Assembly: GCA_947589675.1 (NCBI GenBank)
Contig: CANQCI010000013.1
Coordinates: 1-42,472 of the forward strand
DNA length: 42,472 nucleotides
Direction of reading: 5' to 3'
DNA from: an uncultured Bacilli bacterium
Lineage (GTDB): Bacteria > Bacillota_I > Bacilli_A > RF39 > UBA660
The position numbers were made by a program, and so were the translations under genes. Numbering within the stretch: position 1 is the first letter of the stretch; the number at the start of each line of letters is the position of its first letter. Under the pieces are notes generated by a model that worked only from the letters and a program-made list of their open reading frames with translations, had not been told where the DNA came from and ran no database searches. This document shows positions 1 through 42,472 of the stretch, piece by piece.

Positions 1-28
1 AATAATCAAATTGTTATAATATGAAAAA

Positions 29-53
29 AAGTAAGTAACCCTTACTTATTTTT
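29..53 (+). terminator. Intrinsic terminator of an upstream gene
   Basis: A 7-bp stem (AAGTAAG / CTTACTT, loop TAACC) is followed by ATTTTT. It probably ends a gene lying left of the window and insulates the tandem cluster that follows. Confidence 0.55.
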
Positions 54-159
54 CAGTGCCCTTGACTGAACTGTAACCTTTTTTTGTTTAAAACTAAAAA
101 AATTGATTGCTTTTGAATAACGATTTTGTTAATATTAATACTAGAGGAGGATACAAAAA

Positions 160-1032
160 GTGGAAAAGAAAAATACGATACTTTTAACAGTAATTGCAAT
201 AGCCACTTTATTAGTAGCAATGGTGGGAGCGACATTTGCCTACTTTACTGCTCAACGAGGTGAGGGAGCTCAAGCGGAAATTAACGTAAAGACTTCCACA
301 AGCGATTCATTAGAAATGGGGACATTTACTAAGATTAATATTGTTGCTAATCAAGATAATTTTGGCAAGGATAAAGGAACTAGAAGTGGTACTTCTGAGG
401 GTGAAATAAGTTTAACAGCTAATGATGCAGAAACCACTAAAGAAGTTGAATACTGTTATACAGCCGATTTCTATGTGGAAAGTAATGATTTTGAATATTC
501 CAGACCTGATGATGTTGCTAAAGCGTCAAGTGGAGAAATGGAAAATGATCCAGAGTTAGTTTTAACTATTGAAAAAACTCCTGCATCAACAATTGTTGAT
601 AATGGTGAGGGAACGCCTCATAATTATACTGAAACACTAAAAGAAAAAACTGAGGATGAGGTTTTAGAATCAGGAGTTACATTGACTTATTATGATAAAT
701 TCTTTACTTCACATGTTTGTGATAATGATAATAGCATAGTTGCTGGTCAAGATCCTGAAAGTTGCCCAGAAGAAAGCATAAGTGGTTATGATATTACTAA
801 ATTAGAAGCAGGAAAAACAATCAGCATACCTGATACTGCTAGTAGTGATAATTTAGTTCATAAAATAAAAGCACCAAAAAATACTAAAGTAACTGATAAG
901 TGGAAAGCTAGAGTATATTTTGTCAATTATGATTATGATCAAGAAAAAAATACGGGACATACCTTTACTGGACAATTAAAATTTACAAGTGTTAATTGTG
1001 ATACTGGTAAGCCTGATTTAGCTGAACCATAA
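160..1032 (+). CDS. Exported protein with SipW-type signal peptide, paralog 1
   Basis: This 290-aa protein has a charged N-terminus, a hydrophobic segment at about residues 6-24 and the motif GATFAYFTAQRG. That arrangement resembles the SipW-dependent signal peptides of TasA and camelysin-type proteins. The exported part is rich in Thr, Asp and Glu and looks like a beta-sandwich. It has a Cys in YCYTAD, one near HVC, one in CPEES and one in VNC, enough for two disulfides. Shared blocks are SGYDIT, W-A-R-VYFVNYDYDQEKNTG and LKFT. The start is GTG at 160, placed after a strong GAGGAGG at 144-150. It is the first of four tandem homologs, and the 1039-aa protein at 21124 has the same head domain. 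A fibre or matrix subunit is plausible, but no function is shown. No LPxTG motif or C-terminal anchor is present. Confidence 0.8.
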   Translation: MEKKNTILLTVIAIATLLVAMVGATFAYFTAQRGEGAQAEINVKTSTSDSLEMGTFTKINIVANQDNFGKDKGTRSGTSEGEISLTANDAETTKEVEYCYTADFYVESNDFEYSRPDDVAKASSGEMENDPELVLTIEKTPASTIVDNGEGTPHNYTETLKEKTEDEVLESGVTLTYYDKFFTSHVCDNDNSIVAGQDPESCPEESISGYDITKLEAGKTISIPDTASSDNLVHKIKAPKNTKVTDKWKARVYFVNYDYDQEKNTGHTFTGQLKFTSVNCDTGKPDLAEP

Positions 1033-1070
1033 TGATTATGGTAGGGACTAAACAACGTTTAGTCCCTTTT
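1026..1070 (+). terminator. Tandem double hairpin and terminator after paralog 1
   Basis: The first hairpin (ACCATAA-TGA-TTATGGT, 1026-1042) overlaps the stop codon. The second (AGGGACTAAAC / GTTTAGTCCCT, 1043-1067) is followed by a T-rich tail. The same two-hairpin layout recurs after the next paralogs. Confidence 0.8.
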
Positions 1071-1157
1071 AAATATTTTAAATTTTAGCTGAAAAATTTT
1101 ATTGATTTAGGATAATAAATTTGTTACTATATTTAATATAGGGAAGGGATTGATAAT

Positions 1158-2060
1158 ATGAAAGATAAAAATGAAACGGAAAATAGAACCCCATTTTTAC
1201 TAGCCGTCATTGCTGTATCCACTTTAGTAGTTTCGATAATTGGAGCGACATTTGCGTATTTCACAGCTCAACGAGGAGAGGGAGCTCAAGCTGAAATAAC
1301 AGTAAAAACATCAACAAGTGATTCACTAGAAATGGGAACATTTACGGCAATAAATATTGTAGCTAATCAAGATAATTTTGGACAAAATAAAGGGACAAGA
1401 AGTGGTATATCAACTGGTGAAATAAGTTTAACAGCCAATGATGCTGAGGCAACAGATAAAGTTGAGTACTGTTATACAACCGATTTTTATGTTGAAAGTA
1501 ATGATTTTGTTTATTCAAAACCAGATGAACAGGAAAAACTATCTGGTGAAAGTGTTACAGGAGATAATGATCCTGAGTTAGTTCTTACTTTGACGAAAAT
1601 TCCTAATCAACCTGATCCAACTGATGAGGAAACTAAAGGTCAAGCTAAAAAAGAATATACGACTACTATTGGTGATGCTTCGCAAGCTGGAGAAGAAGGG
1701 GCTGTAAAAACCTTAAATTATTATTCTGATATTTATACTGCCAATGTTTGTGATGGTAATGAAGATGTCCATACTGATGAAGAAACTCCATGTCCATCTC
1801 AATCTATAAGTGGTTATGATGTCACTACCTTACAATCTGGAACGAATATCAAAATTCAAGTTCCTGGTGAAGAGGGATTTATTCATAAAATAACTGCTCC
1901 AAGAAACACGAAAATCACGGATTATTGGGAAGCTAGAGTTTATTTTATCAATTATAATTACGATCAAGAAAAAAATACAGGTCATAAATTTCACGCTCAA
2001 CTAAAATTTACTACTGTTAATTGTGAAACTGGTCAACCTGATGAAAGTGCTGAACCTTAA
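1158..2060 (+). CDS. Exported protein with SipW-type signal peptide, paralog 2
   Basis: This 300-aa protein is most similar to paralog 1: the stretch after GATFAYFTAQRGEGAQAEI is nearly the same for about 80 residues. The N-terminus is longer (MKDKNETENRTPF) before the hydrophobic segment. The four Cys positions (YCYTTD, ANVC, PCPSQ, VNC) and the SGYDVTTL and INYNYDQEKNTG blocks are kept, while the middle section differs and is acidic. The ATG at 1158 follows GGGAAGGG at 1141-1148. It has its own double-hairpin terminator, so each copy may be its own transcription unit. Secretion is inferred from the signal peptide. Confidence 0.8.
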   Translation: MKDKNETENRTPFLLAVIAVSTLVVSIIGATFAYFTAQRGEGAQAEITVKTSTSDSLEMGTFTAINIVANQDNFGQNKGTRSGISTGEISLTANDAEATDKVEYCYTTDFYVESNDFVYSKPDEQEKLSGESVTGDNDPELVLTLTKIPNQPDPTDEETKGQAKKEYTTTIGDASQAGEEGAVKTLNYYSDIYTANVCDGNEDVHTDEETPCPSQSISGYDVTTLQSGTNIKIQVPGEEGFIHKITAPRNTKITDYWEARVYFINYNYDQEKNTGHKFHAQLKFTTVNCETGQPDESAEP

Positions 2061-2068
2061 AAATTTTA

Positions 2069-2116
2069 TTCCATAATGATTATGGAAAGGACTAAAATCA
2101 TTTTAGTCCTTTTTCT
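2069..2116 (+). terminator. Tandem double hairpin and terminator after paralog 2
   Basis: The first hairpin is TTCCATAA-TGA-TTATGGAA (2069-2087). The second is AAAGGACTAAAA / TTTTAGTCCTTT (2086-2112), followed by TTC and more T. The 15-mer CCATAATGATTATGG is shared exactly with the terminator of paralog 1. Confidence 0.8.
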
Positions 2117-2215
2117 ATTTTGTCAAAAAAAGTCTAATTAAAGGAATTGTGGTTTATGGAACTTGATTTTAATTCGATAATTTGATAATCTTTTAATGTA
2201 AGGAGAATCGTTAAA

Positions 2216-3136
2216 ATGGATAAGAAAAATACGATATTATTAACAGTTATAGCTGTTGCAACTCTGTTAGTAGCAATGGTAGGAGCGACTTTTGCCTACT
2301 TTACAGCTCAGCGAGGTAAAGGTGCTCAAGCGGATATTACGGTAAAGACATCAACAAGTGATTCACTGGAAATGGATAGTTTTACACCGATAAGTATTGT
2401 GGCAACACAAGATAATTTTGGTGAAAAGAAAGGAACTCGGAGTGGCGAAGCAAAAGGAATTATTAAGTTAACAGCCAATGATGCTACTACAACTAGTGAG
2501 GTATCATATTGTTATACAGCTGATTTAGTAGTTAGTAAAAATGAATTTACTTATTCAAGACTAGAAGGGACTGAAAAAGGTAGCCAACTAGAAAATCATG
2601 ATAATAAAGATCCAGAATTGGTTTTAGCTTTATATAAAGAAGTAGGATTAACTAGTGCTGATGCAGAAAGTACTGATGAAAAAGAATATAAAATACAAAT
2701 TGGAAAAGATGGAAATACCTTAGATTACTTAACAAATATTATAACAACTAATGTATGTTCAGATAATGACACCACGGTTGAAAATACAGAAAGTCCTCAA
2801 GAAGATTCGAATTGTCCTCAAAAAACTATAAGTGGTTATGATATAACAACTCTAGCTTCAACTGCTGATGATTTAGAAAGTCCATCTCCTCAAAATAATA
2901 CAATTAGCATCCCATTATTAGATACTGCGAATATTGAAGAAGATACTTTAAAATATGTTCATAAAATAACGGCTAATCGGGGAGAAACTTCTATTGATAG
3001 ATGGAGAGCGGTTGTTTACTTTATAAATTATGGATATGACCAACAAAAGAATACAGGTAAAGAATTTAACGGAATTTTAAAATTTACCACAGTCAATTGT
3101 GATGGCTCCGCAATAGCAAGTCCTGGTGAACCTTAA
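2216..3136 (+). CDS. Exported protein with SipW-type signal peptide, paralog 3
   Basis: This 306-aa protein begins MDKKNTILLTVIAVATL and carries the GATFAYFTAQRGKGAQADI junction. Paralogs 3 and 4 form a subgroup with the RGKGAQADIT variant, SYCYTADLVV in place of EYCYTADFYV, and VYFINYGYDQ or VYFVNYDYDQ near the end. The four conserved Cys are present. A strong AAGGAG precedes the ATG. The variable middle section is acidic and Thr-rich. It is probably exported and folded as the other paralogs, and its exact role is unknown. Confidence 0.8.
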   Translation: MDKKNTILLTVIAVATLLVAMVGATFAYFTAQRGKGAQADITVKTSTSDSLEMDSFTPISIVATQDNFGEKKGTRSGEAKGIIKLTANDATTTSEVSYCYTADLVVSKNEFTYSRLEGTEKGSQLENHDNKDPELVLALYKEVGLTSADAESTDEKEYKIQIGKDGNTLDYLTNIITTNVCSDNDTTVENTESPQEDSNCPQKTISGYDITTLASTADDLESPSPQNNTISIPLLDTANIEEDTLKYVHKITANRGETSIDRWRAVVYFINYGYDQQKNTGKEFNGILKFTTVNCDGSAIASPGEP

Positions 3137-3137
3137 G

Positions 3138-3182
3138 TATCAATTAACATTAATTGATAAGCATTAAATTAAAATTTAATGC
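3138..3182 (+). repeat. Two adjacent hairpins without a T-tract between paralogs 3 and 4
   Basis: The two stems are TATCAATTAA / TTAATTGATA (3138-3159, loop CA) and GCATTAAATT / AATTTAATGC (3161-3182, loop AA). The position matches the terminator pairs of the other copies, but no T-tract follows. They may allow read-through into paralog 4 or serve as a processing or stabilising element. Confidence 0.6.
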
Positions 3183-3221
3183 AAATATTATAGTTAAAAT
3201 ATGGAGAGTGAGTTTAAAAAA

Positions 3222-4157
3222 ATGGAAAATGAAAATAGTACTGATAAAAAGAATGTAATATTACTTACAATTATTGCGATAGCTACTTTATTGGTAGCAA
3301 TGGTCGGAGCAACATTTGCATATTTTACCGCCCAACGTGGTAAAGGTGCCCAAGCCGATATAACCGTTAAGACATCAACAAGTGATACTTTGGAAATGGG
3401 AACTTTTAGCCCTTTAACAATTGTGGCAACCCAACAAAACTTTGGTGAAAATAAAGGGACTAGAAGTGGTGAGGCAAAAGGCGAAATTAAATTAACTGCA
3501 AATGATGCTGAGGCTACTACGGAAGTATCATATTGTTATACGGCTGATTTAGTTGTAAAACAAAATGAATTTATGTATTCGATGCCCGAAGGAGCCGAAA
3601 GTAAGAGTACTGTATACGAGCAAAATAGTAACCATGACCCAGAATTAGTATTTGCTTTATTTAAAACCCCGAATGCGACTAGTGACGGGAATGGAACTGA
3701 ACAAGAATATAATATAACTATTGGTGATGGGGCAGATACATTAACTTATTTGAGTAATATAATCGAAACCAATGTTTGTACAGGTGATGATGATGTCGTT
3801 ACCTCAGAAGATTTAGATAGTGATGAAAAGTGCCCAAAGAAGCAAATAAGTGGTTATGATATAACAACAGTTGCTCCAACTAAAAATGAACCAGAAGCCG
3901 ATGCAGGTGAAGCTACTTACACAGATAAAATAATTAAAATACCAGTCTTAAATGGAGAAGATAAGGCTATTGAAGAAAATGCTTTTGTTCATCAAATTAA
4001 AGCAAGTAAGGGAGCAACAACAATAGATAAATGGCGAGCTGTGGTATATTTCGTAAACTATGATTATGATCAAGAAAAAAATACTGGTAAAGTATTTAAT
4101 GCTCAATTAAAATTTACAACAGTTGATTGTACAACTGGTGCTGTGCCAGAACCTTAA
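3222..4157 (+). CDS. Exported protein with SipW-type signal peptide, paralog 4
   Basis: From the chosen start this is 311 aa. An in-frame ATG at 3201 exists, but GGAGAGTGAG at 3203-3212 is a good ribosome binding site for the ATG at 3222 (MENENSTDKKN). The hydrophobic segment is followed by GATFAYFTAQRGKGAQADIT. The four Cys (SYCYTAD, TNVC, KCPKK, VDC) and the SGYDITT and YDQEKNTGK blocks are conserved. It groups with paralog 3. No terminator with a T-tract separates paralog 3 from 4, so the two may be co-transcribed. Confidence 0.78.
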   Translation: MENENSTDKKNVILLTIIAIATLLVAMVGATFAYFTAQRGKGAQADITVKTSTSDTLEMGTFSPLTIVATQQNFGENKGTRSGEAKGEIKLTANDAEATTEVSYCYTADLVVKQNEFMYSMPEGAESKSTVYEQNSNHDPELVFALFKTPNATSDGNGTEQEYNITIGDGADTLTYLSNIIETNVCTGDDDVVTSEDLDSDEKCPKKQISGYDITTVAPTKNEPEADAGEATYTDKIIKIPVLNGEDKAIEENAFVHQIKASKGATTIDKWRAVVYFVNYDYDQEKNTGKVFNAQLKFTTVDCTTGAVPEP

Positions 4158-4164
4158 AAGTGAG

Positions 4165-4213
4165 TACTTCCTATTATAGGAAGTAGGACTAAACAAATTT
4201 AGTCCTTTTTTTT
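4165..4213 (+). terminator. Tandem double hairpin and terminator after paralog 4
   Basis: The first hairpin is TACTTCCTA-TTA-TAGGAAGTA (4165-4185). The second is AGGACTAAA / TTTAGTCCT (4185-4206), followed by a run of eight T. The second stem shares its core with the terminators of paralogs 1 and 2. Confidence 0.8.
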
Positions 4214-4257
4214 ATTAATAAAACAGTGTACAATAAGAAACGAAAGAAGGGGTTTAG

Positions 4258-4971
4258 ATGCCTTTAATATTAACACTCATATGTGGAATGTTTTTTTTAG
4301 TCGGTATAATTGGCTATAAATTTAGTAAACATCAAACGGAATTAACTATTATGGCTATTGCTTGTGCCGCAGTAGTTATGCTAGGGTTGATGTGCTTTGA
4401 CTTAATTCCGGAATTATTAGCTTTAAAAAAATGGTATTTAATTATATTTACCTTTATAGGTTTGGGTATGATATTTGTCCTTGATTCCCTAATTCCTCAT
4501 CATACCCATCATCACCATGAACATGACGAACATACTAAAGCTCATATTGAGCATATAAATCATATTAGTATTGTTACTATGTTAGCTTTATTATGCCATA
4601 ATGGAGTTGAAGGCTTGGCTCTATATAATGTTGCCATTAATGATTTAAAAAGTGGAATTTTAATGGCTTTAGGTATTAGTTTACACAATCTTCCTTTTGG
4701 TTTTCAAATTGCTTCTTTTGATCAAAAAAGAAATAAAGGTTTGTTGGGATTATTAATTTTATCTTCCTTTATCGGGGGATTAATTGGTTATTTCGTGGGA
4801 GATATAAATATATATGTAGAAGGTATTATAATTGCCATAACTTTAGGAATGATATTTCATATCTTCTTTGGAGAAATGATTAAAGAAGTTATTAATAATA
4901 TAAAGAAAAAGGAAACATTCTATGGTATAATTATAGGCGTACTATTATTAATTATAATTAATGTAATATAA
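4258..4971 (+). CDS. ZIP-family metal cation transporter
   Basis: This 237-aa polytopic membrane protein has a His-rich cytoplasmic loop (HHTHHHHEHDEH, about residues 81-92) between the third and fourth membrane segments. The paired metal-site motifs HNGVEG (near residue 115) and HNLPFG (near residue 143) are the hallmark of ZIP transporters, usually HNxPEG in ZupT-like proteins. The second motif has Phe where Glu is usual. Uptake of Zn2+ or another divalent cation is expected. AGAAGGGG precedes the ATG. It starts a run of closely spaced plus-strand genes that continues through YebC. Confidence 0.85.
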   Translation: MPLILTLICGMFFLVGIIGYKFSKHQTELTIMAIACAAVVMLGLMCFDLIPELLALKKWYLIIFTFIGLGMIFVLDSLIPHHTHHHHEHDEHTKAHIEHINHISIVTMLALLCHNGVEGLALYNVAINDLKSGILMALGISLHNLPFGFQIASFDQKRNKGLLGLLILSSFIGGLIGYFVGDINIYVEGIIIAITLGMIFHIFFGEMIKEVINNIKKKETFYGIIIGVLLLIIINVI

Positions 4972-4989
4972 ATAAGAAGGGCTGATATA

Positions 4990-5901
4990 ATGAAGAAAGT
5001 TTTAGTTACTGGTGCTGGAGGAGCAATAGGTGTTCATGTTATAAAATATTTATTAAGTGAGGGAAATTATGAAATAACAGCTTTAGATTTAAAAAATAAG
5101 CGAGTTATGAATAATTTAAAAAGATATCGAAAAAGAATAAATATAGTTTATGGGGATGTGTGTGACCGCATCTTAATGGAGGCTTTAGTTAAAGGTCATG
5201 ACACGATAATTCATTTAGCCTCAAGTATGCCGCCGCTTGCTGATATGAAAAAAGGTTTAGCTAATATCATTGATTATAATGGGACGGAAAATATAAGTAG
5301 AGCAATTAGTTATTATAACCCGAAGTGTCATTTGTTTTATGCTTCAACCACAAGTCTTTATAAAACTAAAGAAAATTGTGATGTCAAAAGTAAAATTGTT
5401 TTAGAAGAGTATGATTACTTTAATTTAGCTAAATATAATGCGGAACAAATAATTAAGGAAAAAGTTAAGAATTATACTATTTATCGACTTCCTTTAGTTT
5501 TAACCAATCTTAAAAAAGAAAATTTTATGTATCATGTTAAAAAAAATACGCTGGTTGATGTTATAACGAAAGAAGATGCGGCTTATGCCTTTGTCAGAGG
5601 AATAAAATATCAAAAAGAACTTAATCATCAAACTTTTAATGTTGTGGGTAGTGAACCTATTTTATATAAAGATTTATTAAGTAAGATATTAAGTAATTAT
5701 GGTTTAAGTTTTAAATATGTATTTTGTCGGTTATTTTTAGAAAAAAATTATTATAGTAGTGTTGTAAAAGATCGAGATGTTTTAGAAAATATTATTCATT
5801 ATCGAAATGATTCTTTAAAAGAATATTTTAATCGTTTGCGAAGTTGGGCTAGAAAAAGAAATATTCCCCGTTTTTTAGCTAGACCCTTAATAGGTGATTA
5901 A
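4990..5901 (+). CDS. NAD-dependent epimerase/dehydratase-like SDR protein
   Basis: This 303-aa protein has an N-terminal Rossmann motif TGAGGAIG (residues 7-14), an acidic residue at the end of beta-2 (LDLKN), and the GDV and IIHLAS blocks of extended SDR proteins. The usual YxxxK catalytic pair is disturbed. The stretch reads DYFNLAK, so Phe lies four residues before the Lys and the Tyr is one residue too far away. A Ser/Thr-rich strand (YASTTS) is present. It could be an enzyme with shifted chemistry or a nucleotide-binding protein. The next gene begins directly after its stop codon. Confidence 0.75.
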   Translation: MKKVLVTGAGGAIGVHVIKYLLSEGNYEITALDLKNKRVMNNLKRYRKRINIVYGDVCDRILMEALVKGHDTIIHLASSMPPLADMKKGLANIIDYNGTENISRAISYYNPKCHLFYASTTSLYKTKENCDVKSKIVLEEYDYFNLAKYNAEQIIKEKVKNYTIYRLPLVLTNLKKENFMYHVKKNTLVDVITKEDAAYAFVRGIKYQKELNHQTFNVVGSEPILYKDLLSKILSNYGLSFKYVFCRLFLEKNYYSSVVKDRDVLENIIHYRNDSLKEYFNRLRSWARKRNIPRFLARPLIGD

Positions 5902-6936
5902 ATGATTGGCTTATCACTGGCTGGGGGAGGAGTTCGAGGAGCTTATCAAGTGGGAGCTTATTTAGCCTTAAAAAAATGCCATATCAAGTTTGATGGTTAT
6001 GTGGGGACAAGCATTGGCTCCTTTAATGCGGCAATGTTAGCCGCGGGTAAATATAAAGAGTTACTTAATTTTTGGCAAAATATTGATGTTCCTAAAATCG
6101 TTGGTTTTAATAAAGAATATGTCAAAAGATTAAGAGAATCTAAAAGAGATGATAATGTTTTAATTCATTTATTTAATAATATGAAAAAAATTGTCAAAGA
6201 TAAAGGTTTTAAAGTTGATGGTTTATTTGATGTTTTAAGTGAAGAAAATTTAGAAGATACTGTAAGGGAAGCCGGGAAAGATTATGGTTTAGTAACAGTT
6301 AGAGCCCGTGATTTAAAACCACTTTATAAATTTATTCAAGATATTCCCAAAGGTAAATTAAATGAATATATTATTGCTAGTTGTTATTTACCCCTTTTTA
6401 AAAGAGAGAAATTAATTGATGATTCATATTATTTAGATGGGGGATTTTATGATAATAGTCCAGCCAATATGTTACTTGATAAAGGCTATGAAAAAGTTTA
6501 TGTTGTTGAATTATCATCAGTAGGAATAAAAAGAAAGATTAAAGATAAAAATCGAGTAGTAGTTATTAAACCTAGTCATAATTTAAAAAGTATTTTAAAT
6601 ACTAATTTAGAAGAAATAAATTATAATATTAAATTAGGTTATTATGATACTTTAAAAGTCGTAAAAAAATTAGATGGATATAAATATATTTTTAAAATTT
6701 ATAAAGAAGGAGTATATAATTATTTATGGGAAAAAGTAGGAACTAAAACTCGCAAGGAAATGGAAATATTTTTTAAGACTACTAATCCTAAAAAAATAAT
6801 TATTAAAGCTTTAGAATTTGTAATGATTAATAAAAAGTATGAATATACGAAAGTTTATAATCCTTTACTTGTTATTAGAGAAATTAAAAAAATGAAGCGT
6901 AAAATAGGGGTATATCGTTTTATAAATATGTTATAG
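5902..6936 (+). CDS. Patatin-like phospholipase
   Basis: This 344-aa protein has the oxyanion-hole motif GGGVRG (residues 8-13), the GxSxG nucleophile GTSIG (Ser37) and the DGG catalytic Asp motif (Asp179 in YLDGGFYDN). These three in order define the Ser-Asp dyad of patatin/RssA-type acyl hydrolases. No signal peptide is seen, so it is cytoplasmic or at the inner face of the membrane. The C-terminal 150 residues are Lys- and Ile-rich with no recognised domain. The ATG follows the TAA of the SDR gene with no gap, which suggests translational coupling. Confidence 0.88.
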   Translation: MIGLSLAGGGVRGAYQVGAYLALKKCHIKFDGYVGTSIGSFNAAMLAAGKYKELLNFWQNIDVPKIVGFNKEYVKRLRESKRDDNVLIHLFNNMKKIVKDKGFKVDGLFDVLSEENLEDTVREAGKDYGLVTVRARDLKPLYKFIQDIPKGKLNEYIIASCYLPLFKREKLIDDSYYLDGGFYDNSPANMLLDKGYEKVYVVELSSVGIKRKIKDKNRVVVIKPSHNLKSILNTNLEEINYNIKLGYYDTLKVVKKLDGYKYIFKIYKEGVYNYLWEKVGTKTRKEMEIFFKTTNPKKIIIKALEFVMINKKYEYTKVYNPLLVIREIKKMKRKIGVYRFINML

Positions 6937-6949
6937 GAGGTTATTATTT

Positions 6950-7663
6950 ATGGGAAGAGCATATGAAGTAAGAAAAGCTAGTATACAAAAGACAGGAGCA
7001 GCACGAGGGAAGATTTATACAACTTTTGCTAAAGAAATTTATTTGGTAGCTAAAAAGGGGACACCAGATCCGGAGAGTAATGTTGCTTTAAAAAGATTAA
7101 TTGAGAAAGCCAAAAAGCAACAAGTTCCAGCAGATATAATTAATCGAGCTATTGATAAAGCTAAAGGTGTTGGTGGCGAAGAATACAATGAAGTAATCTA
7201 TGAAGGCTTTGGCCCTGGAGCGTCTACTTTAATTATTAAATGTTTAACAGATAATGTAAATCGGACAGTGGGTATGGTTAGAGCCACGTTTAATAAAGTA
7301 AATAAAAGTTTAGGAGTAACCAATTCAGTAAGCTATAATTATGATCATTTAGGAATTATGGAATTTAGTTATGATGATGAAGAAAAAATATTTAATAGTT
7401 TATTAGAAGCGGGAATAGAACCTGTTGATTTTGAAAGTAATGAGGGGATAATAACTATTACGGTTAATCCTAAGGATTTAAATCCGGCAAAAGATGTCAT
7501 TGAACAAATTATTCCTAATGTTGATTATTTAATTGATGAAGTTGGTTTATACCCTAAAGAAAAAGTTAAATTATCTGGGGAAGATTTAGAAGTTTATCAA
7601 AAACTTTATAATTTATTAGATGAAATTGATGATGTTTCCGAAATATATACAAATGTGGAATAA
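6950..7663 (+). CDS. YebC/PmpR (TACO1-like) family protein
   Basis: This 237-aa protein is the full length of the family. It opens with MGRAYEVRKASIQKTGAARG, the variant typical of Firmicutes and Mollicutes in place of GHSKWANIK. Conserved blocks include YTTFAKEIYLVAKKG, PESNVALKRLIEKAK, INRAIDKAKG, YEGFGPGAS and TDNVNRTV. Members were described as DNA-binding regulators and more recently as translation factors that help ribosomes through proline-rich stretches. AGGAGG lies 8 nt upstream of the ATG. Confidence 0.92.
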   Translation: MGRAYEVRKASIQKTGAARGKIYTTFAKEIYLVAKKGTPDPESNVALKRLIEKAKKQQVPADIINRAIDKAKGVGGEEYNEVIYEGFGPGASTLIIKCLTDNVNRTVGMVRATFNKVNKSLGVTNSVSYNYDHLGIMEFSYDDEEKIFNSLLEAGIEPVDFESNEGIITITVNPKDLNPAKDVIEQIIPNVDYLIDEVGLYPKEKVKLSGEDLEVYQKLYNLLDEIDDVSEIYTNVE

Positions 7664-7700
7664 AAAGATTTAGAAAGATAATACTATTAAGGGTGTTAAT

Positions 7701-8210
7701 ATGTATTATTTTTTAAATCTTTTTTTTGTTTGTTGTATTGGTGGTTATTTAATGGAGCAGGGGGTTATGTGGCTTTTTAAACAACCATATAACAGTGGAA
7801 TTTTTCATGGTCCTTGGACGATTATTTATGGCATTGCTTCTTTAATTATTTTAAAGATTGGCAGTATAATTGCTAATTTAAAGTTAACTAAATTTTTAAA
7901 ATATCTAATCTTTTTTATAAGTAATTTTTTAGTTTTGTTAATCGTGGAGTTAGTGGCGGGAATTTTAATTGAACAAATTTTTGGCATAGTTTACTGGGAT
8001 TATTCGGATTTGCCTCTTCATATCGGAAAATATATTTGTCCTTTAGTAACTTTAGTTTGGTGTGTTTATGCCAGTATTTTAAATTATTTTATTTATCCCT
8101 GGTTAAAAAAGATTAGTAATAAAATTCCTAAATTTATCACAATAACTGTTACAATCTTGTTTTGTGCTGATGTTATTTATACAATCTGGGAGTATTTAAC
8201 TTTTATCTAA
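7701..8210 (+). CDS. Small membrane protein of the CmpB (putative ABC transporter type IV) family
   Basis: This 169-aa protein has five or so hydrophobic segments. The features I recognise are the early GGYLMEQ (usually G-W-xxE), the FHGPWTIIYG loop (family GPWxPIYG) and VYWDYSD, all typical of the CmpB/DUF1113 membrane family. Its function is not known; the ABC-transporter label is historical. AAGGGTG precedes the ATG. No clear terminator separates it from YebC. Confidence 0.75.
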   Translation: MYYFLNLFFVCCIGGYLMEQGVMWLFKQPYNSGIFHGPWTIIYGIASLIILKIGSIIANLKLTKFLKYLIFFISNFLVLLIVELVAGILIEQIFGIVYWDYSDLPLHIGKYICPLVTLVWCVYASILNYFIYPWLKKISNKIPKFITITVTILFCADVIYTIWEYLTFI

Positions 8211-8240
8211 ACTAATACCTAGGCATTATTTTAAAAGATA

Positions 8241-8249
8241 CATAAGATA
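8241..8249 (+). promoter_or_regulatory. Possible mother-cell sigma factor -10 element (CATAnnnTA)
   Basis: CATAAGATA, 22 bp before the coat-like ORF, fits the CATAnnnTA shape used by sigma K-type factors. No convincing -35 match is visible, so this is only suggestive. Confidence 0.25.
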
Positions 8250-8270
8250 AATTAGAAAGGAAAGAAAAAT

Positions 8271-8534
8271 ATGAATTACGAAAGTTTTAAACAAGAAATG
8301 GCTAGTGAACAAAAAATGAACATGAATTATGATATGCCAGCCGCTGGAGTTGAGGGAGGAATGCCTATGGGAGGTATGAGTCAAGAAGGTTGTTGCATGG
8401 GAGGAATGCCAATGAGTGGAATGCCAATGGGCGGTGCCATGAGTATGGGAGGATGTTGCCAACCAATTTATGAATGTCCTCGTGAAAATGTCTGTCATCG
8501 TTATATCTGTTATGAAGTTCCCCAAGATTGCTAA
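8271..8534 (+). CDS. 5' half of a split Cys/His-rich spore coat-like protein
   Basis: This 87-aa ORF has an N-terminal acidic helix, then a Met-Gly-rich repeat region (GGMPMGGM, GMPMSGMPMGG) and Cys pairs, and ends CPRENVCHRYICYEVPQDC. The last part resembles the beginning of the conserved block of small CotD-like coat proteins, which should continue with a His-rich stretch. That continuation is missing here but is found at 11343. Replacing the last two codons by the sequence after CAAG at 11331-11334 gives one frame of 126 codons ending at 11459. AAAGGA lies upstream of the ATG. As it stands the product is truncated. The family assignment is from memory of CotD-type sequences and is moderate. 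Confidence 0.65.
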   Translation: MNYESFKQEMASEQKMNMNYDMPAAGVEGGMPMGGMSQEGCCMGGMPMSGMPMGGAMSMGGCCQPIYECPRENVCHRYICYEVPQDC

Positions 8535-8536
8535 TT
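8513..8536 (+). other. Predicted left attachment site (attL)
   Basis: GTTCCC-CAAG-ATTGCTAAT. The sequence left of CAAG is coat coding sequence, and the sequence right of it is element DNA with an immediate in-frame stop (TAA at 8532). The shared core of only four bases is normal for serine recombinases, which need just a 2-bp crossover. Confidence 0.45.
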
Positions 8537-8563
8537 TATGTCAGACTAAGATTATAATTAAGT

Positions 8564-8612
8564 AAGAATTAAGCAAGATTTAAGCAAGATGTATTGTTTA
8601 ATTCTTGTTTTT
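8564..8612 (+). terminator. Terminator inside the left end of the element
   Basis: The stem is AAGAATTAA (8564-8572) with TTAATTCTT (8598-8606), followed by GTTTTT. The loop holds a direct repeat TTAAGCAAGAT. It would end transcripts of the unrearranged coat ORF. Confidence 0.6.
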
Positions 8613-8622
8613 AGTTTATAAT
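8594..8622 (+). promoter_or_regulatory. Sigma A-type promoter for the Fic gene
   Basis: TTGTTT (8594-8599) and TATAAT (8617-8622) are separated by 17 bp and lie 27 bp before the Fic ATG. The -35 box overlaps the preceding terminator stem. Confidence 0.6.
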
Positions 8623-8648
8623 AAATATAAGTATGGGAGGGGTTAGTT

Positions 8649-9638
8649 ATGGTTTATAAACCACCATTTACATTAACAAATAAAATGCTAGAATATGTTT
8701 CAAGTATTATGGAAAAGATTGGCAAATTAGATTATTCTAATTTAAATAAAATGCCAGTTCTAAGAAGAAATAACAAAATAAAGTCAATTCATTCATCCCT
8801 AGCAATTGAGGCTAATTCTTTATCCCTAAATCAAGTTAAAGATGTTATTGCTAATAAATTAGTTATTGGTCCTAAGAAAGAAATACAAGAAGTTAAAAAT
8901 GCTTATAAAGCTTATGAAATGATAAAAGAATTTGATCCCTATTCATTAGAAGATTTAAAAAAAGCTCATGGAATAATGACTTTCTTAACTGTTGATGACA
9001 GTGGAAGCTTTCGTAAAGGAAACGAGGGAGTTTTTGATGGCAATGGTAATTGTATTCATATTTGTCCTCCCCCAAGTCAAGTAGATAAGCTTATGAATGA
9101 TTTGTTTAGCTGGCTTCAAGAGAATAAAGAGCAAATTCATCCCTTAATATTATCTTCTGTTTTTCATTATGAATTTGTTTTTATTCATCCTTTTTCGGAT
9201 GGCAATGGGCGAACTTCAAGGTTATGGCAAAATGTTATATTATCGCATTGGAAAGAGATATTTGAATATATTCCGGTTGAATCTCAATTACTTAAATACC
9301 AAGATGATTATTATGAGGCAATTGCTGTATGTAATCAAAAGGGTGATTCGACGATATTTGTGGAATTTATGTTAAACATGTTTGATGAAATTTTAGATGA
9401 TTTTATTAATAATACTTCGTTAGCTCTAACTGAGGAAGCTATTAATATTAATAAACTTTTAAATGTTTTAGAGGAAAACGTTCCCGTTTCCGCTTTGACT
9501 ATTATGGAAAGATTGGGAATAAAATCTAAAGAAACTTTAAGAAAAACATATTTAGATCCAGCCCTTAAAGAAGGGCTAGTAAAATCAACAATTCCTGATA
9601 AACCAACGAGTAAAAAGCAAATGTATTATAAAGATTAA
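8649..9638 (+). CDS. Fic-domain protein (predicted AMP-transferase) with N-terminal inhibitory helix
   Basis: This 329-aa protein has the Fic active-site motif HPFSDGNGRTSR starting at His180, a complete HPFx(D/E)GNGRxxR. Near residues 49-56 the sequence SSLAIEAN resembles the (S/T)xxxE(G/N) inhibitory helix of class II Fic proteins; the Glu is kept and the following residue is Ala. The last 70 residues (ALTIMERLGIKSKETLRKTYLDP) look like a winged helix. Fic enzymes usually transfer AMP from ATP to Tyr, Thr or Ser of a target protein. The built-in inhibitory helix suggests self-control rather than a separate antitoxin. GGAGGGG precedes the ATG. It is the main cargo gene of the putative element. 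Confidence 0.88.
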   Translation: MVYKPPFTLTNKMLEYVSSIMEKIGKLDYSNLNKMPVLRRNNKIKSIHSSLAIEANSLSLNQVKDVIANKLVIGPKKEIQEVKNAYKAYEMIKEFDPYSLEDLKKAHGIMTFLTVDDSGSFRKGNEGVFDGNGNCIHICPPPSQVDKLMNDLFSWLQENKEQIHPLILSSVFHYEFVFIHPFSDGNGRTSRLWQNVILSHWKEIFEYIPVESQLLKYQDDYYEAIAVCNQKGDSTIFVEFMLNMFDEILDDFINNTSLALTEEAININKLLNVLEENVPVSALTIMERLGIKSKETLRKTYLDPALKEGLVKSTIPDKPTSKKQMYYKD

Positions 9639-9684
9639 AGAATAATCAAATAATTTAGTCATAAGTTTAAATCAGGGGAAGAAA

Positions 9685-9795
9685 ATGTCGGATATAAATT
9701 ATAATTTTGGAGAAGAAGATATTAATGATATTTTTATTAAGGTATTAATTAAGGAATTAAGACAATATTTAGCTATGGAGGAAAGCCTTGAGTGA
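9685..9795 (+). CDS. 36-aa ORF overlapping the recombinase start
   Basis: The ATG at 9685 follows AGGGGAAG, and the product begins MSDINYNFGEEDINDIF and ends AMEESLE. It is acidic with one amphipathic helix (about residues 10-32). Its last codons overlap the first codons of the recombinase by 8 bp in another frame, so the recombinase (TTG start) is probably translated by coupling. I do not recognise the protein. It could act as a directionality or partner factor, or simply be a leader peptide. Confidence 0.55.
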   Translation: MSDINYNFGEEDINDIFIKVLIKELRQYLAMEESLE

Positions 9796-11320
9796 GATAT
9801 ATAGGGTTGGACTTTATTTAAGATTATCCCGTGAAGATGATGATAAAAATACTTTAAGTGAAAGTATCACTAATCAAAAAAGACTGTTACTTCAATATGT
9901 AAAAGAAAATAATTTAAGTGTTTATGATATTTATATTGATGATGGTTTCAGTGGCACTAATTTTAATCGTCCGAGCTTTGTTAGGTTACTTAGGGATATT
10001 GAACTTGGGAAAGTAAATATGGTTATTACTAAAGATATGTCAAGACTAGGAAGAGATTATATTGGAACAGGTAATTTAATTGAAAAATATTTTCCGGAGC
10101 ATAATGTAAGATATATTGCTTTAACAGATAACATCGATACTTTTTTAGATAGTGTTAATAATGATATAGCTCCTTTTAAAGCCATTATGAATGATATGTA
10201 TGCTAAAGATATATCTAAAAAAATTAAATCGAGTTTAAAAGCTAAAATGAAAGAGGGAAAATGGGTAGGTGGAAGAGCTCCTTTTGGTTATACAAAAGAT
10301 CCAAATGATAAAAATCATTTAGTTATAGATTCTGAAAAAGCTTTGGTAGTAAGAAAGATATTTGCTTTGTGTTTAGCGGGTAAATCATTTTATAAAATAG
10401 CTAAACAATTAACGGATGAAAATATTAAGCCACCCGCTTGGTATTATGACTTTGCTTGGAAGAATAATCATTTAAAATATAGGAAGTGGCAAGCTAAAAC
10501 TATCAAGGATATTTTAACTAACCAAATTTACATTGGGGATATGGTTCAACATCGGCGAAGTAAGGTAAATTATAAAGTAAAAAAAGTAATTAAAAACAAA
10601 GAAAGTGATTATATTATTGTTAAAAATACCCATGAAGCTATTATTTCTAAAGAAATATTCTGGGAAGCCCAAAAGAAAATTCCCCAAAATAAGGGGCGAA
10701 GTGATCAAAAAGAAAGGCATTTATTAGATGGACTTTTATACTGTGGGGATTGTAAACATCATTTATCAATAACCCCACGAAGGAAAAAAGATAATCAGTG
10801 TTATACCATCTGTAATTACTACCGGACTTACCTTGAACAAAAACTTTGTACTACCCATTCTAATAATTATGATAAATTAGAAAAAGAGTTAATTACTTCC
10901 TTAACGAAATTATGTTTACCATATCTAAATAAAGATAAAATAAAAAATAGAGTATTAACTAATATTTATCGTGATAATAAAATTAATTATAAAAAAGAAT
11001 TAGCAAAAATTAAATTAGATATAAAACAAATAAATAATAATTTAGATAGTATTTATTTAGATAAATTAAAGAACAATATAACTAATGATCAATATAGGCG
11101 TTTAAAGGAAAAATTAGAACTTGAGTTAGAAAGAAAACAAAAAAGATATCAAACGTTAAATGATATTAATAATGATAGTAAAGAAAAAGTTATTTATGAA
11201 TATATTGATTTATTTTGCCAAATGCATAATCCTAGTAGAGAACTTATTATTTCGTTAATTGACCGAATTGAGATTACGGCAAGTAAAAAAGTTAATATAA
11301 ATGTAACATTTAAAGTCTAA
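9788..11320 (+). CDS. Large serine recombinase (resolvase/SpoIVCA-TnpX type)
   Basis: This 510-aa protein has an N-terminal resolvase domain (GLYLRLSRED, nucleophile Ser14; DGFSGTNFNRP; TKDMSRLGRDY). A recombinase domain follows (WVGGRAPFGYTKD onward), then a zinc ribbon with Cys319, Cys322, Cys342 and Cys354, and a coiled-coil-like stretch near residues 405-455. All key parts are present, so it should be active. It starts at TTG 9788, with GGAGG at 9778-9782 just upstream. This class catalyses integration or excision at short att sites, and SpoIVCA of Bacillus excises the skin element from sigK. Here the gene ends 10 bp before the predicted right att core, inside a split coat gene. The recombinase call is very sure; its developmental role is inference. 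Confidence 0.93.
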   Translation: MSEIYRVGLYLRLSREDDDKNTLSESITNQKRLLLQYVKENNLSVYDIYIDDGFSGTNFNRPSFVRLLRDIELGKVNMVITKDMSRLGRDYIGTGNLIEKYFPEHNVRYIALTDNIDTFLDSVNNDIAPFKAIMNDMYAKDISKKIKSSLKAKMKEGKWVGGRAPFGYTKDPNDKNHLVIDSEKALVVRKIFALCLAGKSFYKIAKQLTDENIKPPAWYYDFAWKNNHLKYRKWQAKTIKDILTNQIYIGDMVQHRRSKVNYKVKKVIKNKESDYIIVKNTHEAIISKEIFWEAQKKIPQNKGRSDQKERHLLDGLLYCGDCKHHLSITPRRKKDNQCYTICNYYRTYLEQKLCTTHSNNYDKLEKELITSLTKLCLPYLNKDKIKNRVLTNIYRDNKINYKKELAKIKLDIKQINNNLDSIYLDKLKNNITNDQYRRLKEKLELELERKQKRYQTLNDINNDSKEKVIYEYIDLFCQMHNPSRELIISLIDRIEITASKKVNINVTFKV

Positions 11321-11322
11321 CA

Positions 11323-11345
11323 AAAAGGGGCAAGCACATATTATG
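11323..11345 (+). other. Predicted right attachment site (attR)
   Basis: AAAAAGGGG-CAAG-CACATATT. Left of CAAG is element DNA just after the recombinase stop, and right of it the coat frame resumes (GCA CAT ATT ATG when joined to the left half). Confidence 0.45.
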
Positions 11346-11459
11346 CCATGTAATACCCGGATAATTAATCATCATGTTTACCGTCATACTTATCGTCCAG
11401 AATATACTAGTTGTGAAGAAAATGTCGTATCAAATATTTATGATCGGCAATGTTGCTAA
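11343..11459 (+). CDS. 3' half of the split CotD-like spore coat protein
   Basis: This 38-codon frame encodes MPCNTRIINHHVYRHTYRP followed by EYTSCEENVVSNIYDRQCC. The pattern P-x-N-T-x-x-x-N-H-H-x-x-x-H with a CC terminus is like CotD-type coat proteins (Bacillus CotD has P-x-H-T-T-x-V-N-H). The ATG may be used only by chance, because the frame is open back to the CAAG at 11331. Fusion to the 87-aa ORF restores a 126-aa protein with the CotD-like spacing VPQAHIMPCNTRIINHH. Alone it would be a truncated fragment. A terminator overlaps its stop codon. Confidence 0.65.
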   Translation: MPCNTRIINHHVYRHTYRPEYTSCEENVVSNIYDRQCC

Positions 11460-11480
11460 GACCTTTATGGTCTTTTTTTT
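11458..11480 (+). terminator. Terminator of the coat-like gene
   Basis: AAGACC (11458-11463) pairs with GGTCTT (11469-11474) across a TTTAT loop and is followed by T6. It overlaps the stop codon of the 3' coat half, which supports this being the true end of the gene. Confidence 0.75.
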
Positions 11481-11561
11481 CGGGAAAATAAATTTTACAT
11501 AAATTTCATGGAAAAATACTAGACTTTAGTATATAATAGTATTGTTTATTGAGGTGGTATT

Positions 11562-12533
11562 ATGATTAAGGGCGAAAATAATTATAAAGAATATTTAGGA
11601 AATTATAATAAAACAAGATTAGGGGAGTTAGTAACTGATTATCATGAATTATGTGCTATTTATGGAAGTGAAATAACGAAGAATATTGAAAAGAAAAAGA
11701 AGAATGATATTATTGAATATTTAAATAGTAATTTAAATAATTTTTTAATGTTTTGGATTAAAACTATTGATAATAGCGATTATCAAAAATTAAAAGAATT
11801 ATTAACTAGTAAGAAGAAAAGTAAGAAAAATTTAGTTAATGATAATGAAGAGTTTATAAATATGTTAATTGGGAAAGGAATTTTGTTTGTTAAAGAAGAT
11901 ATTGAAATACCTAAAGATGTTTATAATGTATTAAAAGAGTTAATAACTAATAAAGAAATAATTAGTTATCGGAAGAAGAATAGTTCCTTATTTGATATTA
12001 GTAATGGTTTAATGGTCGCCTATGGGGTAATGGATGCCAAAAGTTATCGGAAGATAATTTCTTCTTTCACCGATAATGCTTTATTAAAAATAAATTATTA
12101 TTATAAAAAAGATTATATAGTTGATACCAAGAAAGTAGTAAGTAATAAATTACAAAATAAAAAAAGAATTACGAAGTATTTAAAAGCAACTGATTATAAA
12201 GAATTTAGTAATAAAGATTTACAAGAACTAGGGGTTTGTACATATCATCATAATATGAAAAGTTATAAAAAATTAATAAAGATGTTAAAAAATAACTATG
12301 TCTTTAAAAATAGTGATATAATGTATTTGGATAGAACAGTAGTGATACCATATTTATATAATTCTTTAAACGAAGAAGAAATAGCAAATAAAAATTTAGA
12401 AGAAACAGTATTAAATTTATTTGAGTTTAAAGGAGATAAATTAAAAAATAAAATATTTAAACATTTAAAGGAAATTAGAAAAGAATTTCCAATTTGGGAG
12501 TATCGCGGCTATTCAATTAATGAGGTGAAATAA
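11562..12533 (+). CDS. Hypothetical Lys-rich protein, 323 aa
   Basis: This is a soluble-looking, mostly alpha-helical protein very rich in Lys, Asn and Ile, with no signal peptide or membrane segment. Residues about 15-55 (TRLGELVTDYHELC ... KKKNDIIEYLNSNL) have the helix-extended loop-helix rhythm seen in SAP/Rho-N-like folds, but this is weak. GAGGTGG precedes the ATG. The next gene starts 2 bp after its stop, so the two form an operon with the pilin-like protein and the DUF2779 nuclease. I assign no function. Confidence 0.6.
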   Translation: MIKGENNYKEYLGNYNKTRLGELVTDYHELCAIYGSEITKNIEKKKKNDIIEYLNSNLNNFLMFWIKTIDNSDYQKLKELLTSKKKSKKNLVNDNEEFINMLIGKGILFVKEDIEIPKDVYNVLKELITNKEIISYRKKNSSLFDISNGLMVAYGVMDAKSYRKIISSFTDNALLKINYYYKKDYIVDTKKVVSNKLQNKKRITKYLKATDYKEFSNKDLQELGVCTYHHNMKSYKKLIKMLKNNYVFKNSDIMYLDRTVVIPYLYNSLNEEEIANKNLEETVLNLFEFKGDKLKNKIFKHLKEIRKEFPIWEYRGYSINEVK

Positions 12534-12535
12534 AA

Positions 12536-12910
12536 TTGAAGAAAAGTGGTTATACAATTCCAGAGTTAGTAGTTTTAATGGTGATAGTTGGGGTGGTTTA
12601 TTTTGCGGTTGCTAATAAGGCATCTTATGCTTTTTCGGTAAATTACGAGGATGATTTGTATAATCAGACTATTGCTTCGATTGAAGAAAGTGCGAAAATA
12701 TATGGGGAAAATAACCCAAGTATTTTTGATGGGGTTGAAGGAAATAGTGTATATATGACGGTTGATGATTTAGCCGTGCTTAATGTTATATTTACAAATA
12801 GTGAAGGAGTGGTAGTAGATCCTCGGCATGAAGATAAGACTTTAAATGCTTTGAATGTAAAAATTACTAAACAAGATGATAAAGTTACGGCTGAGGTTTT
12901 ACAAGGTTAA
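12536..12910 (+). CDS. Type IV pilin-like (prepilin N-terminal motif) protein
   Basis: This 124-aa protein begins MKKSGYTIPELVVLMVIVGVV, a short basic leader, then G/YTIPE and a 20-residue hydrophobic helix: the prepilin peptidase recognition pattern with Glu at +5 of the mature protein. The remainder resembles a small pseudopilin globular domain. The start is TTG, with GAGGTGAAA about 6 nt upstream inside the end of the previous gene. No prepilin peptidase, ATPase or other com/pil gene is in the window, so it is an orphan subunit here. Confidence 0.75.
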   Translation: MKKSGYTIPELVVLMVIVGVVYFAVANKASYAFSVNYEDDLYNQTIASIEESAKIYGENNPSIFDGVEGNSVYMTVDDLAVLNVIFTNSEGVVVDPRHEDKTLNALNVKITKQDDKVTAEVLQG

Positions 12911-12912
12911 TT

Positions 12913-14814
12913 ATGGCAATAACAAAAACAGATTTTATCAATTATACACGGTGTCGTCGGTATGCCGCCTTAGATGAAGTACATAAAGAAAAATTAGATG
13001 CTGATATCAGTTATCAAGATTATAAAAAACAAGAAGAACAAGATATTGTTAAAGAATTAATTTCGGGAATGTTTTCCGAAGATGAGGAAGTAGATTTAAC
13101 TAAAAAAGAAAACAAACAGTTAAATGCCATGCTTCCTTTTTATAAAATTGTGGAATTAGAAGCGGGACGAATTGCTGGCAAGTATTTTCCAGGGACTTTG
13201 GTTTATGCGGAAAGTACCCATAACCAAGAAAGTTTTGAATTTAGCCAAAATGGCGTTAAGTATATTTGTTATGTGGATATTTACAATGAAAATAATGATG
13301 AAGTAAATATTATTGAAGTAAAAGCCACGACAAGTAGTAAATTTTGGGGATTACAAAGTAATCATAAAAAACAAGATAAATATCCTATTTTTTATTTTGA
13401 TAAGGCAAGAAATACCTATATTTTAAAAGAAGAAATTGGGGGATATCCTTTAGAAGAGGAAATGCCAATTGAAAATTATCAAAAACAACGTGAAAAATTA
13501 TTTGATCGATATAGTAATGTCGGGGGCTATGTTTATGACTTAGCCATTCAAAGATTTATTTTAGAAGGGGAATATCGGGAAGCAAATAATGCGGATAAAC
13601 TAAAGAATGTTCATTATTACCTAGCTATTTTAAATCATAATTATGTTTTTGATGGTAAATATGAAAACAAAAAAGCCATTTATGATCCTGATGAAAATGA
13701 TAATGAATTAATAGTTTTTATTGATTTAACCAAAATAACAGAAGAATATCAAATTCGTCTTAAAGAGATTGCTCAAAAATTGGAACATGATTTATTTACT
13801 TTGGATGCCTCCGTTTGTAAAATGGGGAAATGGTGTGATCGCAAAGGTTATAAAGAATGCCCTTATTTTTCGACAATATGTGGTAAGAAAATTCCTCTTT
13901 ATAATTCGAGTTTAAATTATCTTCATAATGGCTTTGGGTTTACAACGCCAACTGGGGAAAAGATTAAAGGCTTAGATTTAATTAACGAAGGCTATATCGA
14001 TATGCTTGATATTCCGGAGGATTGGATTAAACATCGGGTTCATGAAATCCAAAGAGAGTGTTATGCTTTTGATAAAGAATATATTGATACCGAAAAAATT
14101 GCCGCGGGACTAAAATGTTTAGAATATCCTATTTATCATTTAGACTTTGAAACTATGCCTTGTCCTGTTCCTCGGTTTCGGGGAGAAAAGCCTTATATTC
14201 AATCGCCGTTTGAATTTAGTTTGCATATTGAAAGAGAACCAGGGGTATGTGATAAAGAAAAAGATAATTATATCTTCTTAGCTAAAACTTTTGATAATGA
14301 TGAACGAGAAGAATTAGTTAAAATGTTAGTTAAATATATTGATGGAGATAAAGGAACTTTATTTGCTCAGAATGTTGCTTTTGAAAAGGGAAGAATTAAA
14401 GAACTTGCCGGAATATTTCCGGAATATAAAGAACCCCTTATGAAAATGTATAATCGAGGTTTTGATTTAATGTGGTTAGTTAATACCAAAAAAGATATGT
14501 ATGAAGAATTAGGTTTTGATAAAGAAAGGGCTTCTTTACCTAACTTTTATAATCATCATTTAAGTGGTTCATTTTCTATTAAAAAAACTTTACCAGTATT
14601 TAGTGATTTATCCTATAAAGATTTGACTGTAAAAAATGGTACCGAAGCAATTGTTGCTTATGCTACTTATAATCAAATGACTAAAGAAGAATTTAATTTG
14701 TATTATGAAGCTTTACGAATTTATTGTCAGCAAGATACTTGGGCAATGGTAGTTATTCTGGAGGCTTTACGAAAACTATGTAAAGAAAATGTCAAAAAAA
14801 CTGTATTAAGTTGA
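12913..14814 (+). CDS. DUF2779-type protein: PD-(D/E)xK nuclease fused to a DEDD-like exonuclease
   Basis: In this 633-aa protein, Cys14 (NYTRCRRY) and a second group at about residues 302, 308, 316 and 323 (CKMGKWC ... ECPYFSTIC) are spaced like the iron-sulfur Cys of Cas4/AddB nucleases. YVDIYNE and NIIEVKA (about residues 120-137) supply the D...ExK core. The C-terminal half carries HLDFET (near 410), QNVAFEKGRI and YCQQDTWAM, which look like the three motifs of a DEDD 3'-5' exonuclease. DUF2779 proteins have this two-part design. A DNA end-processing or repair role is plausible. It overlaps no neighbour and sits 2 bp after the pilin-like gene. Confidence 0.75.
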   Translation: MAITKTDFINYTRCRRYAALDEVHKEKLDADISYQDYKKQEEQDIVKELISGMFSEDEEVDLTKKENKQLNAMLPFYKIVELEAGRIAGKYFPGTLVYAESTHNQESFEFSQNGVKYICYVDIYNENNDEVNIIEVKATTSSKFWGLQSNHKKQDKYPIFYFDKARNTYILKEEIGGYPLEEEMPIENYQKQREKLFDRYSNVGGYVYDLAIQRFILEGEYREANNADKLKNVHYYLAILNHNYVFDGKYENKKAIYDPDENDNELIVFIDLTKITEEYQIRLKEIAQKLEHDLFTLDASVCKMGKWCDRKGYKECPYFSTICGKKIPLYNSSLNYLHNGFGFTTPTGEKIKGLDLINEGYIDMLDIPEDWIKHRVHEIQRECYAFDKEYIDTEKIAAGLKCLEYPIYHLDFETMPCPVPRFRGEKPYIQSPFEFSLHIEREPGVCDKEKDNYIFLAKTFDNDEREELVKMLVKYIDGDKGTLFAQNVAFEKGRIKELAGIFPEYKEPLMKMYNRGFDLMWLVNTKKDMYEELGFDKERASLPNFYNHHLSGSFSIKKTLPVFSDLSYKDLTVKNGTEAIVAYATYNQMTKEEFNLYYEALRIYCQQDTWAMVVILEALRKLCKENVKKTVLS

Positions 14815-14864
14815 ATTAATTAGACAATATTAGTATTATAGTATTGTAAAGGACGGTGTAATAT

Positions 14865-15083
14865 ATGTTATATCCATCAATCGATAAACTATTAAATATT
14901 GTTGATTCTAAATATAAGCTAGTTCATGTGGCATCAATTAGGAGTAAACAAATGTTGGAAAATAATCACTTTCAAATGCGGGAATGTGATTATAAAAATA
15001 AAAAAGAATTAGGGCGAGCTTTAGAAGAAGTTGAAAATGGGTTAATTAAAATAAAGTGTGATGAAGAAATAAGTGCTAATTAA
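14865..15083 (+). CDS. rpoZ: RNA polymerase omega subunit
   Basis: This 72-aa protein opens LYPSIDKLLNIVDSKYKLVH, the standard omega start, followed by VASIRSKQM (usually VAKRARQ/RSRQI) and a KELGRALEEVENG helix. It helps assemble beta-prime into core RNA polymerase. AAGGACGGTG lies 7 nt before the ATG. In many Firmicutes rpoZ sits beside gmk and priA; here it has other neighbours. It ends with a strong terminator. Confidence 0.9.
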   Translation: MLYPSIDKLLNIVDSKYKLVHVASIRSKQMLENNHFQMRECDYKNKKELGRALEEVENGLIKIKCDEEISAN

Positions 15084-15119
15084 AAGAAAGTTTAGATTAG
15101 GTTCCAAACTTTCTTTTTA
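15084..15119 (+). terminator. rpoZ terminator
   Basis: The stem AAAGAAAGTTT / AAACTTTCTTT has a 12-nt loop and is followed by TTTT. Confidence 0.8.
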
Positions 15120-15129
15120 AATAAATAAT

Positions 15130-15172
15130 GCTATTTCCCAAAATCAAAAAAAATTCAATTTTGGGAAATAGC
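15130..15172 (-). terminator. Long hairpin between convergent rpoZ and the unknown gene
   Basis: This is a perfect 15-bp stem (GCTATTTCCCAAAAT with its complement at 15158-15172) and a 13-nt loop. On the minus strand it is followed by the moderately T-rich ATTATTTAT, so it probably ends the minus-strand gene at 15185. Confidence 0.55.
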
Positions 15173-15184
15173 TAATGGTTTATA

Positions 15185-16066
15185 TTAGATAAAAGATTTT
15201 AAAATACTTAAATATTTTTTATCAATACTTTCAGTAATTAACTCATCTTCGTAAACTTCTTTAATAAATTTTTTATCCTTAGTATTTACGATAGCATTGA
15301 TTATTTTTTCTGGATTTATTTGTTCTATACCTGAAATATATTCACCCAAATAATAAACATTTTTAGAATTAACAAAAAAATCATCTAATAAATCATAATT
15401 GTATCCTTTATTATCATAATTCATTCCTAATCGCCAAATACTTTCTAAGTTATTGGCATAGTTTTTTGCCACATTTACCAAATTATTAAAAACATCTTGA
15501 TTTATTTGGGGAGCCAGTGGGGCATAAATATATGATGTGATTAATAACATTAATTCTAAATCACTCATATTATTAATAAGTTGTTCAAAAGTTTGGTTAT
15601 TAAGTAATATATTAACTATTCGTTCAAATTCAGGAGTATTATTTAAAATTAATGTATCTATATCGATATTTTGATTTTCAATATTAGCAAGTAAATTAGT
15701 AAGATCTTTGTGATATTTTTTAGAAACAGGCATTTTTAAGAAAAGTTTTATTTCTTCAATAAGAGTATCTTTATTACTAAATTTATTTATATATTTATAA
15801 ATACTTTTAACAATAAAATTCTTTTTTAAAATGACTTCCATCCATAGTTCATTTGAATTTAGTAGAATAGTTATTGTATCCTCGGTTTCATGGTTAATTT
15901 TAATGTTTTCATCTAATTTAATTTCATATATATTTTCATCATAAAATATTTTTAAACATGAACCAATAGGTAATTCATTGGTTTTAATAATTATTTTATT
16001 TTTAGAAATTACATATTGGTAATTAACTTCATTATTATCAATAGATAAATTTATATCATTAAACAT
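15185..16066 (-). CDS. Hypothetical protein, 293 aa
   Basis: The longest frame would start at 16153, but AAAGGCGGG lies just before the ATG at 16066 (MFNDINLSIDNNE), and an extended -10 element is upstream, so I take 16066. The first 100 residues are beta-rich (YQYVISKNKIIIKTNELPIGSC ... TITILLNSNELW), and the rest is alpha-helical, with short helical units resembling a repeat solenoid. There is no signal peptide and no known motif. It lies downstream of a predicted small RNA on the same strand. I do not recognise the family. Confidence 0.6.
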   Translation of the reverse strand: MFNDINLSIDNNEVNYQYVISKNKIIIKTNELPIGSCLKIFYDENIYEIKLDENIKINHETEDTITILLNSNELWMEVILKKNFIVKSIYKYINKFSNKDTLIEEIKLFLKMPVSKKYHKDLTNLLANIENQNIDIDTLILNNTPEFERIVNILLNNQTFEQLINNMSDLELMLLITSYIYAPLAPQINQDVFNNLVNVAKNYANNLESIWRLGMNYDNKGYNYDLLDDFFVNSKNVYYLGEYISGIEQINPEKIINAIVNTKDKKFIKEVYEDELITESIDKKYLSILKSFI

Positions 16067-16099
16067 TTTTAGCCCGCCTTTTAAATTGTAATTAATTTT

Positions 16100-16108
16100 A
16101 GTATAACA
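16100..16108 (-). promoter_or_regulatory. Extended -10 promoter of the 293-aa gene
   Basis: On the minus strand it reads TGTTATACT, a TGn-TATACT extended -10, about 34 bp before the chosen ATG. No good -35 box is seen, as is common for this type. Confidence 0.5.
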
Positions 16109-16165
16109 TTTATTATTAGAAAATAGGAGAGGGGCTAAGGAAAAGAAAATCAAATACTAATAAAA

Positions 16166-16192
16166 TAGTACCAACTACATAAGTCGGTACTA
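16166..16192 (-). terminator. Hairpin with T-rich tail, minus strand
   Basis: TAGTACC / GGTACTA pair around a 13-nt loop. Read on the minus strand the stem is followed by TTTTATT. It lies between the small RNA and the promoter of the 293-aa gene and may stop read-through. Confidence 0.4.
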
Positions 16193-16204
16193 AACCAAAA
16201 TCTA

Positions 16205-16254
16205 GGAAATAGTACCTAACACTGAAGAAAATTAGGTATTCCCTTTTTATTTTA
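16205..16254. repeat. Imperfect hairpin in the gap
   Basis: GGAA-(ATAG bulge)-TACCTAA pairs with TTAGGTATTCC and is followed on the plus strand by CTTTTTATTTTA. It looks like a plus-strand terminator, but no plus-strand gene needs one here. Confidence 0.35.
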
Positions 16255-16283
16255 TGCAAGTTTCCTTGCCAAATACATAATAA

Positions 16284-16310
16284 TATAAAAACACACTTTT
16301 ATCAAGTGTG
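16284..16310 (-). terminator. Terminator of the predicted small RNA
   Basis: On the minus strand, CACACTT-GATAA-AAGTGTG is followed by TTTTTATATTA. This is a standard intrinsic terminator. Confidence 0.7.
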
Positions 16311-16403
16311 CTTTCTATTTTTGCCTGAGGAATCACGTACTTAACATACGATTAGAACATTCGCATATAACATGCTTGGTTCGATACACCTCAAAGGTCT
16401 TCT
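16286..16403 (-). ncRNA. Predicted small RNA with three 13-nt tandem repeats
   Basis: A promoter (TTGTAA, 16 bp, TATAAT) at 16437-16410 and a terminator at 16310-16284 define a minus-strand transcript of about 118 nt with no good ORF. CUUUGAGG near the 5' end pairs with CCUCAGG near the 3' end. Inside the loop are three tandem 13-nt units, minus-strand ATGTTATATGCGA, ATGTTCTAATCGT and ATGTTAAGTACGT (plus coordinates 16335-16373), at least two of which can form small hairpins showing UGUUA. It does not show the 4.5S or tmRNA signatures I know. A 6S-like RNA is possible from size and closing stem, but I cannot confirm it. Confidence 0.5.
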
Positions 16404-16409
16404 GATAAT

Positions 16410-16437
16410 ATTATATTACATTTTTACAAATTTACAA
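16410..16437 (-). promoter_or_regulatory. Promoter of the predicted small RNA
   Basis: The minus strand has TTGTAA (16437-16432), a 16-bp spacer and TATAAT (16415-16410). The start would fall near 16403. Confidence 0.6.
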
Positions 16438-16450
16438 CTAATTTTTCAGG

Positions 16451-16924
16451 ATAAAATACGAATTCTTAATTCTAATAGTAAATACAATTTTTATAACTTG
16501 AGTTGTATTTACTTTCAGAAATAGGATTGTATTTACTATTAGAATTATGATAATTATAAAATAAAGAATGATAATATTTTACTATTTGCATTTACTTTGA
16601 GAATATATAAAATTAATAATTAAAATTCTTTGATTCTTTCTTATAAGAAAGAATGCCTAACCGGCGAGGTTATTCCTTAACCTTTCTCGGCTTCTTTGCT
16701 TACTTTCTTTTACGGAAAAGAAAGTAAGGCCTATTCGGCGAGGATTATAATTTTCTCCCTTAAAAATAACTAATTTAAAATTGTATTTACTCTTAGAATT
16801 TATTAAAATAATTAAAAAAATCGGCTTATAAATCTTGACAATTTTTAATTGTATTTACTTTTAGACTTTATTTTCTTAATTTGTCAGTTGCATTTGCTTT
16901 TAGAATTCACCATAAAATACGAAT
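16451..16924. repeat. Seven-copy 21-bp motif array bounded by 13-bp direct repeats
   Basis: The core motif is TTGTATTTACTNTTAGAAT. Copies lie at 16468-16488 (inverted), 16502-16520, 16526-16546, 16585-16604, 16780-16800, 16848-16868 and 16887-16907. Copies 1 and 3 are perfect inverted repeats of each other. The outermost copies face outward with AATTCTAA at the ends, like terminal inverted repeats. ATAAAATACGAAT occurs on both sides (16451-16463 and 16912-16924). No ORF of note is inside. A non-autonomous transposon or a multi-site protein-binding region would both fit. This is the main content of the gene-free stretch 16438-17036. Confidence 0.65.
16633..16748. repeat. Two copies of a hairpin plus GCCTAnnCGGCGAGG unit
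   Basis: The first copy is a perfect 22-bp palindrome (arms ATTCTTTCTTA) at 16633-16654, followed by GCCTAACCGGCGAGG at 16655. The second is a 13-bp stem (CTTACTTTCTTTT, loop ACGG) at 16699-16728, followed by GCCTATTCGGCGAGG at 16729. GC content here is well above that of the surroundings. It sits in the middle of the 21-bp motif array and looks REP-like. Confidence 0.55.
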
Positions 16925-17036
16925 AAAGGTTACAGTTTAGTCAAGAGATAAATGAGTAAATCTATCTTTTTTAATTATATAACTTTTTTAAGAAAAATTT
17001 TAGTCTTATAATTTGACATGCTTGTTAATTGAGAAA

Positions 17037-17066
17037 ACACACATATCGGCAATACAATATGTGTGT
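17037..17066 (-). terminator. 10-bp hairpin downstream of tRNA-Ala
   Basis: ACACACATAT / ATATGTGTGT surround a 10-nt loop. On the minus strand a TTTTC tail follows, so it may be a second terminator behind the tRNA. Confidence 0.45.
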
Positions 17067-17121
17067 AAAATTTAATGTTTAATTTGCAATTTCAATCTAT
17101 AAAATAAACTCAACCATTTTA

Positions 17122-17148
17122 AAACTCGGGCTGTAATAGTCCGAGTTT
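17122..17148 (-). terminator. tRNA-Ala terminator
   Basis: On the minus strand AAACTCGG pairs with CCGAGTTT across an 11-12-nt loop, followed by more T. It lies 11 bp after the CCA end of the tRNA. Confidence 0.7.
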
Positions 17149-17158
17149 GATATCTATT

Positions 17159-17235
17159 TGGTGGAGGACGTGGGATTCGAACCCGCGACCCCCTGCGTGC
17201 AGGGCAGGTGCTCTAGCCAGCTGAGCTAGTCCCCC
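17159..17235 (-). tRNA. tRNA-Ala (anticodon UGC)
   Basis: On the minus strand the cloverleaf has acceptor GGGGGAC / GTCCTCC, with G3:U70, the alanine identity pair. The D arm is GCTCAGCTGGCTAGAGC, the anticodon stem CCTGC / GCAGG with loop CCTGCAC (anticodon TGC), and the T arm GCGGG-TTCGAAT-CCCAC (one mispaired position). CCA is encoded. The tRNA is flanked by its own promoter and terminator and is divergent from the replication genes. Confidence 0.95.
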
Positions 17236-17248
17236 AAAAGACATACTT

Positions 17249-17277
17249 ATTCTAACATAAGAAGATTGATTAATCAA
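17249..17277 (-). promoter_or_regulatory. tRNA-Ala promoter
   Basis: On the minus strand TTGATT (17277-17272) and TAGAAT (17254-17249) are separated by 17 bp, 14 bp before the tRNA 5' end. Confidence 0.7.
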
Positions 17278-17300
17278 GCGTTTTTTTGGAAAATTATACA

Positions 17301-17309
17301 TGCTATAAT
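17301..17309 (+). promoter_or_regulatory. Extended -10 promoter of the dnaB-dnaI operon
   Basis: TGCTATAAT is a perfect extended -10 element, 27 bp before the TTG start at 17337. It is divergent from the tRNA promoter. Confidence 0.6.
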
Positions 17310-17336
17310 AAATAAGAAGTTTGCGAGGTGATTAAC

Positions 17337-18599
17337 TTGAATAGTTATACGCTTTTACCAGCCGATTCTTATATTGTTTGTAATAAAACAATTTTAGGTG
17401 ATTTTGATAAAAAAATACTTATTTCTTTTTATGAAGCTATCGTGGGACATTTAGCAATAAGTTTATATTTGACTTTATGGAATGATTTAGATAACGAAAA
17501 TATATCTAGGGAATTAACACACCATCATTTAATGAGTATTTTAAAGTGTCCACTACGGAATTTAAAAGAAGCACGGGAAGGTTTAGAAGCTGTAGGATTA
17601 CTTAGGACTTATGTAAAAGAAGGCGATATAAATAATTATATATATGAAATGTATTCCCCTTTGAGTCCTAGTGAATTTTTTAATCATCCCATTCTAAATA
17701 TTGTTTTATATAATAATATTGGAGCATCAGAATATGATCGATTAAGAAAGGCTTATCAAAAACCAAAATTTGATTTAAAAAGTTATAGTGATATTACAAA
17801 GAGTATTGATGAAGTGTATACATCAGTAAGCGAGGTTCCTCATGTAGAAGATGCAATAGACAGAAGTGTGTGTGATATAACATGTAAAGATCAGGTAGAT
17901 TTTGATTTAATAATATCTTCTATACCCAAGGGGATTATTAATGAAAAAGCATTTAATAAAAAAACAAAAGAATTAATAAATGAATTAGCTTTTATATATA
18001 AATTAGATTCGTTAAAAATGGTGGATTTAATTCGGAGTGTTTTAAATGAATATGGCATGATTGATAAAAATTCTTTAAGACTAGCGGCTCGCAAAAGTTA
18101 TCAATATAATAACAATGCCTTACCAACTATGATTTACCGTAGTCAGCCCGAATATTTAAAAACTCCGAATGGTGATACATCAATGCGGGGAAAAATTATT
18201 GAAATGTTTGAAAATATTAATCCGGTTGACTTTTTACGAATTAAAAATGGGGGAACGAAACCAACTAATCGAGAAATTAAAATTATTGAAATGCTAATTG
18301 TTGATATGGAGTTACCTCCAGCGGTTGTAAATGTTTTACTTGATTATATATTAAGAAAAGAAAATAATAAATTAGTTCCTGCCTATATTGAAGCTATCGC
18401 TGGGCAATGGAAACGAGCTAATTTAAAAACAGCTGCAGATGCTATGGAATTTGCTAAGAAAGAACATAAAAAATTAACTAAGAAAGAGCCGACCAAAGTT
18501 AGTAAAGAACCAGCTTGGTTTAATAAGGACTTAGATAGTCAGAAAATGAGTGAAGAGGATCAAAATGAATTAAATAATCTACTTAAGGAGTTTTTATAA
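17337..18599 (+). CDS. dnaB: DnaB/DnaD-type replication initiation and helicase-loading protein
   Basis: From TTG 17337 the protein has 420 aa (NSYTLLPADSYIVCNKTIL). A GTG at 17328 is also in frame but lies within the GAGGTG ribosome binding site, so TTG 17337, 6 nt downstream, is favoured. The N-terminal part (FYEAIVGHLAISLYLTLWNDL ... LREAREGLEAVGLLRTY) is the winged-helix DnaB/DnaD domain that sets oligomerisation. A C-terminal helical domain (LAARKSYQYNN ... VVNVLLDYILRKENNK) is like DnaD C-domains (usually YxxxIxxxW; here YIEAIAGQWKR). In Bacillus, DnaB with DnaI loads the DnaC helicase. The gene overlaps dnaI by 1 bp, the classic pair. Confidence 0.85.
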   Translation: MNSYTLLPADSYIVCNKTILGDFDKKILISFYEAIVGHLAISLYLTLWNDLDNENISRELTHHHLMSILKCPLRNLKEAREGLEAVGLLRTYVKEGDINNYIYEMYSPLSPSEFFNHPILNIVLYNNIGASEYDRLRKAYQKPKFDLKSYSDITKSIDEVYTSVSEVPHVEDAIDRSVCDITCKDQVDFDLIISSIPKGIINEKAFNKKTKELINELAFIYKLDSLKMVDLIRSVLNEYGMIDKNSLRLAARKSYQYNNNALPTMIYRSQPEYLKTPNGDTSMRGKIIEMFENINPVDFLRIKNGGTKPTNREIKIIEMLIVDMELPPAVVNVLLDYILRKENNKLVPAYIEAIAGQWKRANLKTAADAMEFAKKEHKKLTKKEPTKVSKEPAWFNKDLDSQKMSEEDQNELNNLLKEFL

Positions 18600-19489
18600 T
18601 GGAAAGTATTAAAACAAAATATAATGGAAAAAATGATTATGGTTTAGTGAAGAATTATCAGGAAGCTTTACAAAATAAAGATTTTAAAGAATTAGTTCAA
18701 AATTTAAATGTCCCGGAAGAAATTGGCAAAAAGTATACTTCTAAGTTAAATGATACAGTTTTAGAATTAGAACATTGTAAGAAATGTCCAGGTTTAATTA
18801 ATTGTCAAAATAAAATGCGTGGTTATGTTAATTATCCAGTTTTAAGTGATGATAAAATAAATTTTATATATACTCCTTGTCGATATCAAAGAGAACTTAT
18901 TAAAAAAGAAAAAAAGAAAGAAGCTAGTTTAAATGATATAGCTAATGCTCGGATAAAATATATTGATGGTAGTGATGGAAATCGAGCTCAAGTAATTAAA
19001 TGGATAATTGATTTTTATGATAAATATGAAGAAGTTAATACTTTAAAAGGATTATATTTACATGGTTCGTTTGGAAGTGGTAAAACATATTTAATAGCTG
19101 CCTTATTAAATGAATTGTCTTTAAAAAAGGGAGCAAATATCGAAATTATTTATTTTCCCGAATTACTTCGAAGTTTAAAAGATGATTTTGATTTACTTGA
19201 AGATAAGATGAATTATTTAATGAATGTTGATATTTTGCTTCTTGATGACATTGGGGCGGAAAATGTTACCGCTTGGGGGCGAGATGAAATTTTGGGAACC
19301 CTTTTACAAAGTCGAATGAATAATAAATTAACAACTTTCTTTACATCTAATTTTACGATTGAAGAATTAGAAAAACATTTAAGTTTAGCTAAAGGAACAG
19401 AAGATTATGTCAAAGCTAGACGGATAATTGAAAGAATAAAACAATTAACAGTTGATATGAGTTTAGTTAGTAAAAATAGGAGGTCATAA
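18599..19489 (+). CDS. dnaI: Primosomal protein DnaI (helicase-loader ATPase)
   Basis: This 296-aa protein has an N-terminal zinc site of Cys60, Cys63, Cys69 and Cys94 (CKKCPGLINC ... TPCRY). The AAA+ core has Walker A GSFGSGKT (about residues 156-163), Walker B LLLDDIGAE and a sensor region FFTSNFTIEEL. The length is near that of Bacillus DnaI (311 aa). It loads the replicative helicase together with the upstream DnaB/DnaD protein. The start codon overlaps the dnaB stop (TAATG). Confidence 0.92.
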   Translation: MESIKTKYNGKNDYGLVKNYQEALQNKDFKELVQNLNVPEEIGKKYTSKLNDTVLELEHCKKCPGLINCQNKMRGYVNYPVLSDDKINFIYTPCRYQRELIKKEKKKEASLNDIANARIKYIDGSDGNRAQVIKWIIDFYDKYEEVNTLKGLYLHGSFGSGKTYLIAALLNELSLKKGANIEIIYFPELLRSLKDDFDLLEDKMNYLMNVDILLLDDIGAENVTAWGRDEILGTLLQSRMNNKLTTFFTSNFTIEELEKHLSLAKGTEDYVKARRIIERIKQLTVDMSLVSKNRRS

Positions 19490-19891
19490 ATGAATATTTA
19501 TTTTAGTGGGTCAATGACTAGTGGTCAAGATAAATTACAAGATTATCAAGAAATGATAAAGACTTTAGAAAAGTATGGAGTTTTATTAAATAAGTATGTT
19601 GGTGAAATTATTAAAGATATAAAACCAAGTGATAGTTATAAAAGGGATACAACAAATTTAAAAAAGGCTGATGCCCTAATTGCGGATATTACTATTGCTT
19701 CGACTGGTGTAGGTTTTGAATTGGGTTATGCGGATAATTTGCAAATACCAACTCTTATTTTATATGATGAAGCCCAAAAGTTACCTAGTGCCTCAGTACG
19801 GGGAAATCCTCATTTTTCCGTCCATGGTTATAAAACCATTACTGAAGCCCAAGAAATAATAAAAGATTTTTTAGAAAAAATAGCCAAATAA
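19490..19891 (+). CDS. DNPH1-like 2'-deoxynucleoside 5'-phosphate N-hydrolase
   Basis: This 133-aa protein begins NIYFSGSMTSGQ, the phosphate-binding start of the RCL/DNPH1 branch of nucleoside 2-deoxyribosyltransferases. The catalytic block is STGVGFELGYA (Glu as nucleophile; human DNPH1 has LGVGYELGRA). DTTNLKKADALIADIT and SASVRGN also match the family. It would cleave the N-glycosidic bond of deoxynucleoside monophosphates, cleaning the nucleotide pool. AGGAGG inside the end of dnaI serves its start, which follows the dnaI stop directly. Confidence 0.8.
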   Translation: MNIYFSGSMTSGQDKLQDYQEMIKTLEKYGVLLNKYVGEIIKDIKPSDSYKRDTTNLKKADALIADITIASTGVGFELGYADNLQIPTLILYDEAQKLPSASVRGNPHFSVHGYKTITEAQEIIKDFLEKIAK

Positions 19892-19907
19892 AAATGCATA
19901 AATGAGT

Positions 19908-19936
19908 TTGACATTTAGATGGGGGTAAGTTAAAAT
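19908..19936 (+). promoter_or_regulatory. recA promoter
   Basis: A consensus TTGACA at 19908-19913, a 17-bp spacer and TAAAAT at 19931-19936. No Firmicute SOS box (CGAACnnnnGTTCG) is visible nearby. Confidence 0.75.
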
Positions 19937-19974
19937 TAGATTGTATCAAGGTTAATTCATTTGGAGGATAATAA

Positions 19975-21006
19975 ATGAAAACAACAAAAGACAATAGTAA
20001 TAAAGATAAAGCATTAGAACAAGTTTTAGCTGATATCCAAAAACAATTTGGAGCCGGAGCAATTATGAAATTAGGTGATACAGAACATAATCATGTTGAT
20101 GTTATCTCAAGTGGCTCTCTTGCGATTGATATTGCCTTAGGAGTTGGGGGTTTTCCCAAGGGAAGAATTATAGAAATCTATGGTCCAGAATCAAGTGGAA
20201 AAACAACAGTAGCCCTACAAGCTATAGCCGAAGTCCAAAAAAATGGGGGACGAGCTGCTTTTATAGATGCTGAACATGCTTTAGATCCCGTGTATGCGAA
20301 AAATTTAGGGGTCAATATTAATGAGCTTTTATTAAGCCAACCTGATACAGGTGAACAAGCTTTAGAAATTTGTGATGCTTTAGTAAGAAGCGAAGCTGTT
20401 AGTATCGTTGTTATCGATTCTGTTGCCGCTTTAGTTCCTCAGGCGGAAATTGATGGGGAAATGGGTGATTCACATATTGGCTTGCAAGCAAGACTTATGT
20501 CGCAAGCATTAAGAAAATTATCAGGATCAATGAATAAAACTAAAACAACAGCCATTTTTATTAATCAATTAAGAGAAAAAGTAGGAATTATGTTTGGTAA
20601 TCCTGAAACAACCCCAGGCGGGCGAGCTTTAAAATTTTATGCCTCAGTTCGCCTAGATATTAGAAGGGGTGAACAGATTAAAAATGGCGACCAAATTGTT
20701 GGTAATAAAACCAATGTTAAAGTTGTTAAAAATAAAGTTGCTCCGCCTTTTAAAACGGCAACAATTGATATAATGTATGGAGAAGGAATTTCTAAAGAAG
20801 GCGAAATTATTGATATAGCTAGTGACTTAGCTATTATAGATAAAAGTGGAGCATGGTATTCTTATAATGGCGAAAAAATTGGCCAAGGTAAAGAAAATGT
20901 TAAACTTTATTTAAAACAAAATCCTGAATTAAAAGAAGAACTTGAATATAAAATTAGAACTCATTATGATTTTCAAGATAGTAAAAAAACGAAAAAAAGT
21001 GAATAA
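19975..21006 (+). CDS. recA: Recombinase A
   Basis: This 343-aa protein is full length. Features are Walker [10 protein letters not shown] (about residues 69-77), the Walker B region [12 protein letters not shown], the DNA-binding loop L1 ([14 protein letters not shown]) and L2 ([25 protein letters not shown]), and a charged C-terminal tail (KKTKKSE). It drives strand exchange in recombinational repair and SOS induction. GGAGG is upstream. It has its own promoter and terminator and lies downstream of the dnaB-dnaI operon. Confidence 0.98.
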
Positions 21007-21013
21007 ATTTAAG

Positions 21014-21047
21014 AACTTATAGGGTATTGACTTTATAAGTTTTTTTA
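21014..21047 (+). terminator. recA terminator
   Basis: AACTTATA / TATAAGTT stem with a 12-nt loop, then TTTTTT. Confidence 0.75.
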
Positions 21048-21050
21048 ATT

Positions 21051-21066
21051 AACGCAAACATGCGTT
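21051..21066. promoter_or_regulatory. Inverted repeat, possible operator
   Basis: AACGCA-AACA-TGCGTT, a perfect 6-4-6 dyad 4 bp upstream of the -35 box of the next gene. This is a typical position for a regulator site; no regulator is identified. Confidence 0.4.
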
Positions 21067-21069
21067 CTC

Positions 21070-21098
21070 TTGATTTTTCCCGCTTTTTTTGATAGTAT
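21070..21098 (+). promoter_or_regulatory. Promoter of the 1039-aa exported protein
   Basis: TTGATT (21070-21075), 17-bp spacer, TAGTAT (21093-21098), 26 bp before the chosen start. Confidence 0.5.
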
Positions 21099-21123
21099 TG
21101 AGAAAATGAGGGTGCGACTTTTT

Positions 21124-24100
21124 ATGAGAAAAATAATGGAAAATAAAAAAAATAAATTAATGTCTTTGGCGTTAATGTTGCTTTTACTTTTGCTAATCGG
21201 GGCTACTTATGCCTACTTCACTGCCCAACGAGGAAGTGGAGGAAGTGCCCAAATTGAAGTCGGATCAGGAACAACTGATTCGTTGCAATTTACGAATGGA
21301 AACAAGATAAATATTGTCGCTAATCAAGATAACTTTAAAAAAGATGGCGAAAACCAAAGTGATAGTTCGATTGTAACAGCCACCCTTACACCAAATAATA
21401 CCACCAAAGAAGCTAGCGATATGTACAATGTTTATTTAGTTATTGAAGATAATGAGCTTGTTTATACAACTGAAAATAGTGAACCAGAACTAGTGTTAAA
21501 AGTGATTAATCCGGCAAGTATAGAAATAACATCTATGGATGCTGTAAAATATATTGATAACGTTGGTTTTGATATCACGGAATTAAAGCCAGGAATATAC
21601 CCAATAGTTAAAGGCTATGATATAAGTGCTAATGAAGAACCAAAAGTGGATAATTGGGAAATTACGGTAACCTTAATTAACTTAAATCAAGACCAAAATA
21701 AGAATGCTGGTAAATCCTTTACGGGAAAAGTTTATATAACCAAAGATGATTTAGGGGAAAATGATTTAATTAAAGTAAATAGTATTACTTCCACGACAAC
21801 AACAAATACCATCAATGTTGATTTAAAAATAGGTCAGGAAATAGGCAAAGTTGATAAATACTATTTTGCGATAGAAGAAACTAAAGAATCACCCGAAGAT
21901 ATTCAAACGGAAAGTGTTGCTAGTGCGTTAGCGAAAGAATATGAAGAAAGTCCCACAGCGACTTATGCATTTACAACCATAAAAGAGGAACCATTAAAAG
22001 CATCCCAAAATTATAAAATCTATGGCTATGGAATAGATACTAAGGGATTTCGGAGTAATATTTATGAAACGATTGTGACAACTGATGAATATCAAATTCC
22101 CACGATTGAAAGTGTCAGTCATGTCGAAAATGAAAATAGTACAACTCTTACAGTAACTGGTCAAGGTGGCACTAATGATATAAGTAAATATCAATATAGT
22201 ATTGATAACAATAATTGGATAGATACTAGTGATGCAACAGGAACTATAACAATTTCAGACCTTGATTATAACAAGAGTTATGAAATAAGAATAAGAGCTG
22301 TGGATGCAGAAGGAAGATATTCTAATATTTGGGTAGAAAATATTAAAATAATAAAATTAGGAACGGAGGAATATCCTTATGCAATTAAAAATGTTGAAGA
22401 TTTAGTACAATTGAGTACTGAGGTAAATGGTGGAAATCCTCATACTGGTGAATATTATAAATTAGAAAATGATATTGATTTTACTGGAAATGATAATTTT
22501 ATTCCTATAGGTAATAGACTTGCTCCGTTTAAGGGCGTTTTTGATGGATACAATAAAAATATAAGTAATTTAAATATTAATGTTGATGACTTAGTTGATA
22601 ATTTAGATGCTTCTAGTTTAAATTATGGTTTATTTGGCAATATAACTGATGGATTAGTTAAAAATATAAGTATTTCAGGCAATATAGAATCTACCAAAGC
22701 TATTAATGCTGGCGGTATTGCGGGGGCAGCTACCGATACTAAATTTATTAATTGTCATAATTCTGTTAATTTAACAAGTGGTGCGTATCCTTATAGTGTT
22801 GGAGGAATTGTTGGTGAAACCTACAACAATGTTGAAGTAATAAATTGTAGCAATGATGCTAAAATTATTGGTGGTGGAGATGCCGGAGGATTAGTCGGCT
22901 GGAGTGCTGAAAATACAAATGTTTTAATTTCTCAATCATTTAACACGGGTGAGGTTATAGACCAGAATAACCAATTTGCTGGAGGTTTATTTGGCTATAG
23001 TTGTGACACTAATAATAAGGTAGAAATTGTTGATTCATATAATACTGGTAAAGTTAGTGCTATTAGTGAGGAAGCAAATTATGTTGGGGGATTAATTGGC
23101 TCCTCCCTTGGAACCACTGTAATTACTAATAGTTATAATAATGCCAGTTTAGAAACTGACAATGATTTAGGCAATGTTGGGGGATTAATTGGTAATGCCG
23201 GCATAAATACGGTTTTAACTAATAGTAGAAATTTGAATACTATTACTAATGGTAGTCATGTAGGTGGTTTGATTGGTTACATTCCGACTAATGAAAATGC
23301 TGAGGCAATAATCAGTAAAAGTTGGAACGAGGGAGCAATAACTAAAAATAAGGGAAGCGTAACTGGTTCAGATGGAGGAATTGGCGGTTTAATCGGTGAA
23401 GTTGGAGCAATAAAATCAGCTATTATAAATAATAGTTATAATAAAGGTGATATTACTGATGATTTAGAAGAAACAAATAATTCAATAGCTGGCGGGTTAA
23501 TTGGAAGAATACGTAGTTTTTATACTATAAATAATTCTTATAATAAAGGTAAGATAGAAAGAATAGGGACAATTGATAATATACATGATCAAAATATTGG
23601 CGGTTTAGTTTCTTGCTCTGAAGGACCAAAAGCAATAATATATAATTCTTTTAATGAAGGTAAAATTATAGGTGGTAACAGAGTCGGAGGGTTAATAGCT
23701 AATTCAGTGTCTTCTTTAATATTTTTAAACTCATATAATACTGGTGATGTATCATCAATTTTAAATGGAGCGTCTAATGTTTATGCTGGTGGATTACTAG
23801 GATATGCATGGCCTAATAGCCCCATAAATACTTATTTAAATTCCTATAATATTGGTAATATAACGAGTGCTATGCATTCTGGTGGTATAAGTGGTTATAA
23901 TAGTCAAGGCGAAGTTACTCTTAACAATGTTTATAATATAGGAAATATCTCGGGTGTTAGTGGTAATTATGCCTTTGGTAATTTAAATTTAACTCCTAAT
24001 TTCAATAATTTTTATTATAAGGATGGTAGTGTTAGTTCATTAGATATAAGTGGTAATATTATCCAATCTAATGAAGAATTATTGAATAATTTAAATGATA

Positions 24101-24243
24101 ACGTAATTGATGAAGATACTTTAAAAACTGCTAGTGGAAATAGTATTTTAAGTGAGATTGATTCAGATTTAACTGGATATAAATTAAATAAATGGCAAAT
24201 GGATGAGGCTGGAAATCCAACCTTTATTTATTCAAATGATTAA
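21124..24243 (+). CDS. Large exported protein: SipW-type head, Fn3-like middle, GLUG-like repeats
   Basis: From ATG 21124 the protein has 1039 aa; GAGGGTG at 21108-21114 is the ribosome binding site. The frame is open to 21070, but that part contains the promoter. The hydrophobic segment LMSLALMLLLLLLIGATYAYFTAQRG has the same junction as the four proteins at 160-4157. The head continues like them (TTDSLQFTNGNKINIVANQDNF, VKGYDIS, LINLNQDQNKNAGKSF), but lacks their Cys. Then come two fibronectin-III-like domains (about residues 210-420), an EEYPYAIKNVEDLVQLS opening, and about a dozen GGLIG/GGLVG-type GLUG repeats expected to form a beta-helix. There is no sortase signal or C-terminal membrane segment. 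An adhesive surface or matrix fibre role is likely. Confidence 0.8.
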   Translation: MRKIMENKKNKLMSLALMLLLLLLIGATYAYFTAQRGSGGSAQIEVGSGTTDSLQFTNGNKINIVANQDNFKKDGENQSDSSIVTATLTPNNTTKEASDMYNVYLVIEDNELVYTTENSEPELVLKVINPASIEITSMDAVKYIDNVGFDITELKPGIYPIVKGYDISANEEPKVDNWEITVTLINLNQDQNKNAGKSFTGKVYITKDDLGENDLIKVNSITSTTTTNTINVDLKIGQEIGKVDKYYFAIEETKESPEDIQTESVASALAKEYEESPTATYAFTTIKEEPLKASQNYKIYGYGIDTKGFRSNIYETIVTTDEYQIPTIESVSHVENENSTTLTVTGQGGTNDISKYQYSIDNNNWIDTSDATGTITISDLDYNKSYEIRIRAVDAEGRYSNIWVENIKIIKLGTEEYPYAIKNVEDLVQLSTEVNGGNPHTGEYYKLENDIDFTGNDNFIPIGNRLAPFKGVFDGYNKNISNLNINVDDLVDNLDASSLNYGLFGNITDGLVKNISISGNIESTKAINAGGIAGAATDTKFINCHNSVNLTSGAYPYSVGGIVGETYNNVEVINCSNDAKIIGGGDAGGLVGWSAENTNVLISQSFNTGEVIDQNNQFAGGLFGYSCDTNNKVEIVDSYNTGKVSAISEEANYVGGLIGSSLGTTVITNSYNNASLETDNDLGNVGGLIGNAGINTVLTNSRNLNTITNGSHVGGLIGYIPTNENAEAIISKSWNEGAITKNKGSVTGSDGGIGGLIGEVGAIKSAIINNSYNKGDITDDLEETNNSIAGGLIGRIRSFYTINNSYNKGKIERIGTIDNIHDQNIGGLVSCSEGPKAIIYNSFNEGKIIGGNRVGGLIANSVSSLIFLNSYNTGDVSSILNGASNVYAGGLLGYAWPNSPINTYLNSYNIGNITSAMHSGGISGYNSQGEVTLNNVYNIGNISGVSGNYAFGNLNLTPNFNNFYYKDGSVSSLDISGNIIQSNEELLNNLNDNVIDEDTLKTASGNSILSEIDSDLTGYKLNKWQMDEAGNPTFIYSND

Positions 24244-24265
24244 AAAGTGAGGAATCACTTTTTTT
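24243..24265 (+). terminator. Terminator of the 1039-aa protein gene
   Basis: AAAAGTGA-GGAA-TCACTTTT followed by TTT, starting at the stop codon. Confidence 0.75.
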
Positions 24266-24295
24266 AGTTTATGGAGTTGAAGTTTTTGTTCAACC

Positions 24296-24324
24296 TTGAT
24301 TTATTTGGGCATAACAATTATAAT
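24296..24324 (+). promoter_or_regulatory. rny promoter
   Basis: TTGATT (24296-24301), 17-bp spacer, TATAAT (24319-24324), 46 bp before the ATG. Confidence 0.7.
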
Positions 24325-24370
24325 TAAATTATGGAATAGTTATTTTATTCTATAAATGGGAGGATATAAA

Positions 24371-25924
24371 ATGGATAAAATTTTAATTTCCATTTTAACT
24401 CTGATAATTGGAATTTTTGTTGGTGGAGGAATTATTTGGTTATTACAAACCTTTAAGACTTCTAAAAAAATAGCTAAAGCTAATAAGTTTATCGAAGATG
24501 CTAAAAAGGAAGCGGAAAAAAATAAGCGAGATGCCTTATTAGAATTAAAAGAAGAAAGTTATAAATTAAAACAACAAACTGATGCGGAAATAAAAGAGCG
24601 TAAGGCTGAACTATTGCAATCCGAAGAAAGGATTCAAAACCGTGAAAATAGTCTTGATAAAAGAGAAGAAATGCTTCAAAAAAGAGATGACTCTCTACAA
24701 GATAAAGAAAATGATTTATTAGCTAAACAAAAAGTTTTACAAGAAAAAGAGGAAAAAATGGATAAACTTCTTAAAGAAGAAGTGGAAAAATTAGAAAAAA
24801 TCGCGGGATTTAGTAAAGAAAAAGCCCATGATTTAATTATGCAACGGGTCGAAAATGATATGGAGTTAGAAATAACAAGCTATATCAAAGAACAAGAATC
24901 AAAAGCTAAATTGGAAGCTCATGAGATAGCTAAACAATTGATAGTCAATAGCATGGAAAGATATGCTGATGATGTCGTGGGGCTTCAAACAGTTAGTACT
25001 ATCGATTTACCTAATGATGATATGAAGGGAAGATTAATTGGCAGAGAAGGAAGAAATATTAGAACAATTGAATCAGTAACGGGAGTAGACTTAATTATTG
25101 ATGATACGCCTGAGGCAATTGTGATATCTTCATTTGACCCCTTACGAAGAGAAATTGCCAAGATTACAATTGAAACCCTAATTAAAGATGGACGGATTCA
25201 TCCGGCTCGAATTGAAGAAGTTTATGATAAAACTTTAAAAGACATGAATACCAAAATCATGGAAATGGGGAATAAAACTGTTAGTGATTTAGGTTTAACT
25301 AAGATGGATCCTGAACTAATAAATTTAGTAGGAAAGTTAAACTTTCGAACTAGTTATGGACAAAATGCTTTAAAACATTCCATTGAAGTTGCTAATTTGT
25401 GTGGCTTGATGGCCTCCGAATTAGGTGAAAATGTGGCTTTAGCTAAAAGAGCGGGGCTTTTACATGATATAGGCAAAGCAATTGATTTTGAAGTTGAAGG
25501 AAGTCATGTAGACATTGGCGTCGAATTTGCTAAAAAACATCATGAAAATGAAGTTGTTATTAATTCGATTGCCTCTCATCATGGAGATACGGATGCTAAA
25601 TCAGTTATTGCTGTTTTAGTGGCAACGGCTGACACTTTATCTGCGGCAAGACCAGGAGCAAGAAATGATAGCTTAGAAAATTATATTAAACGTTTAGAAC
25701 AACTAGAAGAAATTGGTAATTCATATGCGGGTGTAGAAAAAACATTTGCCATGCAAGCTGGTCGGGAACTACGGGTTATGGTTAAACCTAATGAAGTTGA
25801 TGATGCCAAGACTTATAAATTAGCTCGGGATATTAAAGAAAAGATTGAAAATGAAATGCAATATCCAGGAACTATTAAAGTTACTGTAATAAGAGAAACT
25901 AGGGTTTCCGAAGAAGCTAAATAG
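24371..25924 (+). CDS. rny: Ribonuclease Y
   Basis: From ATG 24371 the protein has 517 aa ([11 protein letters not shown]). An ATG at 24356 is in frame, but GGGAGGA lies right after it and serves 24371. It has one N-terminal membrane helix, then a long coiled coil (about residues 25-165, rich in Glu, Lys and Gln). The KH domain has [15 protein letters not shown], and the HD domain has [10 protein letters not shown] and [10 protein letters not shown] (HD pair). It is a membrane-bound endoribonuclease that starts mRNA decay in Firmicutes. The convergent neighbour is another mRNA-decay enzyme, RNase J. Confidence 0.97.
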
Positions 25925-25926
25925 GA

Positions 25927-25954
25927 AGAGTTATAAATTTTATAGCTCTTTTTT
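25927..25954 (+). terminator. rny terminator
   Basis: AGAGTTATA pairs with TATAGCTCT (one G-U) across a 5-nt loop, then TTTTTT. Confidence 0.75.
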
Positions 25955-25961
25955 AATATAT

Positions 25962-25994
25962 AAAAAAAGTAAATCAATTAAGTTTGATTTACTT
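25962..25994 (-). terminator. RNase J gene terminator
   Basis: On the minus strand AAGTAAATCA / TGATTTACTT is followed by T6-7. It overlaps the RNase J stop codon. Confidence 0.75.
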
Positions 25995-27651
25995 CCATAA
26001 TAACTGGTAATATGATGGGACGACGTCCAGTTAAAGAATTAATAAATGGTAATAATTCTAAGATAATTTGATTTTTTAAATCAGTATAACTATAAGGGGT
26101 TTTATTTAAGAAATTATTAACAATGTCCGCAATTTTGCGTTCAATTTTTTGCATTAATTCTTGATTTTCATTGACTAAAACAAAACCTCTCGCAGTAACA
26201 TTAGGCTTTAACAATAATTTTCTGGTTAAAGTATTAATGTTTAAAATAGTAATTAAAATTCCATCTTGACTCATAAGTTTTCGATCCTTTATGACCACAC
26301 TACCAATATCGCCAACTCGGGAACCATCAACATAAACATCCCCGGCGGTTATATGACCATTTCGTCTGACCTCGCCATTTAAAAGTTCTACGACATCTCC
26401 GTTAGAACAAATAAAAGTATTTTCTGGTTTAATTCCACAGTCTATCCCAATTTCAGTATGTCTTTTTAACATCCGATATTCACCATGCATAGGCATAAAA
26501 TATTTAGGGTTAATTATTCTTAACATCCATTTTAGTTCTTCTTCTTTAGCATGCCCAGATGTATGAATATCACTAAAATCAGAATTAGTAAAAACCCGAA
26601 CTCCTCGTAAATAAAGTTTATTAATAATTCGGTTAATACTTTCCGCATTGCCAGGAATAGGGCTGGAAGAAAAAATTACTAAATCATCATTTAAAAGGGA
26701 AATTTGTTTGTGTTGACCATTGGCAATTCGTGATAATGCGGCTAAAGGTTCACCTTGCGAACCTGTACATAAAATACAGACTTCATTTCGTTTTAAACTT
26801 TTAGCTTGACTAGCTTCAATAAATAAACTTTTATCAGTAATTAAACCATTATTTAAAGCTAAATCAACACTATTTTCCATACTCCGACCAAAAACAATAA
26901 TTTTCCGGTTATATTTTTTACAGGTTTCCGCAATATGTTTTACTCGGTAGATATTGGAGGCAAATGTTGCAATAATAACCCGTCCATGATGTTTACTAAT
27001 AATATCATTTAACGTATCATCTACCGCACTTTCACTCTTCGAATAACCTGGGGTTAAAGCATTCGTGGAATCACTAAGTAAAAGGGTTACCCCTTGAGCC
27101 CCAGCTTGAGCCATTTTTTGAATGTTAGCCACTGGCCCAATTGGGGTTAAATCAAATTTAAAGTCCCCAGTTTCAAAAATGGTACCATTAGGTGTTTTAA
27201 TTAAAAGAGCAAAACTATCAGGAATAGAGTGGGTTGTATTAATAAATTCAAGATGAAAATGTTTAAAATCAACAACTAATTCGGAATTAATAATTTGAAA
27301 ATTATTATATTTCATGTTTCGTTCAATTAATTTTTTATTAATTAAATCAAAAGCAATTTTGGGGGTATAAATAACTGGAATATTAACCGCTTGCAATAAA
27401 AAAGGAATCCCCCCGATGTGGTCTTCATGACCATGGGTGATAAATAATGCCTTAATCTTCTTTTCATTTTTCTTTAAGTAACTTACATCCTGGATAACAT
27501 AATCGACTCCTAAAAGGTTTTCTTCGGGAAACATTACCCCCGCATCAATTATAATAATTTCGTTAGCATGTTCCACAATATACATGTTTTTGCCAACTTC
27601 CCCAAGCCCGCCTAAAGCGACAACTTGCGTAGCAATTGTATTTTCTTTCAT
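25978..27651 (-). CDS. Ribonuclease J
   Basis: This 557-aa protein is a metallo-beta-lactamase/beta-CASP nuclease. The metal site is THGHEDHIGG (HxHxDH), with downstream ETGDFKFD and SDSTNA blocks and the beta-CASP motifs FASNIYR, GRSME, CTGSQGEP and SSSPIPGN. PMHGEYR and SGHA are also present. The C-terminal domain ends with RRPIILPVIMEV. It is a 5'-3' exo- and endoribonuclease for mRNA decay and rRNA maturation. J1 versus J2 cannot be decided here. AAGAAGG precedes the ATG. Its placement tail-to-tail with rny groups the two main Firmicute mRNA-decay nucleases. Confidence 0.95.
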   Translation of the reverse strand: MKENTIATQVVALGGLGEVGKNMYIVEHANEIIIIDAGVMFPEENLLGVDYVIQDVSYLKKNEKKIKALFITHGHEDHIGGIPFLLQAVNIPVIYTPKIAFDLINKKLIERNMKYNNFQIINSELVVDFKHFHLEFINTTHSIPDSFALLIKTPNGTIFETGDFKFDLTPIGPVANIQKMAQAGAQGVTLLLSDSTNALTPGYSKSESAVDDTLNDIISKHHGRVIIATFASNIYRVKHIAETCKKYNRKIIVFGRSMENSVDLALNNGLITDKSLFIEASQAKSLKRNEVCILCTGSQGEPLAALSRIANGQHKQISLLNDDLVIFSSSPIPGNAESINRIINKLYLRGVRVFTNSDFSDIHTSGHAKEEELKWMLRIINPKYFMPMHGEYRMLKRHTEIGIDCGIKPENTFICSNGDVVELLNGEVRRNGHITAGDVYVDGSRVGDIGSVVIKDRKLMSQDGILITILNINTLTRKLLLKPNVTARGFVLVNENQELMQKIERKIADIVNNFLNKTPYSYTDLKNQIILELLPFINSLTGRRPIILPVIMEVNQT

Positions 27652-27700
27652 TATAAAAATTTCCTTCTTTCTTAATCTCTAAAGTTTTTAACTACCACTA

Positions 27701-27729
27701 ATTATATCGAAAAAATTGTTACTTGTCTA
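27701..27729 (-). promoter_or_regulatory. RNase J gene promoter
   Basis: On the minus strand TAGACA (27729-27724), a 17-bp spacer and TATAAT (27706-27701). Confidence 0.7.
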
Positions 27730-27793
27730 TAAAATTTTATGAAGAGGGTTGGCAACTTCTGGATTTTTATTTATAATACAGAAGGTGATTTTG

Positions 27794-30700
27794 ATGAATT
27801 ATGGCCAAGAAATATTAAAAATTAATAAAAAAATAATTAATGAAGAATGGAATTTTACGGATAATGAACTATATTTAATTAAAAGAGATTATGAATTAAA
27901 AAATACTTGCCTAACTATGTTTGAAGTAAATAAAAACATAATTGATTATATTTTACCAGTAGCTTTAAGCTGGCTTCAAACTAATAATAATCATTTTCCC
28001 GAACAATTTTGCTATCAGTGTGTCAAGAGAATTTTAGCTAGTCCAGAAAATGATACTCCAGAACTTAATCTTGAATATTTAAAAAATATTGTTTCTAAAA
28101 TAGAATACTTGAATATTTTAGAGGTTATAAAAAATTATTTTCAAACAGTTAATATTAATGATTACAAAGAAAAGATAGATTTAAATAAAGAAATTATTTT
28201 AATGTTAATAGAATTAAAACGCTTTGATATTTTAAATAAGACAAAAATTCCTCATTATTTAAGATTATCATTTACGAAAAATGAAGCTTTAATTGTTTTA
28301 AAAGAATTTCCTTTTACTGAGTATGATTTACCAATATTTGCAAGTAGTAATTTAAAAGACTTATTTAATATTATTGAAGATTATAGTACTATGAATTTAA
28401 TGCCTTTATCATACTTATTTACTTATTATGGTAATGAAACAATATTACATGAAGAAAAAGCCAAAATTGCTAAGTTAATTGATTATAAGTTAGCTAATGA
28501 GAAGTGGACTTTTAAAGATACTGATATTGGTTATTTAGAATATTTATCGGATAAAAATCCTCAAGAAAAAATCGAACTAGGGCTTAAAGCTTTAGACCAT
28601 GGTTATGTTAATTTATTTTTAAATCTTTTAAGTTATCCAATTTTTGGGGAGGAAGAATATATTTTATTTAATGAAGAAAATCTAAATAAATTTCTAAAAA
28701 TACTTGCTAGTTATCCTGATGAAGTAATAGTTACTAATCTTTCTTCAATTGTTTCTTTAAAATATTTATTTACAAAAGAGGAAATAAGAAAAGCTTTTAT
28801 TAAAAATACTAATATTATTAATTTCTTAAATAAAATAGATAATGCCGTTATTAAAAGTGAAACTAAAGAAGAAGTTATAAATCAAGTTATTGAGGAAATA
28901 GAAAATAATAATCCTCATTATAAAGATACTAGATTAAATGGTATATTTTTTAATGAAGGGATAATTGATGCTTTATTAGCTCAACATAATTATTCTTTTT
29001 TAAATTATAATTTTACCATGACTTGTCCTAAAAGGTTGGTCAAAAAAATATGTTTTAAAATCTATAATTCTTTAACTAAAGAAGATTTTACTTTAACTCG
29101 AGATACTAAGAGTTTTTATTGGTTATTATATGATTATAATCCTAATTTTTTTAATGATTTAATTTTTAATCAAAAGTTTGCTGATTTTTTAAATATGGCT
29201 ATGCCCACAGTACTACATGAAAATATTATTTTAAATGAGGAAGCTCAAACTATTTTAGGTGATTATTTAGCTAATAATTATGCTTATGCTGATAAATTAC
29301 TACGTAATAAAGAATTTATTTTTAATGCTCCCATAATTTTAAATACTTATTTTACGAAATTACCATTTTTAATTCCTAATATTATAAATTATATATATGA
29401 TGAAGATGATGATGTTATGTATACTTTAGAAAATTATAATATTATCAAAAAATATTTTATTAAAGAATATAATTTAAATGGTAAGCACTTAGATTATTTA
29501 GCTCAAAAATTTGGTTATCGAATAATTAAATACTTAGGTTTTTCTAATCTAAATTTAATTGTTAATTTTGATGATGAAGAGTTTTTTAGATTAATGGATA
29601 TATTAACAATTCATGATTTTACGATAACTGATGCTGAGAATATTTATGATGCTTTAAAACAACATGAATTTGCTAAAGATAATTATGAAAAAATTAATAT
29701 CTTTCCAAGGCTAATGTATGCTTTAGAAAATAAAAGAGGTTATAGTCATGATTACATAGAACTGTTAAGTAATTTAAATAAAGATTTTATCCAAAAGTTT
29801 CAACATACTTATCCTGAGTATCATAATATAAGTAACTGTAAAGAAATCATTGATAGTATTTTAATAAATATAATTGAGGGACAAGATAAAGAAAAGAATA
29901 TTGAAATGCTTCATTTTATTTGTCAATATTATATTGCTAAAAAGCGAGAAGAGTATCGTCAAAAGTCGAATATGTATGAAGAATTAGAAATAAAATATGA
30001 ATATGATGCTAAAGATTATGAAAGCAAATTTACCAAATACTTATTATTATATATAAATGACCCGATGCTTGAAAAGTTACGATACGTTCTATGTAAAAGT
30101 TTAAAACACAAAGGACTTAGCGAAAGTTTAATTAATGATTGCCTTAATTATTTTTCTCCCAAGGATAATATAGTTTTTCAAAATAGTGAACAAGAAATTA
30201 AACAAAATATTAAAACGGTTATTTTAACTTTAAAAAATATTTATCCTAATTTGATTGATCGAGATTTATTAAGAGAATTAAAATATGAATTTCAATATTT
30301 TAAAAAAGTAAAAAAACATTATTATTTTGATAAAGAAGATATAGATATCTATAATTTTTTAATTAATTTAAATATTCCTAATTTAGAAAAAAATGTTTTA
30401 AGTGATCCGGAAGTATGTAATTCTTTGCTAAAGACTTTAAATAAATATAAATTATTTAATTTACCAAATAATTTTCAAAAACTCTTAGCTAAATTAAATA
30501 TTGATTTTAAGTTTATCTATCTTAGTTCTTTTGTTTCCTTTTATGATAAAATATATAAGAAGCAAAAGGATAATATGGGCTTATTAACAGTTTTAAAAAG
30601 TGCGGAGATTTATTCATCTGTTTCTAGTGTTTATGCTCAAATATTAGGTCAAGAAGATATGAATCTAATTAAGTTAAATCCTAAACCTTATTCTTCGCCT

Positions 30701-31669
30701 CAAAATAGAGAGTTACGGTTGAAAAATTCGGTAGAATTGACTAAAAATAATTTTTTAAGAACTAATGTCGCTATTCCCACTTTTAACGAAACTTTTGAAT
30801 TAAAGGATGGCAAAAAATTGCAAGTTATTGTGGGAAATTTCACTCATCCTAGTAATTTAACCCATGGGGAAAGAACTGGCTCTTGTATGCGTCTTGGTGG
30901 GATTGGGGATAGTTTATATAAATTTACTTTAACCAATCCTTTTGGTTTTCATATTCGCTTTATGGATCCCGATACTCATGAGTATGTTTCCCGGGCTAGT
31001 GGTTTTCGAAATGGTAATACCGTATTTTTAAATCAATTGAGATATAGTTGTCTTAAAAAATATGATAATAATGATTTAGTGGAAGCTTGTTCTAAAGCCA
31101 GTAAAAGGCTCCTAGAGTTAAGTAAAGAGAGTACCTGTCCGATTGAAAATGTGGTAGTAAGTTGTGCATTTGCTACTTCTTATTGTAAGTTACCAAGGAC
31201 TTATTTGGACATTCAAAATATTAAAGATGGCTTACCGGTATTTTATAGTGATATTTCGGGCAATGAAGTAGTCTATGTTTTAGCTAGTAATAGGAAAGAG
31301 GGCTTAGTACCAATTAATTTAGATAATAGCCAAGTTCCTTATTATTTACCAGCTCGTGAAAAAACGGTAATGGGATACAGTACAGCTGAGTTATATCCGC
31401 TTGTTAATCGGATATATGCTATAGATAAAATTTTAAAAAAAGAAAATTATGAATATCTTGATTCTTATTATTTAGAACAAGAAATAGTCTATGGTTTGGC
31501 CAATCAAGATTGGTTTGTCTTTGTTGATGAAGCGGGAGTAATTCATAAAATGATTATTGGTTATGATAAGCGAGCTCAAGAAGAATATCAAGAAGCTCAA
31601 AAAATAGTTAGTAAATATATAGAAAATATCGAGATTAAACGAAGTGAGGTTCAAAATTATGGCTTGTAA
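27794..31669 (+). CDS. Giant hypothetical protein, 1291 aa
   Basis: The start is ATG 27794 after GAAGGTGA (27781-27788); the frame is open further to 27749. The first ~1000 residues are almost all alpha-helical, rich in Asn, Leu, Tyr and Lys, and look like a solenoid with helical repeats. From about residue 1000 a compact C-terminal domain appears: LQVIVGNFTHPSNLTHGERT, then GSCMRLGGIGD, FGFHIRFMDPDTHEYVSRASG and VVSCAFATSYC. The Cys-Met-Arg-x-Gly-Gly core with nearby His and Glu looks catalytic or metal-related, and its layout faintly recalls the C-terminal region of PcfJ-like proteins, but I cannot name it. No signal peptide or membrane segment. The next gene overlaps its 3' end. Confidence 0.75.
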   Translation: MNYGQEILKINKKIINEEWNFTDNELYLIKRDYELKNTCLTMFEVNKNIIDYILPVALSWLQTNNNHFPEQFCYQCVKRILASPENDTPELNLEYLKNIVSKIEYLNILEVIKNYFQTVNINDYKEKIDLNKEIILMLIELKRFDILNKTKIPHYLRLSFTKNEALIVLKEFPFTEYDLPIFASSNLKDLFNIIEDYSTMNLMPLSYLFTYYGNETILHEEKAKIAKLIDYKLANEKWTFKDTDIGYLEYLSDKNPQEKIELGLKALDHGYVNLFLNLLSYPIFGEEEYILFNEENLNKFLKILASYPDEVIVTNLSSIVSLKYLFTKEEIRKAFIKNTNIINFLNKIDNAVIKSETKEEVINQVIEEIENNNPHYKDTRLNGIFFNEGIIDALLAQHNYSFLNYNFTMTCPKRLVKKICFKIYNSLTKEDFTLTRDTKSFYWLLYDYNPNFFNDLIFNQKFADFLNMAMPTVLHENIILNEEAQTILGDYLANNYAYADKLLRNKEFIFNAPIILNTYFTKLPFLIPNIINYIYDEDDDVMYTLENYNIIKKYFIKEYNLNGKHLDYLAQKFGYRIIKYLGFSNLNLIVNFDDEEFFRLMDILTIHDFTITDAENIYDALKQHEFAKDNYEKINIFPRLMYALENKRGYSHDYIELLSNLNKDFIQKFQHTYPEYHNISNCKEIIDSILINIIEGQDKEKNIEMLHFICQYYIAKKREEYRQKSNMYEELEIKYEYDAKDYESKFTKYLLLYINDPMLEKLRYVLCKSLKHKGLSESLINDCLNYFSPKDNIVFQNSEQEIKQNIKTVILTLKNIYPNLIDRDLLRELKYEFQYFKKVKKHYYFDKEDIDIYNFLINLNIPNLEKNVLSDPEVCNSLLKTLNKYKLFNLPNNFQKLLAKLNIDFKFIYLSSFVSFYDKIYKKQKDNMGLLTVLKSAEIYSSVSSVYAQILGQEDMNLIKLNPKPYSSPQNRELRLKNSVELTKNNFLRTNVAIPTFNETFELKDGKKLQVIVGNFTHPSNLTHGERTGSCMRLGGIGDSLYKFTLTNPFGFHIRFMDPDTHEYVSRASGFRNGNTVFLNQLRYSCLKKYDNNDLVEACSKASKRLLELSKESTCPIENVVVSCAFATSYCKLPRTYLDIQNIKDGLPVFYSDISGNEVVYVLASNRKEGLVPINLDNSQVPYYLPAREKTVMGYSTAELYPLVNRIYAIDKILKKENYEYLDSYYLEQEIVYGLANQDWFVFVDEAGVIHKMIIGYDKRAQEEYQEAQKIVSKYIENIEIKRSEVQNYGL

Positions 31670-31880
31670 AGTAGGAAAAATAAAAGAATATAGTGATGGT
31701 TATGGAGAAATTATGACAAGTGATGCGGAATACTTTTTTATTAGTGAAGATAATGTTTTATTTAAAAAGGGAGATTTAGTATCATTTCGTCCGGAGGTAA
31801 CCGAGATAGGTAATAAAGCCTTTTTTGTAAAAAAGATTACTCCCGAGGAAATAAAGCAAATAGTTAATAGTGAAAAATAA
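31659..31880 (+). CDS. Small cold-shock/OB-fold-like protein
   Basis: From ATG 31659 the protein has 73 aa (MACKVGKIKEYSDGYGEI). GTGAGG at 31644-31649 is the ribosome binding site; a GTG there is also in frame, but its use would waste that site. The pattern G-K-I-K-x-Y, GYGEIMTSDAEYFF, FKKGDLVSFRPE and NKAFFVKKI mirrors cold-shock domains (GxVKxF ... GFGFI ... DVFVH ... G.xVxFE ... A.NV), though the RNP aromatic residues are altered. Nucleic-acid binding is plausible. It overlaps the end of the 1291-aa gene by 11 bp, so they are probably co-expressed. Confidence 0.6.
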   Translation: MACKVGKIKEYSDGYGEIMTSDAEYFFISEDNVLFKKGDLVSFRPEVTEIGNKAFFVKKITPEEIKQIVNSEK

Positions 31881-31894
31881 TCAAACAAAAAATG

Positions 31895-31923
31895 TTTATT
31901 TATAAGTTTATTTATTTTATAAT
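31895..31923 (+). promoter_or_regulatory. Possible ftsY promoter
   Basis: TTTATT, 17-bp spacer, TATAAT at 31918-31923, 28 bp before the ftsY ATG. The -35 match is weak. Confidence 0.4.
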
Positions 31924-31950
31924 AATAAATAAAAGAAAGAAGATGATGGC

Positions 31951-32937
31951 ATGGGTTTTTTTGATAAATTAAAAAATATTGTGAAGAAAAAGGAACAGAA
32001 AGAAACTGATAAGCAAGAAATAAAGAAATATGATAAAGGGTTAGAAAAAACTAGAGATGAATTTGTTTCCAAATTAAATGTTTTAGGAATTAAATATACG
32101 AAAGTAAATGAAGAATATTTTGAAGAGTTAGAAAATCTACTGATAATGGCGGATATTGGGGTTAAGACAGTCATGGATTTTATGGATAGACTTCGTAAGA
32201 GAGTTAAAAGTGAAAATATTAGTGATACCGAATATTTAAAAGAAGTTATTGTCGATGAATTATTTATTATTTATGTTAATAATGAAAGTATAACGAGTAA
32301 AATAAATATGGCTGATACTAAGCCAACAGTGATTTTAGTGGTAGGTGTAAATGGTGTAGGGAAAACCACGAGTATTGCCAAGCTGGCTTATAAATATCAA
32401 AGGGAAGGCAAAAAAGTTATGCTTATTGCCGGCGATACCTTTCGGGCGGGAGCAGTTGAACAATTAAAAATTTGGGCTGACCGAACAAATAGTTTGTTCT
32501 ATGGCAAAGAAAATATTGACCCCGCAGGAGTTATTTATGATGGCTTAGTAGAAGCTAAAAAAAATGCCGTGGATATTGTATTAATTGATACCGCCGGACG
32601 ACTTCATAATAAAGTTAATTTAATGAAAGAATTAGAAAAAATAAATAAAGTTATTGGTACCCATATTCCTGGAGCCCCTCATGAAACCTTGCTAGTAATT
32701 GATGCTACCACAGGACAAAATGGAATTATGCAAGCCCAAGCATTTAAAGAAATTACGAATATCACTGGGATTGTTTTAACTAAATTAGATGGGACAGCCA
32801 AAGGGGGAATTGTTCTAGCGATTAAAGAAGCGGTCAACATTCCTGTGAAATTTGTTGGCTTAGGAGAAAAGATGACTGACTTAACCACATTTGATATTGA
32901 AAACTATATTTATGGTTTATTTAAGGATATGATATAA
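31951..32937 (+). CDS. ftsY: Signal recognition particle receptor FtsY
   Basis: This 328-aa protein has a short charged N-terminus (MGFFDKLKNIVKKKEQ), which replaces the long acidic A domain of proteobacterial FtsY. An N domain and then the G domain follow, with GVNGVGKTTSIAKLA (G1), AGDTFRAGAVEQL (G2), DTAGR (G3), TKLDGTAKGG (G4) and the closing GLGEKMTDLTTFD. It docks SRP-ribosome complexes at the membrane with Ffh. The ylxM start codon overlaps its stop. ffh, often next to ylxM, is not in the window. Confidence 0.96.
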   Translation: MGFFDKLKNIVKKKEQKETDKQEIKKYDKGLEKTRDEFVSKLNVLGIKYTKVNEEYFEELENLLIMADIGVKTVMDFMDRLRKRVKSENISDTEYLKEVIVDELFIIYVNNESITSKINMADTKPTVILVVGVNGVGKTTSIAKLAYKYQREGKKVMLIAGDTFRAGAVEQLKIWADRTNSLFYGKENIDPAGVIYDGLVEAKKNAVDIVLIDTAGRLHNKVNLMKELEKINKVIGTHIPGAPHETLLVIDATTGQNGIMQAQAFKEITNITGIVLTKLDGTAKGGIVLAIKEAVNIPVKFVGLGEKMTDLTTFDIENYIYGLFKDMI

Positions 32938-33239
32938 TGGAAAAATTTGTTTATTATGCGGCTTTATATGATTATTATCAAAATTTATTGACCGCTAAAA
33001 ATGCGGCAATTTTCTCTTATTACTATGAGGATAACTTTTCCTTGCAAGAAATAGCGGATTTACTTGGTGTATCTAAAAGTTATATTGGAGCATCGCTTAA
33101 AAATACCGAAAAGAAGTTACAAGATTTAGAAGCCAAGCTTCATCTTTATCACATAGAAGAAGAATTAAATAAATGTTTAGAAAGTGATGATATTGAAGAT
33201 ATCAAAAAAAGAATTAATACTTTACTTAAAGAAGATTAA
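32937..33239 (+). CDS. ylxM: YlxM/UPF0122 helix-turn-helix protein
   Basis: This 100-aa protein has a sigma-70 region 4-like helix-turn-helix (FSLQEIADLLGVSKSYIGASLKNTEKKL), the standard form of YlxM/p13 proteins linked to SRP genes. It is thought to modulate the SRP pathway or its operon. ATG at 32937 overlaps the ftsY TAA by one base. Its 3' end overlaps the convergent membrane-protein gene by 14 bp. Confidence 0.92.
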   Translation: MEKFVYYAALYDYYQNLLTAKNAAIFSYYYEDNFSLQEIADLLGVSKSYIGASLKNTEKKLQDLEAKLHLYHIEEELNKCLESDDIEDIKKRINTLLKED

Positions 33240-34869
33240 TTCTTTTTTTAATATAATTTAGTAAATTAATTAAAGTTATGAGGGAAATTAAAGAACTTAT
33301 CGAGATAATTAAAGGGCTTTCATAATTACTTTCAATTATATATTCGCCAGGAGCTAAACTAATTTCGACCAGCCCATGTGGGGAAACAGTAGGCTCTACT
33401 TTTTCATCATTAGCTTTAATTTTATAACCCGGATAGTAGATATAGGGAAGTTCAATGCGGCTTTCCTTTTCTATTTGCATCGTAAATTCGAGGTGGGAGC
33501 CTTGAGAAGAAAAATTACTATATTCGCCCGAGCCCTTGATAATTTCAATTTTTTTTCGATTTAAAAAATATTCATACTCAAAAATAGCTTTTCGTGGTAA
33601 ATACTCACTACTAGCTGTCCCGCGACTTTTTACCCAATCACCTTTTAAAAAGATGCCATTATCATCCGTATAATCGTTACTAAGAGTTTTGCGATTACCA
33701 GTTAAATTAAGGGAAATACCAGCTCCTACGATTAATAAAGGAATAATCAAAATTAAAAATATTTTTTTTGATAAAGGATTAAATTTTAAATAAATTAAGC
33801 TAATCGTAAAAGCTAGAAAAAAATTAGTTATAAAAAAGAACCGAAAAGGATATTGAACTAAAGCAAAAATATTGGGAAGGATTTGCCAAGGAATAATATT
33901 TAAAGTAAGAATTGTAGCCAGAATGGTTAAAAGATAACTTGGGAGTAAAAAGGGCGAATTTTTTTCTTTTTTATAAAGAAAAAAGGGAAGAATAATTATT
34001 AATAAAACCAGACTTAAAATAGCAATTATTCCCGGTTTATTAGTTATCTTAAAAAGATTAAGACTGTGAGATGCCATAAATTTAGGATTAGTGTTCATAA
34101 AATTATGGTCAAAAACAAGATAATCCGCCTTACTATATTTGCAAATCAAAAGTGAGGTAATGGTTGGGAGGGCAATTACTAAAGCTAGTCCTAAACTTCC
34201 AAGAAGAATTAAAATCTTTTTTTTAGTTAAGCACTTTTTTAAAAAGAAAAGGAGAAATAAAAGGGCAAACAACGCACATAAGAAAGTAGAAATAGTATGG
34301 GTAAGGATTAAGAATGAAGTCCCTAAAGTAAGGAGATACCATCTTTTTTGGTTTTCCCATATTATATCGTAAATTCCCGCGAAAACCAAGGGCATAAAGA
34401 CAAACGAGGTTACCTCAGCAATACTCATCCTAGTATATATATCATAAAGGTGATAAGGAAAAATTATATAGACAAAAGCTCCCACCAAAGCGGGAATTTT
34501 CTTTTTTAAAACTTGGTATAAAAAATAATACATGGTAAGACCTGAGGCAAAAATGGTTAAAAAGGTAAAAAGATTAGCCGCGAAGCCTAAGTTATGCGTA
34601 AATAAACTTAGCAAGGCAATGCCATAGCTAGATAAAGCACCGTAAAAAAGATTAGCTCCATAGCCAAGTCCGCCAAGCATTTGGGGATTTACCAAAGCAA
34701 TGAACTGTTCATCTAAAATGCCTTCCTTGATAGCTAAAGCTTTAAATAAATGAAAAGGAGCATCGTGTCCATCGAGCATTTGAAGATTAAATAAAGGAAA
34801 TCCTACCGCAATGGCGGTTAAGAAAAGTAAGAAAATCATTAAAAAATGATTATGGAATATTTTTCGCAT
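33226..34869 (-). CDS. GT-C-like polytopic membrane protein (PTPS-related/YfhO-like)
   Basis: From ATG 34869 the protein has 547 aa (MRKIFHNHF). The frame extends to a GTG at 34878, but that GTG is part of the TAGGTGA ribosome binding site. It has about ten to twelve membrane segments. An early acidic loop after the first helix, MLDGHDAPFHLFK, is the expected site of the catalytic Asp in GT-C glycosyltransferases and in the 'PTPS-related' membrane family. The last 130 residues form an extracellular beta domain with ELPYIYYPGYKIKAN, as in YfhO-like proteins, followed by a last helix. A role in adding sugars from lipid carriers to surface polymers is plausible, given the LCP protein and sortase nearby. 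Confidence 0.7.
   Translation of the reverse strand: MRKIFHNHFLMIFLLFLTAIAVGFPLFNLQMLDGHDAPFHLFKALAIKEGILDEQFIALVNPQMLGGLGYGANLFYGALSSYGIALLSLFTHNLGFAANLFTFLTIFASGLTMYYFLYQVLKKKIPALVGAFVYIIFPYHLYDIYTRMSIAEVTSFVFMPLVFAGIYDIIWENQKRWYLLTLGTSFLILTHTISTFLCALFALLFLLFFLKKCLTKKKILILLGSLGLALVIALPTITSLLICKYSKADYLVFDHNFMNTNPKFMASHSLNLFKITNKPGIIAILSLVLLIIILPFFLYKKEKNSPFLLPSYLLTILATILTLNIIPWQILPNIFALVQYPFRFFFITNFFLAFTISLIYLKFNPLSKKIFLILIIPLLIVGAGISLNLTGNRKTLSNDYTDDNGIFLKGDWVKSRGTASSEYLPRKAIFEYEYFLNRKKIEIIKGSGEYSNFSSQGSHLEFTMQIEKESRIELPYIYYPGYKIKANDEKVEPTVSPHGLVEISLAPGEYIIESNYESPLIISISSLISLITLINLLNYIKKRINLL
33228..33248 (+). terminator. ylxM terminator
   Basis: AAAGAA-GATTAA-TTCTTT then TTTT. The stem is short and overlaps the ends of both convergent genes. 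Confidence 0.5.
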
Positions 34870-34969
34870 TATTTTCACCTACCAATAGAATAGCAAATAT
34901 TTCGTTAAAATAGAAGTTAAACGTATAATTTAGTATTTTTCAACATAAAAATTATACTGAGGTAAAGAA

Positions 34970-36127
34970 ATGAAAAAAGTTGTAATATTTTTACTTGCTA
35001 CTGTGCTTTTTATCAGTCCTACTTATGCTTCGGAAGATTATGCTCCCACAGCGAAAAGTGCTATTTTAATTGATGCCGCAACGGGGGAAGTTTTATACGA
35101 AAAAAATGCGGATGTAAAACTTCCACCCGCCTCAATGACTAAATTGGCTACTTTACTTTTAATCATGGAAAATATTGATGCTGGCAAATTACAGTATACT
35201 GATATGGTTACCATTAGCGAAGAAGCCGCAAACATGGGTGGTTCCCAAGTCTTTTTAGAAGCTGGGGAATCTTATAGTGTAGCTGATTTAATTAAAGGAA
35301 TTGCTATTGCCAGTGGTAATGATGCCGTGGTTGCCATGGCGGAAAAACTAGGTGGTTCGCAAAGTGAATTTGTCGATATGGTTAATAAACGATTAAAAAA
35401 ACTTGGGGCTAAAAATACTAATTTTGTGAATGTCCATGGTTTAGATGATGCCAATCATTATTCGACCGCTCGGGATATGGCATTAATTGCTAAAGAATTA
35501 TTAAAACATGAAAAAATATTAGAATTTACTAGTATTTATGAAGAATATTTAACAAAAAATGATGGAACTAAAACTTGGTTAGTTAACACTAATAAGTTAG
35601 TGCGATTTTACGAAGGAGTTGATGGTTTAAAAACAGGGTTTACGAATGCCGCAGGGTACTGTTTGACAGCCACAGCCAAAAAGAATAACTTTCGGCTTAT
35701 AAGTGTTGTCATGGGCGAAGATACTAGTGAAAATCGGAGTGCTGACACTGTTAAATTATTAAATTACGGTTTTAATACTTTTAAAATAAATGTTATTAAA
35801 AATAAAGAAGAAATTTTAGGAACGGTGCATATCGAAGGTGGTAAGAAAGATAAAGCAGATGTTGTGTTAGTAAATGATGCGACTGAACTTTTAAAAACTA
35901 CGGAACAAGCTAATAATTATTTTTTTAAAATAAATGTAACGAAAATTAAAGCTCCCGTCAAACCCGGTGATGTGATTGGTAAAGCTACAATAATAGATGA
36001 TAAAAATAATATTATTGATGAAGTAGATGTAACGGTTAAAGAAAAAATTGAAAAAGCCAAGTTAATTGATTATATTTATCGTAATGTCAAAACTCTAGCT
36101 GGGGGAAAAACAGTTATAAATAAGTAA
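34970..36127 (+). CDS. dacF: D-alanyl-D-alanine carboxypeptidase (DacF/PBP5 type)
   Basis: This 385-aa protein has a signal peptide at residues 1-20 (MKKVVIFLLATVLFISPTYA). Penicillin-binding motifs are SMTK (Ser55, Lys58), SGN (115-117) and KTG (221-223). A PBP5-type C-terminal beta domain and an end helix (KLIDYIYRNVKTLAGG) for membrane attachment follow. It removes the terminal D-Ala of peptidoglycan stem peptides. In Bacillus, dacF sits directly before spoIIAA-spoIIAB-sigF; here the same order is kept with a sortase and LCP gene in between. The symbol rests on that context as well as on family. Confidence 0.85.
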   Translation: MKKVVIFLLATVLFISPTYASEDYAPTAKSAILIDAATGEVLYEKNADVKLPPASMTKLATLLLIMENIDAGKLQYTDMVTISEEAANMGGSQVFLEAGESYSVADLIKGIAIASGNDAVVAMAEKLGGSQSEFVDMVNKRLKKLGAKNTNFVNVHGLDDANHYSTARDMALIAKELLKHEKILEFTSIYEEYLTKNDGTKTWLVNTNKLVRFYEGVDGLKTGFTNAAGYCLTATAKKNNFRLISVVMGEDTSENRSADTVKLLNYGFNTFKINVIKNKEEILGTVHIEGGKKDKADVVLVNDATELLKTTEQANNYFFKINVTKIKAPVKPGDVIGKATIIDDKNNIIDEVDVTVKEKIEKAKLIDYIYRNVKTLAGGKTVINK

Positions 36128-36153
36128 AGTGATGGATTAACCATGGCTTTTTT
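36126..36153 (+). terminator. dacF terminator
   Basis: AAAGTGATGG pairs with CCATGGCTTT (one mismatch, one G-U) around ATTAA, then TTT. Confidence 0.6.
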
Positions 36154-36202
36154 CTAGGAATTAAAATTAATTTATGATAAGATATAGGTGTTAGGTGATT
36201 AT

Positions 36203-38005
36203 ATGAGTAAAAAGAAAAAACAAAAAAAGCATAATTCTAACACCGTTTCGCAAAAAAAGGCTATGCCCAATAAAAATAATAAACAAAATAATATAAAAAA
36301 TACTAATAATAAAAATAAGACTAATAATAAGGCGAAAAATAATAATGTAAAAGTTAAAAAAGAAAGTTCAAAGACCAAAAATAGTAATGGGAAAACTTCA
36401 AACCCAAATTTAAAACAAGCCCCTAAGAAAAATGGGGCAAAACAACCAGCTAGTAAAAATAAGAATGTTTCCAAAACAACTAAAAAGGAAATTAATGTAA
36501 ATGTAGTGGTTTTTGAACCAGCGAAGAAAACTAAGCCCAAAGTAAAAACTAACGAAATTAAAAAAATTGAAAAAATTCAAGAAAAAGCAAAAATAAATGT
36601 AACTGTCTTTGAACCAACCAAAAAAGAAAGTATTGCTAAAACGCCTAAAAAGGGAAAACAATCTTTAAAAGATGAGGAAAAACTGGAAAAAGATTTAAAA
36701 GAATTAGAACAGATAAAAGTAAAAGAACCAGTTGATGAATTAGAAAAAGATCTTGCTGATTTAGAAAAAATTAAAGTTAGTAATACAAAAAAAAGTAAAA
36801 AAGAGTCAAAGAAAAACCAAGAACCAGAAGAGGTTATTGATTTACCGGAAATAAAAAAAGAAGCAAAAGAACCTAAAAAAGAACCTAAGTTAGTTGAAGA
36901 AACTAAAAAAACAACAGCTGATAATAAAAAAGAAGAACCAAAAGAAGTTAAAAACGAAGGTAAAAAAACAACTAAAGAAGAAGTTTCACCAAAAGATTTA
37001 AAAACTGATGATGTTAAGAAATCAAAACCAGAAGAAGTTAAAAACCAAGTTAAAGAAGAATTAAAAGCTACTAAGGAAAAAGATACTAAAAAAGAACCAA
37101 CTTTAACGGAAACTAAAAATGTTGAAACTAAAGTAAAACCAAAAGAAGAAGTTAAAGAAGATACTAAAAATAAGCAAAAGAAGCCTAAAAAAAAGAAAGG
37201 TAAGACCAAAATATGGCTTTTGATCTGGGTGCTTGCTTTTATTTCGTTAAGTGTAGCCTGGTCGATGATTGTGGCTTGGAAAGTGGATAATAATTATACC
37301 GAAAAACAATTAAAAGAAATCAATAAAAATATAATAATTAAAGAAGTTCCCGTTAATGAAGAGGAAGAAGAAGTGGTTAATCCTCCAGCTCAAAAAGATG
37401 AAACTAATTATTATTGGGAATTTATTAAATTACCTTTAATGGATGTTGATTTTACGAAGTTATTAAGTCAAAATAACGAAACAGTTGCTTTCTTAAAAGT
37501 AAATAATACGAATATTAATTATCCAGTTGTGCAAACTACTGATAATGAATACTATTTAACCCATTCTTTTGATAAGAAAAAGAATAATGCGGGTTGGGTT
37601 TTCATGGATTATCGAAATAATGTGGAAGATTATGATGCTAATACCATCATATATGCTCATGGTCGGGGCGATAAAACGATGTTTGGTACCTTAAAGAATA
37701 TCGTTAATGAGAGTTGGTACCAAAATCCTAATAATCAAGTTATTTATTTATCAACCGCCTATGAAAATACAATGTGGCAAATATTCTCAGTCTATACTAT
37801 TCCTGAAGAAACTTATTATCTAACAAGTAATTTTGGTTCGCCACTTACTCATCAACAATTTATTGATACCATTAAATCCCGGAGTATTTATGATTTTAAT
37901 AGTGAAGTAACCGTTGATGATAAAATCCTGACTTTATCAACGTGTTCTAATCATACTAATCGGATTGTCGTTCATGCTAAATTAATTAAACGACAAGCTA
38001 AATAA
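36203..38005 (+). CDS. Class B-like sortase with a long Lys-rich cytoplasmic extension
   Basis: From ATG 36203 the protein has 600 aa; TTAGGTGAT is the ribosome binding site and makes the upstream in-frame GTG at 36188 unlikely. Residues 1-335 are low complexity (Lys, Glu, Asn, Thr, Pro) with a twice-seen VxVFEPxKK motif. A single membrane helix lies near 337-360. The sortase domain follows, with His486 (YAHGRGD), Cys581 (LSTCSN) and Arg587 (NRIVVHA), a complete catalytic triad. It also has VNNTNINYPVVQ and YYLTHSFDKK, typical of class B. The enzyme would act outside the cell. Its substrate is not in the window. It shares an operon with the LCP gene 12 bp downstream. Confidence 0.88.
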   Translation: MSKKKKQKKHNSNTVSQKKAMPNKNNKQNNIKNTNNKNKTNNKAKNNNVKVKKESSKTKNSNGKTSNPNLKQAPKKNGAKQPASKNKNVSKTTKKEINVNVVVFEPAKKTKPKVKTNEIKKIEKIQEKAKINVTVFEPTKKESIAKTPKKGKQSLKDEEKLEKDLKELEQIKVKEPVDELEKDLADLEKIKVSNTKKSKKESKKNQEPEEVIDLPEIKKEAKEPKKEPKLVEETKKTTADNKKEEPKEVKNEGKKTTKEEVSPKDLKTDDVKKSKPEEVKNQVKEELKATKEKDTKKEPTLTETKNVETKVKPKEEVKEDTKNKQKKPKKKKGKTKIWLLIWVLAFISLSVAWSMIVAWKVDNNYTEKQLKEINKNIIIKEVPVNEEEEEVVNPPAQKDETNYYWEFIKLPLMDVDFTKLLSQNNETVAFLKVNNTNINYPVVQTTDNEYYLTHSFDKKKNNAGWVFMDYRNNVEDYDANTIIYAHGRGDKTMFGTLKNIVNESWYQNPNNQVIYLSTAYENTMWQIFSVYTIPEETYYLTSNFGSPLTHQQFIDTIKSRSIYDFNSEVTVDDKILTLSTCSNHTNRIVVHAKLIKRQAK

Positions 38006-38017
38006 AAGAGGGATGAA

Positions 38018-39439
38018 ATGCAAAAAAGAAAAGGAAAAAAACACTTACATTTTGGTCATTATTTAGGTTTTGTTTTAGTTGTAGTAACCTTAATTGTTTT
38101 AGGCTTAATTTTCTTTATTAACTTATTACCTACTCAGTTTTTAGGATTACTTGCTGTAATTTTAGGAATTATCGATTTAATTGTTATTAAATTATTATTA
38201 TCGAAAAAAAATATGGTGATTGTTTTAGGTTCTATTATATCGATAGTTCTTATTATCTTTATGGTTTTAGGAATAAATAATGAATTAACGACAATTAATT
38301 TCTTTAAACAGTTTGGGTTTAAATCTTATAAAACGGACAATTATAATGTCGTTGTTTTAAGTGATAGTACTTATAACGAAATTAAAGATTTACAAAATAA
38401 AACAATTGGTCATATATTATTAAAAAATAATGCTAGTTTAGAAGAAAGTATTAATAAATTAAAAAGTGTTATAACGAATCATTTTAAGGAATATGCGGAT
38501 ACATCGGTTCTTATCAATGAACTTATGGAACAAAATGTTGATGCCATTATTTTAAAAGATATCGATTTAGAAATGTTGGCTGAGGAAGATGAAGAGGATT
38601 TTGCTAAATTAAAAATTATTTATACAATAGAGATTGAAACAAAAATAAAAGAAATTGGGAAAGATGTTAATATTTTAAAAGAACCATTTAACATCTATAT
38701 TTCGGGATTAGATACGTATGGTTCAATAACTAAAGCTTCTCGAAGTGATGTTAATATGGTGGTAAGTGTTAATCCAAATACTAAAAACATTTTACTTACT
38801 TCTATTCCGAGGGATTATTATGTTCCTCTTCATGGGATCAATGAATATGATAAATTAACTCATGCAGGTATTTACGGAATTGAAATGTCGGTAGGAACGA
38901 TTGAAGATTTATTAGATACCACTTTAAATTATTATGTTAAAGTAAATTTTACAACCCTTATTAATATTGTTGATGCCCTTGGCGGGATTACGGTTAATTC
39001 TAAGTATGATTTTACAACTGTGGATGGCTATCACTTTACAAAAGGGGAAAATAAATTAAATGGGGAAGAAGCCCTATCTTTTAGCCGGGAACGGAAAGCC
39101 TTTCAAGAAGGGGATCGAACTAGAGGCGAAAATCAAGAATTAGTTTTAGAAGCCATCATTAATAAAGCTATGTCACCAGGAATTATTAAAAGTTATGATG
39201 ATGTGTTAAAAGCTTTAAATGGCAATTTTATAACTAATTTAGATGATGCTAAAATTCGAGAATTTATCAAAAAACAAATAGATGATGCGAATGGCTATCA
39301 AATAAATTCTCTTAGTTTAAATGGGACTAATGCTTATGAAACAACTTATTCCTATCGGCGTAATCCTTTATATGTAATGAAACCATCTATCGAAAGTGTT
39401 AATAATGCTAAAGAACAAATAGCGAAAGTTTTAAAATGA
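38018..39439 (+). CDS. LytR-CpsA-Psr (LCP) family phosphotransferase
   Basis: This 473-aa protein has three N-terminal membrane helices (about residues 12-95), then an accessory domain and the LCP domain: YISGLDTYGSITKASRSDVNM, then TSIPRDYYVPLHG (Arg-Asp), DALGGITVNSKYDF, and SFSRERKAFQEGDRTRGENQ, with the conserved Arg and Asp residues. LCP proteins join wall teichoic acids or capsule chains from undecaprenyl carriers to peptidoglycan. GAGGGATG precedes the ATG. It lies in the sortase operon, so both probably act on cell-surface assembly. Confidence 0.92.
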   Translation: MQKRKGKKHLHFGHYLGFVLVVVTLIVLGLIFFINLLPTQFLGLLAVILGIIDLIVIKLLLSKKNMVIVLGSIISIVLIIFMVLGINNELTTINFFKQFGFKSYKTDNYNVVVLSDSTYNEIKDLQNKTIGHILLKNNASLEESINKLKSVITNHFKEYADTSVLINELMEQNVDAIILKDIDLEMLAEEDEEDFAKLKIIYTIEIETKIKEIGKDVNILKEPFNIYISGLDTYGSITKASRSDVNMVVSVNPNTKNILLTSIPRDYYVPLHGINEYDKLTHAGIYGIEMSVGTIEDLLDTTLNYYVKVNFTTLINIVDALGGITVNSKYDFTTVDGYHFTKGENKLNGEEALSFSRERKAFQEGDRTRGENQELVLEAIINKAMSPGIIKSYDDVLKALNGNFITNLDDAKIREFIKKQIDDANGYQINSLSLNGTNAYETTYSYRRNPLYVMKPSIESVNNAKEQIAKVLK

Positions 39440-39463
39440 AAGTGTCAAGTTGACACTTTTTTT
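39439..39463 (+). terminator. Terminator of the sortase-LCP operon
   Basis: AAAGTGTCA-AGT-TGACACTTT followed by TTTT. It separates this operon from the sporulation genes. Confidence 0.85.
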
Positions 39464-39482
39464 GTAGCATATTTTGTACCCC

Positions 39483-39491
39483 TTTGTCGAA
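39483..39491 (+). promoter_or_regulatory. Spo0A box upstream of spoIIAA
   Basis: TTTGTCGAA is an exact match to the consensus 0A box (core TGTCGAA), 53 bp before the spoIIAA start. The Bacillus spoIIA operon is activated by Spo0A~P with sigma H, so the site makes biological sense. No convincing sigma H -35/-10 pair was recognised. Confidence 0.6.
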
Positions 39492-39543
39492 TCGGTATAA
39501 AAATTAAATTTTTTTTACTATATTAGATACGAAGGTGAGGAAA

Positions 39544-39876
39544 ATGTTAAAAATGGATTTAGAATATAAAAAAAATATTTTATTTGTTCGTTTAAAAGGG
39601 CATTTAAATTATAAAAATACTTATAAAATAAATACCTTTTTAAATCCGGTGGTTATGAAACATAAAATTAAATACTTAGTTTATAATTTAGAAGATTTAG
39701 AAAGTATAGATTCCTCGGGAGTCGATGCAATTATTCATTCAAAGAGGGCAATTAAGAGTAATCAAGGGAAATTAGTTATGTGTCATACTAATTATAAAAT
39801 TAAAAATGCATTAAGAAAACTTAGATTACCAAGTATTGATAAAGAAAATAAAATATATAAATTAATCGAGGCTTAA
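39544..39876 (+). CDS. spoIIAA: Anti-anti-sigma factor SpoIIAA (STAS domain)
   Basis: From ATG 39544 the protein has 110 aa (MLKMDLEYKKNILFVRLKGHL), with GGTGAGG 4 nt upstream; a GTG at 39535 is inside that site. The STAS fold is clear: FVRLKGHLNYKNTYKI, KYLVYNLEDLESIDSSG with Asp56-Ser57-Ser58-Gly59, GKLVMCH. Ser58 coincides with the serine phosphorylated by SpoIIAB in Bacillus. The sigma factor gene begins 1 bp after the stop, and no kinase gene lies between. Length and position next to the sigma factor and spoVA favour SpoIIAA over other STAS proteins. Confidence 0.85.
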   Translation: MLKMDLEYKKNILFVRLKGHLNYKNTYKINTFLNPVVMKHKIKYLVYNLEDLESIDSSGVDAIIHSKRAIKSNQGKLVMCHTNYKIKNALRKLRLPSIDKENKIYKLIEA

Positions 39877-39877
39877 T

Positions 39878-40528
39878 ATGGATAAAATAGAAGAAAGAAT
39901 AATTAAAGATAATGTTGGTCTTATTTGGAAAATTGCTAGTCATTTTTATGGGATTGATAAAAAAGATTTATTTCAAGCTGGTGCTTTAGGGATTATTAAA
40001 GCTTATCGGAATTATCATGAAAATGGCAATACTAAGTTTAGCACTTATGCTCATGATTATATATATGGCGAAATGTATAATTTGGCTTGTAATAAAGAAA
40101 TTAAAATTAGTCGGGACTTAAAAAAATTATATTATAAATTAGAAAAAGCCCGTTATACTTTAGCTCAAAAGCTTGAACATATTCCCAGTAATCAAGAATT
40201 AGCTCAATATTTAGAAATGGATGAGGAAAAAATTAATCAAGCTTTAGCTTGTGCTGTATCGCTTATTTCTATTGATGAAGATTTAGAAGAAACTCGTAAT
40301 TTACATGAAGTTTTAGCAGTTCCGGAAAAAGTTTCTGAAGATGATCGCATCCTTTTAGGTAGTTGCTTAGATAATTTAGATAAATTAGAAAAGGATATAA
40401 TTAATGCTCGCTATTTTGAAGACTTAACCCAAAGTGAAACAGCCCAAAAGTTAGGAATTACGCAAGTGATGGTTTCACGATATGAAACGAAAAGTTTAGC
40501 CAAAATGCGTGAGTTTATGTATAGGTAA
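39878..40528 (+). CDS. sigF: Sporulation sigma factor (sigma F/G type)
   Basis: This 216-aa protein has region 2 (DLFQAGALGIIKAYRNYHENGNTKFSTYAHDYI), region 3 (LEHIPSNQELAQYLEMDEEKI) and region 4 (LTQSETAQKLGITQVMVSRYETKSLAKM). It is shorter than Bacillus sigma F (255 aa), mainly at the N-terminus. Sigma F switches on early forespore genes, including in Bacillus the spoVA-related programme via sigma G. Its placement directly after spoIIAA and before spoVAC fits the spoIIA operon. Sigma G is a possible alternative because the two are close paralogs. Confidence 0.82.
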   Translation: MDKIEERIIKDNVGLIWKIASHFYGIDKKDLFQAGALGIIKAYRNYHENGNTKFSTYAHDYIYGEMYNLACNKEIKISRDLKKLYYKLEKARYTLAQKLEHIPSNQELAQYLEMDEEKINQALACAVSLISIDEDLEETRNLHEVLAVPEKVSEDDRILLGSCLDNLDKLEKDIINARYFEDLTQSETAQKLGITQVMVSRYETKSLAKMREFMYR

Positions 40529-40563
40529 TTAAAATTTTGTCATAATAATTTTAGGTGATTGCT

Positions 40564-41001
40564 ATGAATATTAAAGAATATCAGAAATTAGTTAAAGATT
40601 TATCACCTCGGGAAAATCGGTTAAAAAATATGGCTGTTGCTTTTTTCGTCGGCGGTCTTATCGGTTTTTTAGGTGAGTTTTATCTTTACTTATTAACTGA
40701 AAGTTTTGGAATGAGTCGAGCTGATGCCTTTTCTTGGTTATGTTTAACTCTTATATTGTTGGGTACTTTACTAACCGCTTTAGGCTTTTTTGATAATTGG
40801 TTTAGTAAATGTAAATGTGGTTTAATCATTCCCACCACGGGGTTTGCTCATTCTATTACCAGTTGTGCATTAGACTTTAAAAAGGAGGGATTAATTACGG
40901 GCTTAGGGGCTAACTTTTTTAAATTAGCAGGTTCAGTAATCTTATACGGAATTATCTCGGCTTTTGTTTTAACTATTGTGAGAGTGATGTTAGGTGGCTA
41001 G
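40564..41001 (+). CDS. spoVAC: Stage V sporulation protein AC
   Basis: From ATG 40564 the protein has 145 aa (MNIKEYQKLVKDLSPRENRLKNM); the frame extends to GTG 40555, which is part of the AGGTGA site. Four hydrophobic segments and the typical GLIIPTTGFAHSITSCALDFKKEG loop are present. It is a mechanosensitive-type channel subunit of the spore inner membrane for dipicolinic acid movement. It overlaps spoVAD by 8 bp. The reduced spoVA set C-D-E is the version common outside Bacillus. Confidence 0.92.
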   Translation: MNIKEYQKLVKDLSPRENRLKNMAVAFFVGGLIGFLGEFYLYLLTESFGMSRADAFSWLCLTLILLGTLLTALGFFDNWFSKCKCGLIIPTTGFAHSITSCALDFKKEGLITGLGANFFKLAGSVILYGIISAFVLTIVRVMLGG

Positions 41002-41971
41002 TACTAAATATAAGAATGTTTATTTAACTGATTATTACACTATTGTTGGACCTTTAGAAAAAGAAGGACGTTTAAGAGGTTATAATATAGCCTTAGATAA
41101 TTATTATTATAATGAAAATACTTTTGAAAAAGCTGAGATTAAAATGCAAAAGGTAGTCATTGATAATATTTTATTTAAAAATGGTTTAAGAAATGATGAT
41201 ATTGATTTATTAGTCGGGGGTGATTTATCAAATCAAATTTCGGTTACTAATTATAGTGCTAAAAATTTTGGCTTTCCTTTTTTAGGGGTCTATGCCGCTT
41301 GTGCGACATTCCCTGAAAGTTTAATAATCGGGGCTAATTTCTTAGATAATATGGCTTATAAAAAAATTATATCCATTACCAGTTCCCATAATTTAACCGC
41401 CGAAAAACAATTTCGCTATCCAATCGAATATGGTGCTCCTAAACCCCATACCGCTACATTTACCGCCACAGGGTCAGTAGCAACATTGCTAACAAAAGTG
41501 CCTGGACATATAAAAATTGAATCATCAACTATTGGTACGCCAATTGATATGGGGATCAAAGATGCTAATAATATGGGAGCGGTAATGGCACCCGCCGCAG
41601 CTTTAACTTTAAATCGCCATTTACAAGATTTAAAACGAAGTCCTGAATATTATGATTTAATATTAACTGGAGATTTAGGCTGTGTTGGCAGTGAAATCTT
41701 TAAACAATATTTAAAAATTAATAATGGTATTACTTTAAAAAATTATAAAGATGCCGGTTGTGAACTTTTTTTAGAAGACCAAGAAACCTATGCGGGGGGA
41801 AGTGGTCCAGTGTGTTTGCCTTTAGTTTTATTTAATCGGATACTTAATAGTCGCAAATATCAAAAAATCTTAATAATTGGTACTGGTTCTCTTCATTCCT
41901 CAACCCTAGTCAATCAAAAAAATACTATTCCGGCCATAGCTCATGCCGTAAGTTTGGAGGTTGTAAGATGA
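40994..41971 (+). CDS. spoVAD: Stage V sporulation protein AD
   Basis: This 325-aa protein has a thiolase-like fold. Blocks include DLLVGGDLSNQISVTNY, FPFLGVYAACATFPESL (Cys at the thiolase-like site), TSSHNLTAEKQFRYP, GDLGCVGSEI and GSGPVCLP. SpoVAD binds dipicolinic acid for import into the forespore. It starts with GTG at 40994 inside the end of spoVAC. It overlaps spoVAE by 4 bp (ATGA). Confidence 0.95.
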   Translation: MASTKYKNVYLTDYYTIVGPLEKEGRLRGYNIALDNYYYNENTFEKAEIKMQKVVIDNILFKNGLRNDDIDLLVGGDLSNQISVTNYSAKNFGFPFLGVYAACATFPESLIIGANFLDNMAYKKIISITSSHNLTAEKQFRYPIEYGAPKPHTATFTATGSVATLLTKVPGHIKIESSTIGTPIDMGIKDANNMGAVMAPAAALTLNRHLQDLKRSPEYYDLILTGDLGCVGSEIFKQYLKINNGITLKNYKDAGCELFLEDQETYAGGSGPVCLPLVLFNRILNSRKYQKILIIGTGSLHSSTLVNQKNTIPAIAHAVSLEVVR

Positions 41972-42318
41972 ATTATATTTATGCTTTTTTATTTGCTGGG
42001 GTTGCTTGCTTAATTGCTCAAATTATATTAGATAATACGAAATTAACCCCAGGACATATTACTAGTTTATTTACTGTCGGGGGAGCTATATTATCATTTT
42101 TAGGAATTTATGATAAATTTATTGGTAAGTTCGGAGCTGGAGCCACAGTCTTAATTTCTAACTTTGGGCATAATCTTTATCAAGGAGCCATCGAAGGCTT
42201 TTATGAGAATGGCGTTTTAGGAATTTTTGGAGGTATGCTTTCTAAATCATCATTAGCTATTGTGGCAGCCATTGTCTTTTCTTTCTTCATTTCCTTTTTC
42301 TTTAATTCGAAAGATTAA
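41968..42318 (+). CDS. spoVAE: Stage V sporulation protein AE
   Basis: This 116-aa protein has three or four membrane segments; characteristic stretches are CLIAQIILDNTKLTPGHITSLF, GAGATVLISNFGHNLYQGA and GGMLSKSSLAI, as in SpoVAEb/SpoVAE. It completes the SpoVAC-D-E dipicolinic acid channel. GGAGG lies upstream within spoVAD. It ends the operon. Confidence 0.93.
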   Translation: MNYIYAFLFAGVACLIAQIILDNTKLTPGHITSLFTVGGAILSFLGIYDKFIGKFGAGATVLISNFGHNLYQGAIEGFYENGVLGIFGGMLSKSSLAIVAAIVFSFFISFFFNSKD

Positions 42319-42339
42319 GCTATGTTTACCATATACATT

Positions 42340-42397
42340 TCGCCAGAGTATGTGATAATCAGACAATAGATGACAAAACTTTTGGCGATTTTTTTAT
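42340..42397 (+). terminator. Possible terminator of the spoVA operon
   Basis: TCGCCA (42340-42345) pairs with TGGCGA (42383-42388) over a long loop and is followed by TTTTTTT. The long loop lowers confidence. Confidence 0.45.
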
Positions 42398-42425
42398 GTC
42401 TTGTTCTATTAAAAAAAATAAAATG

Positions 42426-42472
42426 TCAAGTGTGTCAACTAACTGTCAACTTGATTTTTTTTTTTTTTTTTT
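42426..42472 (+). other. Hairpin and terminal T18 run at the end of the sequence
   Basis: TCAAGT / ACTTGA stem with a 17-nt loop, followed directly by 18 T to the last base. It could be a terminator, but a homopolymer at a sequence end is also a usual assembly stop, so the T count should not be trusted. Confidence 0.4.

Follow-up and report, generated by a model that had tools for sequence, protein, structure and literature searches.

The sigma-F operon and its promoter

The window analysed here, 42,472 bases long with a GC content of 29%, is the entire contig C13 of an RF39 genome of 1.46 Mb in 60 contigs. Close to its right end, a gene for a SpoIIAA-like STAS protein is followed after a single base pair by the gene for sigma-F and then by spoVAC, spoVAD and spoVAE, and the contig ends 154 bases past spoVAE. 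An LCP-family gene is the upstream neighbour of the Spo0A box and the operon. The features are:

34970 to 36127, plus strand: dacF-like D-Ala-D-Ala carboxypeptidase gene (PF00768)
39483 to 39491, plus strand: Spo0A box TTTGTCGAA, with an exact match to the core TGTCGAA at 39485-39491
39519 to 39524, plus strand: −10-like TATATT of the conserved promoter, 34 nt past the first base of the Spo0A box
39544 to 39876, plus strand: orphan SpoIIAA-like STAS protein, 110 aa (TIGR02886/PF01740; AlphaFold model and profile match to SpoIIAA)
39878 to 40528, plus strand: sigma-F, 216 aa (TIGR02980/TIGR02885; groups with SigF in the tree)
40564 to 41001, plus strand: spoVAC (TIGR02838, 1.5e-41; PF03862)
40994 to 41971, plus strand: spoVAD (PRK08304, 1.6e-108; PF07451)
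41968 to 42318, plus strand: spoVAE (spoVAEB; TIGR02839, 1.3e-33)

The open reading frames and coordinates bear out the first-pass annotation, which had described this gene order, a perfect Spo0A box ahead of it and the lack of spoIIAB between the STAS and sigma-F genes. The spoIIA operon of Bacillus and of outgroup Bacilli (dacF-spoIIAA-spoIIAB-sigF, then spoVA) is alike in the order of dacF, the STAS gene, sigF and spoVAC-D-E, in the Spo0A box and in the SpoIIAA fold. In synteny comparisons, some relatives have dacF immediately before the STAS gene and some outgroups have it immediately before spoIIAA, and the dacF-like gene of the window is a remnant of this dacF-spoIIA-spoVA neighbourhood. 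The three-gene partner-switch arrangement, with spoIIAB between spoIIAA and sigF, is not found in the window.

The sigma factor matches TIGR02980 at about 1e-44 and TIGR02885 at about 3e-43, the latter with 148.5 bits against a cut-off of 321.45. Its identity as sigma-F comes from its position behind a Spo0A box in the spoIIA-spoVA order and from a sigma-factor tree, in which the family forms a clade (support 0.98) that groups with the SpoIIAB-adjacent SigF of other Bacilli (support 0.84). Separate genes encode the SigG and SigE of this genome, which fall outside the SigF group; an intact SpoIIGA-SigE-SigG cluster lies on contig C21. Three outgroup genomes (loci L066, L067 and L068 of G037, G049 and G039) encode even shorter sigma-F proteins, of 181-197 aa, beside an intact SpoIIAB, and a short sigma-F is therefore not tied to SpoIIAB loss. 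Separately, three relatives within the genus (G014, G026 and G023; L317:1572-6485, L318:3-6965 and L319:1443-7988) encode very large proteins (about 535-1,630 aa) that contain sigma-70-like stretches and whose genes often lie in tandem; the two stretches that were scanned contain complete sigma regions 2, 3 and 4.

Conservation was assessed over 183 distinct STAS-sigma pairs of the family. The exact TGTCGAA motif, for which about 0.03 chance occurrences are expected per 200 nt, is present in 164 of the 183 distinct upstream regions, in most cases at a distance of 55-65 nt from the STAS start. The consensus over these 164 aligned regions reads TGTCGAA, then TGTWTAAAA...TGTNCTATATT. By this comparison the promoter is the most conserved part of the operon, and its layout suggests activation by Spo0A and an extended −10 element. 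Spo0A itself is encoded in the genome (240.9 bits). The box at a nearly fixed position, together with the presence of Spo0A, strongly supports the earlier proposal that the entry signal has been retained.

Loss of the kinase, the phosphatase and the phosphosite

The distribution of the switch proteins was followed in a panel of 59 genomes, in a first set of 36 genomes from the window's family and in a larger set of 291 family genomes covering 150 genera. These are profile searches, which a kinase or anti-sigma factor of unrelated sequence would escape. A search of the window's own genome for a GHKL kinase of the SpoIIAB/RsbW type gave no PF13581 match at E<=10 and four weak TIGR01925 matches, each part of a sensor-kinase-like frame of 353-605 aa. 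SpoIIAB was found over cut-off in none of the 291 family genomes. In the 59-genome panel it passed the cut-off in eight, all from other families of the class and comprising all eight outgroups with a sigF locus, and in every one of these spoIIAB stands between the genes for SpoIIAA and SigF.

The one stand-alone SpoIIAB/RsbW-like hit in a genus relative (L065, in G027) was rejected. Its contig, G027:C68, has a GC content of 67% and sits in an AT-rich bin; compared with the 29% GC of the window, this composition makes contamination the most likely origin. The same contig also carries that genome's second SpoIIR.

Comparison with relatives showed that the STAS-sigma junction without spoIIAB recurs across the family in dozens of independent assemblies, which excludes an assembly artefact. 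Two explanations raised in the first-pass annotation, a faulty assembly and a spoIIAB gene that has merely moved elsewhere, found no support beyond the contig's ending soon after the operon and are refuted by this recurrence and by the absence of SpoIIAB over cut-off throughout the family set. In a tree built from the proteins of the operon, the pattern fits a single loss at the base.

The SpoIIE-type phosphatase is likewise gone from nearly all family genomes. PF07228 gave no match over cut-off in the 36 family genomes of the first set and matches in 6 of the 291, four of them strong and two weak (G178 and G230). Three of the four strong matches, when scanned, proved to be RsbU/SiaA-like with an RsbW-like C-terminus and scored far below the SpoIIE cut-off; the fourth, L154, is by sequence nearly a copy of the first, except that its kinase-like part is encoded in a neighbouring frame. 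These PP2C phosphatases of 537-667 aa (L151-L154, in G327, G173, G150 and G234), three of which carry a C-terminal RsbW-like kinase domain, are a rare, separate partner-switch-like module. Neither the cognate SpoIIAB nor the SpoIIE expected alongside a SpoIIAA was found in the window's genome. RF39 differs from the Bacillus and outgroup spoIIA systems in lacking spoIIAB anywhere and, in nearly all genomes, the SpoIIE-type phosphatase; the phosphosite and docking residues of SpoIIAA are erased, and part of the family has also lost the STAS gene.

The STAS protein has nevertheless kept the SpoIIAA fold. Its AlphaFold model (pLDDT 90.6) has as its best PDB match SpoIIAA from a SpoIIAB complex (1thn_B, TM 0.90), and its profile matches SpoIIAA 1th8_B with E=1e-19. 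The match to TIGR02886 has an E-value of 7e-15 but, at 54.9 bits, falls short of the cut-off of 114.75 for the curated family. Arg67 of B. subtilis SpoIIAA lies in both the SpoIIAB and the SpoIIE interfaces (PMC11418112). All eight outgroup SpoIIAA proteins have both Ser58 and Arg67, in the contexts D-S-S-G and R-Y. In the family, Arg67 occurs in 1 of the 183 STAS proteins, is absent from that of the window and is never found together with Ser58. Other residues around the phosphosite that are common to all outgroups have been lost as well.

At the position of SpoIIAA Ser58, the family proteins have Glu (59 of 183), Leu (22), Ile (18), Asn (14), Met (14) or Ser (13), among others. Positions 58-59 are hypervariable, while the flanking D57 and G60 are kept in 179 and 178 sequences, and G19, L21 and G75 in the window's numbering are nearly invariant. 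Glu at position 58 might act as a phosphomimetic, which is our assumption by analogy. The window's own serine is residue 57 of the 110-aa reading frame that starts at the ATG at 39544 and is equivalent to Ser58. Parsimony on two trees placed Glu at the ancestors of the window's lineage, with an ambiguous state at the family root, and the serine looks like a re-gain from Glu. A serine re-gained on a Glu background is no evidence for a working phosphorelay, and the emphasis that the first reading had laid on a phosphorylatable Ser58 is not sustained, this residue being no conserved feature of the family.

These losses also bear on the proposal that sigma-F is held, and the STAS protein phosphorylated, by another GHKL protein, for instance one of the histidine kinases or an RsbU-RsbW-like fusion. 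The four weak TIGR01925 matches in kinase-like frames of the window's genome, and the few family members with PP2C-type proteins bearing an RsbW-like part, could be read in its favour. However, those four matches resemble ordinary sensor kinases, the PP2C/RsbW-like proteins occur in just 4 of 291 genomes, and the acceptor serine is missing from 170 and Arg67 from 182 of the 183 STAS proteins. With phosphosite, Arg67 and SpoIIE-type phosphatase lost, an alternative kinase partner is very improbable. The RsbV-RsbW-SigB switch likewise pairs a STAS antagonist with a sigma factor of the SigB/F/G family, but there a GHKL kinase forms the hub, and the RF39 set is without it.

Sporulation genes and reports on RF39

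The later steps of the spore programme are represented in the window's genome by SpoIIGA, SigE, SigG and the SpoVA proteins, and by SpoIIR, which is present in 34 of the 36 family genomes of the first set. According to a 2024 study (PMC10868615), RF39 retains spoIIGA and other genes but has spoIIAB and spoIIE reduced or absent; the study predicts that RF39 forms spores with altered regulation. The absence is thus known at the level of gene lists; in the literature searched, including the accessible part of that study, we did not find the operon of RF39, its STAS protein and phosphosite, the STAS loss or the Spo0A promoter described. Relative to that part of the study, the new detail is the orphaned STAS protein, its erased phosphosite, the repeated loss of its gene and the conserved promoter.

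Could RF39 be non-sporulating, with the operon retained for another purpose? The predictor SpoMAG gives RF39 genomes a sporulation probability of 0% (PMC12536801), and spoIIAA, spoIIAB, sigF and spoIIE are listed for all spore-forming bacilli and clostridia (PMC3533761). Against this stand the retention of spoVAC-D-E, SpoIIR, SpoIIGA, SigE, SigG and Spo0A, the prediction of spores with altered regulation in PMC10868615, and an egg-surface transplant that moved few taxa, RF39 variants being among them together with known spore formers (PMC7028958). We consider a non-sporulating RF39 improbable. Candidatus Arthromitus is comparable as a spore former of the gut whose gene set is reduced and whose controls have been trimmed, but it differs from RF39 in keeping SpoIIAA, SpoIIAB and SpoIIE (PMC3533761).

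Fate of the STAS gene and control of sigma-F

The STAS gene stands directly before the sigma gene in 183 distinct loci, with gaps mostly of −11 to +28 nt; in genus g2 (L037:366-2863), metK lies between the two genes, which are not adjacent. Close STAS pairs mostly have dN/dS values of 0.01-0.34; a single pair, with eight changes, stands at 0.91. Among more distant pairs the ratio rises to 0.3-0.75, where synonymous changes are starting to saturate. Where it is kept, the gene is, by these ratios, under purifying selection. A STAS profile match was obtained in 209 of the 291 family genomes and a sigma profile match in 259, some of the latter probably representing only SigG. Eighteen genomes with sigma-F and no STAS match were sampled; none had a STAS gene upstream of sigma-F, and 16 had TGTCGA near the sigma start. 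In five of the 80 named loci sigma-F stands alone, with no STAS gene recognisable, including that of Candidatus Coprovivens excrementavium, which has been placed in the order RF39 (PMC8035907, PMC12788396), and all five carry the same Spo0A box and promoter just 5' of sigma-F. The STAS gene has been lost repeatedly. In many genera sigma-F now follows this promoter on its own.

Such repeated loss with retention of the promoter, together with the hypervariable positions 58-59, would be expected if the STAS gene were a functionless relic in slow decay, kept mainly by its position between promoter and sigma-F. This explanation is unlikely given that dN/dS in close pairs is mostly well below 1, that D57, G60 and the window's G19, L21 and G75 are nearly invariant, and that the gene persists in 209 genomes.

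A marginally better case can be made for the orphan STAS protein having become a direct regulator of sigma-F, as an anti-sigma factor or chaperone, which would convert a three-protein into a two-protein switch. The near-constant adjacency of the genes with their short or overlapping junctions, the purifying selection on the STAS protein, its new conservation pattern and the opposite net charges of the two proteins (means of +6 for STAS and −3 for sigma; +12 and −6 in the window) all agree with it. However, an AlphaFold model of an in-frame STAS-sigma read-through fusion had a pTM of 0.44 with no confident packing, and STAS-sigma covariation (1.34) fell inside the re-pairing null of 0.88-1.49, two tests of which neither can exclude contact between the proteins. 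Several genera, moreover, have sigma-F without the STAS gene. On balance, a direct regulatory role is unlikely.

The reading that we favour, and hold to be probably correct, is that in the uncultured order RF39 the sigma-F partner switch has been dismantled, that the Spo0A-driven promoter runs sigma-F and that SpoIIAA survives as an orphan with a role outside a phosphorelay. Of the three options offered by the first-pass annotation for the missing spoIIAB, rewired sigma-F control is the one that the data support. On the other side, all genomes analysed are metagenome assemblies, and no description of an RF39 spore was found in the literature searched. SpoIIAB and, in nearly all genomes, the SpoIIE-type phosphatase are absent, remains of the dacF-spoIIA-spoVA cluster persist, and SpoIIAA has retained its fold and lost both the phosphosite and the Arg67 docking residue. 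Transcription that depends on Spo0A would then be the main determinant of sigma-F output, no release by phosphorylation would take place in the forespore, and the STAS protein would have an auxiliary, phosphorylation-independent role; the later steps (SpoIIR, SpoIIGA, SigE, SigG and SpoVA) are retained.

Since the kinase is gone from all family genomes examined and the phosphatase from nearly all, the spore programme must start in another way. Uncompartmentalised sigma-F is lethal in B. subtilis (PMC11418112), making some unseen control likely in RF39 also. More tentatively, and with less confidence than in the dismantling of the switch, we suggest that sigma-F of RF39 may operate without any anti-sigma factor or partner switch. 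Either Spo0A-dependent transcription would by itself give the cell-specific onset, or a novel and unrelated device would provide it. The orphan STAS protein, in which a putatively phosphomimetic Glu is frequent, would have acquired a new function that does not depend on phosphorylation.

Loss of spoIIAB may explain why RF39 is scored as non-sporulating, the predictor having found spoIIAB in every genome that it called a spore former, and a Ser58 in a single genome can suggest a phosphoswitch that does not exist. A gut lineage that has sigma-F and its cascade but no switch would mean that the cell-specific control of sigma-F can be achieved differently or may be dispensable.
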